A stretch of 64,000 nt of DNA from Tribonema minus (Eukaryota; Sar; Xanthophyceae; Tribonematales; Tribonemataceae): contig JAFCMP010000212.1 in assembly GCA_017506865.1 (NCBI GenBank), forward strand, positions 124,001-188,000, written 5' to 3'. Shown here piece by piece: positions 1 through 64,000 of this stretch. The notes under the pieces are model-generated. The model did no database searches. It was not told the DNA's origin and was given only the letters and a program-made list of their open reading frames with translations. Each line of letters starts with the position of its first letter. Positions within the stretch are counted from its first letter, which is position 1. Both the position numbers and the translations under genes were made by a program.

Positions 1-149
1 CATGCAGGCAACGGCAATGGTCAAGCCTGCAAACACGTAACCGCCAATCAAGGCAATCGGATGGCTTCCCAGAGCAGGCCATTTGCGGAGCACATGAAAA
101 CCCAATGAAAAAGTGTGCAATGCAAGAAAATTGAGAATCCAATCAAAGC

Positions 150-1755
150 TCATGAAAATCTGTGTCGGAGCAGGGGTCCTCCTACAGCAAACATGCCACA
201 CTGCTCACCGAAAATGTCAAGTGCCTTGGCCCGGTTCTCAGGATCGCTGAACTTGATGGGATGCGCAAACATGCACTGGGATGGGTCCACAGATCCTTGA
301 CCGCACAACTCAAGAAACTTATATGTCGTCTCATCGAAAAGCATGCCGAATATTGTTGGCACTGCAACTTCCAAAAAGACGTTGCTACTTGTGAAAATCA
401 TGGACAGTGTCGCATAATCAGCCATGGCGGAGGCTGGCAGATAGTACCCGTCGCCACCATATCCCGCGTGAAAGGCAGACGTTGTTGTGTCTGCCAGGGC
501 TGAGCCGTCCTTGATCAGCAGCGGCCAGTGCTCAGCCACCTCTTTCACAGCTGCTATAGCATCTGTCAGAGTCCTTGTCCACCACCACCAAGCGGACACG
601 TCCGCCTCTGTGAAAGCGCCGATGTGGTCCACGACATTGGCGGACAGCGGGAAGTTGCCCCATGGCACAGACGCAAAGTCTGCATTGACATTGAGCTTGA
701 AGAAGTTGATCATGTAATCATCGTTCGCCAATAGATACCCGTCGTATCCGGGAAACCGAAAGTAAGCCAACGCAGGAGCCAGGGCAGCCAAGTACCCATC
801 GAAAACCCACGGGTTGAAAAGCACACCTTCTACTGCTGAAAATGGCCCAGTCAGAACGACGTCAAAGCCCGCTGGCAAACACAGCGGCAGCATCTCGGTC
901 GTTATGAAATCTGCCACAGCCTGTGAGAATCTGTGGTGGAAGTGGATGATCATCAGCACCCTGTTGCCGTTTTCTACGAGTGGCTTGCCGTTGTAAATCA
1001 TAACGTCGCGGTGGATGACGCCAGAAAAGGTGAAGTTACGGTCCTCTTCTGATGCCCTTACCGCAAAAATATCATTTTGATTATCAAGTGGCCTTGAGTG
1101 CAGAGAGCACAAGCACTGCAGCCGCTTGCTGTTGGCATAGCAGGGGACACTGCCTGCGTCAGTGCTATCAGCTGCTATGGGAGTCAAGGACCAGGCGACA
1201 CAGGCGGCGTTGCTGCCGCAGACCTGCAGGCATTGCTGAGCCCGGACTGCGACCATGTTGCTGCCGCCAGCAGCGGGCAGCAGACTGGCAGTGCTCCTTT
1301 CCCCGCCAGCAAGGGAAAAGCCGGCTAGCATGGGGGTTGCCCGGCTCGGTACACTGAACTCGGATGTACTATGACCGAAGGGCACTGTCACCTGCCTCGT
1401 TGGATGTGCCACATGCTGTGATGATATGCAAGGGAATGATAGCCCCGCTGCTGTCAGCTCTTGCAACCAAAGCTGCACGAGCTCTACATCAAAGAGCTCT
1501 ATGTATCCGCGCATGTACATGTCCGCCCACAGGGCCTCCATCATGCCTTGCATGGTAGTGTGATGGCTAGACCAGCTGCTGAGGAGGTTCACAAGGGCTT
1601 CTGCTTTGTGATAGAGGTCGGCTTCGGCGAGTAGATCCCCCATGTAGTCGTGCACGTTACGCACTTGCTCGACGTACTGGCCCATGAACCCCACTCGCAG
1701 GTCTGCTGCCCAGAAGAGAGGCTGTGAGAAGTAGGACCTCCAGATGTCAGCAACC
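150..1755 (-). CDS. STELLO/DUF288-type protein, exon 3 with C-terminal half
   Basis: Acceptor CATATAG opens the exon; the split Arg codon is completed and reads VADIWRSYFSQPLFW, which is the expected continuation of ...VHGR in this family. Next come VRNVHDYMGDLLAEADLY, then a less conserved linker with a cysteine cluster (C-x3-C-x5-C...C-x8-C-x-C, about residues 524-565 of the protein). The second STELLO half follows, with HFHHRFSQA, FDVVLTGPF, FRFPGYDGYLLANDDYMINF and HAGYGGDGYYLP. The frame ends at a stop at 150-152. A possible donor (TTCG before GTGAGC, exon end 209) lies just before the stop, so the last 19 codons could be replaced by a further exon left of this window. Total length of about 883 aa is somewhat above plant STELLO (about 770 aa), mostly because of the linker. 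Confidence 0.82.
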
Positions 1756-4544
1756 CTATATGCACGGTCAGCATGAAAGGAGACGGCACATCAGGCAACG
1801 GTTTAAAGCATTGCTTTTCGTAGGCCTCCGTTGTCAAAGTCAATAAAAGCAAAGAGGAGTGAACCATCAAAGCGATGGCTAGCGGTGGATGATAATAGAA
1901 AAGCTGACCAGGAGATCAGGTACGTTCAGTAAGCAGTGCAAGGGAGTTTTGTTTGTGAGTATTGACAAGGCTGAGACAGGTATTGTTGATGAGATGGCCT
2001 TCAACTTTTAATTGACAGTACTATTGTAGTATTTCAGTAGACGTGACGAGCTAATCTGGAGATAGCTCTGCATATTCCATGTCCAGTGGCCACATTCCTA
2101 CTGGTAGCACTAGCTTTAAGTGACTGGCACTGGCAAGCTCATATTGAACAAAAGATGGGGCTGGTGTCCAAATCATCAGCTTGCCCTCCAGGCCCGTAAT
2201 GAGGGGAGAACTGGCCCGTAGTGAGAAGATAAGTATTGGCGCAAAGCCCCTGTTTATGAAGGTACCACACATTAACTCAATTATTGATTTGGAGTTGAAG
2301 ATTGCAAAATCATTCGACTGAACACGGACAGTTTGTTTCAGTTCGATCTGTAGGTACAACAACAACTGTTATACTGAAAGTTGAGCACTGGGATGCTACC
2401 GCAACTGATTATTCCTTTAAGTTCAAGTTTAACATGAACTGTCAGTCTCAGTCACTTACAAGTGTGAGAGTTGCACCATCATCCGTAGACCAAGCTGAGG
2501 CGAACTGTTGATGTTCAGTCAAACGATTTTGCGACCTTCAACTAAGCTGTAGTGCCTTGAAGTATCCGAAGATTACGCCAAACAATCATCTCCTGTTTTA
2601 AGGGAAGGATTACCTGCCTTTTGAAAAGGCTTCCCACACTGCTGTAGAATCTGCTGAGTGACCTATGTCTTCTCGTTACGTTCACAGTGATGTAACAACG
2701 TGTATGAAGCTCCACATTCTGCTTCTGACCTCTGTCAGCTAAGAGCACTTGGCCGCCTGGTACACAAGCGCCATATCATTCATGACCAGACTGACAACAT
2801 TTACAGTCACCAAGCAAACTTTAAACCTGATGTCAACGAGATGACAAATCGGATAACAAGGTACTATATAGCAAACACTAACAGGATGTTGATGTCATGC
2901 AACAGTTCCGACACATTTTGGTTGCAGTTTTGTACATAAAATTGGTCATGCAGGGCTTGAAGAAGGGCCTATGTAATAACACTTACTTGTCCCAACTTAC
3001 CCATTGCAACTTTTGGCCACATGAAACAGCTTTTTAGCTGTGTTAATTGCTTTGCTGCATTCAGCATGTGAATTCGACTGGCATGGCTGTCCATCAAGGT
3101 GCACCTGTGTCATCGGTTACTGATAGGTCATGCACACTGTAAAGATGCGACAAGGGTTCAATCACAAGAGATACCTGCCTATTTACGTTTTGGACAGGCA
3201 GGTTGTATGTCCCTCATTACGGGCGTCCCACCTTGTCAAACCTTGCTGCCAACGTTATGAAATCCACAAGCTACATGATGGAGCTTTGCACTAAGTCTAA
3301 AGCACTCTGCTTGAAACAATGCCGCAGCTGCTGCAGCAATTCATCTTTTTTAATGGCTATAAACCACCACCAAAAGCAGCAGCAGAAGAAGAAATTGACA
3401 GCAGCGCACCAGGAGCGCAGTCGCTCCAGCACTAGGCTGTAAGCAATTACACTTTGTATTCTGTCACTGTTGACAATGGGCAAACATTTGAATGCATGAA
3501 GCAGGTCAGGTCAAACTCTGGAGTACATCTCACGGCAGCGTGCCCAGAGGCTCTGTGGCAAGCATCACATTCAACCACTTAGCTGTACACCAAGCTTCTG
3601 TGGCATGATACGCATAGTTCATAGTTGATTGGCCGCTTCATGTGTGAGGAAAACATGGACAGATGGAATGGTATTGCTGCCATGTACAACCACGGAACAC
3701 GTCAGTAAAGCAAGAATACATCAGTACAGCACATGTTTCCACACATGTAACCATGCACGCACGCATGATGGTGCCATCACTGTAGTTTTAATGATCATGA
3801 GCTTAGGATTACAACTGCATGGTGTTTTATTGGTTGATTGCTAGTCTTAGAAGGGGGCTGCCGTCGCTCACCCGCGCCCGGAGGCCTCCACTAGGCTAAG
3901 CGTACTATGTAGTAGATCAGGCCAGGATTGCGCACCTGCTGCAGACAACTTGAAGCCAGTTTGCTGTTATGATACCCATGAGGTTTGCTAACGCAGTTGA
4001 AGTATACTGATTGTGTAGGTCTTCATTGGCTGCATATGTGGGTTGAAGTTACTTTCCAATTGATGCAAAAGTTCGTTTGCAACTTCTCATTCAAGCATCA
4101 GAGTTACTTCAAGCACGTGCGGCTGTAGCAGAAGTTCAAACTTTCAGCTAAAAAAGAAGTAGCATACAAACTTCCGATTCAAACAGAAAAATTCTCACCC
4201 AACATGTGAACCAGGCGCAGTCCGTCAAAATGAATTCCGCGTGATGGTACAACCTTCATCTCGACGCTGAGGGCAGACCTGTTTCAGTCTGCCTGCACCA
4301 GCTTGGTCTGATCTGCAACAATGAGCCCTCTGGGAGCTCACTTTCATGATGCAACAACAAAATTTGCTTGAAACTTTGCACAACTACCTCAGCTGACGTA
4401 CAAAGGTACATGCACTGGATCACGCAATCACGAAGTCAAAAGCTACTAGTAGCAGGGTAACCACATGTAAGTCATTGATATAGATAACACACCAAGGCAG
4501 CATGCACATGCTGAACGCATAATATAATATATTCCGAGCCTCAC
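1756..4544 (-). other. Intron 2 of the STELLO-like gene
   Basis: GT-AG intron of 2.8 kb. It contains the worn foldback element at 2220-2593. The rest is AT-richer unique sequence; 4010-4190 carries several GAAGTT/AACTTC words. No exon-like segment with good borders was found in it. Confidence 0.7.
2220..2593. repeat. Degraded foldback/MITE, related to the 19246-19654 element
   Basis: The left part (2255-2345) and right part (2495-2593) are diverged inverted copies of each other. Both match the arms of the much better preserved element at 19246-19654: the shared words include GAGTTGAAGATTGCAAAATC on the left and GTTCAGTCAAACGATTTTGC on the right, and the right end finishes in CATCTCCTG as in the young copy. 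This is an older insertion of the same family, lying inside an intron. Confidence 0.65.
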
Positions 4545-4771
4545 CTGCCATGGACAGTTACCGGGAGAAGCATCGCGAATAGCCCTGCCTTGAAGTGCAG
4601 TGTGGCTTGAGCGTTGTATGGGGAAAGGGTGCGCCGCGAGACCAGCAAGATCTTCTCCGGTTCAAAGTTGAAGTACAGCGGCAGAGGCCGGGTGAGGCGA
4701 TAGATAGCGTCCACATCCGGATCATGGCCAGCCAGCGCCTGCAGCACAGCCACCTTACTTGTGACATTCAC
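4545..4771 (-). CDS. STELLO/DUF288-type protein, exon 2
   Basis: Acceptor CTACACAG precedes GTGAATGTC. The exon reads VAVLQALAGHDPDVDAIYRL, then SPYNAQATLHF and LLPVTVHGR, the most conserved stretch of DUF288 proteins (PDVDAIYRLT, PYNAQATLH, LP.VHGR). It ends GGCAG before GTGAGG in phase 2. Entry phase 0 matches exon 1 and exit phase 2 matches exon 3, so the three pieces form one frame. Intron 1 upstream is 4.7 kb and intron 2 downstream is 2.8 kb. Confidence 0.88.
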
Positions 4772-5650
4772 CTGTGTAGCACGCAGCAAGACAAAAGCAC
4801 GGCAGGCTGATGCACGCAGACTGATTGCAAATGGTGCAGGACAATGAATCCAGGGAGAATAAGAAAGTGACTCTGGCTAGGCTGGCACGGTCTGCAGGCA
4901 TGAGCCTGCCAGTGACATCTTCAATCCTAAGAATCAAGTACCGTACTATCGATGATAAGCCCATGGGGCAAGTTGAAATTGTTTTGTTGACGCAAAACAA
5001 GAGCCTGGTGTGCCCTTTCTGTGAGCTTGCACAAATAATGGGGTGCAGTAATGTTGTGGGCTGATTGGCATGCCTCACCAGACTTCACAACCAGGCGTGG
5101 TATTGAGTGTGTGGTGTACAAGAATTTCGTGAAAACCTAGAAATTGTTCAAGACACTCCAAGTACTGGTGCAAGAGGCACGACGGTGTGCGATGGCGTAG
5201 TAGCGCTGCCGGTAGGCCATCTGATCATTGTGTGAGGTGCAGAAGTCAAATGACGCAGTATGCTGTACGGTAGTGCACTGAAAGGCCAGCTCAGCATCTC
5301 CAGCAAACACCAGCAGCTGGTGTTGAATATGGGATTTGAACAGTGTCAGTGTGTTGTTGCAATGGAAAATGCAGTGCATGCTGGCTGAAACGGAAGAGGA
5401 AGGGGCGTTTTGTGAGCACCAAAACAGGTGGGGCTGCGATTTGTGAAAGCAGGAACTCACAGACACCTCGCCTCCGTGGGCTTGATTATCACCAAAACGG
5501 TACATCAAATAAGGGGGTTAGCAGAAAAAGGATGACTGCATAATGTAGAGTTTATGCGGGAATAACAGGGCCTTCAGTAGGTGATGCTGGTGCCATGGCA
5601 CAGGCAGCAACTGCAGCAGCAGCTGTAGCAGTGGGACCACGCAGCAGATG

Positions 5651-5675
5651 CAGCAGCAGCAGCAGCAGCAGCAGC
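5651..5675. repeat. CAG trinucleotide microsatellite
   Basis: Eight uninterrupted CAG units inside a wider CAG/GCAG-rich tract (5602-5725). It lies within intron 1 of the STELLO-like gene, so it is not expected to encode polyglutamine. Confidence 0.9.
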
Positions 5676-6044
5676 GGTGTCAAACGTGCACTGCAGCTGC
5701 AATGCCGCCCGCAGCAGCAGCAAGCAGGTGACGAGGGGCTGAAAATGAGATATGTTAAATAGTTAGGATTACCGAATTGCAGGTTGTTCAAGATATACTC
5801 CTTAGGCCATACACATACCATACGGTTACTGTAATGGTAGCTGTTCTTGTGATCGCACAACCGTTCTCGCTCTATAACCATAATCGTGAACCCGTACCTT
5901 CAGCCGTATATCGTGTGTGCCGAAATCATCGTAAATGATGTATGTATGCTAAGCCTAGTCCAACATCAACCTGAAGTTAAAGTATGCCCATTTCCCAGAC
6001 TTGTGTCATAACCGTTCTTGAGAAGTTTCATTAACATGAAGTTA

Positions 6045-6598
6045 CCGTATATGCCCCAGTAAACGCCCCCCCGGGCGTGCGGATCTGGGACTTTGCACAG
6101 CACGCCCATGGGCGCATACAGGGGGGGGGGGGGGCTGTACAAGGGGGGGCGGGCTTAGCTGCTCCATTTGGAATTGCCAGCTAGCAGGGGGGGCGTTTAC
6201 AAGGGGGGGGGGGGGGGTTACTAGGGCTCGGGGGGCGTTTACAAGGTGCGAGCACAAAGTTGTGGTGGCGATAGCGGACATCTCTGATAACGGCAATGGC
6301 GGTGCTGGCAAAGCTGCTGCAGCTACGTCAGCTCTTGTCAAGCGAGCATTGTTGCCTGTGTGACCATGCATCGGCAGTAGAGAAGCACTCAGAACGATGA
6401 TGAGTTCAAGTTCGGCTGGAAGTGCGGCTTAATTCGGCTTCCGGGGGTGTTTTCGCGAGGCCGCGTGCCAACCTGCAACCATTTTGGTTGCTAGGGGGCG
6501 TTTACAAGGGGGGGGTGGGCGTTGTTGCCCACTTTGCCCTGGCAAGCACGCACATGGGAGTTTACGAGGGGGGGGGGCGTTTACTGGGGCATATAGGG
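6045..6598. mobile_element. TA-target G-tract MITE, copy 1 (554 bp)
   Basis: Terminal inverted repeats: CCGTATATGCCCCAGTAAAC on the left, and CCCTATATGCCCCAGTAAAC when the right end is read on the other strand. Both continue into poly-C/poly-G. Each end is flanked by TA (6043-6044 and 6599-6600), as in Tc1/mariner-type insertions. The interior carries long G runs and repeated GGGGGCGTTTACAAGGGGGG units. There is no transposase frame, so it is non-autonomous. Confidence 0.72.
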
Positions 6599-7204
6599 TA
6601 CTTGGCAATGGTTGACCCCCGAACTGCCCCCTAGGGATTACGGGCCTCGTGCACGACAGGCATAATACCGGGTTGCCCTACTCAAAACTCGGGTTGCCCA
6701 ACAAAAAATTCTGCCCTTGAGTAACTCTGCCATTGCACATGACATCAGAGGCACAGATGTCTGCAAATGATGCTGCAAGTGACGCCGACCTTGCAGTGCT
6801 TAGTGCTGCCCGACTCGTCTACACCCGTTGCAGCTTCAAGTTGTATTCACTGCTGTGGATGTGCTCAGCAGTTGTGCGTGCGGGGTTGCTTGCAGACATG
6901 TGCTTGTCGCAAAACTTGCACTGGATGTACTACATACATGCATAGTATACCTCTTGCTCATCCTCCACTGTGTCGCCGCCTACAGAAAATTCGTCCACTT
7001 CGCCTGTCCCTGCTGCTGAGGGGGCAGAAGCGGCAGTAGCAGCAGTAGCAGCTGCTGCACCAGCAGTGTTGGCTGCAGCAGCGCCGCTACGCTGCAGCAA
7101 GCAGCAGGAGCGGCTGGAGTTGTGCAGGTGTTGAATGTGCCGCACTCCTGCTACTGTTCAGCGGAGGAGGGGATGCAGCGGCGCAGCTACCATTATGATA
7201 CTAA

Positions 7205-7827
7205 GAGCGTGTCCACCGGCACCAAACTTAATCGGCTCGCGGCACCTGTTGGCCATGAAGAGACGCTGTTACACGGCACGCTGCTGCACCGGCACGAACT
7301 TACCGCCGACTATGGCTGATGTCATGCGTCGATTATCTTTCTTGCCATCCAAGTTGGACGCCCCCATTGTTGCCATGTATAGGGCTGCGGCAATTGCAGC
7401 GAGCTCAAATGACCCTCCGCTTCAACAGCGCTAGTAAGCTGCAGCACCTAACTACCGCGTGCGCGCACAGTCGTCCACCTTCAGCATATCGTTCAGCAGT
7501 GTTGCAGCAGCGTAATACAGGCGCCTGCTTTCGCTGCGCTCTATCGTAGCCGCTACGTCGCAAGATCCATGGTTGTCTATGCTGCAAATTGCACCAGCAG
7601 CGCACGAAGTGCTACAGCTGGCAAAATATGTTGCGGCGGCGGTCCTGCGAGCAAAATTGCTGGGCATCAGTAAGCGCAGCTGATGCAGAGTTTTGCGGGG
7701 AAGCGTGTTATGGTGACCGCCAGTGCAAGCTCGACGACTATTTACTGATTCTCGGTGCACACGTCAATTCTTGGCCTCCAAGGGGTCGCCATAGACGGCG
7801 ATTAAGTTGCCAGCGGTGGACATGCTC
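7205..7827. mobile_element. Tourist-like MITE (PIF/Harbinger type), copy 1 (623 bp)
   Basis: Left end GAGCGTGTCCACCGGCACC, and right end GAGCATGTCCACCGCTGGC read on the other strand. The element is bordered by TAA on both sides (7202-7204 and 7828-7830), the 3-bp TWA target duplication of PIF/Harbinger elements. A second copy with closely related TIRs is at 15466-16125. No transposase is encoded. Confidence 0.72.
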
Positions 7828-7849
7828 TAAAAGGTCCAGGCAGGGGGTA

Positions 7850-8406
7850 CCGTATTATCTATAATGAAGCCCCCATGGGGCGAGTTTATGTATGAGAGCG
7901 GAAAAAGGGGGGGGGGACGCCATCAATATTTGGAGGAAAAAAGGGTGGGGCGCATTAATGTTTGAGCCATTTTAGCTCATCTAACACCATCATGAGGTGC
8001 CAGCATGCTTCTACGCCGCTCCCAAACCAGTATCTAACACCATCATGAGGTGCCAGCATGCTTCTACGCCGCTCCCAAACCAGTTCAACTTCCAGAAAGT
8101 CAGCTGCTGCCTTTCGGAGCCTTTGTGTGGGTTTGGCTACATTGTTGGCTGCCTTTCTGTCTGCTCTGCACGTTGCTGACAGCGCATACACGCGCACACA
8201 TAATGTGGTGATGTACTACTAGTAGCATGAGTCACTGAGTGTGCATAGTACACGTACGCAGAGGGTACATGCTGCGGATGCATGTGACTATAAAGGGGGG
8301 GGTGGCACATTTATATGAGCGAAAAATTTAGGGTGGGGGGTCATTTTATGAGGGCTCGGAAACTCATAAAAACTCGCCCCATGGGCTTAATTATATGTTA
8401 ATACGG
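7850..8406. mobile_element. TA-target G-tract MITE, copy 2 (557 bp)
   Basis: Ends CCGTATTATCTATAATGAAG (left) and CCGTATTAACATATAATTAA (right, other strand), followed on both sides by GCCC..ATGGGGCGAGTTT. Flanking TA is at 7848-7849 and 8407-8408. Like copy 1 it begins CCGTA and carries G runs. Its centre holds a 52-bp direct duplication. Confidence 0.7.
7980..8083. repeat. 52-bp tandem duplication
   Basis: A unit of about 52 bp starting ATCTAACACCATCATGAGGT is present twice in perfect direct repeat, inside the MITE at 7850-8406. Confidence 0.9.
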
Positions 8407-9455
8407 TACTGTCGGATTATGGGCAGACAGGGTGGAAGCAGAGGTCAAGTGCATGCATGTTGGCAATTGCCTCATGCAAGCCTTAGAGATGATTTGCTTC
8501 CTCGCACAGCGTCACGGCCAGGATACTTACCGGTTGCGATGACTGTCACACAGTGCTGCCCTCCCTGCTTGAACTGGCCAAATCACCACATTGTTGAACT
8601 TATACTTGTGTGGGTGGTGTGAGCATTGAGAGAGCACAGCAGCAGTAATAATGCAGGCAAAAGAAGTCTATTCGTGATGGAGGCAGAGGTATGCTGTTAC
8701 TTGTTTACAATATGGGTAGATGGCCAAGTTTATGGCCTTCCTCAATCAGCATGAGGGCCTGTCCGGGGACAGAGTGACACGTGCACGGCGCAACAATCAT
8801 GACATCAAGAACATTGGTTGTGGCAAAAAGTCGCTATCTCTGCATGAACCTGGCCAACTGCCCGCGTCTGCAGTGTGTCCAGCATTGTGCTCTGCACGCT
8901 GCATTGGACGCGAAACTTTCAATATTCCTGTTCTTCTGAGGTATACGATATGCTTATGTAGTGTAAATTGATTCTTGTGTGTGTCATTAGGATCATTATG
9001 CATAGCGCTAAATGGTGCACCCTGCATGTATGGTGTTTCGGAGCTGGCCGTACCACGGTGCCGCTGGGCCCTACTGCAACAAGGTGTTGAACAAGTTTGC
9101 TCGCTCAAGCTATTACAAACGTATCCATGATATTAAAGAAGTTTTGCTGCAAAAGTTTGCATTGGTGTGATCAAACAACTCTAGCCATTGAGTGCATCCA
9201 AACTAGATCTAATGTCAGGCTCCTGCTCTGCACATTTTTGCATGACATTGTGAGTCAGTGCGTATGTGTATCGATACACGCGCTGCTATCTTTGTCATGT
9301 TCTCCATTTCAAAGACCCCAACTGTGGCAAAACACACTCGACTAAAAGATGTCCTGGAACATGCAGTGGTCACAGTATCATCTCACCACTTGAACCAACA
9401 CTCATGCAACGGCGAGGAGGCAGTGTAGGTGAATTATGCATCACATTGGCCTCAC

Positions 9456-10274
9456 CTCAATGCTTGCCGCGCTGTGCCCACATGCCAGCTCACTTGCTGC
9501 TTCTGACTTGATGTCCTGGAGTGGGAACCCGCGAGGCCAGCATGGCGACTCCGTCGCACCCATGCTGGGATAAGGGTTAAAAGCCGCCCCTGGCCCTCTG
9601 CACTTCCGTGCTGCAGGGACAATACCGCTCTCGCTATCCAGCACCCACGACAGAGGGCCAGCTGCCTTTGCCGCATTGAGGACGTTGTCGTCATCGAAAT
9701 CCCACACAACTTCCGCTCCATGCAACGCAGCAATCAGGTAGCCCACATTCTTCCTCCCAAAATGGTTCCATGGGAGCGCCGCAATAAAAGGGGAAGCCTT
9801 AGCAAGGCTCTGCTGCACCTCTACGGACACGTATATGCCGTGCTCAAGTGGGTACTCTGCCGCATCAGGGCCCGCTTTATCAGCAATGACTAGCAGACAC
9901 CAGTTGGGCCCCCATTGATCCACCGCCTTGGTGGCAGGGGTGGGCGCAAATATTGTGGTGACAACTGCCCAGCGGGTGCAAGTGGCATCACGGTACCAAG
10001 GGTACTCATGCAGGGCAGAGAGCAGCGGGCTTGCGTGCTGTTCATCTTCTGCAGGTCCTCCAGGAACATAGCAGCTGGTGTGCTCCATTGCATCAAATGA
10101 TATGTTCGCTTCTGGAAACACTCTCACTGTACCGCCATGGAACACGGCACTTGACGAGGCGCCAGTGAACGATACGCCAGGTTCAGCGTCCATGCGTCCT
10201 AGCATTGCAAGTAGGATGCAAGCTATTGAAGCCCTCCTGTGCCTTGTCTCCTGGGCCCAAAACAAGCCGCGCAT
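9456..10274 (-). CDS. STELLO/DUF288-type glycosyltransferase-like protein, exon 1
   Basis: First of three exons (9456-10274, 4545-4771, 150-1755) of an approximately 883-aa protein of the STELLO/DUF288 family. Plant STELLO proteins are Golgi type II membrane proteins with a glycosyltransferase-like fold that assist cellulose synthase assembly; the role in this organism is not known. Seen: a basic tail and hydrophobic stretch at residues 11-28 (signal anchor), WAVVTTIFAP at 102-111, HFGRKNVGYL at 171-180 and the acidic DFDDDN at 192-197, which resembles a metal/nucleotide-sugar DxD site, then FNPYP and WPRGFPL. All are hallmarks of the family's first half. The start is the first ATG, in a favourable CCACCATG context. 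The exon ends in ATTGAG before GTGAGG, phase 0, and joins exon 2 in frame. An earlier donor (CAA before GTGAGC) is possible. The exon assignment is strong; the biochemical activity is inference. Confidence 0.85.
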
Positions 10275-11736
10275 GGTGGCCGTGGGGGTGCTTTATGTAG
10301 CCTAAGGGCAACGAGTCGCAAGTGAATGGTAAGAGATTAGTACTGACAGATTTTACTGTTGTTCGGTAGTCGCATGCGTTGAACGCCGGCGCAGAGTCAG
10401 CACTACCCACCACCCCACTACAGATACTGCACACAGTCCGCCCTTCATGCTCCAGGCACCGCTGCAAACGAATGTCAGAATCGGCAGTACCAGAAGGACA
10501 TGCCAGGCATCACGCGCACAACAGCCAGCGCTTACGCACACAATAATTAGTCACACCGTACACAAGAACATTGGCGCAATATACTTAGCAAGGCACGGAC
10601 GTGCAGTTGCAACTAAACGGATTGTAACCTTTCACAGTTTTCGGCAATTTGGCACAAATACTAGTAGAGCCAAAAACCAGGTACCAGCCGAGCCACTGAA
10701 AAGGGAAGCAAGTGCCACGTATCAGTCCACCATTATGGTAGCATGACCACAAGTGAGTTTCTCGCTGACACGGGCAGCAGTGGTAGTCGACAGGCGACAC
10801 TTGGGCATTGCAAGACTTAGTCTGCTGCCACAACAATAAGGCAGCATCATCATGTCCGCAGTTCCGCCATGGTGCACCCATAGGCCAGCATGATGGATAG
10901 AGTGCACTCACTATGCTGCTCGGCACGGGCACCTGGCAGTCGCTCGTACCTTAATCACAGCAGGTACTGATGACAGCAATGCGAAAATGCTTGCAGCGGA
11001 GGGCAGCAGTCAAATTGACATGATGTTTGAATCGCGGCTGGATACTGTCTGAGAAAACTTAAACCATGGGACACTCAGTACTGGCGTACCCTTTTCAGTG
11101 CAGAGGAAAAAGGTCGTGCAGCACTCCGGATGAGCTTCTCACTTCATGAAAGTGTAAAAGCACTGACTATACTGCAGGCCGCATCTACACGTGCACGTAC
11201 ACACGTGCACGTACCGACCACACCAGATGGCTACCATCGATGGCAGAATAACATGTAAGATCAGATCCGCTCAATCAAACTCCCGCAAGAAAATCGTAAA
11301 GCAATGGAACGGCTACTGGCGAGATGCCTGTGCTTCTCGATGACTCATTAAAATCTGTGCATGCCAGGTGGAAAAAGCAAGTCAATGCACTTGGAAGCCA
11401 GGGGAGGAAACTCCGAGTCAGATGATGCAGGCAGTAACGTATGCTGTGGACGACGGCGCTATGAATAAGATGGTTGCAGCACATAAAACACTGTAGTACA
11501 GCCTAAGGGCACACACCGAAGCCATCAAGGCAGCAGTGCGGAGACAGCACACAAGTTAAGCGGCATTAACTAACCAGCCATGCAAATGCACATGTATGCA
11601 TGACCATCATGATGGTGTGCGGTGTGACAGAAGTGCACAATCGACGCCGCTTGTCCCAGGACAGCATACTTTCACGATGATTATCATTGCCATGGCAAAA
11701 GTGTGAACTGCGTGTACCAGCAAACTCACCACTCAC
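10275..11736. other. Region upstream of the STELLO-like gene
   Basis: About 1.5 kb with no recognisable gene. A TATA-like ACATAAAG on the minus strand lies only about 20 bp before the ATG, probably too close to be the main promoter. 11186-11216 has a doubled ACACGTGCACGTA motif. The short frames here have no family resemblance or splice support. Confidence 0.5.
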
Positions 11737-11828
11737 AATACAATCAGCTGCTTCGTCAGCCTCGTCAACACCAGCAGCTGCCCTAGCGACTTGGAGCGCC
11801 AATGCTAAGTCTTGTGAGGGACAAGCAT
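11737..11828 (-). CDS. Possible isolated exon of unknown gene
   Basis: Between an acceptor (CACAGCAG) and a donor (ATT before GTGAGT) the minus strand reads an uninterrupted Ala/Asp/Glu-rich segment containing CPSQDLALALQVARAAAGVD. The composition and both borders look like an exon, but no partner exon or family was recognised. Chance is possible in such a GC-rich stretch. Confidence 0.3.
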
Positions 11829-12139
11829 CTGCTGTGCACAATCAGCTCACCGTTCACCGACCGCGTAGGTAGACAAGCCACTATGACAGAACCCGCTGTC
11901 CAACTGCAGTGCTCCGGGTTCTGACACCCACTGGATTCAGCACCACTTGGCAGGGTCAGAAATCCTGCGACAGTGAGTACAAGCATTGCAGGTCAGCCAG
12001 GTGATTTGTGTTGTAAAGGTGCGAAACAATCAGGCACCAATGTCTTCACTGGCTGGTATTCAAGTTGTAAGAGTCCAAGGCGTTGCGGCCTCAATGACAT
12101 GATTGCAGCATGTCACTGCCAGCCTGTTAATTTGTACTG

Positions 12140-12345
12140 CAGAAAATGTAACACATTGCCATCATTGTCTTCATTGGCGCCACGGCACAAAGTAAGCACC
12201 GTCTCAAGCACTGCATGCATGTGCGTGTTGAGAGTATAAGTATGTCATGAGCTATCGCAGTTAACACAAGTGACTGCAGTGTGATAGTATCTGACTGCTT
12301 GACATGATCACGAAACAGTATAAATGACACAAATAGGTAAATAAC
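12140..12345. repeat. Dispersed direct repeat, copy 1
   Basis: A stretch of about 200 bp, with words such as CATTGGCGC, CACAAAGT, AGC..TGTCTCAAGC and GAGCTATCGCA, is repeated in the same orientation and order at 13928-14132. The copies are diverged. Function unknown. Confidence 0.7.
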
Positions 12346-13927
12346 TTTATGTACATGAGACAATTTGGAAGCCTAGGCTGAGATGCCCGATGGCACCTCA
12401 AATCAGCAACGCACTGCGGCGCCACTGTAACATAACATCATCATGCTTCACTAGCCTAAGGGGAAAATACTATTTTCATCGACAGTGTCAATAAAACAAA
12501 GGCGGTGAGAGAGCCCATTGCATTTCACCACCGCAGGGCGCTATGTAGCTTCATATCATCATGATGTTTGACCAGGCCAGTTACTGATTGTATCAGACAG
12601 CGTCTATGAAGCAGAGGAGGCGCAGTGCTCTTGTGCATGCAGTGCCACGGCAGCAACGCTCTTTTACGTCAATGGCAACATCACATCATGCTTGACAAGG
12701 CTGAAGTACGGCTTTTGCCGAGAGCGCCAATAGCACAGAGAGAATTGGAACAAGTCCATTTGCAGCTCACGAAGCAGTGCCGTTCACAGCAGCAACGCTC
12801 TATGATGCGCTGCAGCAGCGGCATTGTTATCAGATGTCACAGTGGCTGGCAGCAGTTACTGTAGCGATGTGCAGCAAGTGCTGAAAGCAGCAGTAGCGGC
12901 ATTGCAAGCAGCGATAGCAGCAGTAGTGATGCGCTGTAGCTCTGTCTCTGTGTTTTTTGGACAGTGACTAACACGTGGTGTATGTGTGTCTGACTTAGAG
13001 CTGAACTATATCTGCAATGGAGACGTCGGTTACCGTATCGCAAATCGCAGACAACTGCTTGAACAGATGACAAGATCGAGGCGAGACAGCAGAGTCAAGA
13101 GAAGACGTAAGAATGAAGCTCGCTCTGAGCCAGCTGAAAGGGGCACAGCGGCGAGTTGACAGTGGCGCCCTCCAAGTTGACAGAATGTGGAGCATGTTGC
13201 CGTGATGACTCTCTGTAATGATTGCAGCACCTGGAGAGTTCACAACGACTTCCTCGAGAGTAATATAATAATTTGCAAGGTATGTGTATGCAGCTGAGCA
13301 AAGCAGAATTTATTCTGTTAGTAAGCTCAGCGTGGCGTGGTCTCCGGAACCTCCTCCTTGGACAAATTCAATAGTTAGGAGGTTGGTGACCAATGTGACC
13401 GCTCATGGTTAAAGGCCCGCCCATGAGGCTCGCAGTATGGTGTGTGACATCACTTGAGGATTTCATCAACATGTACAGTAAGCAGGGCGGTGGCTCTTTG
13501 TACACTGTAGTACAGTGACATTCCGTTGACCAAGGAAGGCAATTGGAAAGTGTCACCTGAGAGAAAATATGTACACGTGGCGTACACCTGACAGACTGTC
13601 AGTCTGTGATAATTGTTGCATAATCGCAATGGAACTCCAGACAGCGGATGTCACAACAGTCAGCAACTATGGCAACACTGGCTGCGGCGAGTGGTCTCAT
13701 GAAAAAGGATTTTGTTCTTCAAGGCCAACTGCAATTCCGTCAACGTGCACACGTCCCTGAGCAGCGAAAGCTGCTGAGACACAGCGACAATTCTGTGAAT
13801 AAACAGACATGACCCAATTATATGTCCCTGGTGACTCCAGGACCTGTGCAATTGACATTCAATTTGGTGGGTGCGCCAGCTATACTGTGGAATGTGGACA
13901 GGATAATTGCAATGTAAGTTGTCTCAT
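12346..13927. other. Gene-free spacer between two direct repeats
   Basis: Contains CAG/GCAG-rich patches (12630-12930) and otherwise unique sequence. No exon-like segment with credible borders was seen. The flanking direct repeats suggest that the interval is part of a segmental duplication or a decayed element. Confidence 0.4.
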
Positions 13928-14132
13928 GTAATGTTGCATCATCTTCTGAATCATTGGCGCGACTGCACAAAGTGAGCATTGTCTCAAGCTCTGCCATTGT
14001 TGTGCATGTTGAGTGTATGCTTGTAGTTAATAAGCTATCGCACTGCACCTGCTGCACCTGACTGCGGTCATGACAGTGCACTGTGTCCGATTGCTTGCTG
14101 GATGACATGTGCTTATGAAATTGTATGACACG
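13928..14132. repeat. Dispersed direct repeat, copy 2
   Basis: Diverged second copy of 12140-12345 in the same orientation (shared words CATTGGCGCGACTGCACAAA, GTCTCAAGC, AAGCTATCGCA). Confidence 0.7.
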
Positions 14133-14261
14133 AATTGGTTGTTTGTTTTTGCATGTTTGTTTTGGCATGTCATCGAGACAAGAGAAGCCTGATGGCACAA
14201 CTCGTTTGTTCTGGAGCATTTGTGCCGTCAAACAACGCGTGGCCAGCTGCATGCTGGGGCC

Positions 14262-14900
14262 AAGACAGCGATAAACAGGTGGAGGCGACTTCAGACAACG
14301 CCTGCAGCATCGTCGCCCTCGTCAACCGCGTCGCCAGCCGCACTCCCTGACAATCAAACTTGAATTACACGTTGATTAAACTTCACAGAGACGCGCTGAT
14401 GAAATTGTTTTGCTGATCGATAAAGCGAGTGGAGGTGACGTAGAGCCTCGCCTGCAGCGCTTGAACCGCTGCGGCATCTCCAGCGGCACTCCGTTACATA
14501 AAACATGAAGCAAATGCTGATAAATCTTTACGAGGCGCATTGACTGATTTTTTTGCTGATCGATATACAGCGAGTGGGGTGACTTAATTAAGAGCTCGCC
14601 ATCATCGCTAAAGTCGTCCGCAAGGCATCGCCAGCAGCGCTCCCTTGTGAAATATAATAATTGAAGCAAGTGTTTTGTCAATATCTCACGAGGCAAGTTG
14701 GGCGGATCGGTTTTCTGCTCGATACAGGGAGTGGAGGGGACTTCAAAAACCAGCATCGCCATCGCCATCGCCAGCACTTCCTTACAACCAAAATTGTTGA
14801 TTTGTTTATAAAACTCTACGAGGCAAGTTATCGGATTTTGACCTCACCTGCAGCGATCAGCGATCTTGTCTCTTTAACGCCAGCAGCAAGCAACAGTCTT
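14262..14900. repeat. Tandem repeat, about 150-bp unit, four diverged copies
   Basis: The core CGATA(A/T)A..G.GAGTGGAGG.GAC recurs at about 14268, 14418, 14559 and 14719. Each is followed by a CGCC/CATCGCC-rich stretch and an A+T-rich segment containing an ACGAGGC motif. Spacing is 141-160 bp. It ends with a short AACGCCAGCAGCAAG duplication at 14876-14917. Confidence 0.7.
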
Positions 14901-15016
14901 AACGCCAGCAGCAAGTAGCCGTCTCTAGCCCACGCCAATAAAGCCAACGAATAATAAAAATTCAGAGAAATGAAAGGTCAGATGGGAACGGCCCAGTAAT
15001 GAAAAAACAGAGAGAT

Positions 15017-15058
15017 TTGACCCGAGCCGGCCCTGACATTGACCCGAGCCGGCCCTGA
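15017..15058. repeat. 21-bp tandem duplication
   Basis: Two adjacent copies of TTGACCCGAGCCGGCCCTGA (plus one base). Confidence 0.85.
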
Positions 15059-15191
15059 TGACATTGTGCATGTGCATGTGCTGTTCGGGTGTGGCGACCC
15101 GACAAACTGTGGTGTGGCACACACAACACAAACTGTTCCGTTCGTGTGGTTCCGTTCCGTTCCCGCTGCAGGGTTGACACTGCGTGAACCG

Positions 15192-15345
15192 CCGTAATAC
15201 CGTAAATGACGTATTACCGAAGTACCGGGTAAACGACCCCCGGGCAACGCGCTGAAAGTCCCCCCGGGCGGGTCTTGGCTCTATGTAGTGCCATCGTTAC
15301 AGCGCGCAAAAGGGGGGGCGTTTACAAGAGGTGGGGCTTAAGCTG
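15192..15345. mobile_element. Truncated G-tract MITE relic
   Basis: Contains TACCGTAAATGACG, GTAAACGACCCCCGGGC, a CCCCCCGGGCGGG run and GGGGGGGCGTTTACAAGAGG, the same words in the same order as the ends and interior of the TA-target MITE at 6045-6598. No matching right end is present before the Tourist-like element begins at 15466. Confidence 0.5.
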
Positions 15346-15465
15346 GCACAGATGCGCGTTGGCAAGCTGCGCCTTGCAAAATACCCGGGCTGTTTGCCAT
15401 GCGGGCTGTTAACCGATTGCATCTCCGCAGAAAGTGCGCTGCGCTTTGATTTTCAAGAGATCTAA

Positions 15466-16125
15466 GAGCATCTCCACCGGTGCCTTCTTCTTGGCCGTCC
15501 AACAACGGCTCGTGGCAGTCAAAGGCTAGCCACTTAATTGACGTGTCCAGCTAAGATCTTGCTAGCCGAGTATCGCCACACCCGCAGTCAAGCCTGGCTC
15601 ATCTGCAACCCTTTCGTAAAATCCACCACCAGCTGGCGTCGTTGTGCTTGCGCTGTGCGTGCGCTGTGCAGCTGCTTTGTTGCGTGCAGCGCACGCACCA
15701 TAAAGTCTTGAAGCATGCACGTTGCTCGCGTGAAACAGGTGCAAGCACACTCATGGTGCTAGCTACTGCAGCTGCCAACGCGCACGCGCGATGTGTACTG
15801 CGATAGCGCTGTTGTTTTGCTTTCGAATGATGTGCATGGCTATGATAAGCTGTACGCACAAGCTCTAGGTTGCGTGGTGTTCGTGTGCAATGCCTGGCGG
15901 TGATTTGCAACATCCATGCGTCATCGACTGCCGCATCCCATATGCGAGCTATAATCGCCTCGAATCTCGCCTCCTATCTTGGACGGCTAGATTGTCGAGC
16001 AGGTATGACATCACCCCTCTAGCCGCCTAAGATTGCTGCCGGTGCGGGGCGACGCCGCCCAACAGCAACTGTTGAGTTTCAAGCGTTGGCGTAGCCGCAT
16101 AAGAAAGGCACCGGTGGAGACGCTC
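15466..16125. mobile_element. Tourist-like MITE (PIF/Harbinger type), copy 2 (660 bp)
   Basis: Left end GAGCATCTCCACCGGTGCCT, right end GAGCGTCTCCACCGGTGCCT on the other strand: an almost perfect TIR. TAA borders both sides (15463-15465 and 16126-16128). Same family as 7205-7827. There is no transposase; the 60-100 aa frames inside are not coding-like. Confidence 0.78.
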
Positions 16126-16674
16126 TAACACGCCAGTGCCTGGCGTGACACTCTACGTACCTGCAGTCTGTTGCTCACAGAAAGGCGCCGGCATCTCGTG
16201 ATGACACATAGATGGCCCTCTCGGCGCAGGCCTGACAGGTCAAGCAAAGGCTGCAACTCAGTTACAGCCTACAGCAGAATCGTGAGGTCCATCAAACAAA
16301 AACTTCAACAACAACTTGAAGAAGGGTTTGGGAGGTTGCAGCCTATGTTGTGCCCATCAACCGTTTATACACGACGATGATAGTTAGGGTTGGCACAATG
16401 CGTATATTTGGATTTTACATACCCGTTAATATACGTATTTTTGGCGTATAATACGTATATACTGCGTATATTAGCGTATATGACAAAGCCACAATGACAT
16501 AACTGCCACTTCCTGTTATTGAATTTCTCTCAAACCAAGTGCATTCGAACAGGCTCAGACTGCAGGCTACAGATATGCAAACATCAGAACAGATTGCACC
16601 AAATTCAAAAAGAAAGAACGAAACAGGTTTGTTGATGGTATTGAGACGTTGTTGGACGTGTGACGTTGACTAGC

Positions 16675-17865
16675 CTAGGCGCCCTCCTCCAGCAGCTCAA
16701 GCATGACCTCCTCATCAAGCACATCGGCAGCCTTCTTGTCGTTGCCCTTGATGAACACCAGCTTCTCGCCCTTTGCAAGAGCGAGGTTGCTGCGGCACTT
16801 GGTGTACACCGTGCCCCACAGCGACCAGTTCCGTTCAGTGGCGCACGCGGTAGCGTGAAACGATAGAAGTCTCACAGCCACCTTGGACACAAGAGGGAAG
16901 TGCTGGCGGCCTACAGTCTGCCACCAACCGCGGCGCATGGTTCCATTGGCTAGCTGCACCTTACCAGACGCCAGCGTGGTGCGCTCCGTCAGCGTTGGCA
17001 GCGACTCCCACATGACCTCTGGCAAGGGCGCCAGCTGCATGCGAACAAGCTCCGCGGTGATAGCCGCCGCATGCTCCGCTCCGCCCAGCTTCAGGATGCA
17101 GGCCTTGGCAGCCGCGAGCTCCATGGGCTCCAGCGATCCGAAGGGCAAGAACCACTTGCCGTCCGTCTGCACCGCGTAGCAGGGGTCAACAACGTAGGCG
17201 GCCACCCACTCCTTGGCCCGATGCAACTCGTACCGCCGCTCAAACAGCGGCAGCGCGGCTGCGCGGCCCTCGTTGTCGGGATGGGCGTCAAAGTTGGCGG
17301 CGTGCTTCAGCAGCTGCTTCCAAATGGGAAACAACTGGCTGAGCAGCGCCTTATCAGCCTCCAGCTGGTGGATGGCGTCGCTCACCGGCTGCACCAGCGT
17401 CTTCAGCGCACTGGCCTCGCTGAAGAAGCGGTATGCCGGCGTGCGGCCGCGCGCGGGCACCATGGTGGCAGCACCGGCAAACTCGTCCGCGTGCGTTGTG
17501 GTGCCAGAGATGGTGGGCCAGTCGCGCGCGGACGCCATGCGCCTGATGGCCTCCTCAGACGCCAACAGGTCGCAGATGATGAAGTGCAGGATAGCAAAAC
17601 GCGTGGGGCAGTGCGTGCGGACGCCCTTGACGCTGCCGTACATCTCCTTCTGCTGCTCGCGCAGCGCGCGCTTGACCGGCTCGCAGCCGTTGATGGTGTT
17701 GGACATCATGAGGCCGGTGGCGTACGCCTTCTTGGACCAGGGCAGCCGCGTAGTCTTGTCGCCGTGAAGGTCCTTGATGAGCAGGGCCAAAGCATGAGCC
17801 TGGCATCCGAGCAGAATCCACTGAGGGTGCTGCGCCTTCATCATGTCCATGGCTTTTCTGTTAGC
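16675..17865 (-). CDS. hAT transposase, exon 2 (catalytic core and dimerisation domain)
   Basis: Acceptor CCCGCAG, then GCTAACAGAAAAGCC, gives ANRKA in phase 0 and completes the family phrase ...DNTKANRKA. Residues 296-310 read LLGCQAHALALLIKD, the C-x2-H motif that follows the second catalytic Asp region in hAT proteins. The C-terminus carries the hAT dimerisation domain with ATERNWSLWG (Glu at about 623, the third acidic residue) and KLVFIKGN. The stop at 16675 follows an acidic tail. No frameshift or internal stop was seen over 396 codons. Confidence 0.92.
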   Translation of the reverse strand, partial: ANRKAMDMMKAQHPQWILLGCQAHALALLIKDLHGDKTTRLPWSKKAYATGLMMSNTINGCEPVKRALREQQKEMYGSVKGVRTHCPTRFAILHFIICDLLASEEAIRRMASARDWPTISGTTTHADEFAGAATMVPARGRTPAYRFFSEASALKTLVQPVSDAIHQLEADKALLSQLFPIWKQLLKHAANFDAHPDNEGRAAALPLFERRYELHRAKEWVAAYVVDPCYAVQTDGKWFLPFGSLEPMELAAAKACILKLGGAEHAAAITAELVRMQLAPLPEVMWESLPTLTERTTLASGKVQLANGTMRRGWWQTVGRQHFPLVSKVAVRLLSFHATACATERNWSLWGTVYTKCRSNLALAKGEKLVFIKGNDKKAADVLDEEVMLELLEEGA

Positions 17866-18066
17866 CTGCGGGTGCAGCGCGACACATGCACATTGCACGA
17901 AGATGTTGAGTCAAGCACTAAACTTGATCATGATGCGCGCATCAAGACACCATTAGCACACTTCATTTGTCACACTAGGTATGGTCGCATACACATGACA
18001 AAAAAGAAGCATAGAGAAACTTTGTTACATCAAGAACGGTTGCATAACGTGATATAAGAAGCTTAC
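17866..18066 (-). other. Intron of the hAT transposase gene
   Basis: A 201-bp GT-AG intron (GTAAGC...CCGCAG). Removing it joins the two frames at a conserved point of the protein, so the splice sites are well supported. Confidence 0.88.
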
Positions 18067-18903
18067 CTTGGTGTTGTCCATCACCATGCCCAGCATCTGG
18101 CTGAGATCACCCTCCGTGACCTCGTGTGCCCAGCGCAGATGCTGCTCCTTAATCCACTCGGCGTTCTTGCACACGCCCCGCGCTGCCTCCACCTTGACGA
18201 AGCGGGACCCTCCCTTCGGCTTCAGCACCATCACGTTGATGAGGGGCGCGCCATCGGCGCAGTGATTGCGCCGCCACCCGTCTGTTGAAAGCTGGAGCAG
18301 GAAGAGCTGACGGATCTCCTGCCAGACGTCAGCTCTCACCCGCTCGTACTCCGCGTCCAGCATCTTGTTGGCCAGTTGCTTGCGGCTAGGGAGGGTGAGG
18401 CCTAGGGCCTTGAACGAAGCCAGCAGGTCCTCCTGCTCGATAAGGTGCAGAGCCACGCCGCTGTTGTAGAAGAAGCGGGCCAGACAGGTGGTTGCCTGGG
18501 TGATCTGATGCGCTGAGACCATGTGCTGCCTCACGTCCTTTGCAGGCACAGGGCTGGCCAGTTCAGCGGCTCTACGAGGCCGCTTGTGTCCACTCCCACC
18601 TTCCTCTTCCACATCAGTCGCAGCGGCCGCTGCTGCAGCAGCTGACGCAGCCTCCGTAGCGACTGCAAAAGCCCTGGTGCAGGCTCGGCTGTTCAGGTGT
18701 GAAGTTGCCCGAGCCGACGGGATAAGGGCGCTGAGCTGCTCCGGGCAGCGAAGGCATTGCAGGACAACCTCTGTGGCTGAGAGCATCACCACAAAGCTGC
18801 TCCACCAATGAGCTCTGCCTTTGAGCTTCTGGCCCCTCAGCTTGTCAAACAGAGCCCTAGCTTCCTTGCCCTTGTCGGGCCCAGGGTCAGGGGCGTCGTC
18901 CAT
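18067..18903 (-). CDS. hAT transposase, exon 1 (BED-like finger and DUF659 start)
   Basis: With exon 2 this encodes a 675-aa hAT-family transposase. Residues 33-75 form a BED-like zinc finger variant (WW..F, then C50-x2-C53, H69, C75). HKRPRRA (106-112) is a likely nuclear localisation signal beside an acidic/Ala-rich linker. The DUF659/RNase H-like core starts near residue 200 with LSTDGWRRN, where D208 is the expected first catalytic Asp. The exon ends AACACCAAG before GTAAGC, phase 0. The ATG is about 110 bp inside the right TIR. The product would bind the TIRs and cut and paste the element. Confidence 0.9.
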
Positions 18904-19168
18904 GGCTTAAAGTGAATATACGCAAAAATACGCACCCGAATGGCGTCTACGCGTATATATACGCGTATATACCAATATACCGTATATATACTATCTACGC
19001 AAGTGCCAACCCTAATGATAGTATGACATGTCTGCAGTTTAGGACAGCATGAGCTGAGGCCCAGTGATGAAACATACACACTTGTCAACACACGTCATTC
19101 ATGGTACTTTGAGCATAATTGTAGTGACATGGACATAGCTAATGACATAAGCATCACGTGGCAAACGA

Positions 19169-19212
19169 CCCCCGGGTCTTTTACCATGTATACATGGTAA
19201 AAGACCCGGGGG
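19169..19212. repeat. Perfect 44-bp palindrome
   Basis: The sequence is its own reverse complement over 44 bp. The centre is ACCATGTATACATGGT and the arms end in CCCCCGGG / CCCGGGGG. It lies between the hAT element and the foldback element and shares the AAACGACCCCCGGG word with the MITE relic at 15192. Confidence 0.92.
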
Positions 19213-19245
19213 GGGTTGCAGGGGGGTTCCATAGGGTCGAGGGGG

Positions 19246-19654
19246 AGGAGAGAATTTTTTGGAGCAATCCCCGGATACTAAAAGGCACCACAGGACATTA
19301 ATGCAATGATCAAGTTGAAGATTGCACAATCATTTGACTGAACAGCAACAGTTCGCTTCAGGACGCTGTGCGGACGGTGATGCACCCGTCAAACTTCAAA
19401 TCGAAGATGATGGTCAATACTGAGCGTGACAGTTGATGTTAAACTTCAACTTGAAGTTATACTTCAATTACAGTAGCGTCTTGAGTCAAGTTTGTCCAAT
19501 TTGAAGTTTGAAGATTGCACCATCATCCGCAAAGCGTCCTGAAGCGAACTGTTGCTGTTCAGTCAAATGATTGTGCAATCTTCAACTTGATCATTGCATT
19601 AATGTCCTGTGGTGCCTTTTAGTATCCGGGGATTGCTCCAAAAAATTCTCTCCT
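19246..19654. mobile_element. Foldback element with 129-bp near-perfect arms
   Basis: Arms 19246-19374 and 19526-19654 are inverted copies with one visible mismatch. The ends read AGGAGAGAATTTTTTGGAGC. The arms and the 150-bp centre contain several TTGAAGATTGCAC / GTTGAAGTT words. The outer flanks are G runs with a shared GGGGTTCCATAGGG word (about 19222 and 19714). It encodes nothing. An older relative is at 2220-2593. Confidence 0.85.
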
Positions 19655-20645
19655 GGGGGGGGGCTTGCACAAGGTAGCCCGGGTACCATACTTTAGGGGG
19701 GTGGTAGGGTCTGGGGTTCCATAGGGCCCAGCACGGGGACCCTCCGGAGGGTTTAAACCCTCTGTAGGCCCTAGTAGGGTGTTTCATGAAGCACACTGAG
19801 CGAGGTCTACAAGCATGCAAGGCCTGCAGCATGACACCTTCTGGCACACCGCACAGGGCCCATGCACACACGCAGGCAAGGCAGAGAGGACCATGTGCAA
19901 GGCCGCCGCAGAGCGCACAGTGCAGGCATACAGGCAATGACAAGCATATGTGAACGCACACACACACAGTGCAATGCATTAAAAGCAAGTGCATGCATGC
20001 ACGCTCGCAGACACACGATGAATGTCATGAACTCACACATGTATTTGGGTGTACGCATCTGTTGTGATGCACGCGCTGCCCGCTTGACTGCTTGAACGTC
20101 AAATCTATGCTGCTTGTGCTGCACGTGCATCTACATCTGGTGCATCTACAAATATGTACTGCATCTGCAATCTGTGACATCTATGCACATCATCTGTATG
20201 ATACATCTCTAAGCACTGTCTACTGTACAGTCCAGCACCCCCCCCCCCCACACCCCTCAGCCCCCCACCCCAGTGTACTTGCATCACAACTGAACATGTC
20301 GTGCCTGCTGGGAGTCCCCAGGTAGAAGCTCGATCAGCGCGCAAAACAGTGCCCCCCACCCCCCTCACTCCCCTTGTGCACGAGCGTTGTGCCCCAGATC
20401 CATTTGGCTCCTGCTGCCGCACTTGCCTGCCTGTACATGCATGTCCTGCTATCGATCACTTGAGCGCGCATGCTGCAGGTACCCTGTCAGCAAGGAGCGC
20501 CTCGGCAACAGGTGCACAAACACTGATCAGTCACACAAAGCCGTAACCTTGCACAAGACACTGTCAGGTGGTAACAGCACCATCCTTACAAGGGGGTGTA
20601 AGGATGCAAATTACAAGTGGCGACTGCACCGTCCACAAGCCACAG
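19655..20645. other. Gene-free spacer with poly-C/G runs
   Basis: Contains G and C runs (19655-19663, 20238-20250), an ACACACAC tract (about 19957-19970) and CATCTA-rich sequence (20125-20215). No coding segment is supported. Confidence 0.5.
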
Positions 20646-20647
20646 TA

Positions 20648-21440
20648 CCGTAGGAAACGGGTTATAATACCCCCTCCTTATATAAGACCCCCCCTTTGTA
20701 TAAGACCCCCCCGTCTTGTTGTTTTGTGCTTCTGGTTGCTAAGACAGGGGCCATTTTGTATAAGACCCCCCCCCTTCTTGTAAGCTGATGCAGATGACCA
20801 GAGACCAGACAAAATGGAGTGTTCTGTGTTGTCCCCCCCCCCCTTGAACGTTTTTGACCAGATAAAATGGAGTGTTCTGTGTTGTTCTACCCCCTCCTTT
20901 AGGGCTCTTGAAGGCTTTGAACCTTTTTGTCGGAAAGCCTAAGTCAAGTTTGAACTAAATTGTTGAAGTTCATGGCGCTGGCGGCTGCGATGGCGGCCTG
21001 TGCCGATACTTGCATAAGCTCCCAACGCAACGAGCTCTGAGCAACGCGCAGCTATGGCGTAGGTTGTGCTGTGCGCTTGCTGCGCACAGCGTATTATTGG
21101 CTCAAAGGCTAAGGAGCAACCCTGAATCTGAGCATGCGTTCGGTGAGCTGAATGCCGCGATTGTGCACAAAGCAGACATACGTGAAAACCAGAAGGCTTT
21201 TGTTCCCACCATCACGATCGCTTGATTGACCAGCAGATGAGGCTATCGCTGCCTGCTCCAGAGCGCAAACTGAGTAGATAAATTTGCCGAGGGGGGGTCT
21301 TGTCAACACGAGGCTTGGAAGGATGCTAAGACAGGGAAAACTCTGTATAAGAGGGGCTACTTTGTATAATACCCCCCCGTCTTAGCAACAAGGGCCTAAA
21401 ACTGCAAGACGGGGGGGTATTATAATCCGTTTCCTACGAA
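20648..21440. mobile_element. TA-target G-tract MITE, copy 3 (793 bp)
   Basis: The left end reads CCGTAGGAAACGGGTTATAA and the right end, on the other strand, TTCGTAGGAAACGGATTATA, each running into a poly-C tract. TA flanks both sides (20646-20647, 21441-21442). The subterminal TATAAGACCCCCCC word repeats several times. The interior has a duplicated AAAATGGAGTGTTCTGTGTT unit. No transposase. Confidence 0.68.
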
Positions 21441-21459
21441 TACATGCCTACCTATACCT

Positions 21460-21829
21460 CTATATAGCTCTGTTGCGCTGAGCGATGCCTGCAACTTGGC
21501 TGAGCATTGCTGCCTGCAGTTCTGCTACTAGTATCTTTGAGCGTTGCTGCAATGGCGAACCTACCTGCACCTCTGCTCCGCTGAGCGATGCCTGCAGAAT
21601 TGGCTGAGCGTTGCTGCCACTCCGTTGAGCATTGCTGCTAAGTATACCCCTCCCTGCAGTTCTAATCCGCTGAGCGATGCCTGCAATTTGACTGAACGTT
21701 GCTGCCTGCAGCTCTGCTGTGAGCTGAGCACCGCTGCTTCTGGTATACCTACCTGCTCTTATACTATTCAGCTGAGCAGTGTCTACAACATGGCTAAGCG
21801 TTGCTGCGTGCAGCTCGCCTCTGACATAC
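21460..21829. repeat. Tandem array of exon-end-like sequence
   Basis: Diverged units built on (minus strand) GCAACGCTCAGC...GCAGGCATCGCTCAGC with TAGAACTGCAG, roughly 100 bp each. They resemble the last 30 bases and donor of the adjacent exon (21830-21947), which reads GCAACGCTCAGCGGAGCGGA. The 135-aa minus frame across it is a by-product of the repeats. Confidence 0.6.
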
Positions 21830-21947
21830 CTGTAGCTCCGCTCCGCTGAGCGTTGCTCCAATGGCATCCTTGCGCGCGTCGTGAAACTGCCGCCAGATGT
21901 CGCTCACCGGCTCCTTCTTCTCCAGCAGCGCTAGGTTTGTGATCTCG
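21830..21947 (-). pseudogene. Exon-like segment, possibly ATP11/ATPAF1-like, gene uncertain
   Basis: Acceptor AAATTTTCAG, donor CTACAG before GTATGT. It reads EITNLALLEKKEPVSDIW then RQFHDARKDAIGATLSGAE with no stop. The IWRQFHDARKDAIGATL phrase weakly recalls the IW..yH..k.daIga motif of ATP11-type F1-ATPase assembly factors, but the evidence is only one short exon. It could instead belong to the decayed cyclase gene upstream on the same strand. No further downstream exon was found; a repeat array follows directly. Confidence 0.4.
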
Positions 21948-22061
21948 CTGAAAATTTAGCAACCTGCTTCATACATCAGGCACCGTCATTTCACAGCCGT
22001 GAGCTTCAGGTATCACAGTTGAGAGGAGCTCGATGAAATGTATGCAGTCAGGTTAAGGTCA

Positions 22062-22110
22062 GGTTTAGGGTTATCCCTGACCCTACCCTAACCCTAACCT
22101 GATATAGTTA
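22062..22110. repeat. Interstitial telomere-like tract
   Basis: Mixed GGTTTAGGGTT and CCCTACCCTAACCCTAACCT units in both orientations around 22062-22100, i.e. TTAGGG-type repeats facing each other, leading into the hairpin at 22100-22140. Confidence 0.7.
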
Positions 22111-22140
22111 GGTTGTATTGAATACAACCTAACTATATCA
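22100..22140. repeat. 41-bp hairpin: 20-bp perfect arms, 1-nt loop
   Basis: TGATATAGTTAGGTTGTATT is followed by a single G and then its exact reverse complement. The arms contain TTAGGT/ACCTAA, close to the telomere-like repeat next to it. Confidence 0.93.
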
Positions 22141-23303
22141 TAACCAACCCCCCCCCTGACCTAAATGAGGGTTGCTTCGCAAGAGAAAAGAAGAGGTGAG
22201 ACAGCCGCTGCAATGGTGCGATTCGCAGTGCGCCATCATCAAAGAAAGGCGTAACTGCCGCACGAGCATGCGCACGCAGTAACTTCAACAGAGTGAAATT
22301 GCGAAGCAGGACTCGTCACAGGGCTTCCTGGATGACGAGCGGAGGTGGACAGAGAAGCAAGGACACTGCTACAACGCGACGTTTTACTTGAACCTACTTC
22401 AGCTTCAACTTCAAGCACTGCATCTGACGTCACATGCAAAGTCTGAGACATCTATCGTGTCAGAGGGCGAACACCTGCTCCTCAGCTGTCAGAGTGCAAA
22501 TGCAAGAGCACGCACCGCGCAGGCATGGTACCATCAACAATTGTTGAGCTGCGTCACGGACGCTGGATGTGCTGCTCTAGAGGGTATACCCAATAGTCAT
22601 GGAGGAAGTGAAACACGAGTAGCAAAACGCCGAACTGCGCACACACCCCAAAACGCTTTGCGGGCCCGCATTGCAGCCTCAAGAGTGCTTAGCCAAGCTT
22701 GTTAGGATCCTACATTGAGTGAAGTAGCAAATACATATGTGGCGTTCACACTTTGCACGGCGATTGATCGGGCCTTGGGGTGTAGGCTGAGGTTTATAGT
22801 ACCTAACCCTAACCCTAACCCTAATCCTGACAGGCACAGTCGAAGTTTCAGCTTGAAGTATAGCTAGGTGAAGTCAATACTTCGGAGTACGTGTATTGTG
22901 TCGCGCAGGCCATGAGTGAACGCATCCAGAGCACTGAGGTAACCAATTGCATTCGAGATCCTGCTGAAAGCTCCTGGGGGTAACCTTTATGAAACAGGCA
23001 GGATCGTGTCTGAGCGTGTCAACCCTAACCAAGCCCTAGCTAAGCTGTGTGCTCACTGAATCAGGGTGCGAGCAAGGCCCAGCCAATACATGAGTGCATG
23101 AACAACTTGTATCCACTACATATATTCATGATGCTTCTACAGCATGCGAACGCCGGTCATTGAGCTATACCGATAACCCAACCTCAAGACCTAAGAATAG
23201 GGTTCACAACAACCCTGCCTGCAAGATTGCATAATGAGAGCGTAGAGCTAGCCTGCAATGACCTGTGCCTCTGATGCTAACACCCTAACCCAACTGCACA
23301 ACC
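22141..23303. other. Gene-free spacer with telomere-like islands
   Basis: Carries a clean CTAACCCTAACCCTAACCC run at 22803-22823 and scattered CCCTAA words (23021-23035, 23280-23307). The frames here (for example plus 22388-22705) show no family resemblance. Likely intron or intergenic sequence of the decayed gene complex. Confidence 0.45.
22803..22823. repeat. Interstitial (CCCTAA)n run
   Basis: Three and a half uninterrupted CCCTAA units, the TTAGGG telomere type, with a near unit on the right. Confidence 0.85.
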
Positions 23304-23316
23304 CTAATTCATGTAC

Positions 23317-23609
23317 CTGTTGATGATGCGAGCTGCCTCCTGCGCCTCCACCAGCGCGTGCCGCAGCAAACACTCTTGCAGTTGCCTGCCTCCCTTGTCA
23401 CCGTGGTACACCGTGCGTCTCACTGGACGGGGGCAACGCGGCGTGCAGTTGACGTCAGAGCCGGACCTGACGAAGCACATAAGGTTGAAGTGAAGGTCCG
23501 CAAAGTCTGTGCTACGATGAATTTTTGCTGCAATCATGCCGTTCGTAGACGACATAAGCCGAATAGTGAGAATACTGGAGGAAACCCTCGCTGCTGAGGA
23601 TGGGGTCAA
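23317..23609 (-). pseudogene. Exon-like segment of unknown or decayed gene
   Basis: The minus frame is open from 23609 and ends in GGRQLQECLLRHALVEAQEA then ARIINR, before a donor (AACAG before GTACAT). The amphipathic helix-like end and donor look exonic, but the start of the exon is not clear and no family was recognised. It lies between the cyclase exon at 24.7 kb and the exon at 21.9 kb on the same strand. Confidence 0.3.
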
Positions 23610-24309
23610 GGGCTAGAGACGAGAAACCGTAACCCGCACCTGTATCATCAGCGCACTTGTGTTGACATGTTGTTGGGTGAAGGACGCCTCGCAGGACACC
23701 TGGTATCGCGCCCTACAGGGCTGATGAACTCGGTAGCTATAAATCAACCGTACTTTCAAGTTCATCAACTTCTGCAGCGCAACATAATCAGCTCAAGTGC
23801 AAAATTGAAGTGTATCAATTGACGCGGGTCATATGTTTACACTTCGCGTACTGCAAGTACCTCGTCAGAGTCGGCAAGCAAGTGTTCAGCCACCCCAACC
23901 ACTGCTACTGAACACGAACATATCATTCATGGCAACTTTGCCAGTCCTGGTGTCATGAGCTCATGTCATCCATTGCTGCATTTGTATGGCGGCTTCATTG
24001 ATGCATCACTTGTAAAGCAGCACTGCAAACTGGCGTGACTGACACACATTAGCAGATGTATGAATATGAATACTTTGAGTACATTCCTACACTGGGTGCG
24101 CAAAATTCATCAAGAACGCAAGCACGATCGCAGCCGCCGGTGGCTGCCGGTAATGCAAGGCACAGCTTGCGCCATAAAGGCCCTGTGTAAACATCACACC
24201 ATGGCTTCAAGTTCAAGTTGTGTCCTACATGTACCTCGAAGTACACACGTACTCAACAAACAACTGATGCTCATTATACTTGAAGCACGCGCAGCAAAGT
24301 TCACAATTG

Positions 24310-24709
24310 AAGTACACCTCATCTTCAGCTCTGAGGCAGAACTCGCTCTTTTGCCGCAGAGCGACATCTGGAAGTACATGTGCACTCGACGAAAGTATTC
24401 GGTGCTGATACCTGAAGCACTGTGCCCACAGGTCCACGGTTGAAGTGCACCCCACCTGAGCGCTGAGGCAGAACTCGCGCTGGCCGCTGAGCCGCACCTC
24501 AAAGTTCATGTGCACTTCACAAAGTAGGTACGCTGATACTTGAAGCACTGCGCAGCAAAAGTTGATACTTGAAGTACACCTCATCCTGAGCGCTGAGGCA
24601 GAACTCGTTCTTTCCGCAGAGCTACGCCTCGAAGCACATGTGCACGCCACGAAGTGTGGATACTCATATTGAAGTGCGCAACCAAGTTCACAATTGAAGT
24701 ACGCCTCAC
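24310..24709. repeat. Tandem array of cyclase exon 3'-end plus donor (about 128-bp unit)
   Basis: TGAGGCAGAAC recurs at 24332, 24464, 24594 and 24718, spaced 132, 130 and 124 bp. On the minus strand each unit reads GAGTTCTGCCTCAGCGCTCAG-like sequence, i.e. the last codons (FCLSAQ) of the cyclase exon at 24710-24832 and its splice border. Each unit also keeps a diverged copy of the exon middle. The minus 141-aa frame here is a by-product. Confidence 0.78.
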
Positions 24710-24832
24710 CTGAGCGCTGAGGCAGAACACGCTCTTGCCGCTGAGCTCCTGCGCCACGGCGAGCTGCTCAATGACGGGGCCGCACACGAACATCTTCCAC
24801 TCCTTCTTGTTGTTGAACCCGATGCCGCCGAC
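24710..24832 (-). pseudogene. Class III nucleotide cyclase-like exon
   Basis: Acceptor GGTGTTAG, donor AGCGCTCAG before GTGAGG, 41 codons. It reads VGGIGFNNKKEWKMFVCGPV then IEQLAVAQELSGKSVFCLSA. The spaced pattern GG..FN...W..FV.G..IEQ...A is typical of the C-terminal part of class III cyclase domains of the soluble (sAC/ADCY10-like) type. It continues the fragment at 26083-26257 on the same strand. Flanked on both sides by arrays made of its own borders. Confidence 0.6.
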
Positions 24833-25195
24833 CTAACACCAGGGGGGGGGGAGGCGCGTCACACATGAAGTTAGCCATGAAGTTAGACATGAAGTTACTC
24901 ACACGAACGTCTCCCACGGTCCAACTTGTTGTTGAACACCATGCCGCCGACCTGACGCCAGGGGGGGGGGGCGTCACACATGAAGTTAGCCATGAAGTTA
25001 GCCATGAAGTTAGACATGAAGTTTCTCACACAAACGTCTTTCACTCCTTGTTGTTGAACACGATGCCGCTGACCTGGCAGGGGTGTCACACTTGTTAGTC
25101 ACGAGGTTTGTCATGTGTGCTGTGTTTCATCTTGAGTGTCTCCCACTCCGTCCTGCTGTTGAACACGATGCCGCCGACCTGACGCCAGGCAGGGG
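24780..25195. repeat. Tandem array of cyclase exon 5'-border (about 117-bp unit)
   Basis: GATGCCG(C)(C/T)GACCT recurs at about 24821, 24943, 25062 and 25171 (spacing 122, 119, 109). On the minus strand every unit has an acceptor AG followed by GT(C)(G/A)GCGGCAT.G.GTTCAACA, the start of the cyclase exon, and most continue to a GTGTGAGT donor-like site. Spacers hold CATGAAGTTAG micro-repeats and poly-G runs. Confidence 0.78.
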
Positions 25196-25384
25196 CAGGG
25201 GCGTCACACACGCAAGTTAGTCATGGGAGCTGTGTATTTGTATCAATGCCTGCCCTGAAAACTGGGGGGATGTGCAGTGGGGGGGGGAGGGCCGTCGAGG
25301 CCGACCGCAGGCTGGAGCTGACAAGCTCAGCTCGTCGAGCAGTATACCGCCGCACTGGCACGCCGCGAGCGCCACCAGCACGAG

Positions 25385-25715
25385 TCCGTCACCGGCGCCG
25401 CGCCGAGCATCGCCTGCAGCGGCGGCGGCGGGTTTCGAACTGCACTATTCGGTGTTGCGAGCGGAGGAACTGGAGGATTCGTTCGGCATGCGATCGAGGG
25501 TTAAGGAATGTAGGGTATGTAGGGGCTGGCAGCGCATGACACCATGCGCTCCTGTCCGTCACCGGCGCTGCGCCGAGCATCTCCTGTAGCGGTGGCAGCA
25601 GCGGTGGGATTCAGACTGTAGTTTTGGGCGTCGTGCGTGGAGGAACTGGCGGGTTCGCTGGGCACGAGATGAGGGTGAGGGTATGTAGGTATGTAGGGGC
25701 TGGCAGCGCCTGACA
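25385..25715. repeat. About 170-bp tandem duplication
   Basis: GTCCGTCACCGGCGC.GCGCCGAGCAT occurs at about 25385 and 25554, and GGTATGTAGGGGCTGGCAGC at about 25513 and 25690, giving two diverged copies. The first copy has an open plus frame containing LHYSVLRAEELEDSFG, with no recognised family. Confidence 0.7.
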
Positions 25716-25830
25716 TGGAGTGCATGCCAAGCAGCGCATGTCGCGATGCGGCCTGCACTGGCTATCGCACAGGAGTCTGGGTTAGCGTACTGCTAGGGTT
25801 TAGGTAGGGCAAGAGCGGTAGCTCACTTAC

Positions 25831-25864
25831 CGCCAGGGCGACGAGCTCGGCGTTGTACACAAGT
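25831..25864 (-). pseudogene. Partial cyclase exon-end copy (third)
   Basis: The minus strand reads LVYNAELVALA before a GTAAGT donor, a diverged partial copy of the exon end LMVVYDAE seen at 26083-26257 and 25894-25955. Confidence 0.45.
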
Positions 25865-25893
25865 AGGGTCAAGGCTAGGGTTAGGGTACTCAC

Positions 25894-25955
25894 GCGCCAC
25901 CAAGCGCTGCCCTGGGCGTCGTACACGACCATGAGCGCGTCGCCCGCGAAGCACT
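25894..25955 (-). pseudogene. Partial cyclase exon-end copy (second)
   Basis: The minus strand reads KCFAGDALMVVYDAQGSAWW before a GTGAGT donor. K..AGDALM is the metal-binding Asp motif of class III cyclases. It repeats the end of the 26083-26257 segment without that copy's frameshift. Confidence 0.55.
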
Positions 25956-26082
25956 TTTTATTTTCTAATGCACGTCACGGCCATGTCAGGGTCAGGGTCA
26001 GGACCAAAGACATTTGGCTCGCCTGCCAGGTTTAAGCTCAAAACGTTAGGGTTAGCGTTAAGAAATACGGCGGCAGCTCACC

Positions 26083-26257
26083 TGGCGCCGCACGATGCCG
26101 CTCGGCATCGTACACGACCATGAGCGCATCGCCCCCTAAGCACTTGACGTCATGCCCGTGCCGCAGATGTACGACAGCAGCTCGTTGAAGTAGCCGTTGA
26201 TGATCGTCCAGAACTTCTCGATGCCCGCGGGCCCGTTGGACGCGAAGCCATGAAGCC
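26083..26257 (-). pseudogene. Class III nucleotide cyclase-like exon, frameshifted
   Basis: The minus strand reads LHGFASNGPAGIEKFWTIIN then GYFNELLSYICGTG, matching the helical region before the second metal-binding Asp of sAC-type class III cyclases. The frame then breaks (a stop follows MTSSA), and the continuation GDALMVVYDAERHRAAPG is found in another frame before a GTGAGC donor. A short deletion around 26140-26150 explains this. The first catalytic Asp region should lie further upstream but was not found. Active cyclases make cAMP from ATP; this copy is very probably dead. Confidence 0.62.
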
Positions 26258-26298
26258 GCTCACGACTGCGCGGCAACGGCAGCGGCGGCAGCGCTCAG

Positions 26299-26366
26299 AT
26301 GTTGAAGATGACCGCAGCCGTCTACTTCAAGAAGCCATCAATTATTAAGGAACTGGTGCGCTTCTG
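26299..26366 (+). CDS. Possible short exon of unknown gene
   Basis: Between an acceptor (GCGCTCAG) and a donor (CTTCTG before GTAAGC) the plus strand reads MLKMTAAVYFKKPSIIKELV. No neighbour or family supports it, and the region is GC-rich, so it may be chance. Confidence 0.2.
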
Positions 26367-26369
26367 GTA

Positions 26370-29300
26370 AGCTTACCACCGTGCGCTGGCATGCAGGTGC
26401 TATTCAGCGCACATTAGTTGCAGCGTCATGTGCGCCTGTGTCGTATGCGCTGCCTGCAAAATCATCGGGGTATTGGTACCATTTCTTCACAAAACGTGTT
26501 GCATGTAGATGCACAAACATTGCCGGATGTTTGTGAACTGGTGATTTGAATGCATATATGCTAGCGGATTCAACATACGAAGAAAGAACACTTACAGAGA
26601 CACTACATGAGCTTGCACAACAGAGTTTTGGTCACAACCAAAACAGTGCCGCACCTGAAAGCGCACCATAACAATAATACTTGTAGGCAAAGCCTATGGG
26701 CCTGCGAACGAAGCTGACGTGATCAGTGCCGGCCCATAACCTCCGGTCAATCCTGCTCTGATGTTAAAGCTGGTGTGTTACAGAATGAAGTGTTGGTGGA
26801 TTGTATTTGATTTAGTACTTCATTGAATGATAAGTGATACAGCAACCAACTACAGGTACTAGTACACAATAGTTTGACAGAGTCTTGACGGATAATTTTA
26901 GTGTTCGATTTCCACTGTTGAGATAACGCAACAGTCCAGCTGGTGCCCCGTAGACTCTCACTGACAGAATGCCCGGTGCTGCACTACGCGTACGTTCAAG
27001 TCCTGCTTTATCTACTGCCCATGATAGTATGTTTGCCATACACAGACGCATCAGATGATTATGGTAATACCCGGTCACAGTAACTGTACAAACCCACCAG
27101 CCAGCCAGATCTGCATTGCACGGCATGCTTGAGCAGCACCTGGTGCCGCAGTGCTGCGTTCCATGGTATAGCCATGCCAGAGGCAGCGTGAAGGCATACC
27201 ACGGCAGTGCACTACTAGCAGCAGCAGTGCACTGCAGTGCACTGAGCGCACTCAGGCTGCAGTGGCACTGGGGCGGTTGCTCTGCAATGAAGCCGAACCG
27301 GACATGCACAGTGCTGCCTAAGGTGGAAGAGGATTATGCCGAGGTCCACTTCAGTTACATCAGTGCTCTTTGCATAACCTCCTCGAGTCTCCTTAATCCT
27401 TACCCTGCTGCTTCTTGCCTTCAAGATAGTGCATAACCTCGTCGACCACAGTGGCTCGCACAATGGTCATACATGCAGAACAGGACCGAGCAGGACAGTC
27501 ACTCCTGGCACCATCATCATGGCTGGAAGTGTAGCTGGTCCCACCTAGAAGCGCCAGTAGCACACGCGCCTTTCTACTTCAGTGCTGCAACATGGTTTGC
27601 ATCCCGAAACCCTGACAGCTGTCTGAGACTCCCCGATGGCCACTGCTGAGAAGCCAGCCACCATGGCTGCAAAGCTGCTAGTCCTTCACTTTCGATCGCT
27701 GTATGGCATAAGCCAGCGGCATGCGAGGCTACCGTGTTTCTTTGCTCTCAAACTCAAAAGTAAATTTCCCAGGAAACTTCCAATTGTCGAACACAAACAA
27801 ACAAACAAACTGGGGGTCGCCTTCCCGGCACATACGCGCACGCGCGCGCGGCCTGAATTCTCGCTCTGCTCTGCAAGGCCAGGGGCCCTGCTGCGAGCTT
27901 CGCTCGCAGATAATTGGATGCTGCGCCTGTCTCCAGCCTCAAATATGTTGTAAAACAGATCTTTCTGCGAGCAGGGCAGTGACACAAAAGCGAGGACGTG
28001 GGAGAAGAGAGAGGACAGATCAGAAGCACATCAACCATTTGCATCAATGACTTCATGGCTCTGAAACTATTGCCAGCTGCGCGCCAGCTCACCAGTGAAC
28101 CAGCACATAGCAGCAGGAGAGGCTGGGCACACGCTTTGCATGCTGGCACAGCCAGAAGAACCAGCGAGCTTACAGCAGCAGCAAAGTTCAACAAGTTCAA
28201 CAGCAAAAACACCTGCAGGTGACAGGCACTCTCGACATCAGAGAGCTGAGGCAGCCTCTCCATGATGATTTGAGGACTCTTAATGGTCTCCGGCCTCAAT
28301 GTATTAGCTGATCCGTAATCTCCTTGCCCGCCGGCGGTCCATAGCTTTTAATGCGCCGCCTGTCAAGCAGGCTCAACTTCGTGTTTGCCAACACACCACA
28401 CAGCGAAAGCCCTGCATGCGCTGATGCGGGCACTCTCCCAGTGCAATGTTTGCTTTCAATTCCGGCAGATGTCGCTGCAGCAGCTGCGAGCCTTGCGCTG
28501 TTATCGTGAGGCCTTGAAATCTCTACATGAGCAAAGATCGTTGATTGGATGGCTTGGTTGCCGACTGTACCCGTCTCCAGGTGTGACGGCCATGTAGCTA
28601 TCGAAGTCAGTTTTTCCGCACTGCTGCACAGCACCTGCTCTTCTCGCATCACAAGGCGTCCGTGCCAGTTGCTAAAAACTTCGAAGAATTCACACAGATC
28701 ACCAACTTCAAAAAAGTGTTGAAGTGGACCGGAAGAATTGAAAATTCTCGTCTGCCCGAAAAACCGAGGCAAGTGAGGAAGATGTCGCAGGAGCAGCACA
28801 GCAGCTGGCGGAGCACACGACACACAAAGGCGCAAGTTAAGCAGCTGCGCGCAAGAAGCTTAGGAGGGAGCTGCTCGGTATGGTGCATGGAGTGATTGCC
28901 AGCGGGTGCCTAAAATTTCAGCACCTGTGTGTACGTTGCACAGCGTGTTCTGCTTACTACAACAGGCAACAAGGATGCACGTCAACTTCTTTGAAGTGTG
29001 AATGGCTGTAATGCCAAATAGCAGGGGTGTGCTCGTTTCTGAACCCCTACACCGGCATTCGCAGCGCAAGTTATCCGTAGAAATAGACGCTTTCCAGAAG
29101 TATACAGTGGCGTCGCAGAGGCAGGTGCAGCATGCAGATGGCTTGCGCAAGCGGCATCATCAAAGCACGTTTCACTTGAGTTAAAGGTGCATGTGATCTG
29201 CATCACTTCTACATTTGGGGTTATGGCACATACTTCTCATGCGCAAGCAGGATACGGCTGCTGGCTGATGTGCTCACGTTGTGCAAGGCACTCAGTAGTA

Positions 29301-31830
29301 TCCTCGCTCCATCTAGTACGTGCCAATCAAGCTCTCACCGACGCACATACTCCTGTAACTTCCTACCTGCAGCCTATGATTATCTTGCATAACTTCAGAT
29401 CAACGGTAGGCTTGAGTATTTATTGTTGCGTCACCGAGACACGAAAGGGTGTCGCGTAAGCAGTTGTATTGCAAGCAGCATGTCGAAGTGTGTTGCTTTT
29501 AAATCATAGTTGTGACAAGACCTTGTTGTCGCTGCTACATCCGTGATAGCTAGCGGCGGTAGACAAAGCATTATCATGTACAGCACCAGCACCATGAGCC
29601 TGAGCAGCAGCAATGACTGTATGACTGTAATGTGAACATTGATGTTTGCCTGAGCATATGATACCGACACAAAACTAGCAAGCAGGATACATGCCGGTCA
29701 AGCAAGACTTTGAGGTCGTTGGTCAAGGTCAACATTATATTATGCTGATTGAATTGCCGTACAATGACAGTACCTCCTTATCAGGCCTGACAAAGTATTG
29801 TGCTGCAATACATAATTATAGGTGCTGCATACCGCTGCTGCATGTAGAGGGTACAAATCACCGAGGGTCTCACACAACCTGCACGCCCTGATCGCTTTGG
29901 CAGGCCCGATGTCCGCAAGACTGGTGACCAGAAGCGCAAGCGCATGAACAGCTCGGCCTGCTGGCGCGACCTTGCGAGCGGCACAGTCTGCATACGAGGG
30001 GGTGCATGGCTATTTGCAACATCAGCAGGAATGGCTGCATCGAGCTGATGCAGCCGTCGCGGCTCACGTCGGGCATATGGCATCCAACAGCTATGGTCCA
30101 TCACGCATGAGAGGTTGTGACGTCACTGGCAGGGTGAACACCTCTACATTCTGCTGCTGCAAGCCTGCATGAAGTGATCATCTGGAGCTGTGAAAAGGTG
30201 GGGCACACCACACGCACGTAATAGTCATTGAGTACCAAAAGCTCATTGCGCAACAAAGGAGGGCGCGCAATTTGGCTTCCGCCTACCACTTGAAGCCAAA
30301 GTGACGGGGGGGGAGGGGGGGGGGGGGGGGGGGGTTGTAAGACTACAATGCACACGCACCGCATGCTTTTCAGCTGCAGGGAAGAGAGGGCGGGGGGGCG
30401 GTTCACAGCGTTTCAAGCTCCACTTTTCCACCATGCGTCTCATCACTGCATGCGCAGCAGCCCCTGCCAACCCTAGGCACCGCGGCTGAAGCGAGTTCAG
30501 TATGTCGCCATGTAGGAGCTTGCCACTGTGGGGCAAGGCAGAGGCCGCCTGAGGTGTACACATCTGCAGATCTGTATCAATCAATAGACTGCGCCCGAAT
30601 GGCATTACATATATCTCCGCTCTGCGCGATATGCAATCGTGTACACGTGTATCACTGCTGCCATGTCCCAATCAATGCTTGTTGCATACACCATGGACAA
30701 GCATAGTGTGGCAGCACATGCTCAACGGCAACGAGATCTTTGTGCTGAACAAGCACTTCAGGGCTGATATTGACACCTATTCTATACCGCACTTGAGGCA
30801 CACCTTGTAGAGTGAATTGCGTGTGGTATCGTGACTGCTGGTTGCCAGTGCAGTGCTGGCTGCTGCAGAAAAGTGTTGGCGTATCAGTTCAAACTGGACG
30901 CGCATAGTTCTTGCCGCAAAATGTCTGCATGCGTGTGCTACTTGAACTTGGAAGTCGAAGGTGTTGATTGCGGTTGTATTTGTAAAATGTTAGGCTGGTA
31001 CAGTACGTTTACACATCGTATCATGAATTATGATTGATCTCATATGCAGCACTGCTCTGCGCATCGCTTCAGCATCATCTCCTTCAGAGTCAACCATGCA
31101 CCACATCAAGTTGACGTTGTGCCCCACCTTCAACTTCAAGGTAAATACTTACTTCAACTCCCAGATGAAGTTTCAGTTAACTAAACCAATGGCGCCACAG
31201 TCCTCAACCTGCACCAGCCCAGACCCCAGCCCTAGCCCCATGTCCAGGGTTACCGTATTCTACATCTAGGGCTACAGATGAGATCATTGTTCTGCTAAGC
31301 TGCAGCATCCAATACGACCAGAGCCTTTCTATGCCCCTCGCGGCGCAGATGGTGTGAAAAATACCCAGCAAGCAGGGATGCGCGAAAAACACATTGAGCA
31401 GGGCCGGCCCATGGCGCGCATAACGGCAAGGGTAGGCGTGTCATTGACCTTATGGCCTGTTGCCCTTTCAGAGGGGGCGCAATTCTATAGGGTGTGCTTC
31501 AAGAGGCCTTCCAGCCCCTTCTGGAGGGCCTCGACCTTCCCGATGGGGCATGCAGTGCTCAGAGGCACAGACCTTTCGCACAGCGACACAGGCCTTCCCG
31601 CAATGAGCAAGTGCAGCAAAAGCAGCCCGGGGACGTGGCCAGCGCATGCATACGATTTGCGTATGAAAACGAGTGCGCGCATTCAGCAGCAGGCCTTGCC
31701 GTACCCTGACAAGGCCTCCAGGAAGACCTTATACGGGCCCTGCAAGGCCTTGCACAAGGGCACCCCCCTTGTAACCCCCCCCCCCCGTGCCTACCTGTGT
31801 AGGGGGGGCTCAAGGTGGCAGTGACCCCCT
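26370..31830. other. Long stretch without a confident gene
   Basis: About 5.5 kb. Overlapping frames of 140-180 codons occur on the minus strand at 26812-27309, 27754-28299, 28296-28835 and 30243-30671, but none has a known motif, a clear splice pattern or codon evidence over the opposite strand. Plus 28662-28895 (Lys/Arg-rich) and plus 29880-30050 (GRPDVRKTGDQKRKRMNSS) look slightly coding-like and cannot be assigned. Includes ACAA (27796-27811) and GCGCGC microsatellites and a poly-G tract at 30305-30334. Confidence 0.4.
30305..30334. repeat. Poly-G tract
   Basis: About 29 nearly pure G residues (one A), followed by TTGTAAG. A possible G-quadruplex former; length may be unreliable in assembly. 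Confidence 0.85.
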
Positions 31831-31837
31831 GGTGCTA

Positions 31838-32480
31838 TAAGGCTGGTTTTCATAGGGCCAGAAACTGGCCTCCAGAAACAGCCATTCTTGGTGTGCGTTT
31901 TCTGGTTTACATTTTTTCAGCCAGTTTTCAAGCGTGCGCGTCAGAAAACCGCGGCCTAACCCCAACCCTAAGGCGGATTCCAAAGGTTAGAGGCCTGAAG
32001 GTGGTTGCAGGAGCTAGCGGCACGCAAGCCTGACCCGCGTGGCCGTAAACGCGTGGACACGCTGATACCATCATGGAGTTCGGCTTGGCCAGCTGCGGCG
32101 CTCTAACTCGTTGCCTGGCGTGTGTTGCGCCAACCACAGACCCCATGTCAGCTACCGCACACAGCGGAGAGCGCTGGAAGTGCGCTGTCCGTTGGCATAC
32201 CACTATAAATAGTCAAACTACACCACTGCACACGCCGCCGCGCCCTCCAACGCCCGTTAACAGCCGAGTACACCGTGCCAGGCTCGTTTTTCTTTTTTCC
32301 AGCCCTCCGCGCAGAACCGAGAATTGATTTTGTCCATTTTCCGAGGTATTACGAAAAATAAATTGGCCGAAAACGGTCAGAACCGCTCCTATGAAAGAGG
32401 TACTGTATCCGAAAAATGGGCGCAACGCTTGGGGTCGAAGGGGTTTCCAGGCATCATTTTCGGCCTCTATGAAAAGGCTA
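31838..32480. mobile_element. Possible TIR element
   Basis: The left stretch GGCTGGTTTTCATAGGGCC and the complement of the right stretch around 32462-32492 (AGCCTTTTCATAGAGGCC) can be aligned over about 40 bp with gaps. Further TTTTC/GAAAA words lie inside each end. No clean target duplication was identified, so the call is tentative. Confidence 0.3.
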
Positions 32481-32952
32481 GTTTTCATCAGGCTAGTTTT
32501 TAAATGCTCAGAAATTCAGTGTAAAGCAGCATTTGACGCACGTTTAAAAACCTCTTTGCTGAGGTGGGAGCGATGGTCTCTCACCCGCTTTGAGCGCAGC
32601 TTACCCCTAGGCTTGCTAGCCTCCTCTACACTATGGGTATGGGTCCCTCGCCCCCTACCTCCGGAGGATCAAGGGAGGGCGTTGCGTTCCTTGTGAAGTT
32701 CATGTCCAAGTTCAACATGGGATCTCCAGATCCTGAGCAAAAACAAGCAAAAAAAACAGGATCCCTTTTGCTGCTTATTTATTTCCAAGCATTACCAGTG
32801 ATCTCACTGACACGCATATCATCACAGTTGAGCAGAAGTCGATTTGAAGGGTTCGCACCTGTGGGTCTCGTTCTCAGTTCAGCCTGAGGGTTGTTTCTCG
32901 CCATCTAAATGTATACGTGAGCATCGCAAGGCTGATGCCACCTAGTACATTC
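32481..32952. other. Spacer before the retrotransposon cluster
   Basis: No gene. The segment about 32770-32873 (TATTTATTTCC...GAGCAGAAGTC...AGGGTTCGCACCTGTGGGTC) recurs diverged at 36290-36380, so similar sequence brackets the retrotransposon cluster in direct orientation. Confidence 0.5.
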
Positions 32953-33172
32953 TGGGGGGGGGGCACATGGAGGAGGACGTAGGGGAGGACCCCGAGATGC
33001 CATTTGGCGGCGGCGGCGTTTGAGTGGTTGTCGTTGCGACACTTTCAGACTGTCATACGACATGTAGATTCTTTACAGCTAGATGCCAATCATCTGGGCT
33101 TTTTCGCGCCCTGTGCGAGAATTAATAAAAAGTACATTCTGCGCGCGCCCTGAGCGAGAATCAATAAAAAGT
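32953..33172 (+). mobile_element. RLE-type non-LTR retrotransposon, 3' tail only (copy A)
   Basis: 32953-33141 is nearly identical to 35203-35391, the last codons and 3' UTR of copy B (GGCACATGGAGGAGGACGTA ... GCGAGAATTAATAAAAAGTA). A further tail repeat (CGCCCTGAGCGAGAATCAAT...AAAAAGTACA) follows at 33142-33172. The 5' end is missing, as is usual after target-primed reverse transcription. Confidence 0.82.
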
Positions 33173-33176
33173 ACAC

Positions 33177-35273
33177 TTCCATCTGGCAGCGCACGGCCCA
33201 GCCTTACAGCAAGCGCGACTCCCAATACGGCATGGCGGCCTTGGCATTACCAGCGCCTGCGACATCGCTGATGCTGCGTATGTGGCGGGCACGTTGCAAG
33301 CGCTGCAACCAGCACTCTCTGGATGGGCGGGGGTGCTGCAGCAGGCGGCTCCTCAAGCGGCTGCAGACAACGCTGCTGAGGATGCGGCAACACAAGCGGC
33401 ACCGGCAGCAGCGGCAGCAGCACCAGCACCAGCAGCATCAGCAGCGGCAACTGTTACAGCGGCAGCGGCGGTTTCCAGTGGAGGCGCGACCGCTCCGGCA
33501 GCGGCAACTGCATCAGCGGCTGGCCGCGCTTATGGCGCAGCCATTCCGGCAACACACGACGCAGCTGCCGCTGGATCAGGGGCCGCGGCGGCAGCACAGG
33601 CGGCACCAGCGGCAGCAGCAGCAGCGGCGGCGCACGGCGCAACTACTCCGGCGGCAGCAGCAGCGGCGGCAGCAGCAGCTGCTCCAGCATCAGAGGCTGC
33701 TGCAGCAGCGGCAGCACATGTTGCACCTCAAGTGGCCTCGGCGGCATCACTATTAGTAACTGCAGCATCAACAGCAGCGGCTGCGGGCATAGGCAACACA
33801 GCTGCTACAGGCCCTACTAGCCTAAGGGCTGCTGCAGCACCTGCAACAGGAGCAGCGTCGGCAGGCGGCGCCGCAACCGTGCCAGCTGCGACAGCGGCAA
33901 TGGCGGTGGCAGCGGCCAATGCGGCAGGTGCTGCACCAACACCTGCGGCAGCAGCAACACCACTGGCAGCAGCAGCAACGGCAGGCGGCGCAGCTGCAGC
34001 ACCAGCGCACGCAGCAGCGGCAGCCGTCAATGCAGGCGCTGCGCGTTCCACACCAGCAATGCTACAAGGCGCAGCAGCAGCAGAGGTGGCGCGCCTGCCC
34101 CTCATGCGGACGATCGCCACAGCTGCCACATCTCTACGTGCAGCAACAGGTGACAAGCTGGAACATATACTGCCACCAGCGCTAACGCCACTGCAGCAGC
34201 AACCACCTACGCAGCAGCCGCCGCTGCGGCCGACAGCAGGTGGTGGCACTGGTGCGGATGCTGCTTGCGTACTTGACGCCAGTGCTCTGCAGTTGCAGTG
34301 TAGCCTGAAGCGCCCCAATCAGAGTGCGCTTGCAGATGCCGTCGCTACCGAGCTTGCAGATAAGGTGGAGGCGGACCTGCAACAGCTGCCGCAGGGCACG
34401 CAACGCACGCAAGCACTTGCTCGATTCCGGTCGCAGCGCCACATGCACTCGATCGGCATGGCATTCCTCAACGAGCCCATGTACTCCACAACGGCTTCAT
34501 TCGATGGCCTATCCTGGCAGCTGGCCGTCAAACGCGCCATCGGAGTAGAGGAGCAGACGGCAGGCTGCAAGCTGTGCGGGAAGTCGCCGGGCGGCACCCT
34601 GCATGCACGGCTGTGTCAAGCGCCATGCGTCAAGGCGCACGACACCATTGTCCACAATAGCGTCAAGAGGGCCACGCAGCGCATCCTGCGGCAATACCTC
34701 AAAACGGGACTGGTGGACGAGGACTACACGCCGTTTCTGGGGTCCGCCGGGCCGCCGGGGAGTCGCAGGATGGACATCGTGCTGCCTGCCGACGCCTCCC
34801 TGGTGACTGGCTATGACGACCCGACACGCCACCTACCGCTCATGGTGGAAGTTACCTGCTTCGAGGCACAGGTGGCGTCGCGGGCGGCGAAGACTGCAGC
34901 AGACCCCGAGCGATGCTGCCGCGACCAAGAGGCCGCCAAGACTACCCACTATTCTGGTCATTATGATCAGAATTGCTACAAACTTGCCACTTTGGCAATA
35001 GGGTCATTTGGCAGCATCGGGGCGCAGGGGCGGAAGCTGCTGGAGGCTGTGGCGACGGAGTATGCCAGCAGGATGTCAGTGCCCGGAGGAGCGCGCCCTA
35101 AAGGTCTCAAGGGCATCGCCCTGGCGCGCTTACGCTCGGCACTGTCGGCAGCGCTCCACATGGCGTACTCTGGCCGTGTCATGACACACATGGCAGAATC
35201 CAGGGGGGGGGGGCACATGGAGGAGGACGTAGGGGAGGACCCCGAGATGCCATTTGGCGGCTGCGGCGTTTGA
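33177..35273 (+). pseudogene. RT C-terminal region plus restriction-like endonuclease of copy B
   Basis: The open frame enters from the truncation point with ARLPIRHGGLGI, the conserved phrase that follows the RT domain (compare RLPERRGGLGM in the element at 55-58 kb), so no true start codon exists. A long Ala-rich linker from GCA/GCG/CAG codons follows (about 33370-34090). Then come a CCHC finger (CKLCGKSPGGTLHARLC, 34568-34618) and a PD-(D/E)XK-like nuclease with RRMDIVLP (about 34766) and LMVEVTCF (about 34840), the pattern of the site-specific nicking endonuclease in R2-type elements. It ends HMEEDVGEDPEMPFGGCGV and a stop. The truncation makes it a fragment; the nuclease half is intact. 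Confidence 0.75.
33370..34090. repeat. Ala-codon low-complexity tract
   Basis: About 700 bp of imperfect GCA/GCG/GCAGCAG repeats, open in several frames on both strands. It encodes the Ala-rich linker of copy B; the long frames on other strands are by-products. Confidence 0.8.
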
Positions 35274-35394
35274 GTGGTTGTCGTTGCGACACTTTCAGAC
35301 TGTCATACGACATGTAGATTCCTTACAGCTAGATGCCAATCATCTGGGCTTCTTCGCGCCCTGAGCGAGAATTAATAAAAAGTACATTCTGCTG

Positions 35395-36229
35395 CTAGGG
35401 GAAAGGTGTGAGCAATCGGGGTTCGGGTCGACGCCCGACCCAGTTTTCGGCCCCCGACCTGACAAACCTCAAACAGTCTCAAACCTCCAAAACCGTGACA
35501 TATCAGCTCCCTTGCCGCACGGCTACGCTGTTATTGGTGTAGAGTCCGTGGAGACGCTAGCAGCTGCTGCTCATCATGAAGTCTCCAGTGCAAATGCTGA
35601 TTTAGGAGAGCACGGCTGGGTCCACAGGGCCGCAGCTGTGCGCTGATGAGCTGCTGGTGCAGGCAACTCTGCCTAGAGTCTTTGATCATCAGCAAAGGGG
35701 CGCCAGGCACAACCGAGGTGCACTGTTCCTAGCGCAACCTCGAGGCGGGAGCGGGAGCAGTGAAGGTGAATTGTGCCGCCGACTCTCAGAGGTTGGGACC
35801 TGCAGTCATGACCACGCTGCAGGTTGATGAAGCACAGCAGCGCTAACGTAGTGACTGTATACAGCTGTATCGCCATTCGCACTGATGGCGAGTGCCAGAC
35901 CCCGGGAATGCGTTCAAGGAAAGTTCCACAGATTATTCCAGCCCTAACCCTACTTACCCTACCCCTAACCCTAACCCTAACTCAAAGTAGCCCTAGCGCT
36001 CACAAAACCTGAATCGCGCCTGGGTTGGCGATTGACACCCTACCTTCACGGCACTTGCTCTGAGCCATGCCTGGAGGCAGCATGAAGTTCGTGTCACCGG
36101 ACATCACCGAGTGTAGTCGATTTTGGCCGGTATCGGTTTGACAAAACGGTTTGGTTTGTGTCGACCGACCGACCCACTTTTGAACTTTATTTTGACCCGA
36201 ATCCCGATTGCTCATACCTCTCCCCCTAG
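35395..36229. mobile_element. TIR element with internal telomere-like repeats (835 bp)
   Basis: The left end CTAGGGGAAAGGTGTGAGCA and the right end CTAGGGGGAGAGGTATGAGC (other strand) both continue as ATCGGG.TTCGGGTC, a TIR of about 37 bp. It sits between two retrotransposon tails. The interior has a CCCTAACCCTACTTACCC tract at 35941-35982. No transposase. A clean target duplication was not identified; the superfamily is unassigned. Confidence 0.65.
35941..35982. repeat. Interstitial telomere-like tract
   Basis: Imperfect CCCTAA units (with CCCTACTTACC and CCCCTAACCCTAACCC) inside the TIR element at 35395-36229. Confidence 0.75.
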
Positions 36230-36290
36230 TAGTTTAATAATCTGGACTTTTTGCGCCCTGAGCGAGAATCAATGAAAAGGACATGCCTAT
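36230..36290 (+). mobile_element. Third RLE-retrotransposon tail relic
   Basis: AATCTGGACTTTTTGCGCCC, then TGAGCGAGAATCAATGAAAA, matches the 3' UTR tails at 33100-33172 and 35340-35391 with several changes. Only the tail is left. Confidence 0.65.
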
Positions 36291-36428
36291 TTATAAATAA
36301 ATAAATATAATCACAATTGAGCAGAATCTGACATTCTGAAGTCCATGGATGCGTTTGAAGGGTTCGCACCTGTGGGTCCTGACAGTGTGTGGAGATCAGG
36401 TCCTGTTTTCACAAATCAAACCTCACCT

Positions 36429-36638
36429 TCAGTGAACATGAGCAACTATATTGCTGCAAATTCTATTCAGGGCCGCTGGCATAAAAGGCCGCTCAGTGAC
36501 ATCTTGGGTCTGCATGAACACAGTGACTTCAGAAGTGCAGCACCCCTTCTCAGCGTCTTTGACAACCATTACGGCAGAAAGACTTTCCTCTCTGATCACT
36601 CGAGTCAACCTCTTCACACGAATATTCACTTTACTGGT
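36429..36638 (-). CDS. Possible terminal exon of an unrecognised gene
   Basis: The minus frame reads VNIRVKRLTRVIREESLS then VMVVKDAEKGCCTSEVTVFM and ends NIVAHVH with a stop. The alternating strand-like composition looks like real protein and an acceptor CCAG lies upstream. Its phase does not fit exon 10 of the hydrolase gene next to it, so it is kept separate. The opposite-strand 152-codon frame is the alternative. Confidence 0.3.
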   Translation of the reverse strand, partial: TSKVNIRVKRLTRVIREESLSAVMVVKDAEKGCCTSEVTVFMQTQDVTERPFMPAALNRICSNIVAHVH

Positions 36639-37356
36639 CTACCATCAGCACCCCACAACCATTGGTCCTTCTTGCAGATACCTTCTTGTAGCTCTGAGAG
36701 CTGCCCAGCTGCACATAAGGCACATGTACATATGTCACCGCTTCGTGAGAAAGATAGATCCAGGCTGGGGCACTTCAAGAATTTGACAGCGACAGTATCA
36801 TGATGATGTGTACAATAAGTGTACTGACCAGCCATGTCGCAGTATGCATCAACATTATGCAGCATGTACAACTTCTCATTCTTGCCACAAGTGTGCAATA
36901 TGATGGGCTGCAGCTACCAGCAGAGCAGAGAGCTAGACCGCAAGCCTGTCATTGCACCTCAAGGAGACTACAGCTATGGATGACATGTCGCTACCGCGGA
37001 GGTCAATACTAGTGGTAGTGGATGGAAGCATTGCTGATTGGCGCTCCTGGTGCTGATGAAAGACACCTATCGTTTTAGTGTACCAAAAAACTAGTTTTAT
37101 GGCGAGCAAAGACCGTGGCAACAGGTCACTGGCAGGAAAGCAATCAGTGCGTCATTCAAAATGATGGGACTTATGTAGTCCAATTGATGTGAGACTCAAC
37201 TGCCCGCGGTGCCAAGGTTGGCACAAATACTATTTGTCTGGCACAAGCCTAAGGGCACGCTTTGTGAGCACCTTGAACATGCTGAACCTCTACCAATTGT
37301 CCACTAGTTCATAGCAAGAGTGCAGGGCCCTGCTTCGCCATGTCCACTGTTAATCC

Positions 37357-37455
37357 CTAAATGGCGCGCACGGTGACATGCATCAGCATGGCAGGGGCAT
37401 GTGCCTCCTGTTCGGGCAGCATCATGATTCTGGCATACTTTGGTTGACCTATAGG
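37357..37455 (-). CDS. SGNH/GDSL-like hydrolase, exon 10 (candidate last exon)
   Basis: Acceptor TATCTGAG, then CCTATAGGTCAACC, phase 0 as required by exon 9. It reads PIGQPKYARIMMLPEQEAHA and PAMLMHVTVRAI before a TAG stop. Joined to ...FAIYVDGQ it gives a plausible strand-turn-strand. The acceptor is not a standard CAG, so this exon is less certain than the others; an intermediate exon in the 1.35-kb intron cannot be excluded. Confidence 0.5.
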   Translation of the reverse strand, partial: PIGQPKYARIMMLPEQEAHAPAMLMHVTVRAI

Positions 37456-37672
37456 CTCAGATACTGCGTGTAATCTCAGACCGGCATCCAGGAAAGGTGT
37501 GCTGTGCCTTGTGCATTGCCAACAATCGCTTGTCACATCACGCCACGGCACCGCACGCTATGATATCTGTTTGCGTATGCTGCCAATGATGTCATGTCAG
37601 CCATCGTACCAAATCACTTTGGGACAAGTACATGCGATAAGCGTACCACATATGCATCCCCATCCCCCAAAG

Positions 37673-37755
37673 GTACTATCGTGATTCTGTGGATGCCATT
37701 GCCGACGCGCTTACGAAGCATCCAGCACACGTTGCGGGAGCCGCGGTCTGGGCCA
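37673..37755 (+). CDS. Possible isolated plus-strand exon
   Basis: Between AAAG and a GTAAGT donor the plus strand reads YYRDSVDAIADALTKHPAHV then AGAAVWA. Good borders and composition, but no partner exons and it overlaps intron 9 of the hydrolase gene. Possibly a captured gene fragment. Confidence 0.25.
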
Positions 37756-38806
37756 GTAAGTGTTGCGGACGTCAGCTGCAGGACAGTGAAGCAATGACAA
37801 CCAGACGGCAAAATGACAACAGAAGAGTGATGCCGAATTCTGCGCAAATGCCTTCATATGGAGTTTGCAGCCCACCACAGACAGTCTCTTGAATAGTCAT
37901 CCATTACAATATTGCATATGCAGTGCGCACATTTCTGAGCTGATGAACGGCATGGCGGATGCAGTGAGATGGGATGATTGCGCAGTGATATCACAAATGT
38001 TCAGATGCAATTGAACCAGTGCTGGTGGCCTTTGTGCCAGTCATGCACGCGCCAGAGTGACGTGACAGTCCCTGTCACTGCTGCAAGATTTGTGTGGCAC
38101 AGCACCTCATCTGCGGTGCCTCACAATGGCCTGCGTCCTGTGACACGATAGGCTTTCAGGCATGTACTGTGACATTGAGCACCAGTTCATATTTGGCTTG
38201 CAGCGTGTATTAGAATAGTGGTGAGCATCTGATGACCTGCGCTCCAGTTGGCAACTGCTAGTGCATACTTTGTACTAGTAGTACAACTACAACAAGCCTG
38301 TTGTATGCTGAGGCATGTCAGCCTCGCGAGGAACACAGACCTTATCGTGTGTGAGATTGTTGTGAAGAGAGGTAGCAGCGGTTGCAGCACTCCTTGCTTG
38401 GCGCTGACCGGCAACGAGAGGCACACTGCTGCAGAGTACTGGCTGGTAAGCATTGCCAAGCACAGCACCATTTCTTTATTAGCAGTCGCACACGACTTGA
38501 ACAATCTGCAATAGCAGGAACAGAGTGGATGCAATTTGGTAGCTTCACAGCCGCCCAAGCGACTGCTGACGCCAAATTGCATTAAGCGCGCTGCACTACA
38601 TGACACAAATGGTGCATGGCGTAATAAGACACACAACTGAGTGCATGCCATTGGGCAGGAGCCCGGAAGGCATAGCGGGCAAAGGAAAATGAGGGGGAAG
38701 TAAGCAGCAAAACTGTGCAATTGTGCAATAGCAGCCCGCAATGGCTGGCATCAAATAGATGAGGTGATAGAGCAATCCCTGACATGAAACAATGAGTGTG
38801 ACGCAC

Positions 38807-39097
38807 CTGTCCGTCAACGTAGATGGCAAAGCTGGTCAAGTTCTCCAGTTGTTGAGCCTCGCGCTCCTCCTCTGTCCCTTCCGTCGGCAACTGCCTGCAA
38901 ACAACGACAGGCTCATTGGTCCCCTCCGGGATCCTAGTGGCCTCAAACTCAATGTGGAGCGGTCCAGCAGCGCGTTCTGCAGCGATCACCCACTTGCGAT
39001 CGATGGGCCAGTCCGGATCATCTGGTTTAAAGCTGTTCACCTCTCTCAAGGGCTCGTTGACAATGATGCCCCAACGGTCTTTCTCCTGGGGAAGGTA
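38807..39097 (-). CDS. SGNH/GDSL-like hydrolase, exon 9
   Basis: Acceptor CTGCCACAG, donor GACGGACAG before GTGCGT, 97 codons, phase 0 at both ends. It encodes YLPQEKDRWGIIVNEPLREV ... DDPDWPIDRKWVIAAE ... GPLHIEFEATRIP ... TSFAIYVDGQ, a Trp/Pro- and strand-rich segment that looks like a C-terminal beta-sandwich appended to the hydrolase. Confidence 0.75.
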
Positions 39098-40674
39098 CTG
39101 TGGCAGAACAGCATCAGACCCAAAACATCCCATAAGGTGCAGCCAGGTACACAATCACTCAGCAGGTGGGCTTGGCGTATATGAAATTTGTAGACCGTTT
39201 TGTATATGCTTCAGTACGACCCTGCATGTCCTACATGCTTAATCATCCACCAATTACCAGATACGTCAAATTATGTACTTCGGAAGTATAATGCAAATAC
39301 CAGATGCAGCATCTTAACTGAGTAGGCAACAAAAATCTGGCGCACTTCTGTGGTGCAGCGCAAACCAGGAGCCCTGCAGCATAACATGCATCATCAATAC
39401 AGTCCCTGTGCACATAACGCTTTTAATGGCGCTACAATGCAGCTCCCCTTCCCCGCCCCATGCCTCATGCTCCCCCTCACTGCACCTGCATCTAGGCATA
39501 ATAAGCACAGGTCTAAGCCATAGAAGTATGAATGTCATGACATTTGCCACATTGGCATGCACAATCTCATTATTCACAACACAATGCAGCTGGGTATCAT
39601 TGATTCTACCTCAAATTGCTCCTCAGCATGGCCAGACCCACTGACAGCTGCAACAAGCAGACGACAGCCTTGTGCCATAACAGTTGGCCCTTGCCCCATA
39701 TGGTTCACAGCTTTCACAGTCTGGATGGCATGCTTGAAGTCAGGACTTGTGTAATGACGTACAAAGCTGCTGCTGCGGATGTGGCAGGTCCATGCCGTTG
39801 CTGCGACATACTTCGAAGTATCATGCTTTGAGCACCGCTCCTTTCCTATTGTCGCATGTCTCAAACAGCTTACAGTGTAAACTTCTATCTGGCCAATGCA
39901 ATGCAACGCTCAGAACACTCTTAGTAAGATCCCCCTCTACCAAGGCAGGCCTCACAAGAGGCCAGTCATACATCTGCTTGTGGCATAAGCATACACCGAA
40001 TACCTGCCAGACACCAATGGCTGGAAGTGATCAACACTTCATCATGCAATCATGCTACATAGCATGCAATCAAGCCACATAGCATGCTTGCTGCGATGCT
40101 CATTTCTGACCTGCAGCGACCAGGCATGACGTCGGCTACTGGTGTATACAACCGGGCGCGCCATCTGTGGTGAAGGCTGCAATTGCTGCGCTGCAACTTC
40201 CTACATCTAGCCAGACAGATGTTTGGCGCTATGTGATCAGGGCATCAATGAATGTCAGATTTTCCAGCAATTTTGTCCAAATGAAGCCTAAAGGATAATC
40301 GCTATGCACATAACGTAGATGTTTCATGCCTCATATCTTTGCAAGAGCAATACCTCAGGTATACGTAGATCTATGAACATATTTCATTGGCGGCAAATAT
40401 GTTACAGCAACCATGTTTGTCCATGAAGCATTTCACAATGCGCAGTCCGGGTGACCATCAACGAAACAGTACGAAGTCATGACCAGTGGCCGCTCATTGA
40501 CCGATACAAGCTCTGAGGCAACAATAAAAATAGTCCCGCAACTTGCAAGAGTATTTCTTTGCAGCACTTGCATGCCGATCCACAGAGTGTCTCATTTTCG
40601 TGGATTTGTGCACATGACACAACCGTATACACAAGTCTTTGAGCTGAGTTGAGAAGTTCTGTTGTCTGTCTCAC

Positions 40675-40778
40675 CTGAAACCGCTCAGTCGCATCAAACT
40701 TCGTTTCCACAATGTGGTTCTTCAGCTGCAGGTCCTCATTCAGGTTTGGATAATATGACGTCAGGCATGAATATGACC
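40675..40778 (-). CDS. SGNH/GDSL-like hydrolase, exon 8
   Basis: Acceptor TTTGCACAG; the first two bases complete the Gly codon split after exon 7 (phase 1). It reads SYSCLTSYYPNLNEDLQLKN then HIVETKFDATERFQ, with donor TTTCAG before GTGAGA in phase 0. Confidence 0.75.
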
Positions 40779-42499
40779 CTGTGCAAAGACAACGCATGCA
40801 GTCACCAATCAGTGTGTGGTTGCCTGTGTATATATTAATGGCCGTAACACTGTTGTAGAAGTATACTCCAAGTATATTGTCCATAAAGAAACTTGATTGC
40901 GGACGCAGGTTTTTCTTAATTTCAATCAATTGCATCAACACTTTGATTAAATGCTCAGTGACAATAGGGCATCAGGCGGAAGTGACAAAGCAGTACGGTG
41001 CGAAGCAGCGCACATTGTTGCATGCATGGGTCCAGTGGTACCTCATGTGTCACAGTGTTTATCATGCCTGCTTCAAGCACAGTGTGGTCAATACCGGCAC
41101 TTTGAGTTATGTTACATATGTACTTGCATGCATACGCGCTAACAGTCAGAATCCAATTACCGTGCGGTATTATCGGCTAGGCTTAGCGTTGACCTCATCT
41201 TGAAACTGTCAAGTAGGGTTAAACTTCAACAGCTATGTCGGGTCAAGCCCAGTACATATGTGCTACCTACAAACAATCATGACTTTCCGGCTAGTGCAGA
41301 GCTTGATTTGACGCGCTGGTGTATTGCCTCCTTTGTTGGACGAACAGCACGCTGTGGCATGCTGCAGCTGTGTACGACAGTGTAGCTAGCACCAACTTGA
41401 AGGGTTCCATAGGGCAGTGCAATTCCTGCAATTGTACATGTGGTGGTCATCAGCGAGTTCTTGTGCTCATCACACAACGGTCTGGACGAGGCATACCTGT
41501 ATGCTCCTGCAAGGATGACATGCTTGATAAGGTGCAGAAAGCGGTGAGCGACGCAGTGGCATCAACCACCAAGAGCGCAGGGCTGCCGCTGAGAGCAAGG
41601 AGAGGAACCCACATGTGTGGCTGCTGCCGGCAAGGCAAAGCATGCACGCCTACTACAGATCTATGATGACACAGTACATGAGCAGACAGACATGGCTACA
41701 GTGAAGATGTTGTGTGCCGATGCCTTGTCCTTTCGACTGCTTAACAGTTGTCCTTTCCGGGACTTATGTGGCTGCGGCTATTGAGGCTGGCATTAATTGC
41801 GCACCACCATGCAGGCAGGTTGCTGCTGACCAAGATAGTGAACGAGGTCACTACACTGCTACAGGAAGAGCAGGCGGTCTACGGCAGCACCGTCATGAGC
41901 GATGGCATCACCGACACGCACAATCATCCAATGCTGAAACAGCAAATTGAAGTCTACACGCTTCGAACAGTGACCTTAAGATCAACATGATGTTTTACCC
42001 TCAACCACTTAGACTCCGACTGTGAGTCTGGCTCACTGCTGCCAACAGATTGACATCAGACTCTGCCTCAGAATCATGAGAGTCTGAAGCTGAGCGACAG
42101 AAGGCGTGTACAACCGCTGGATCCTCAAGTCGCATGCGAGACATGAAACCCATACACCAGGTGAGAATACACCTACGCAAATGAATGCATGCTGCTCATT
42201 AATGGATGCATGAGGTGTTGCACAGTCTCGCATGTCATTGGATGGGTCCCAGCACCAGTAACAAAGGGACATAACACATAATAACTTTAAGCAGCTCTAG
42301 GGTTAGGGCTAGAGTCAGAGCTTGGATTAGATAACCATACCAAAAGGGTGAGGTGATACAGTAATGCTCTGAAAATTCTACGTACCATCATGTTACTTAC
42401 AAAATCTTGCTGCAACACGCGCGACTGTTACGAGGGATCAACAGCAATATGCAGACCCAGTAGTACCGTCAGGTTTGGAGCAATTGCCAAAATACGTAC
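40779..42499 (-). other. Intron 7 of the hydrolase gene with a transposase relic
   Basis: GT-AG intron of 1.7 kb. It contains the plus-strand DUF659/hAT-like relic at 41500-41990 and otherwise nothing recognised. Confidence 0.6.
41500..41990 (+). pseudogene. hAT/DUF659 transposase relic
   Basis: At about 41817-41945 the plus strand reads LLTKIVNEVTTLLQEEQAVY then GSTVMSDGITDTHNHPMLK. The YG.T.MSDG.TDT.N.P.L phrase is the start of the DUF659/hAT catalytic core, with D of MSDG as the first catalytic Asp. About 170 bp upstream a Cys-rich piece (THMCGCCRQGKAC) may be a BED-finger remnant. The rest of the gene and the TIRs were not found. Different family from the intact hAT at 16-19 kb. Confidence 0.45.
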
Positions 42500-42614
42500 C
42501 AGCTTTGACGCAGTATTCGCTGCTGCAGAAGTTGGGCATGGGGGTAGGTCGCCATTGTGCAGCGGTCTTGGGAAGGTCAAGCTTGGATGCCAGTGATGCC
42601 ACAAACTCATCATC
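42500..42614 (-). CDS. SGNH/GDSL-like hydrolase, exon 7
   Basis: Acceptor GTTGCAG, donor GCTG before GTACGT (phase 1). It reads DDEFVASLASKLDLPKTAAQ then WRPTPMPNFCSSEYCVKA. Two Cys close to each other suggest a disulfide in a secreted or lumenal protein. Confidence 0.78.
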
Positions 42615-42678
42615 CTGCAACACAGGTCAATCAAGCCAGGCATGGGCACATTGCTTGATGGTCTTCAATGCCTTGATA

Positions 42679-43412
42679 CCATTGATTACGGGGTATAAGG
42701 TACCCGTTCCTGAACAACGCCAGCTTGCAGGCCCTCTTAGATGCGGGTTTCTTATACCTTGTGCAGCAAACCTACTATCTTACATGCATGACTGTCAAAA
42801 TGCTATCGAAAACATGCATCTTATATGGCGTATGCGCGTGCGCACATGCGTCACAAACTGTGTCGTGGGGGGGGTCTTGGGTATAGTTGAGAGTAGAGAC
42901 GGTGGAGGACGCAGTGAGAAGTAGTACGGCCGAGCAATGAATAGCGCCGGTGGTAGTGCAGCTGGTTTAGCCGGTTTAGCAGCAGCAGCAGCAGCGCCCA
43001 CCAGCGATGGTGAATCAGATGACCCGCTACCAGCAACCCCAGAGCCTGCTGCGAAGGGCAAGCGAGGGCCTGCCAAGCTCATGTACTGCTTGCTGCATGC
43101 CTGTCGTTGGTGCTTTGCTACAATTTGCAAGTTGCCTTGCTTGTTGCACAAGGTACGAGGTTTCTTATACCGTCGCGTAAGAAACCCCCTTTCTTACACG
43201 CAAGGGTTCCTTGTGTCGCGTGTAAGAAAGGGTGTTTCTTATACAGCAAACCTAGTATTTTACATACGTGCCTGTCAAAATGCTACAAGAAACGGGTATC
43301 TTACACGCCGCATAAGAGCTCTAAGTACAATCTTTTGATTCGTTTTCATATGATATCTTTGAAGTACCAGTTTCTTGCACAGGTGTACTATCTTATACCC
43401 CATGATATACGG
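42679..43412. mobile_element. TA-target G-tract MITE, copy 4 (734 bp), with coding remnant
   Basis: Left end CCATTGATTACGGGGTATAA, right end CCGTATATCATGGGGTATAA on the other strand, flanked by TA at 42677-42678 and 43413-43414. The interior repeats TTCTTATAC/TCTTACACG words and has a 15-bp perfect inverted repeat CCCTTTCTTACACGC (43187-43201 with 43217-43231). From 42937 the plus strand opens an ATG frame (MNSAGGSAAGLAGLAAAAAA, then SDGESDDPLPATPEPAAKGK) that looks like a protein N-terminus. It sits in intron 6 of the hydrolase gene. Confidence 0.65.
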
Positions 43413-44190
43413 TATTGAACATCGAGGCACCGTGTGTGTACAGCAACTGAAATGCAGAGGAAGTGAGCACTGTACTCTGCTTCAGCATGGCATTGCCTCT
43501 TGTTGGTTGCTGCACCTCTGACTTTACAGGGTTTAATTCGTAGTATGACGCCAGTTCAAGGCTAGCACTGCGCTTTCACGTGCCACACCAGTGCCTGAAG
43601 CTCCTGTGCGTTTAGAGTGGGTTGCATAGCATGGTGCAATTATAGGTTTGACACACACACACAAACGCAACCTGCACCCAACAATGCTGCTGATGCTGCA
43701 GGAAGTATCATTGGCAATCATGAAAATGCTTGCATGTGTAACGCAGCCACTATGTGGAACAAGGCCAAGTGCGAGGAGTTGCTTGATACTCTGTTATATT
43801 GTGCTTGTTTGCACCATATAGAGCACAAGGCCTTCCTCACTTCTCGCACGCTGTCAGGTGCAGGAGGCGAGCATATGCCCAATGAGGCATCATGTAATGA
43901 TTACGGCCTGCTCACGTGACACTGCCACCATGTACTGTGGCGCCTGGCGGTCTCATCAGGTGGACGGCATCGGCCACCACCCTGACCACTGGCTGCTGCG
44001 GTGAGTGGATCCCTTGTCCAAAAGCGCTGCCGAGTACCTCCAAAGTGCAGCTTCAGTTATCCAATGCCTTGATCAACTGCTTTAGCGCTTGCAGCAGTGC
44101 ATGGTGGGCACAGGCGCGAATTGTCAAGTTTGCCACATGACGTACATGAAAAGACACATGTACAGTAATCTGGCACGTTAAAGATCTCAC

Positions 44191-44343
44191 CTTCAGCATG
44201 TGCATCTTCAGGCCTGGCGATGCGTTGTTTAGAAGCTTGAGTGCCTTGAGCAACAGGTAGAGATACTTCGCTGCGAGAAACTCTGCCATCAGGCGGTGCC
44301 CCGCCGGGCCAGGGTGCCATCCCTTGATGAAGGGCGTGCCAAC
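44191..44343 (-). CDS. SGNH/GDSL-like hydrolase, exon 6 (catalytic His block)
   Basis: Acceptor TGAATGCAG, donor ATGCTGAAG before GTGAGA, phase 0 at both ends. It reads VGTPFIKGWHPGPAGHRLMA then EFLAAKYLYLLLKAL. WHPG..GH is the block V His motif of SGNH-like hydrolases (His at about residue 309). The residue three before it is Lys rather than the usual Asp of DxxH. Confidence 0.85.
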
Positions 44344-47300
44344 CTGCATTCATGAAGGAATGCAGGATATCAGAGTGTGCTGCTCGACTCAAACTCAAAC
44401 AGCATGTCCAGTAGACGCATGACCAACGAGGTGTAAGCAGACGGCTCGCGTACACTGCTTCACAATACGAGTGAATAACTGAGCGACTGCATAATTTTGA
44501 TAATTGAGCGAGTGGCGGCATAGTGTGGAATGGGTAAGTTAACAACTGGCACAGTTTGCTGTAAGAATGTAGTCTAAGTGCCGAAAAGCAAATGCATGGT
44601 GCAGGCTTACCGGTACTGCAAGACACCATTCAGGTGCAGCAGTGTGTGATCAAGCGGACAAGTGCACGCGTGCTGCGTGAGTGGTTAGAGGTCATCTTGC
44701 ATGCACAGATGCGCCTCAGTAAATTCCGTGACGGGCACCGGCGGCGGGCCAGTAGCCAATAAGCACATCCCGAAGAAGACTAGCACTAGTATGAGCCCTA
44801 TGCCATGTCAGCAGACATGTCTCAGTGTCTTGTACAAGCTGCCAGTGCGAGTTGAAATGCCTGCTGTACTTGGCACTTGCTGGGTGGATGTACTCTTGTA
44901 TATGATCTCCTGGTGTCGGGCTGGCTGCCTTCAAGTGCTTCTTGCAACATTGAATGAGTCTGCAGCTGTCGGATCTACCAGACACCCCATCATCGCTGTA
45001 ATCATACAACATGCTTTGCGGCACTGCCAAATTGCCAAAGTGGTACTCCACGACGATTACAGACACATTCTCCGTGTTTCGCATATGAGCCACCCCGCCG
45101 TAGGTAGTCGATTGGCGGAGTACTCAGGAAGGAATGCACAACATTCCACACAAGCGACTGGGAGTGGGGCACCAGCAGCAAGTCTCTTTGAGGCCTGAGC
45201 TGGTATAGTGCCAGAGTGGGCTGGCACAAGATGATGGTCCAGCACAACCCCAACAAACCTAAATCTGGTAAGAACAGCAGCCTGAGGACGACTATGGCTA
45301 CGCTTGCAGAGGAGCGGCTGCAGCCCTGTGCACGGCTGGAGCATGTCAAGGTAGCAAATGAGCGTCAACTCGCCACTCAGCGATTGCTGAAAGCAGTGGT
45401 GAACGCTTGGACAGTCTGGTCAGTGTCGGGCACAGTCCCGCTGCAGTATGGGCCATGCACGCCGGGCCATGCACGTCGCAGCAGTTGCCATGATCATACA
45501 TTAAAAGCAGGCAGCGCCCGAGCCGGCAATGGCAGCTGCAGCAGCAGCTCTCACGTGTCACCACGGCCGCAGCCGCCACGGCAGCCGCCCCACTCCTTGC
45601 ACCATGAGCGGCAAGCAGTGGCGGCGGGCTGAAGCCACAAGAGTCTTATGGCAGCAAGCATAGCGCTTTGGGCTGCCTTACAGTTTGCCTGATTCAGCAT
45701 GCTGTAGGCGTGCAAAAGGTGTTGCATGCTGAAATGCAGGGGCTGGTGTTTGGGGCTCGGGAGCAGACCGCAAGGTGCACAACGTACAAAACTGGGCAGC
45801 GATAGCTCCAAGCCATGACTTGTCATAAAAAAGCGTGAGGTTTGTTGGTCTGACACCATAGCATGGTAGCGGAAGCCCCATACAGACGCACAAGCGTGGC
45901 AACAAACGGTGCTGGCCCAGTTCTCGGGCGTAGCATGCGCGCCAACACTTGTTCTGCCAGTGAGTGCATCACTCGTACTTGCATCCCTTCTGGCTGAAAG
46001 TGCGTCACGCATGCCTGTGCTCATTCCGGCTTTGGGCAGTTGCACGCATCTATGCATCAGGCGGGTTGCGCATGCCTCGGAGCACGCCTGTAATGGCCTC
46101 AGGCGCGCTGAGAGCGCCTGCGCTCGTCCAGCAGCAGGCGTGTCATTCACGCCTGTCACCGGAATAATGTTTAGGAGCACCTCCCCCAACTGTGAGCAGG
46201 CAACCAGGTATCATGCCTGTCAGACACAACACCATTGAACCTGTAGCCATAAATCAGCAGCCGTCATAGTAACTTCAAGTTCAGGAAACGTGAGCCAGTG
46301 GCCTCAGCATTCGGTTTTTTACGTGCGTGTGTACTTCAACTTCAAATTGAACTAGACTTGATGTTTGACATCAACTCCCAAAATTGTGACGGTTCTCAAC
46401 GAGTCTCGTTAACTCCGATTCATGTCTTCAACTTTGCGCCCGTGTTGGGATTATGGGTGTCATGCGCGACATGCATGATACCGGGTTGCGTGCCTCAGAT
46501 TCAGGTTGCGCTGCTGAAAAATCTTTCAAGCTTTTCCGGCAACAAGCATGTCATATGCATGGGGCGGCGTGGGAGCATGATTGACTGGAGCATCCAGTTT
46601 GGTGCTCCTCTGGGCAGCGTGTTTCTTGAGATGCTTCAGGCTAGAAATGAGGGCGCATGCGCTGTTGCAGTAGTACATGAAGGCACTGAATTGACGCGTT
46701 GCGTGAATCTAGTAGACTACATGACTATCGGTGCATCATGAGCATAAATTGCACCTTCACGAGCTGGCTCCAGAGACTGTGCTATGAAGGCGTGATCAGC
46801 CGTGCTTCAGAGTGTCTACCTTCAGTAAAGGCCCTGTGCTCTGTCAGGGCGCAGCTGGGGATAGGTTTTAGGATTCAATTTGCTGCATATTGAAGTGCCT
46901 AAACTGCCTGGTGTTTGTTGAATAGATTCACTCTTGCAGGTGAATTTGCAGTGACATGCTGGCTGCCTGGGATGGCTTCCGTGAATTTTTGTGGGTACAT
47001 GGCAGTAAGACAGCTCTGGACTTGATCATGGTGATGTCATTTGCATCTACAAAATCAGGCATGTGTATTCAATCACTGACAGGCAAGCTTGCCCAGTTAT
47101 CTGTATTTCATGTCTGAAACGTATAAGCAAACCAGACTGAGGCACATCACATCTGCTGTTGATACCCATACAGCCAATGTAAATGTATGGTGCTGCTGAC
47201 TTGGCCTTGCTGCCTACTGCATGCATCGAAGTACACAGAATTGGCACCTTGGCAGCCTTTGAATGCAAGAGCTCCGTGTAAAACATGTAGGGTACGGATA

Positions 47301-47549
47301 TGTAAAATAAGCTACTTTACTTGCAACATGATAGGTCAAGCATGCTTGTTGCCTTGAGCAAAATCTGCCTGCAGGTACTCAACTACTCATGCGTATCTAC
47401 ATTGAAATAATCCAGGAACCATCAAATATGTCTGTTGCACATGTCAGCAAGTGTGTATCCTGACGTGCCTTGCCCAAAATCAATGACACAATAGCCAATA
47501 TATCATTGGTGTCTGCACCAGACGCCTGCAATTATTGCACTTGGCCCAC
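44344..47549 (-). other. Intron 5 of the hydrolase gene
   Basis: 3.2 kb GT-AG intron. Frames of 140-210 codons on both strands (plus 44701-45198, minus 45551-46189, plus 46298-46741) have no recognised motif. 46268-46345 has AACTTCAAGTTC / CTTCAACTTCAAATTG words. No TIR element was identified. Confidence 0.5.
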
Positions 47550-47657
47550 CTTTCCGCCGTACAGATGATCGTCGTCAAACATCTCCTCACCACATGTCCA
47601 CATGCGGAGCAGGTGTTCCAGGTTTAGCGCATGTATTCCAAACTGCCGGTACCACAC
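47550..47657 (-). CDS. SGNH/GDSL-like hydrolase, exon 5
   Basis: Acceptor CTCGCCCAG, donor GGCGGAAAG before GTGGGC, 36 codons, phase 0 at both ends. It reads VWYRQFGIHALNLEHLLRMW then TCGEEMFDDDHLYGGK, leading directly into the WHPG exon as expected for the family. Confidence 0.8.
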
Positions 47658-49884
47658 CTGGGCGAGGCCGGCGCAAAGAGCAAAACACACCAAAATCACT
47701 GGCTTGATTGACTTGAACTTGCTTGATAGGCTAAACGTGTGGGTAACCCTGGTGCAAGTGAATGATACCTGGTGACTGATGCACAGCTGCTACAGCAATA
47801 CTGCAGAAACAAGTCTGGAGCCTCCAACTAGCATGAGCGACTTCACGTGTTTGATCTGAGCCCATACGCTGGCACGTCTGATGCGGATACCACAGGGGGG
47901 CTACACCAAAAGAGCAGATGCGCACCGCCGGATATGCCGCTCTTGCAAGCCGGGTATGAAAAACGAGACTGCTCATGTATCATGCTTCTATGAACTTCTA
48001 GTAGGATCAGGTCAAATCGTAGGCAACTCTGTAGTATAGTACTTCAAGAAGTATGCCCCTAGTTGTAGGGTTCAAATGAATTAGGGAGGGGCAACGACTG
48101 TTGGCACAGAAGACTGCAATTTTGCTGGGAAGCCTGCCGCACACTAGCAACAGCTGTGGTGACATGGCATATTCGCTTTGGACACACTTGACGCGCCCTG
48201 GTCATCAAACATTACCATAGTACATGATGACTGTGACGGAGCGAGCGGTAGGCGCCCGCAATATAAGAACAATTGCCCAATAATTTTTTGACGATCACAA
48301 TCATATCCAGTCGCCACACTGCTCTAACGGTGGGACCGCTTTTCCATTGTGGTCGTCCCTGTATGTCGAGATTTGCCGAATATTGCCATATTCTTGCAAT
48401 TGATGATGGGTGGAAGTCTTGCAGGACATATTGACCCCCAGCAGCACGACATACGCACTGAACTGTGTATGTACAATACCGCGATGGGCATTTACTGCGG
48501 CGCCCAACAACATAATATATAACACACGAATGGTTAAGATGTCTTGTCGTGAATGATTTGTGCAAAGCACCACATATGTGCACGCTGTCTTGATTGCAGT
48601 GCCAGGCCAATATTCAGCTTACAAGACTAAAAGCAAAATGCATAATCACAGCCCCGATAGATTCAGAATGCCAACGGTGGGTGGAGGCACTGCTTCACGT
48701 GACTGCTACCATTAGCAGCTTCACCTGGTCCAGCTGGGCTCACTAGCAGTGTGTCACACCTGTGAATCCAAGACGCCACAGGTGACTAATGCCTCCAAAA
48801 GGAATATCCCAACCAACCCTCAAGAGCTTCATTTGCCCACGGAAAAGGTATACACAGGTGACGGCTAGGATACGTTCAAGTGCTTTAAACATCTGATTGT
48901 AAAATATGAAGTAGTTGGTACGTGCACCTGCACCACCTGAATCACCATGACGTGTGTAGCAGACGCATTCTGCTGTGATGACTGGCAATACCTTCATCTA
49001 GCTAAGGTTCCCTTGCAAGCACATCTGACACGGATTCGGACCTCTGCGTCCGGACCTGTGTCCCCCCAACATGAAGCTGTATGTATGGCCCACCAATGTG
49101 CGTAAACAACTTGATTGAACAAAACTGAGTTTTTGCACTACTGGTGAGCATGTACTACAAACTGCTGTACAAGGATCAGTACATTTTGCTGCTGCAAACA
49201 AAGACGGCAAAATGATGCATTGAAAACAGCATGAAGCACATGTGCCCCTTCCACCTGAACAATGGCAGCCAAAATGCCCATTAGTGGCAGTTGTTCCTGC
49301 TAATCCTCCTAAGCCGCGATGTGAACAAGTGGCAGTTGAACAAATCATCACTCGCGTGGTTGCGAGGCACAGGTGCGGCAACCAATAGGGCAGCAACTGA
49401 TTTTTGGTATCAAGAATGACGGGGTGGTGGCAATTGACAGTGCTGTAGGGTAGCTCTGTGCTGAGGCAAAGACTGTGCCATGCAACAATGTCACAATGCC
49501 TGCTCGAGCACTGGTGTCATCATGTGCATTGCAGGTGTGCTCTTTCGCATCCATATGCAGCCGGCCATTGCAGCCTAGCCCATGAAATCGCATATGCCTA
49601 GACACTTGGAATGTTCTTTGATTCATTGTGTTTCACCATGTTATCTGTAGCGGTCTGTGTCTGTGCTTTTAAAATCATTTTGAGAGGAACAAAATTATCC
49701 ACAGACAATTAGGCCAAAACGGTGGCATTGACAGTTCAGAGTCCTTCAAACTGCTGTCTTACCTACTGTTTATACAGGACGTTTTTTGCAGATAGTACGC
49801 ACAAATTTACATACAACAAATATAAGGCCATGCAAGTGTGCTTGCAAGATTACATATGCTTCAGAAGCTTGTCCACAAACTCAC
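47658..49884 (-). other. Intron 4 of the hydrolase gene
   Basis: 2.2 kb GT-AG intron with no recognised element or exon. Confidence 0.55.
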
Positions 49885-50124
49885 CATGTGATCCTTGTGC
49901 TTCTGCACATCTGTCAGCGCCCCTCCCCAGCATCGGCCAAGATTTGCATTGAAGCTGTATTGGCTATGCGGTTCTGCTGGTATGTTGGGGCAGTCGTACT
50001 GATGGGAACTGGGTTCCAGAATGGCTGGTATTGGCTGGCTTGGCAACGCCAGCACATTGCGCAGAAAGTACTCCATGAACGCGCTCTTGTCAGGGCAGGG
50101 GTTGCCTTCTACCATCATAGACAT
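49885..50124 (-). CDS. SGNH/GDSL-like hydrolase, exon 4
   Basis: Acceptor TTCCTGCAG, donor GATCACATG before GTGAGT, 80 codons, phase 0 at both ends. It reads MSMMVEGNPCPDKSAFMEYF then LRNVLALPSQPIPAILE, the central strand-helix part of the SGNH fold after the ...DPDIVTWE motif of exon 3. Confidence 0.8.
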
Positions 50125-51664
50125 CTGCAGGAACAGTGGAGCAGTGGGTCCAGAGATCATGGTGTTCACTATGTCATCGGCATAGCTGCCAGCGCTCAGT
50201 AATGCTGCACCAACATTTGCTGCTGCTGGCAGTCATGAGACACATCGTTGGTGCTTTATAAACTGTCCACACATTTTCAAGTTGATGTTATTGTTGCAGA
50301 GGCAGGGCTGCATTGGTAGCTGTCCCTGCATTACTCGTTGGTTCCAACGAACCTTCTTTGTCGGCCCTTTTTGCGCGCACATGACAGATGATGAGGTCGC
50401 AGGTCGAAATCATAGCTTGCAGAAAATAGTTCCCAGGCTCACTGTTTCGAGTCCGTGGAGTCGCTAGTCCATAAGCACACTCAATCTCCCCCCCGCCCCT
50501 TGCCCCCAGGGCCCCAGGCCACAGGCAGTGCATTTTTCATCAATTGAGTGCACCTCACCGCGCTGCACAAAATACCATGGGGGCTGAATACGGTGACCTT
50601 GGACGAGGCATATGGAAGAGATGAAAGCATCTGCTACCAGCAGCATGAAGCAGCCGCAAGCCTGCCACAAAGCAGAAGTCAGTGCTCAGGGTGCACACAG
50701 TGCAACAATAGACTGCGGCCGCTAGAATAGCAGCAGCTCTCGGCAGCTCTCAGCGTAGCCGCAGCTCTCTGCAGTGGCAGCAGCTGGCGGTGGCCCTTGA
50801 AAAGCGGAGAATCTGGTCAGTACGCGTGGCTGCTACACTACGTGGACAGGTTTGTGGATGTATGTACCCAATGCAGGAAGGGTCACATGCAGCAGATTTG
50901 CTGCTCATGGTGCGACACAGCTGATGCCCGCTCCCCAACAACTTGAACAGTACGGAGTGCATGTCAGGATGCAAAGTTTGTCGTACAAGCGGTTACAACA
51001 GTTGTTCAATCAGTGCTTTTGTTGCATTTTCACAGTTATCAGTCATCGTAGCATACGACCTCCCCACTTCTGCGGTATGTTCTTGACAACATCGGCAGAT
51101 ACTCAAAGGCTAAGGCGCTATGTAGACATGTCTGCAAATGATTACACCATGCAGATCAGACCTCCTGGTACAGCGCTCAAAGCACACACCCTTTGCAGTC
51201 GGCAAATTCGTTCAAGGTGAAACCAGTGCTGGTCTAGCCTTGTGGGCAACTATAATCCACACCAGTAAAAACATAAAGGGCACCTGCCCAGCAATCGCAG
51301 TAGCTGTGTGTCACCAGGTAGTGAGATTCACCTCTACTGTAGGATACATTGCCTAAACTGATGAATGATCAGCACAGATGGCACTCTGAGTCTGGGCAAT
51401 GACAATGGTGAACCCAGAAGGTGAGCAAATTTAATTCAGTTTGCAGTTCTCCAGCAGCGTGAGATCACAACACGCTCTACGCCTTCAAGTTCATGCATCA
51501 CAAATAGTCAGCACATTCGAAAGCGTCAGGGCATGCCTGATTCTGAATCAAACGCTGCAAAATAGCATAAGTCACAAATGGTGCCAACTGCTCCTTGAGG
51601 CATTCTGCACAGGCTGCAGCTGAGTGTATGGTACTTGATCAAGCTTGGTCTCGCTTACACGCAC
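50125..51664 (-). other. Intron 3 of the hydrolase gene
   Basis: 1.5 kb GT-AG intron. No coding segment or element recognised; a few GCAGCTCTC repeats near 50735-50775. Confidence 0.5.
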
Positions 51665-51835
51665 CTCCCAGGTGACGATATCGGGGTCGATGCCCACATG
51701 CGCTTCCAAGCACCAAAGGTATGGCACAATGTCATTGTTGCCCATAGCGCTGTTCGTTGCTGTAAAGTTGACACCACTGTGCTCGAAAATGGGAGCCATG
51801 ATAGACTCGAACTGCATTGGGTATGATTGTGACTC
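51665..51835 (-). CDS. SGNH/GDSL-like hydrolase, exon 3
   Basis: Acceptor GGCTTCACAG, donor TGGGAG before GTGCGT, 57 codons, phase 0 at both ends. It reads ESQSYPMQFESIMAPIFEHS, then GVNFTATNSAMGNND (block II-like Gly/Asn) and GIDPDIVTWE (block III region). Confidence 0.85.
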
Positions 51836-52434
51836 CTGTGAAGCCATGGCACAGTAAAATCGCAGCACACGAGTGTGAAACGAACACTCACGCAGGTAGA
51901 GTAATCATCGCAGCATGAAGTCATGACTAATTGCAACATGCAGTGATGCACACTACCATGCATAACTGCACGATGAATGATTGTGAGAACCGTATGGCAC
52001 ACTTGATCAGAGCAATGCAGCCATCATCTCTGCACACTGTCAGTAGGCCTGTGTGCCTCAAGCATCAAAACACGTGCAGCGCTTCGATAGCTTCAAGTTA
52101 TTGCAGCACCACTTAGTGATAATAAGCTGTGCACAATGAGTAGGACATTCAAGGTCTGCAAGAGTGGCACAACTCAAGCATATGCAAGGGTGGCGCGACT
52201 CAGCCATATGGCGCCACCATGGGGTGCTCATGAGCTGCACGGCTTGAAATCTACTGGTAGGCCAATTGAGTAATTAAAACTAAAAGCATTCCATGGGGCC
52301 CCTGAGCAGCCAAGAGCTCATGCATAACAGCATCGTGCCTTAAGGGCGCAGCCGCCCCAGGACATCATGTCACATGTCCTAGCGTTGACCCTACTGACAG
52401 TGTACAGTTACTGTAACCCAACACCATGCCTTAC

Positions 52435-52602
52435 CAGATTGTCGTGGCCAGCCGTGACACTGGTGCCGGTGAATGCCACACGAAAGCTTCGCTGGTACAC
52501 AATGGCTCCCAGCATACGATCTATGATAGCCGCGCCGTCATCGGGCATATCATACCATGCGTCATCAAAGAGATGAGTGTAGTATTTGGACCCATACTTC
52601 TT
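52435..52602 (-). CDS. SGNH/GDSL-like hydrolase, exon 2 (catalytic Ser block)
   Basis: Acceptor CTGTGCAG, donor GACAATCTG before GTAAGG, 56 codons, phase 0 at both ends. It reads KKYGSKYYTHLFDDAWYDMP ... FRVAFTGTSVTAGHDN. TGTSVTAGHD is the block I nucleophile motif (Ser at about residue 118) in place of the classic GDS. Confidence 0.87.
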
Positions 52603-53261
52603 CTGCACAGAGGGGCGGCACAAAGCAGCGCTGCATCTTCAAAATAATACGCAGCAAGGCACCACACACAGGATGCTCATGGCATTGCCAAGGGCTCGGC
52701 GCAACAAGACTTGATGACCACCAATTCTGGGCCACAATCATGGGCGTCGGACTGGCCTGCAGGTCCCTCTTCTTTTAGCATTGGCAGACAAACTTCTGAC
52801 ATCACCCATCAAACTGACGCGGTTTGCTGCCGCTTCCGCATGCTTGAGTGGCATTCCAGAACTTTCACCCAGCAAATATGCACTGATTTATTGCAAAGAC
52901 ACTGTCAGGAAGACACTCAAATCTTGACTCATGTATATCATTATGATCATGATATGATCATTTTTTTGCTGCCGCTGGTACAGCGTACAAATTTTACTCG
53001 TCAGCACTTTCTGCTGCTGCTGATAAGCGAACGCAGTACATCGAGTATGATGTGTTCAACACGCTGTGGTTTGCGATGATACCAGATGCAGCATATAATT
53101 ACCGATCTGATTATATATGTGATTATCGTGAGTGTATCATAACGGACCTGTCTGCTACTCACCAGTACCTAGAGTCCTCAAACAGTAAAATGCTATGATG
53201 CCTCGGCATCAAGTTGTCTGGCGCCAAACAGCAAAACGCTTTGCCTCGTCATCACGTTGTT

Positions 53262-53433
53262 GCACATAAAGCTACATGACATGTCATAATACTGGACCAA
53301 TGATTTTGTCAGCAAACAAACATGCTGCAAGCGCTGGCATCACGTGTTGTCATGTTGTTGTCATGTTGTTGCACATAAAGCTACATGACATGTCATAATA
53401 CTGGACCAAACAAACATGCTGCAAGCGCTGGCG
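53262..53433. repeat. Direct duplication within intron 1 of the hydrolase gene
   Basis: GTTGCACATAAAGCTACATG plus ACATGTCATAATACTGGACC, and then AAACAAACATGCTGCAAGCG, occur twice (53262-53340 and 53370-53433). The second copy lacks a 13-bp spacer. Confidence 0.88.
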
Positions 53434-53586
53434 GTGTGCAATGGAAACTGTTGCCTGTGTGCCGCGATGAGTTTCGCGGAGGCTTGCGATATTATGCGAT
53501 CAAACGAGCATTGATGCTTGCAATACATGCGATCAAACGAGCATCGGATACTACTTACGATGAACCATCAGAGGCCTGGAACTCAC

Positions 53587-53796
53587 TTTGAGGCCTGCGA
53601 GGAACGCATCAATTGCCTGAGTCGAGACGGGCACCAGTTCCCCCTCCAAGCGCTCTGCGCCAATCTCCTGCGAAAGCCTGAATGCAGCATATGCTCCTAG
53701 CAATTGCCCGAGCAACACGAGCGTCAACAGGCCGTGAATATATATCGAGCTGCGCCTGCTGCTTGGGCGGCGGTGCATGGTCCTGCGTCTGGCCAA
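53587..53796 (-). CDS. Membrane-anchored SGNH/GDSL-like hydrolase, exon 1
   Basis: First of ten exons (53587-53796, 52435-52602, 51665-51835, 49885-50124, 47550-47657, 44191-44343, 42500-42614, 40675-40778, 38807-39097, 37357-37455), together 552 codons plus stop; every junction keeps the frame. Exon 1 has an Arg-rich tail (MARRRTMHRRPSSRRSS) and a hydrophobic stretch at residues 19-39, so a type II membrane anchor and a lumenal or extracellular catalytic part are likely. SGNH hydrolases remove acyl groups from sugars, lipids or esters; the substrate cannot be told here. A cell-wall or glycan acyl-ester role is inference. Donor CTCAAA before GTGAGT. A TATA-like box lies about 75 bp upstream, and a retrotransposon ends just beyond it. 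Confidence 0.8.
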
Positions 53797-53867
53797 CGTG
53801 AAACAAACAAGTCAAGTCTTCCTTTTACCGAACGTCCAGACTTGCCGGTACGTACGTATGGACTTGT

Positions 53868-53876
53868 ATTTATAAA
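53868..53876 (-). promoter_or_regulatory. TATA-like box of the hydrolase gene
   Basis: The minus strand reads CCTTTATAAATACAAG about 75 bp before the ATG at 53796, a good distance for a TATA box with a short 5' UTR. The retrotransposon stop codon is only about 60 bp further upstream. Confidence 0.55.
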
Positions 53877-53933
53877 GGCCCAAGGGAGGCCGGGTTGCCT
53901 ATGCAATCGAAAAGCTTGCGTCAACGCAGCAGC

Positions 53934-55181
53934 CTAGTCTGCGCTGTGCCCTAGGAGCTTGGATACCGGCGCCGCAACACAGCCCAGCATTCGCGCTCCA
54001 CGTGTGTACGCCATGACGCGCTCCGCCAACTCCCGCGCCAGCGATATGCTCAGCTCAATGAGGATCTGACGCTTAGCTAACCCGGCCTTGCGTAACACAT
54101 CTGCCTTCCCCCCCCCTGAGCACAGTGCTGAGTGCATTGCCAACTCCTTAACAAAAAGGCTTGTCTGCTTGCCCAGCCGTCCGTACGACTCCTGCACGAA
54201 TGGCACAAAAGCCCAAGATGACGTCAAGGTGCCGGTGTGGTGCTTGACCTTCGCGTCCTCCCCCACCCCAGCAGCATAGCCGTCCGTGTTCGAGGCATTT
54301 GTTTTGCCTGTCAGGTACGAGCTCGCTGTGGGCGCGCGCACACTTGTGTCTAGCACTATTCCCTTGTTACGGTATGCACTGCTAAAGTGCAGACACCCTG
54401 GGTCAATGACTGTGTCCGCCCGATACCCCGGTACCTTGAAGACGCTAACGTCCTCATTGCGGACAATAGAGACATGGTGCTGTCTCAAGATGCGCTGCAG
54501 GCACCGCTTTTGGGCAGTGTGTGTCGCGTTGTGCCCCCGTATGTGCTGGCTGGGGCAGCTGATCGCATGCGTGGAGGTGGGGCTCACATCACTGCACCGC
54601 CATGGGCACACCTCGCCCTGTATGCCCCACCCGTCTATGAAGATCGCAATCAAAATCATCGTGGCTGCTGCCATACTGGACATGGGCGCCGCACCCGGGC
54701 GGTCATTGGCAGTGGGTGGCACGCTCATCCACGCCATTGCCCCGGACGCACGCTGGCTGCGCAGCTGCGCCAGGACCCGTGTGCTAGCCTGTTGGCGGCG
54801 GCGGCTGGTGTCGCGCGAGTCACCAATAGGTGCAGCCTGCGTCGGCTTGCCCACGGCACCAGCCGAGGCAGCCTCTAGGTCCTCCACCAGGCAATCCTCG
54901 TATTGACGTCGAAGAACATTTGAAAGGCCGGCTTGTAGTCCGTGCGTGAAGTGACCGCGCCGGCGGCGGGGCACTACCTTCCTGCAGATCTCGTCAGCAT
55001 AGGCCTCCCAGTCGTCGTCGTCGTCCTCCTGCCCGCCGCTGCAGCTGCTTTCTTCCGCGCTAGTTTGTGTTTTAGCGGGCGTGGAAGGGGCAGCCGCGGC
55101 AGCGGCTTGAGGGCCAGGTACGGTCGCCGCCGCAGCGGCCGCCTCGGCGCCAGGCACAATGCCGTGGGTGTGTGGGGCTGA
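53934..55181 (-). pseudogene. Restriction-like endonuclease part of the same retrotransposon
   Basis: 415 codons after the insertion. Ala-rich and acidic linker (QEDDDDDWEAYADE), basic stretch PRRRRGH, a CCHC-type finger CPWRCSDVSPTSTHAISC, then the nuclease core GYRADTVIDP and GIVLDTSVRAP. The Asp of RADTV and the following Asp of VLDTS fit the R/KPD...D pattern of RLE endonucleases; copy B at 34.8 kb has Glu at the second position. In such elements the nuclease nicks the target so the RT can prime on it. The apparent start at 55232 lies inside the inserted element and is not a real start codon. Confidence 0.75.
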
Positions 55182-55187
55182 GGATCC

Positions 55188-55606
55188 GCTCCGCTCATCC
55201 GCGACCCTGAAACCCAAAAAGCAACCGAGCACTTATGCTATAGTGAAGTCAGTCAAGACACTCAAACTGTTGAAGTTTGACAATGGTAGATTCTTGGCCT
55301 CACTTAGACGCACCAGAAGAGCTGTTGGTTGTTGAAGTTGAGACGGGTGGAGCCGTGCTATTGCACGCTGAGCAGTGATATGACAGTTGAAGTTGGCATG
55401 AAGTTGAAGTATGAATATCACCGTTGAAGTACAATATCACATCAGGAACAACATCAACTTCAACAAGTGAGTAGTCAGCAGATGCCCCTGACATAGGGCT
55501 ACAGCATGCCATTACCCAACTTAAACACCTGTTCTGCCCTGGAGACTTTACTATAGCATAAGTGCTCGGTTGCTTTTTGAGTTTCAGGGTCGCGGATGAG
55601 CGGAGC
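55188..55606. mobile_element. 419-bp TIR element inserted in the RT-RLE frame
   Basis: Arms of 63 bp (55188-55250 and 55544-55606) are inverted copies with two mismatches, starting GCTCCGCTCATCCGCGACCC. GGATCC flanks both sides (55182-55187 and 55607-55612). Removing the element and one GGATCC (425 bp) joins the RT frame to the endonuclease frame without a shift (...TEPAGS / SAPHTHG...), which strongly supports an insertion. The centre is rich in GTTGAAGTT words and encodes nothing. Confidence 0.85.
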
Positions 55607-58600
55607 GGATCCTGCTGGCTCAGTGGTCACTGTCTCCGTGACGGCAGTTGCGGCGTAGATCGCTTGCACCGCAGTGGGGAGCGTCGACGCTGCGGCCGTC
55701 GTATCTGCTGCCCACCGTAGCAACGATGCTGGGAGCTGCTCGGCCACAGCTGTGCGTGATTTTTCGCCGCCATCAGCTGTCAGCGCTCGCGTAGAGCGTC
55801 GCACGGCCTCGATGATTGGCGGCAGTCCCTGGTCCTCGCGTATTGCGCATGAGTGCTGCGCGAACCAGGTGACTGCGCCGTGTTCGTCAGTGCCGAGCCT
55901 CAGGGCCCCTGCTGCCACAGTGGCATGAATTATTGCCGGCCTCAGTGTTGTGCATGCCTGGGCCGTGTATGCGGCTGGTGCCAGTAGCCCCAAAAGCGGC
56001 ATGCCCAGACCGCCTCGTCGCTCCGGCAACCGTGACGCCCGCAGTGGCACTGCGATGTCCGTGAGTTCTGGCGGGCCCAAGCGCGGCAATACCAGCACGC
56101 TGCCACTGCTGGCTTCCTCATTGTCACCAGCAGTGCAGGCGGCCAGCAGGTGTGACTTCATGGCTGCCGCGGTAGAGCAGCCGTGCAGATGCAGCATGCG
56201 TTCGAGCGTCCATGCACAGAACCCGTCAAACGCGTGCAACCATGTCTCACTCAAAGCCGTGTCAACGACCCGAGCTAAGAAGCCCATGCGCTTCGTCAGT
56301 GACCTGCGTAGAATGAACTGTGCTGCCTGTAGGTGATGCCGCGCCATTCCAGCTAGCTGCCACGACAATCGCCATGTCCCTGCGTCGACCAGATGCTTGC
56401 TCATGGCAGCGTGCACATAGGCTGGGTGCCCTACCGGTACCCCGACCGACGTAAAGCCCTGACTGGATTCTGGCATGGTGGTGTCCACAAACGGTATGTC
56501 AAGGGCGCGCAGGCGTGCTCTGGCCGCTTCATCAAACACTGTGCCGCGCATGGCGATGGCCAGCGACTTGTCTGGTCGAACGCGTAGGCCCCCTGCCGCA
56601 AGCCGGCGGATCACCTCTGCCACCCCAGCGGCCGCTGCATCGTCGAAGTAGGCAGCTTGCAGCACGTTGAGGTCATCCAGGAAAGCGCAGTGCGGGGCTG
56701 GCGGTTCCGCTGTGCTGTGGCCGTAGGCCGGCATACTGCCGGGCGTCGCATTCACTCCATCAGGGTAGAAGAGTAGGAAGGCCGCTGCCACTGCAAAGTA
56801 CAGCGGCCCTAGAGGGTCCCCTTGCTGGCACCCTAGGTGGGAGCAGATAATGCGGGCTTCACCGTTCACCTCCACCCGCATCTCTGGGGCAGTGTCACCA
56901 CAGTATACGGACTCAAAGTGCGGGAGCAGCTCCGGACAGAAGAGCATAAGCCCCCGCACAATGGCGGCGCGATCCACACTGTTAAATGCGTTCTCACAGT
57001 CCAGTTGGATAGTGGTGCCATACAGCTCGTGCCACACGCGCGCGCGCGCTGCCACATGCTCGACGCCAGACCGGTATCCTACGCCAAACTGCGACATGGA
57101 GGCCAGCAGCCCCGATATCTTGCCCTTGACACTCCGTGCCGCTGTGGACCCGAGGAGTCTGCGCCAGACACTGGAGCAGGCGATCGGACGCCGCTTCTGT
57201 CCTATGCCTGAGAGGGCCGCGGCGCGGAGAAGCCGTTGCGATTGCTCCGGCAGCAGTTCGGGCTCAACAAGCAGCGTCGTGAACACCTTGGCCAGGTGAT
57301 GGGCGAATGCCGGTTCCATCACATCTGATTCTGAATCACCAGCTAGTCCTGGCGAGGCACTGCTCACGGGGCGGGTGGCTGCTTTCACTGGTGCACCAGG
57401 CCCAGCGGCCATCAAGAGGTGTTCATAGCGTAGGCCGTCCAGCCCTCCTGCCTTCCCCGCCCCTGCTGCGGACAAGGTCGACAGTATGTCTGCCGCCTCC
57501 ACCTCGAGGCGCCGTCCGGCTGCGCTGGCAGCATCCTCAGGCCTATCGCTGTGATCATGTGCCTGACCCGATTCGAAGACAGGACTGCCGCTGCCAGCTG
57601 GCCCGGTGGTCGTTGCCACCCCTGCGCTGTGTAAGCAGTGCCGCCGGGCGTCGCGTACCAGGCCGCGCACTTGCTCCATTGGCGTATCGACTACCCCCGG
57701 CCGGGTGCCAGTTTCAGGGTGCTTTGCTGCCAGCACCTGTGCCGTGACCTCGTCTGCTGGGGCGCATGCTTCACGCGCCTCTAGTCGTGCGGCAGCCAAG
57801 CCTACCCCCCGTCGCTTGCCTGAGAGGGCAGCGCATGCTGTTTGCTGCCTGGAGTCAGCCTCCGTCCAGTCGGCATCGAAGTTCGTTTGTGCTGACGCCA
57901 TGGCTGCGTTGTTTGGTTTGGGGGCCCGCAGCGCCGCTGCTGCTGACAGCGTCTTCCTCAGTAGCTCCGCGAAGTCGCCAGACAGCAACGCTGCCAGCCG
58001 GGCCGCAGGCGGCATACCGGTTCCCTCCGGTTGCCTACCAAAGGCCATCGCTGCTAGCAGGTGCAGCAGCCTGTAGCCGCGCTGCACTAGAGTCTGAGAA
58101 ACCTGATGAGCAAACGCCCCGGCACCATGGTGGAGGCGCACCCGTGCCGCCTCACGTGCACTGTCTGTGGCGTCCGCCAGTAGTCGTGTGGCGTGCTCCA
58201 CTAGCCGTGCCCACTGGGTGCACTGCAGCTGAGTGCGGAAGGGGTTGGCAGTCGTGGTGAACCGCAGCAGCAGTAGATCCGCCTCATTGGTCTGGTCAAG
58301 TGCGTGGACGACCGAGGGCGTCGAGAGGTCCCAAGCCAGGGATGCTCGTGCCTGGGGCTTTGAGGGCCTGCCACTGGTGGTGGTGGTCGGGGGGGGCGGT
58401 GACGCGGCATCGTCCGACGGGTCCACGTCCATGTCCGCCCATCCCACGGCCGTCCCGTGGGGGGGGCTGCTGTCCTGCAGCCTCAGGCTGTCAGACTGAG
58501 TGCGGCTGCCGGCGCTGCTAGGCGGTGCCGCAGCAGCTGCCGTTCGGCGCCGGCGTTGCGCGCCGGTTGCCGTAGCCGCCGGGCGTTTCTTGCTAGACTT

Positions 58601-58627
58601 TGAGTTGGCAGCGCCACTAGCCGGCAC
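55607..58627 (-). pseudogene. Reverse transcriptase of an RLE-type non-LTR retrotransposon (interrupted)
   Basis: 1007 codons to the insertion point. The N-terminus is Ala/Pro-rich with basic clusters (KSSKKRP, QRRRR). The RT domain runs from about residue 390 (GGLDGLRYEHLL), through RRPIACSSVWRRLLGS (about 480), motif A QLDCENAFNSVDR (about 540), motif B CQQGDPLGPLYF (about 600), motif C CAFLDDLNVL (about 648; FLDD in place of the usual YADD/FADD) and motif D LRVRPDKSLAIA. A post-RT RLPERRGGLGM phrase follows. All catalytic Asp are kept. The computed frame runs on into the inserted element and stops at 55499, but the true frame continues at 55181. Apart from the insertion no stop or frameshift was seen. 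Confidence 0.85.
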
Positions 58628-59539
58628 CGCCGGTAGTTTTGGAGGTGTCGCTGCGGCAGCCCCCGCCGCCGCGGCCGCGCCGTCGCTACCCGCACCCCCG
58701 CCCTCGGACTGGCCCGGGGGTACTGCCGGGCGTGCGCGCGTGGGGGTGCTTCCATTCCGTCGACACGTGTGGCATGGCGAGGTCAGCGCGCATACGTACA
58801 GTATCAGACGAAATATACATTTATTTATTTATAAATAAGCTGTTCGGCTAGCCGGTCTTGATGAGTCGACGCTTGAATACTTGATGCACACATGGCGCTG
58901 ATCAGGAAGACGCCTGACCTACATCTGAAGGAAGTGGCGTGACGGTCGCTGACAAATGGCCATACGGCTTGCAGAGCCTATACGGCTTGCAGCGCGTGGC
59001 CTCCATTTCAATACTTTTCACGCCCTGTGTTGAAACACGGGGCCTCTTGGCCCACAGGAGGCCCACTGGCCAGCCAGACGCCCCGCCACCAGATCCCGTG
59101 CAACTTGAAGAGTGATTCATTGTGCAAGTGCACTCATGCAAGGCAGGTGACGCTCCCACTTGTCACTGCTCAGCAACTCCTAACCATAGGGTACTCGCGA
59201 TGCTACCACAGTGGCACCCCTCCCCGGCTCCTAGCGAGTCGCGAAGAACTAGCGAGTTGCACAGGGGACGCTGAAACTCAGTAGGCTAGACATCGTGGCA
59301 AAAGCCAGAATGCGCCATGCTGTGGCTGCTGGCATGCAAGTGAGGAGATTGGCAACAGTTACTATAGGCCTGAAGCATGTCCAGAGCACCCACATCAGCT
59401 AGGTGTCACTACCAGGCTCTGCACTGCTGCTCCCAGGCATGACATTGTGCGGTGCAGGTGCGAGTAACGTGCCCACTGCTGCCGAAAGCCATCATGGCAG
59501 GCGTGAGTACTACCAGGCCCACCGTCGACAGTGCGCCGG
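58628..59539. other. Spacer right of the retrotransposon
   Basis: 58640-58760 is GC-rich and open in several frames and may be the 5' part of the retrotransposon. 58810-58840 is an AT-rich TTTATTTATTTATAAATAAG stretch, similar to 36293-36308. The remainder shows no gene. Confidence 0.45.
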
Positions 59540-59920
59540 TGCGAGTAACTTACGTTGAACGTGCCCGTTGCCGAGAGTGCGCAGGCGCGAGTAATGCACC
59601 CGGCGCCGCCAAGTGAGCGCAGGCGTGAGTAACGCGCCCGCTGCCGCAAGAGCGCAGGTGCGAGTAACGCGTCGGACTCCGCCGCCGCGGAAAGAGCGCA
59701 TGCACGAGTAACGCGCGCGCCGCTGCAGACAGAGCGCAGGCGCGAGTAACGCGCCCGACGCCAAGAGAGCGCAGGTGCGAGTAACGCGCCTGCCGCCGCA
59801 GAAAGAGCGCAGGCATGACTAAGGCCCCTGCCACCGCAGAAAGAGCGCAGGCGCGAGTAACGATCCCGTCGCCAAGTGAGCGCGGGCGCGAGTAACGCGT
59901 CTGCCGCCGCGACAGGGAGG
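59540..59920. repeat. GC-rich minisatellite, 35-44 bp unit, about ten copies
   Basis: GAGCGCAGGCGCGAGTAACG followed by CGCC(C/T)G.CGCCGCA repeats at about 59613, 59650, 59694, 59732, 59767, 59805, 59843 and 59878, with more diverged units to the left. The 288-codon minus frame across it (repeating RYSRLRS and ACALSAA) is created by the repeat. Confidence 0.85.
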
Positions 59921-59931
59921 CCGCAACGCAT

Positions 59932-60130
59932 GTGGGCGCCGCCACCAAACTGCAATGTCGGCAGCGCGTGAGCGCGCCACTGCAAAGAGGGCAGCGACGC
60001 GTGTGCGCGCCGCCGCCAAACTTCAAGGGAGCACGCGCCGCCGCGAAGGGGGGCAGCGACACGTGCGCGAGCCGCCGCCAACTTGAAAGTCCGGGGCGGC
60101 AGCGCGTGAGCGCGCCACCGCCAAAAGAGC
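59932..60130. repeat. Second GC-rich tandem repeat
   Basis: Units of about 50-55 bp containing GCCGCCAAACT(G/T)(C/A)AA, GGCAGCG and CGTG(A/T)GCGCGCC, three to four copies, adjoining the minisatellite. Confidence 0.7.
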
Positions 60131-60469
60131 GCCGCCTGCAACCCGGCTCTGTTGACAGTCACGGTGGACTCGGAGTCTCTCCCCCCCACTGGCAGCCTGA
60201 GAGCCGGGTCCGACCATAATGATATTGTGTGATGGCACAAGAGCGCCATATTTGCAGTCACCGCAGCGCTGCTTAAAGTTCGTGGTCAACAGATGATCAG
60301 CACCGTCGTCGACTCGGAGCCTTCCTGGTCCGTGCTCCCGAGCGCTTCCTGATAGCGCTGTTCTTGATATTCCTCAGCCACTTGGACCGCTGCTCTGCTA
60401 GCCGATCTGAGATGTGTTCCCAGCTGTGAAACGTAGCTCTGTGAGTTGAGCTTTCTGAAACGATTAGGG

Positions 60470-60612
60470 GTTATCGGCGGGCGTCAACGGTCGCAAGCGA
60501 GCGCAAGCGAGCGCGCGCCGTGCGCACGCCTTCTACTTCGTGCGAGGCCTAAGGGATGGTGAACCAAGTTCAAGTTTGTGTGTCCTCATAAAAACGTTGA
60601 ACTTCGAAACCG
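60470..60612 (+). repeat. Displaced 5' module of the Helitron-like palindrome
   Basis: ATCGGCGGGCGTCAACGGTC ... GTGCGCACGCCTTCTACTTC ... GTTGAACTTCGAAACCGAAA matches, in inverse orientation, the central segment 62190-62350 of the large palindrome. Next to its inverse copy at the centre stands an ATG (62170s, minus), suggesting a leader or 5' UTR. Confidence 0.75.
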
Positions 60613-60791
60613 AAACAAAACACTGAACAAGAGAATGATATTCGACGGCGGTCGTCATGCTCTATAGTTAAAACCCTGATTTAAGCAGGGCAAGCTGCGG
60701 TGTATTCTGCAGGGGTGTAGACGGCAATGGTGTTAGGTGTGGAGGGCACGAGGTCATAACCTACGGTCAATCACTGACAGGCAGACTTTGC

Positions 60792-60916
60792 GATGTCCTG
60801 GGTGTTGCATGCTTGCTGAATTGGCACTGGTGGTGCATGACCTACATCAAAATAGGTGCGATGTCCTGGGTGTTGCATGCTTGCTGAATTGGCACTGGTG
60901 GTGCATGACCTACATC
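60792..60916. repeat. 57-bp module, two direct copies in the left arm
   Basis: 60792-60848 and 60860-60916 are identical or nearly so. Each begins GATGTCC and ends CCTACATC, so each has 5-bp inverted ends (GATGT...ACATC). A third copy at 63545-63600 in the right arm lies in the same absolute orientation and is therefore flipped relative to its surrounding arm. Confidence 0.88.
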
Positions 60917-61220
60917 AGTCAAACACAGGCAGTGCATTGTGCACTGTTTCAAACATCGATGCAAATTTTGTGTTTTAAAAAAGCATCACGAGGCACAAAT
61001 TCATGTATGCAAAAGCATTGATGGCGGGGCAGAGACTGAGCCATCTGTTGCACTGTATTGGTATTGTCCAGCGTTGTCACATGCCCTGCATAACCTACTT
61101 GTCCACCAGAATGGTGATACATTCACACCATAGGCAAATACATGCATATGCATACTACTAGTATACTATAGCCATTCCACTGGCAAATATGTGAGCTCCG
61201 ACAGTTCAGGGGGACATGGT

Positions 61221-62175
61221 TCAAGGACCGTATGATCATCAACGCTGAGGAATCAGTCTGGTGGCATAACAGCACTCGATGTGCGTTGTCGGTAGGCATT
61301 GTATGGACCTATGCATTCGCTACAGATGAAACCTGCAGGACGAACGAAATTCAAAGAAGCATTGGCGTTCATAGCTTGCCGGCGCTGGTCATAGGTCTGC
61401 TGCGGCCAACCTTCACGACACACGTGGCAAGACTTGACTTCGTAGGAATACAAACGGTCATAGAACTCATTTGCCAACCCTAGAACTTGAGGACTCTCGA
61501 GCAAATTTGCATGTGGTGGCAGCCCATCTGGTGATCCTCCTGTAGCTGATTGCCCATGTGGCAACTGCACATGTGCAATTTGAGGCTCCGAACGTGAAAT
61601 CACCAGGACTGAATGTATCCTTGGGTGAGGAATTCACTGACGAAATCATGTCATCTATGTTGCAATGACTTGCAATGGTTGCAGCTCTTTAATTGGACTG
61701 CCTCTCGCGTTCAGCCGCCACCCTCTGTGCGCGTTGGTCCAGAGAAGCATGTTAACTCTACGCTCGAGCAGCCACGCTGGCACGACCTGCAGTGAGTCGC
61801 TGCTCACGTTGCTGTGGTGTCTGTCGCGCAAGAGCATCAGACTGCCTAGCACGACGCGCAGCGAGACGTCGCTCACGTTGCTCTGGTGTTTCTGGCACAG
61901 ACCACCTAGCACGGTCAACAGCAGACCATTGCTCACGTTGCGCTGTTGTCTCTCGCATAGGCCGCCTAGCATGGTCAACAGCAAGCCCGTTCCTCACGCT
62001 GCTATCGCGGTGGGCACGACGCCACGCGTTGCACCTCTTCGCTTGCGACCTTGCTGCTCTGATGCGACGGCCGATTGAGTGCTACTGCTGCACGCTGCGG
62101 CTGCTGTTACTGCTGCTGCCACTGTCGCTGACACTGCGCCTCGCCTCGCTCCTTCTTGGTTTTCTGACCATGACC
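61221..62175 (-). pseudogene. Helitron-like protein N-terminal region, left-arm copy
   Basis: Reading minus from the centre: a start-like MVNVNGHGQKTKKERGEAQ, then 24-residue repeats of the ETPEQRERRLAARRARQSD type (61758-61997), and after frameshifts LPPHANLLESPQVLGLANEF, SYEVKSCHVCREGW and FICSECIGPYNAYRQ (61253-61603). In a shifted frame PCPPELSELTYLPVE follows (about 61196-61240). The order of ETPEQRE-type repeats, F..L......C..C.E.W, C..C and PPEL..LT is that of the region upstream of the helicase in Helitron proteins (DUF6570-like). The helicase itself is absent and frames are broken. Confidence 0.5.
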
Positions 62176-62359
62176 ATTGACATTGACCATGGTTTCGGTT
62201 TCGAAGTTCAACTTTTGCGCACAGCGGACAGAACAGACAGACAGACAGACTTGAACTTTAAACACCATCCCTTAGTCTCGCACACGAAGTAGAAGGCGTG
62301 CGCACGGCGCGCGCTCGCTTGCGCTCGCTCGCCACCGTTGACGCCCGCCGACAAACGAG

Positions 62360-63240
62360 CCGAGCGCGAGCGCAGTGTCGGCGACAGTGGCAGCAGCAGT
62401 AACAGCAGCCGCAGGTGCAGCAGTAGCACTTAATCGGCCGTCGCATCAGAGCAGCAAGGTCGCAAGCGAAGAGGTGCAAAGAGTGGCAGACGTGTCCACC
62501 GCGATAGAGCAGCGTGAGCAGCGGGGCTTGCTGTTAATCGTGCTAGGCGGCCTATGCGAGAGACAACAGCGAAACGTGAGCAACGGTCTGCTGTTGGCCG
62601 TGCTAGGCGGTCTGTGCGATAATTACCGAAGCAACGTGAGCAACGTCTGCGTCGCTAGGCAGGCTGATGCTCGTGCGCGTGAGTCACCACAGCAACGTGA
62701 CCAGCGACTTGTTGCAGATGGTGCCAGGGGGGCTGCTCGTAGAGTGAACAATACTTTTTAGGACCAACGCGCAAAATTGACATGAATTTATTGGTGAATG
62801 TCTCACCCGAGGACGCATTCAATCCTGGTGATTTATCACGTGCGGACTCTCAAATTACACATGTGCAGTTGCTATATGGGCTACCAGCTACAGTATGATC
62901 ACCCGATCTTCCATGTTGGGCTGCCACCACATGCAAATTTGCTCGAGAGTCCTCAAGTTCTAGGGTTGGCAAATGAGTTCTATGACCGTTTGTATTCCTA
63001 CGAAGTCAAGTTTTGCCACGTGTGTCGTGAAGGTTGGCCGCAGCAGACCTATGACCAGCGCCAGCAAGTCTTGAAGCTATGCACAATTGTTAACAAATTG
63101 AATGCTGTTTTCGTTCATCCTGCAGGGAAATTTCATCTGTAGGTCCATACAATTCCTACCGACAACGCACATCGAGTGCTAGCTGTCATGCCACCAGACT
63201 GAGTCTTCAGCGTTGATGATCATATGGTCCTTGAACCATG
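62360..63240 (+). pseudogene. Helitron-like protein N-terminal region, right-arm copy
   Basis: Inverted counterpart of the left-arm copy, reading plus. Diverged repeat region (62440-62760), then FNPGDLSRADSQITHVQL, GLPPHANLLESPQVLGLANE, SYEVKFCHVCREGWPQQTY (62798-63070) and, after a frameshift, LEPCPPELSELTYLPVEW (63229-63285). The CHVCREGW motif and PPEL phrase are kept better here than the spacing between them. No helicase domain. Confidence 0.5.
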
Positions 63241-63757
63241 TCCCCCTGAACTGTCCGAGCTCACATATTTGCCAGTGGAATGGCTATAGTATACTAGTAG
63301 TATGCATATGCATATGCATATGTATTTGCCTATGGTGTAAATGTATCACCTTTCTGGTGGACAAGTAGGTTATGCAGGGCATGTGACACCGCTGGACAAT
63401 ACCAATACAGTGCAACAGATGGCTCAGTCTCTGCCCCGCCGGGCGCGGCGCCATCAATGATTTTGCATACATGTATGTGTGCCTCGTGATCCTTTGCATC
63501 AATGATTGTGCCGCCGTGGCAATGCATTGCCTGTGCTTGACTGCAATGTCCTGGGTGTTGCATGCTTGCTGAATTGGCACTGGTGGTGCATGACCTACAG
63601 CAAATTCTGCCTGTCAGTGATTGACCGTAGGTTATGACCTCGTGCCCTCCACCCAACACCATTGCTGTCTACACCCTGCAGCATTCACAGCAGCTTGCCC
63701 TGCTCAGATTAGGGTTTTCAATTATGCATGACGCTCGCCGTCGAAGATCATTCTCTT

Positions 63758-64000
63758 GTAGTTAAGGCAGTGTTCTTCCTTGTGGACACCATGTAGGTCT
63801 CTTGGGTTGGCTTCAGGTCGGCTCCTCTGCTTGTCTTTCTCTCTCAGTCCCAGAGTCAGTGTTAACTTGTTGTGAACCCCTGCCCCAAGTTCAAGCCCAA
63901 GGGCTCCGAACCTTTCAGCACAAGAAGGGTCTCACAGACAGTTCTCAACTGACACTCTGATATGCTGAGCAATGACCGAACATAGGGAGCCTCTCATCAT
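63758..64000. other. Right end of window
   Basis: No recognised feature in the last 243 bp; CT-rich with TCTTTCTCTCTCAG near 63835. Confidence 0.5.

What the first reader, a model, noticed from the sequence alone, without database searches (positions are those of the whole stretch)
21460..26257. Exon borders of a cyclase-type gene have been multiplied into tandem arrays
Four separate places in one decayed minus-strand gene show the same thing. The acceptor and first codons of exon 24710-24832 are repeated four times upstream (24780-25195, about 117 bp). Its last codons and donor are repeated four times downstream (24310-24720, about 128 bp). The end of exon 26083-26257 is repeated three times with fresh donors (26083, 25894, 25831). 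The end of exon 21830-21947 runs into an array of its own last 30 bases. The units keep splice sites in register with the repeat. This looks like a process that copies DNA across exon-intron junctions, for example replication slippage or repair primed at splice borders. It could create alternative exons or gradually kill the gene.
Basis: partly seen in the sequence, partly recalled or inferred. Interest (0 to 1): 0.75.

Follow-up and report, generated by a model that had tools for sequence, protein, structure and literature searches.

The report
Introns built from copied exon edges
In several genes of this unnamed eukaryote, introns contain ordered rows of decaying copies of the edges of their own neighbouring exons, most likely left by repeated small tandem duplications across the splice site; this gives a readable record of how introns get longer.

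Summary
In the minus-strand gene (a broken ADCY10-like cyclase) the acceptor plus first codons of exon 24710-24832 lie three more times upstream, its last codons plus donor three more times downstream; the other places named hold too. Four gene copies, window included, carry the arrays. In the copy on contig C191 all six borders of the three catalytic exons are multiplied, and 91% and 71% of the middle of two introns is recognisable as copies of flanking borders. Unrelated genes show it: kinesin C141 and, from Pfam tables only, four of about ten CCT chaperonin genes. Kinesin C101 and cyclase C115 show none. The copies decay like dead DNA: intron parts diverged about twice as much as exon parts (ratio 2.07, CI 1.68-2.55). 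Best reading: frequent local tandem duplications (median spacing 135 bp); those straddling one border leave the true exon intact, survive, and lengthen introns from their ends. Whether borders are targeted is open: border excess P 1.4e-5 unblinded, 0.019 with exons masked, 0.12 point by point. A single border-crossing duplication is known in potato; ordered arrays in several genes look like a new variant.

The parts
26082..26265 (-). Exon E1 of an ADCY10-like cyclase (catalytic domain 1), no open frame in this copy
   Evidence: the paralogous C191 exon matches human ADCY10
25893..25942 (-). First copy of the end of E1, with donor GT after it
   Evidence: shift 189, exon part 38/50, E 3e-9
25827..25861 (-). 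Second, weak copy of the end of E1 with donor GT
   Evidence: shift 255, exon part 24/35, E 2.5e-5
25553..25657 (-). Copy of the acceptor border of E2 (border at 25583); extent approximate
   Evidence: shift 170, E 4e-19
25325..25413 (-). Remaining first part of exon E2; its second half appears to be missing in this copy
   Evidence: match to C51 ends at 25325
25139..25225 (-). E3 acceptor-border copy 3 (border at 25178), farthest from the exon; extent approximate
   Evidence: shift 346; groups with the farthest copy of C548
25030..25123 (-). E3 acceptor-border copy 2 (border at 25076); extent approximate
   Evidence: shift 244; groups with copy 1 of C548
24902..25014 (-). E3 acceptor-border copy 1 (border at 24949), possibly a late addition; extent approximate
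   Evidence: shift 117, 87%; 0.89 to the window's own border, 0.88 to those of C548 and C51, tree support 0.50
24710..24832 (-). Exon E3, true copy, frame open
   Evidence: 93-95% identical in C548, C51 and C191
24586..24623 (-). E3 donor-border copy 1; GT interrupted
   Evidence: shift 124, E 2e-20; dinucleotide lost
24456..24492 (-). E3 donor-border copy 2; GT intact; 0.94 to the same-position copies in C51 and C548
   Evidence: shift 254
24326..24364 (-). E3 donor-border copy 3; GT lost; 0.93 to the same-position copy in C548
   Evidence: shift 384
21830..21947 (-). Further exon of the gene ending in a donor
   Evidence: sequence; stretch 92% identical in C548, 74% in C13
21444..21829 (-). 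Array of short copies of the end of exon 21830-21947

Best explanation
Introns in part of this genome have grown by repeated local tandem duplication (copy spacing median 135 bp, quartiles 121 and 174). A duplication that straddles one exon-intron border leaves the true exon whole and puts a 'half exon' (one splice site plus some tens of nucleotides of exon) into the intron beside it. Duplications inside an exon would damage the protein and be removed by selection; those at a border or within an intron are tolerated and add up. By geometry each new border duplication puts its copy right beside the true border, so introns lengthen from both ends, donor copies on the donor side and acceptor copies on the acceptor side. 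The copies then decay without constraint. Shown: the copies, their sides, decay at the rate expected of free copies, presence in unrelated genes. Inferred: duplication followed by selection as the cause; and that half exons are tolerated because the spliceosome needs both ends of an exon (exon definition, from general knowledge).
For: 59 copies at 25 borders in four cyclase copies and kinesin C141. Middle of introns covered by border copies: 91% and 71% in C191, 55% in the window, 34% and 65% in C51, 39, 6, 38 and 50% in C141; shuffled at most 4.6%. Intron parts diverged 2.07 times as much as exon parts (CI 1.68-2.55, 40 copies), the value expected if copies are free and the true exon is held. 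Splice dinucleotides intact in 47 of 59; exon dinucleotides 71% (P 0.19). Spacings show no preference for multiples of three (19, 22, 18). Identity to the true border falls with distance (P 0.006). Distal donor copies match by position between paralogs (0.93-0.95) better than within an array (mostly 0.6-0.8), so old copies persist unhomogenised. No tandem copy lying wholly inside an exon among 53 interior points in four kinesin genes. Unrelated genes: kinesins C141 and C446; CCT genes and two kinesins from tables.
Against: Border duplications exceed what random placement in present-day introns gives: 9 of 11 against 2.4 (P 1.4e-5), 5 of 8 against 1.9 with exons masked (P 0.019); the neutral reading needs shorter ancestral introns or some border preference. 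The fall with distance comes mainly from C191 (P 0.0065); C51, window and C548 alone give P 0.25, 0.21, 0.66, and intron parts show no fall. The C51 ratio alone is 1.57 with interval 0.95-2.6. Splice dinucleotides are kept more often than intron dinucleotides (54%, P 6e-5), and copies differ from exons more at third codon positions (128 of 779 against 74 of 763 and 86 of 775); I ascribe both to selection on the true exon and splice site, but weak constraint on copies is not excluded. No transcript data.
Confidence: 0.68

Rival explanations
1. A border-directed process (breaks, R-loops or replication slippage tied to splice borders or exon edges) copies junction DNA more often than other DNA, so that borders are growth zones of introns.
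For: 9 of 11 duplications in three kinesin genes straddle a border, 2.4 expected; still 5 of 8 against 1.9 with exons masked; C191 introns consist largely of border copies from both ends; two copies that may be late additions sit beside the exon.
Against: Point test not significant (8 of 36 against 26 of 201, P 0.12). Local duplications are also dense in stretches where I know no exon (22 of 57 points in L060, 19 of 60 in L053). Short ancestral introns would give the same pattern without targeting. Motifs or microhomology at unit ends were not tested.
Confidence: 0.2
2. The copies work as alternative splice sites or mini-exons and are kept for that.
For: Many copies keep AG or GT (19 of 23 and 28 of 36), more than intron dinucleotides do (P 6e-5); copies differ from the exon more at third codon positions; one acceptor copy is followed by a donor-like GTGAGT at 24902-24897.
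Against: Retention is not significantly above exon dinucleotides, the right yardstick because the true splice site is held (P 0.19); divergence ratio 2.07 means free decay; shifts not multiples of three; some copies have stops or lost splice sites.
Confidence: 0.06
3. Arrays are maintained by homogenisation (unequal exchange or conversion) like ordinary minisatellites, with the exon as a selected template.
For: Similar spacing within arrays; in C191 exon-proximal copies are most like the exon; C191 donor copy 1 is 0.92 to its own border.
Against: Distal E3 donor copies match their position partners in paralogs, not their neighbours, so there has been little homogenisation since those gene copies split.
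Confidence: 0.05

Closest known systems
Tandem duplication across an intron-exon boundary in the potato RdRp gene (PMC4974935; search listing and passages seen)
   Same: A tandem duplication crossing one intron-exon boundary.
   Different: One event in one gene that made a new intron; here many events, at both ends of exons, in several genes, forming ordered arrays of up to seven copies inside existing introns.
Intron gain by tandem duplication of an exonic AGGT (Rogers model; passages of the review PMC3443670; Drosophila cases in passages of PMC2891723; Gao and Lynch 2009 and Hellsten 2011 known only as cited there)
   Same: Small tandem duplication inside a gene, tolerated because splicing removes the extra DNA.
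   Different: There the duplicated piece is exonic and a new intron arises between the two AGGT; here the unit holds an existing splice site plus intron, and no new intron is needed.
Intronic minisatellites (general knowledge)
   Same: Tandem units of about 100-200 bp.
   Different: Units contain a splice site and part of an exon, are diverged by some 20-30%, mostly not homogenised, and ordered on either side by the exon they come from.
Introners (recalled, not searched)
   Same: Repeated sequences tied to introns.
   Different: No dispersed family found: the E3 unit was found only in this gene family.

Membership tests
ADCY10-type (soluble) adenylyl cyclase gene | Catalytic domain 1 sequence similar to human ADCY10 | tested here: met
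   C191 exons E1-E3 joined: the 4 PDB sequences matched at E <= 0.001 are all ADCY10, best E 6.7e-6
ADCY10-type (soluble) adenylyl cyclase gene | AAA-type ATPase part downstream | tested here: inconclusive
   AAA_16 at E 1.1e-6 but 29.6 bits, under the cut-off 32.6, in L061, about 12 kb downstream of E1 on the same strand of C191; same gene assumed, not shown
ADCY10-type (soluble) adenylyl cyclase gene | Pfam Guanylate_cyc match | tested here: not met
   PF00211 matches only C115 in this genome at E <= 0.001; 0 families for the joined C191 exons
Intron gain by exonic AGGT duplication | Duplicated piece wholly exonic, new intron between the two AGGT | tested here: not met
   Units hold intron and exon with an existing splice site
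Tandem duplication crossing an intron-exon boundary | Direct repeat, head to tail, straddling an existing splice site | tested here: met
   59 copies at 25 borders
Dispersed repeat or introner family | Copies at unrelated loci | tested here: not met
   E3 segment found on 4 contigs, all this gene family (counts are lower bounds)
Homogenised minisatellite | Units within an array more alike than between loci | tested here: not met
   E3 donor copies 2 and 3 match by position across paralogs; exceptions: C191 donor copy 1 and, weakly, window acceptor copy 1

The most novel reading that the evidence does not exclude
Exon-intron borders are the growth zones of introns in this organism: a duplication process acting mostly at junctions adds half-exon copies from both ends, so that an intron is an age-ordered record of its own borders and the splicing machinery must pick the outermost of many similar splice sites.
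Probability: 0.2. Interest if true: 0.8.

Novelty: new variant of a known kind. Interest (0 to 1): 0.6.

Why it matters
Long introns are usually put down to transposons (general knowledge). Here several genes show another route that can be read unit by unit, because each copy carries a coding tag from the exon edge it came from. It gives a natural test of how the spliceosome chooses between several similar donors or acceptors, and of whether half exons are invisible to it. It is also a trap for gene prediction: the copies look like exons.

Tried and rejected
Tried without gain: Rfam on the window (0 matches). Naming the organism through a STELLO-like protein: 12 homologues, no organism names; a green alga is only my guess. 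Pfam on read-through frames of L053 (both strands), L055 (minus) and L060 (plus), and on two plus frames of window 49-64 kb: nothing. rRNA, HSP90 and proteasome searches did not complete. Nine literature searches listed no report of arrays of exon-border copies in many genes; the nearest listed is the potato case.

Rejected: chance (shuffles); dispersed repeat; functional mini-exons; homogenised minisatellite for the E3 donor array. A first count of kept splice dinucleotides (50 of 56; positional profile) looked like selection but missed small insertions inside the dinucleotide and was biased by local alignment; the contiguous recount is 47 of 59 and replaces it. In some searches some kinesin C141 borders were one base off; corrected. 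The first placement test used C141 alone (5 of 8, P 0.0025); replace it. In those, nested pairs at C141 exon 5 were merged, two pairs in C522 that span or split exons were dropped, null fractions of the masked test were taken over from the unmasked alignments, that of the C522 duplication (0.25) was set by hand, and the masked pair at C141 exon 3 (20 nt from the border) was counted as straddling because the unmasked pair does. The eight extra C191 borders were chosen by eye because they had copies: examples, not a rate. Exon interiors: 6 of 53 points have a local match; 4 of the 6 are exon-to-exon likeness about 1 kb apart in C522 and 2 are border copies reaching far into the exon.
Full report
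What is there. The window lies in contig C212 of an unnamed 158-Mb genome in 554 contigs. The minus-strand gene at about 26.3-21.4 kb is a copy of an adenylyl cyclase gene of the ADCY10 type: the three catalytic exons of the paralog on contig C191, joined, match ADCY10 chains only among solved structures (4 sequences, best E 6.7e-6), although Pfam finds no family in them. The window copy is broken: E1 has no open frame and the second half of E2 appears to be missing.

Each unit holds one existing splice site, some exon and some intron.

Paralogs. A search of the genome with 901 bases of the region finds four places: C212 (window), C51, C548 and C191; other parts of the gene also match C166, C357, C13, C551 and C45. 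All four of the first carry the arrays. With one search setting (50 nt of exon plus 70 nt of intron as query), 59 copies are found at 25 borders in the four cyclase copies and kinesin C141. In C191 both borders of E1, E2 and E3 have copies (E1 2 and 3, E2 3 and 7, E3 1 and 4). Its two introns are 91% and 71% covered, outside their outer 100 bp, by recognisable copies of the flanking borders. Other introns tested: window 55%, C51 34% and 65%, C141 39%, 6%, 38% and 50%; shuffled sequence at most 4.6%. Eight further borders in the C191 region, chosen by eye, have 16 copies.

The four copies are not independent. E3 donor copy 2 is 0.94-0.95 identical among window, C51 and C548, copy 3 is 0.93 between window and C548, copy 1 is 0.89 between window and C51, while copies within one array mostly match at 0.6-0.8. 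Not every unit has a partner: C548 copy 1 matches nothing above 0.65. So several units are older than the gene copies and were not homogenised. Two copies may be late additions and both sit next to the exon: the first acceptor copy in the window (0.89 to the window's own border but 0.88 to those of C548 and C51; tree support 0.50) and the first donor copy in C191 (0.92 to its own border, 0.89 to that of C51; support 0.76). This is weak evidence.

Other genes. Four kinesin genes were fetched because they had four to six exon matches, before any repeat was looked for in them. C141 has copies at six of the eleven borders I looked at by eye and at seven of ten (the exon 5 donor weak, E 3e-4); C446 at one; C522 at two, weak (E 5e-5); C101 at none. 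At the raw ends of the Pfam matches, 8 of 36 have a local copy: 0 of 8, 1 of 8, 2 of 8 (one of them about 1 kb away) and 5 of 12 for C101, C446, C522 and C141. From match tables alone: in the CCT search (73 matches) seven matches are partial repeats that share, within 3 positions of the profile, the start or end of the neighbouring exon match, at five borders in four (C51, C135 twice, C516, C5) of about ten genes, C51 having three copies of one exon start; in the kinesin search (132 matches) two, on C246 and C511. These table cases were not confirmed at base level because the DNA could not be fetched. The other cyclase gene, C115, has no tandem pair in 9.9 kb.

What the copies are. If a copy is dead DNA and the true exon is held by selection, exon parts differ by one lineage's change and intron parts by two. 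Observed: 0.147 against 0.304 substitutions per site, ratio 2.07 (CI 1.68-2.55; 40 of the 59 copies, those with at least 20 nt of each part); by locus 2.13 (C191), 1.57 (C51), 2.00 (window), 2.38 (C548) and 2.66 (C141). Splice dinucleotides are intact in 47 of 59 copies (80%), exon dinucleotides in 71% (P 0.19), intron dinucleotides in 54% (P 6e-5). The exon rate is the fair yardstick because the true splice site, like the exon, does not change. Differences from the exon fall more on third codon positions (16.4% against 9.7% and 11.1%); true exons of paralogs differ in the same sense (9.7% against 4.3% and 6.4%), so change in the true exon can account for it, but weak constraint on copies is not excluded. 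Spacings are not multiples of three (19, 22, 18 of 59). So there is no clear sign of function. A bias remains: local alignments favour well-kept stretches, and the paralogous copies are not independent.

Growth from the ends. Identity of the exon part falls with distance from the true exon (16 arrays, 50 copies, P 0.006; nearest 87.7%, farthest 82.9%; intron parts show no fall, 75.9% and 77.3%). The signal comes from C191 (P 0.0065); C51, window and C548 alone are not significant. It is what geometry predicts: a duplication that includes the true border puts its copy next to it.

Is the border special? Among tandem pairs in three kinesin genes that leave exons intact, 9 of 11 straddle a border against 2.4 expected under uniform placement (P 1.4e-5; two further pairs in C522 were dropped because they span or split exons, and three nested pairs at C141 exon 5 were merged into one event). 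Border pairs are easier to detect because the exon side is conserved; with exons masked, 5 of 8 against 1.9 (P 0.019; one null fraction set by hand). Comparing points, 8 of 36 ends against 26 of 201 intron points (P 0.12), where intron points may lie in border arrays themselves. Exon interiors have 6 of 53, of which none is a tandem copy inside an exon. The random model uses present intron lengths; short ancestral introns would make border duplications almost the only tolerated kind. I therefore prefer duplication plus selection, and leave targeting open.

Known precedents. A single tandem duplication across an intron-exon boundary made a new intron in a potato gene (PMC4974935, listing and passages). 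Tandem duplication of exonic AGGT is a described route to new introns (PMC3443670, PMC2891723, passages). Nine searches of the held library listed nothing like arrays of border copies in many genes; most subscription papers are not in it.

Limits. Beyond the window, 298,436 letters of the genome could be read, many of them overlapping. Loci other than the kinesins were fetched because they match the cyclase gene or its Pfam family, so their repeat density is not typical: 13 of 362 points in the rest of the window have a local copy, 0 of 60 in C115, but 22 of 57 in L060. Exon borders were set by splice consensus and homology. On checking, the confidence of the best explanation was lowered from 0.70 to 0.68 and that of functional copies raised from 0.05 to 0.06, because the third-position excess and the comparison with intron dinucleotides had been left out.

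Noticed in passing
20647-21444: About 800-bp insertion with similar inverted ends (CGTAGGAAACGG...), absent at the matching place in paralog C548: probably a non-autonomous DNA transposon. No second copy in the other fetched loci searched.
   Followed up: partly
16678-17910 (-): ORF of 411 aa with a hAT dimerisation domain (Pfam E 2.5e-8).
   Followed up: partly
55502-58828 (-): Open frame of 1109 aa with a reverse transcriptase match (E 2.7e-7).
   Followed up: no
153-1790 (-): STELLO-like glycosyltransferase frame (Pfam E 8e-16); 12 homologues 29-49% identical, without organism names.
   Followed up: partly
22800-22830, 22080-22110, 25860-25890, and introns of L061: Short degenerate runs of TTAGGG/CCCTAA scattered through introns, like interstitial telomere repeats; not tested.
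   Followed up: no
L060, L061, L052, L053, L055: Local tandem copies at about a fifth to two fifths of sampled points in these loci (13 of 60 in L055 to 22 of 57 in L060), but 0 of 60 in L054 and 0 of 54 intron or flank points in L062: strong unevenness along the genome.
   Followed up: partly
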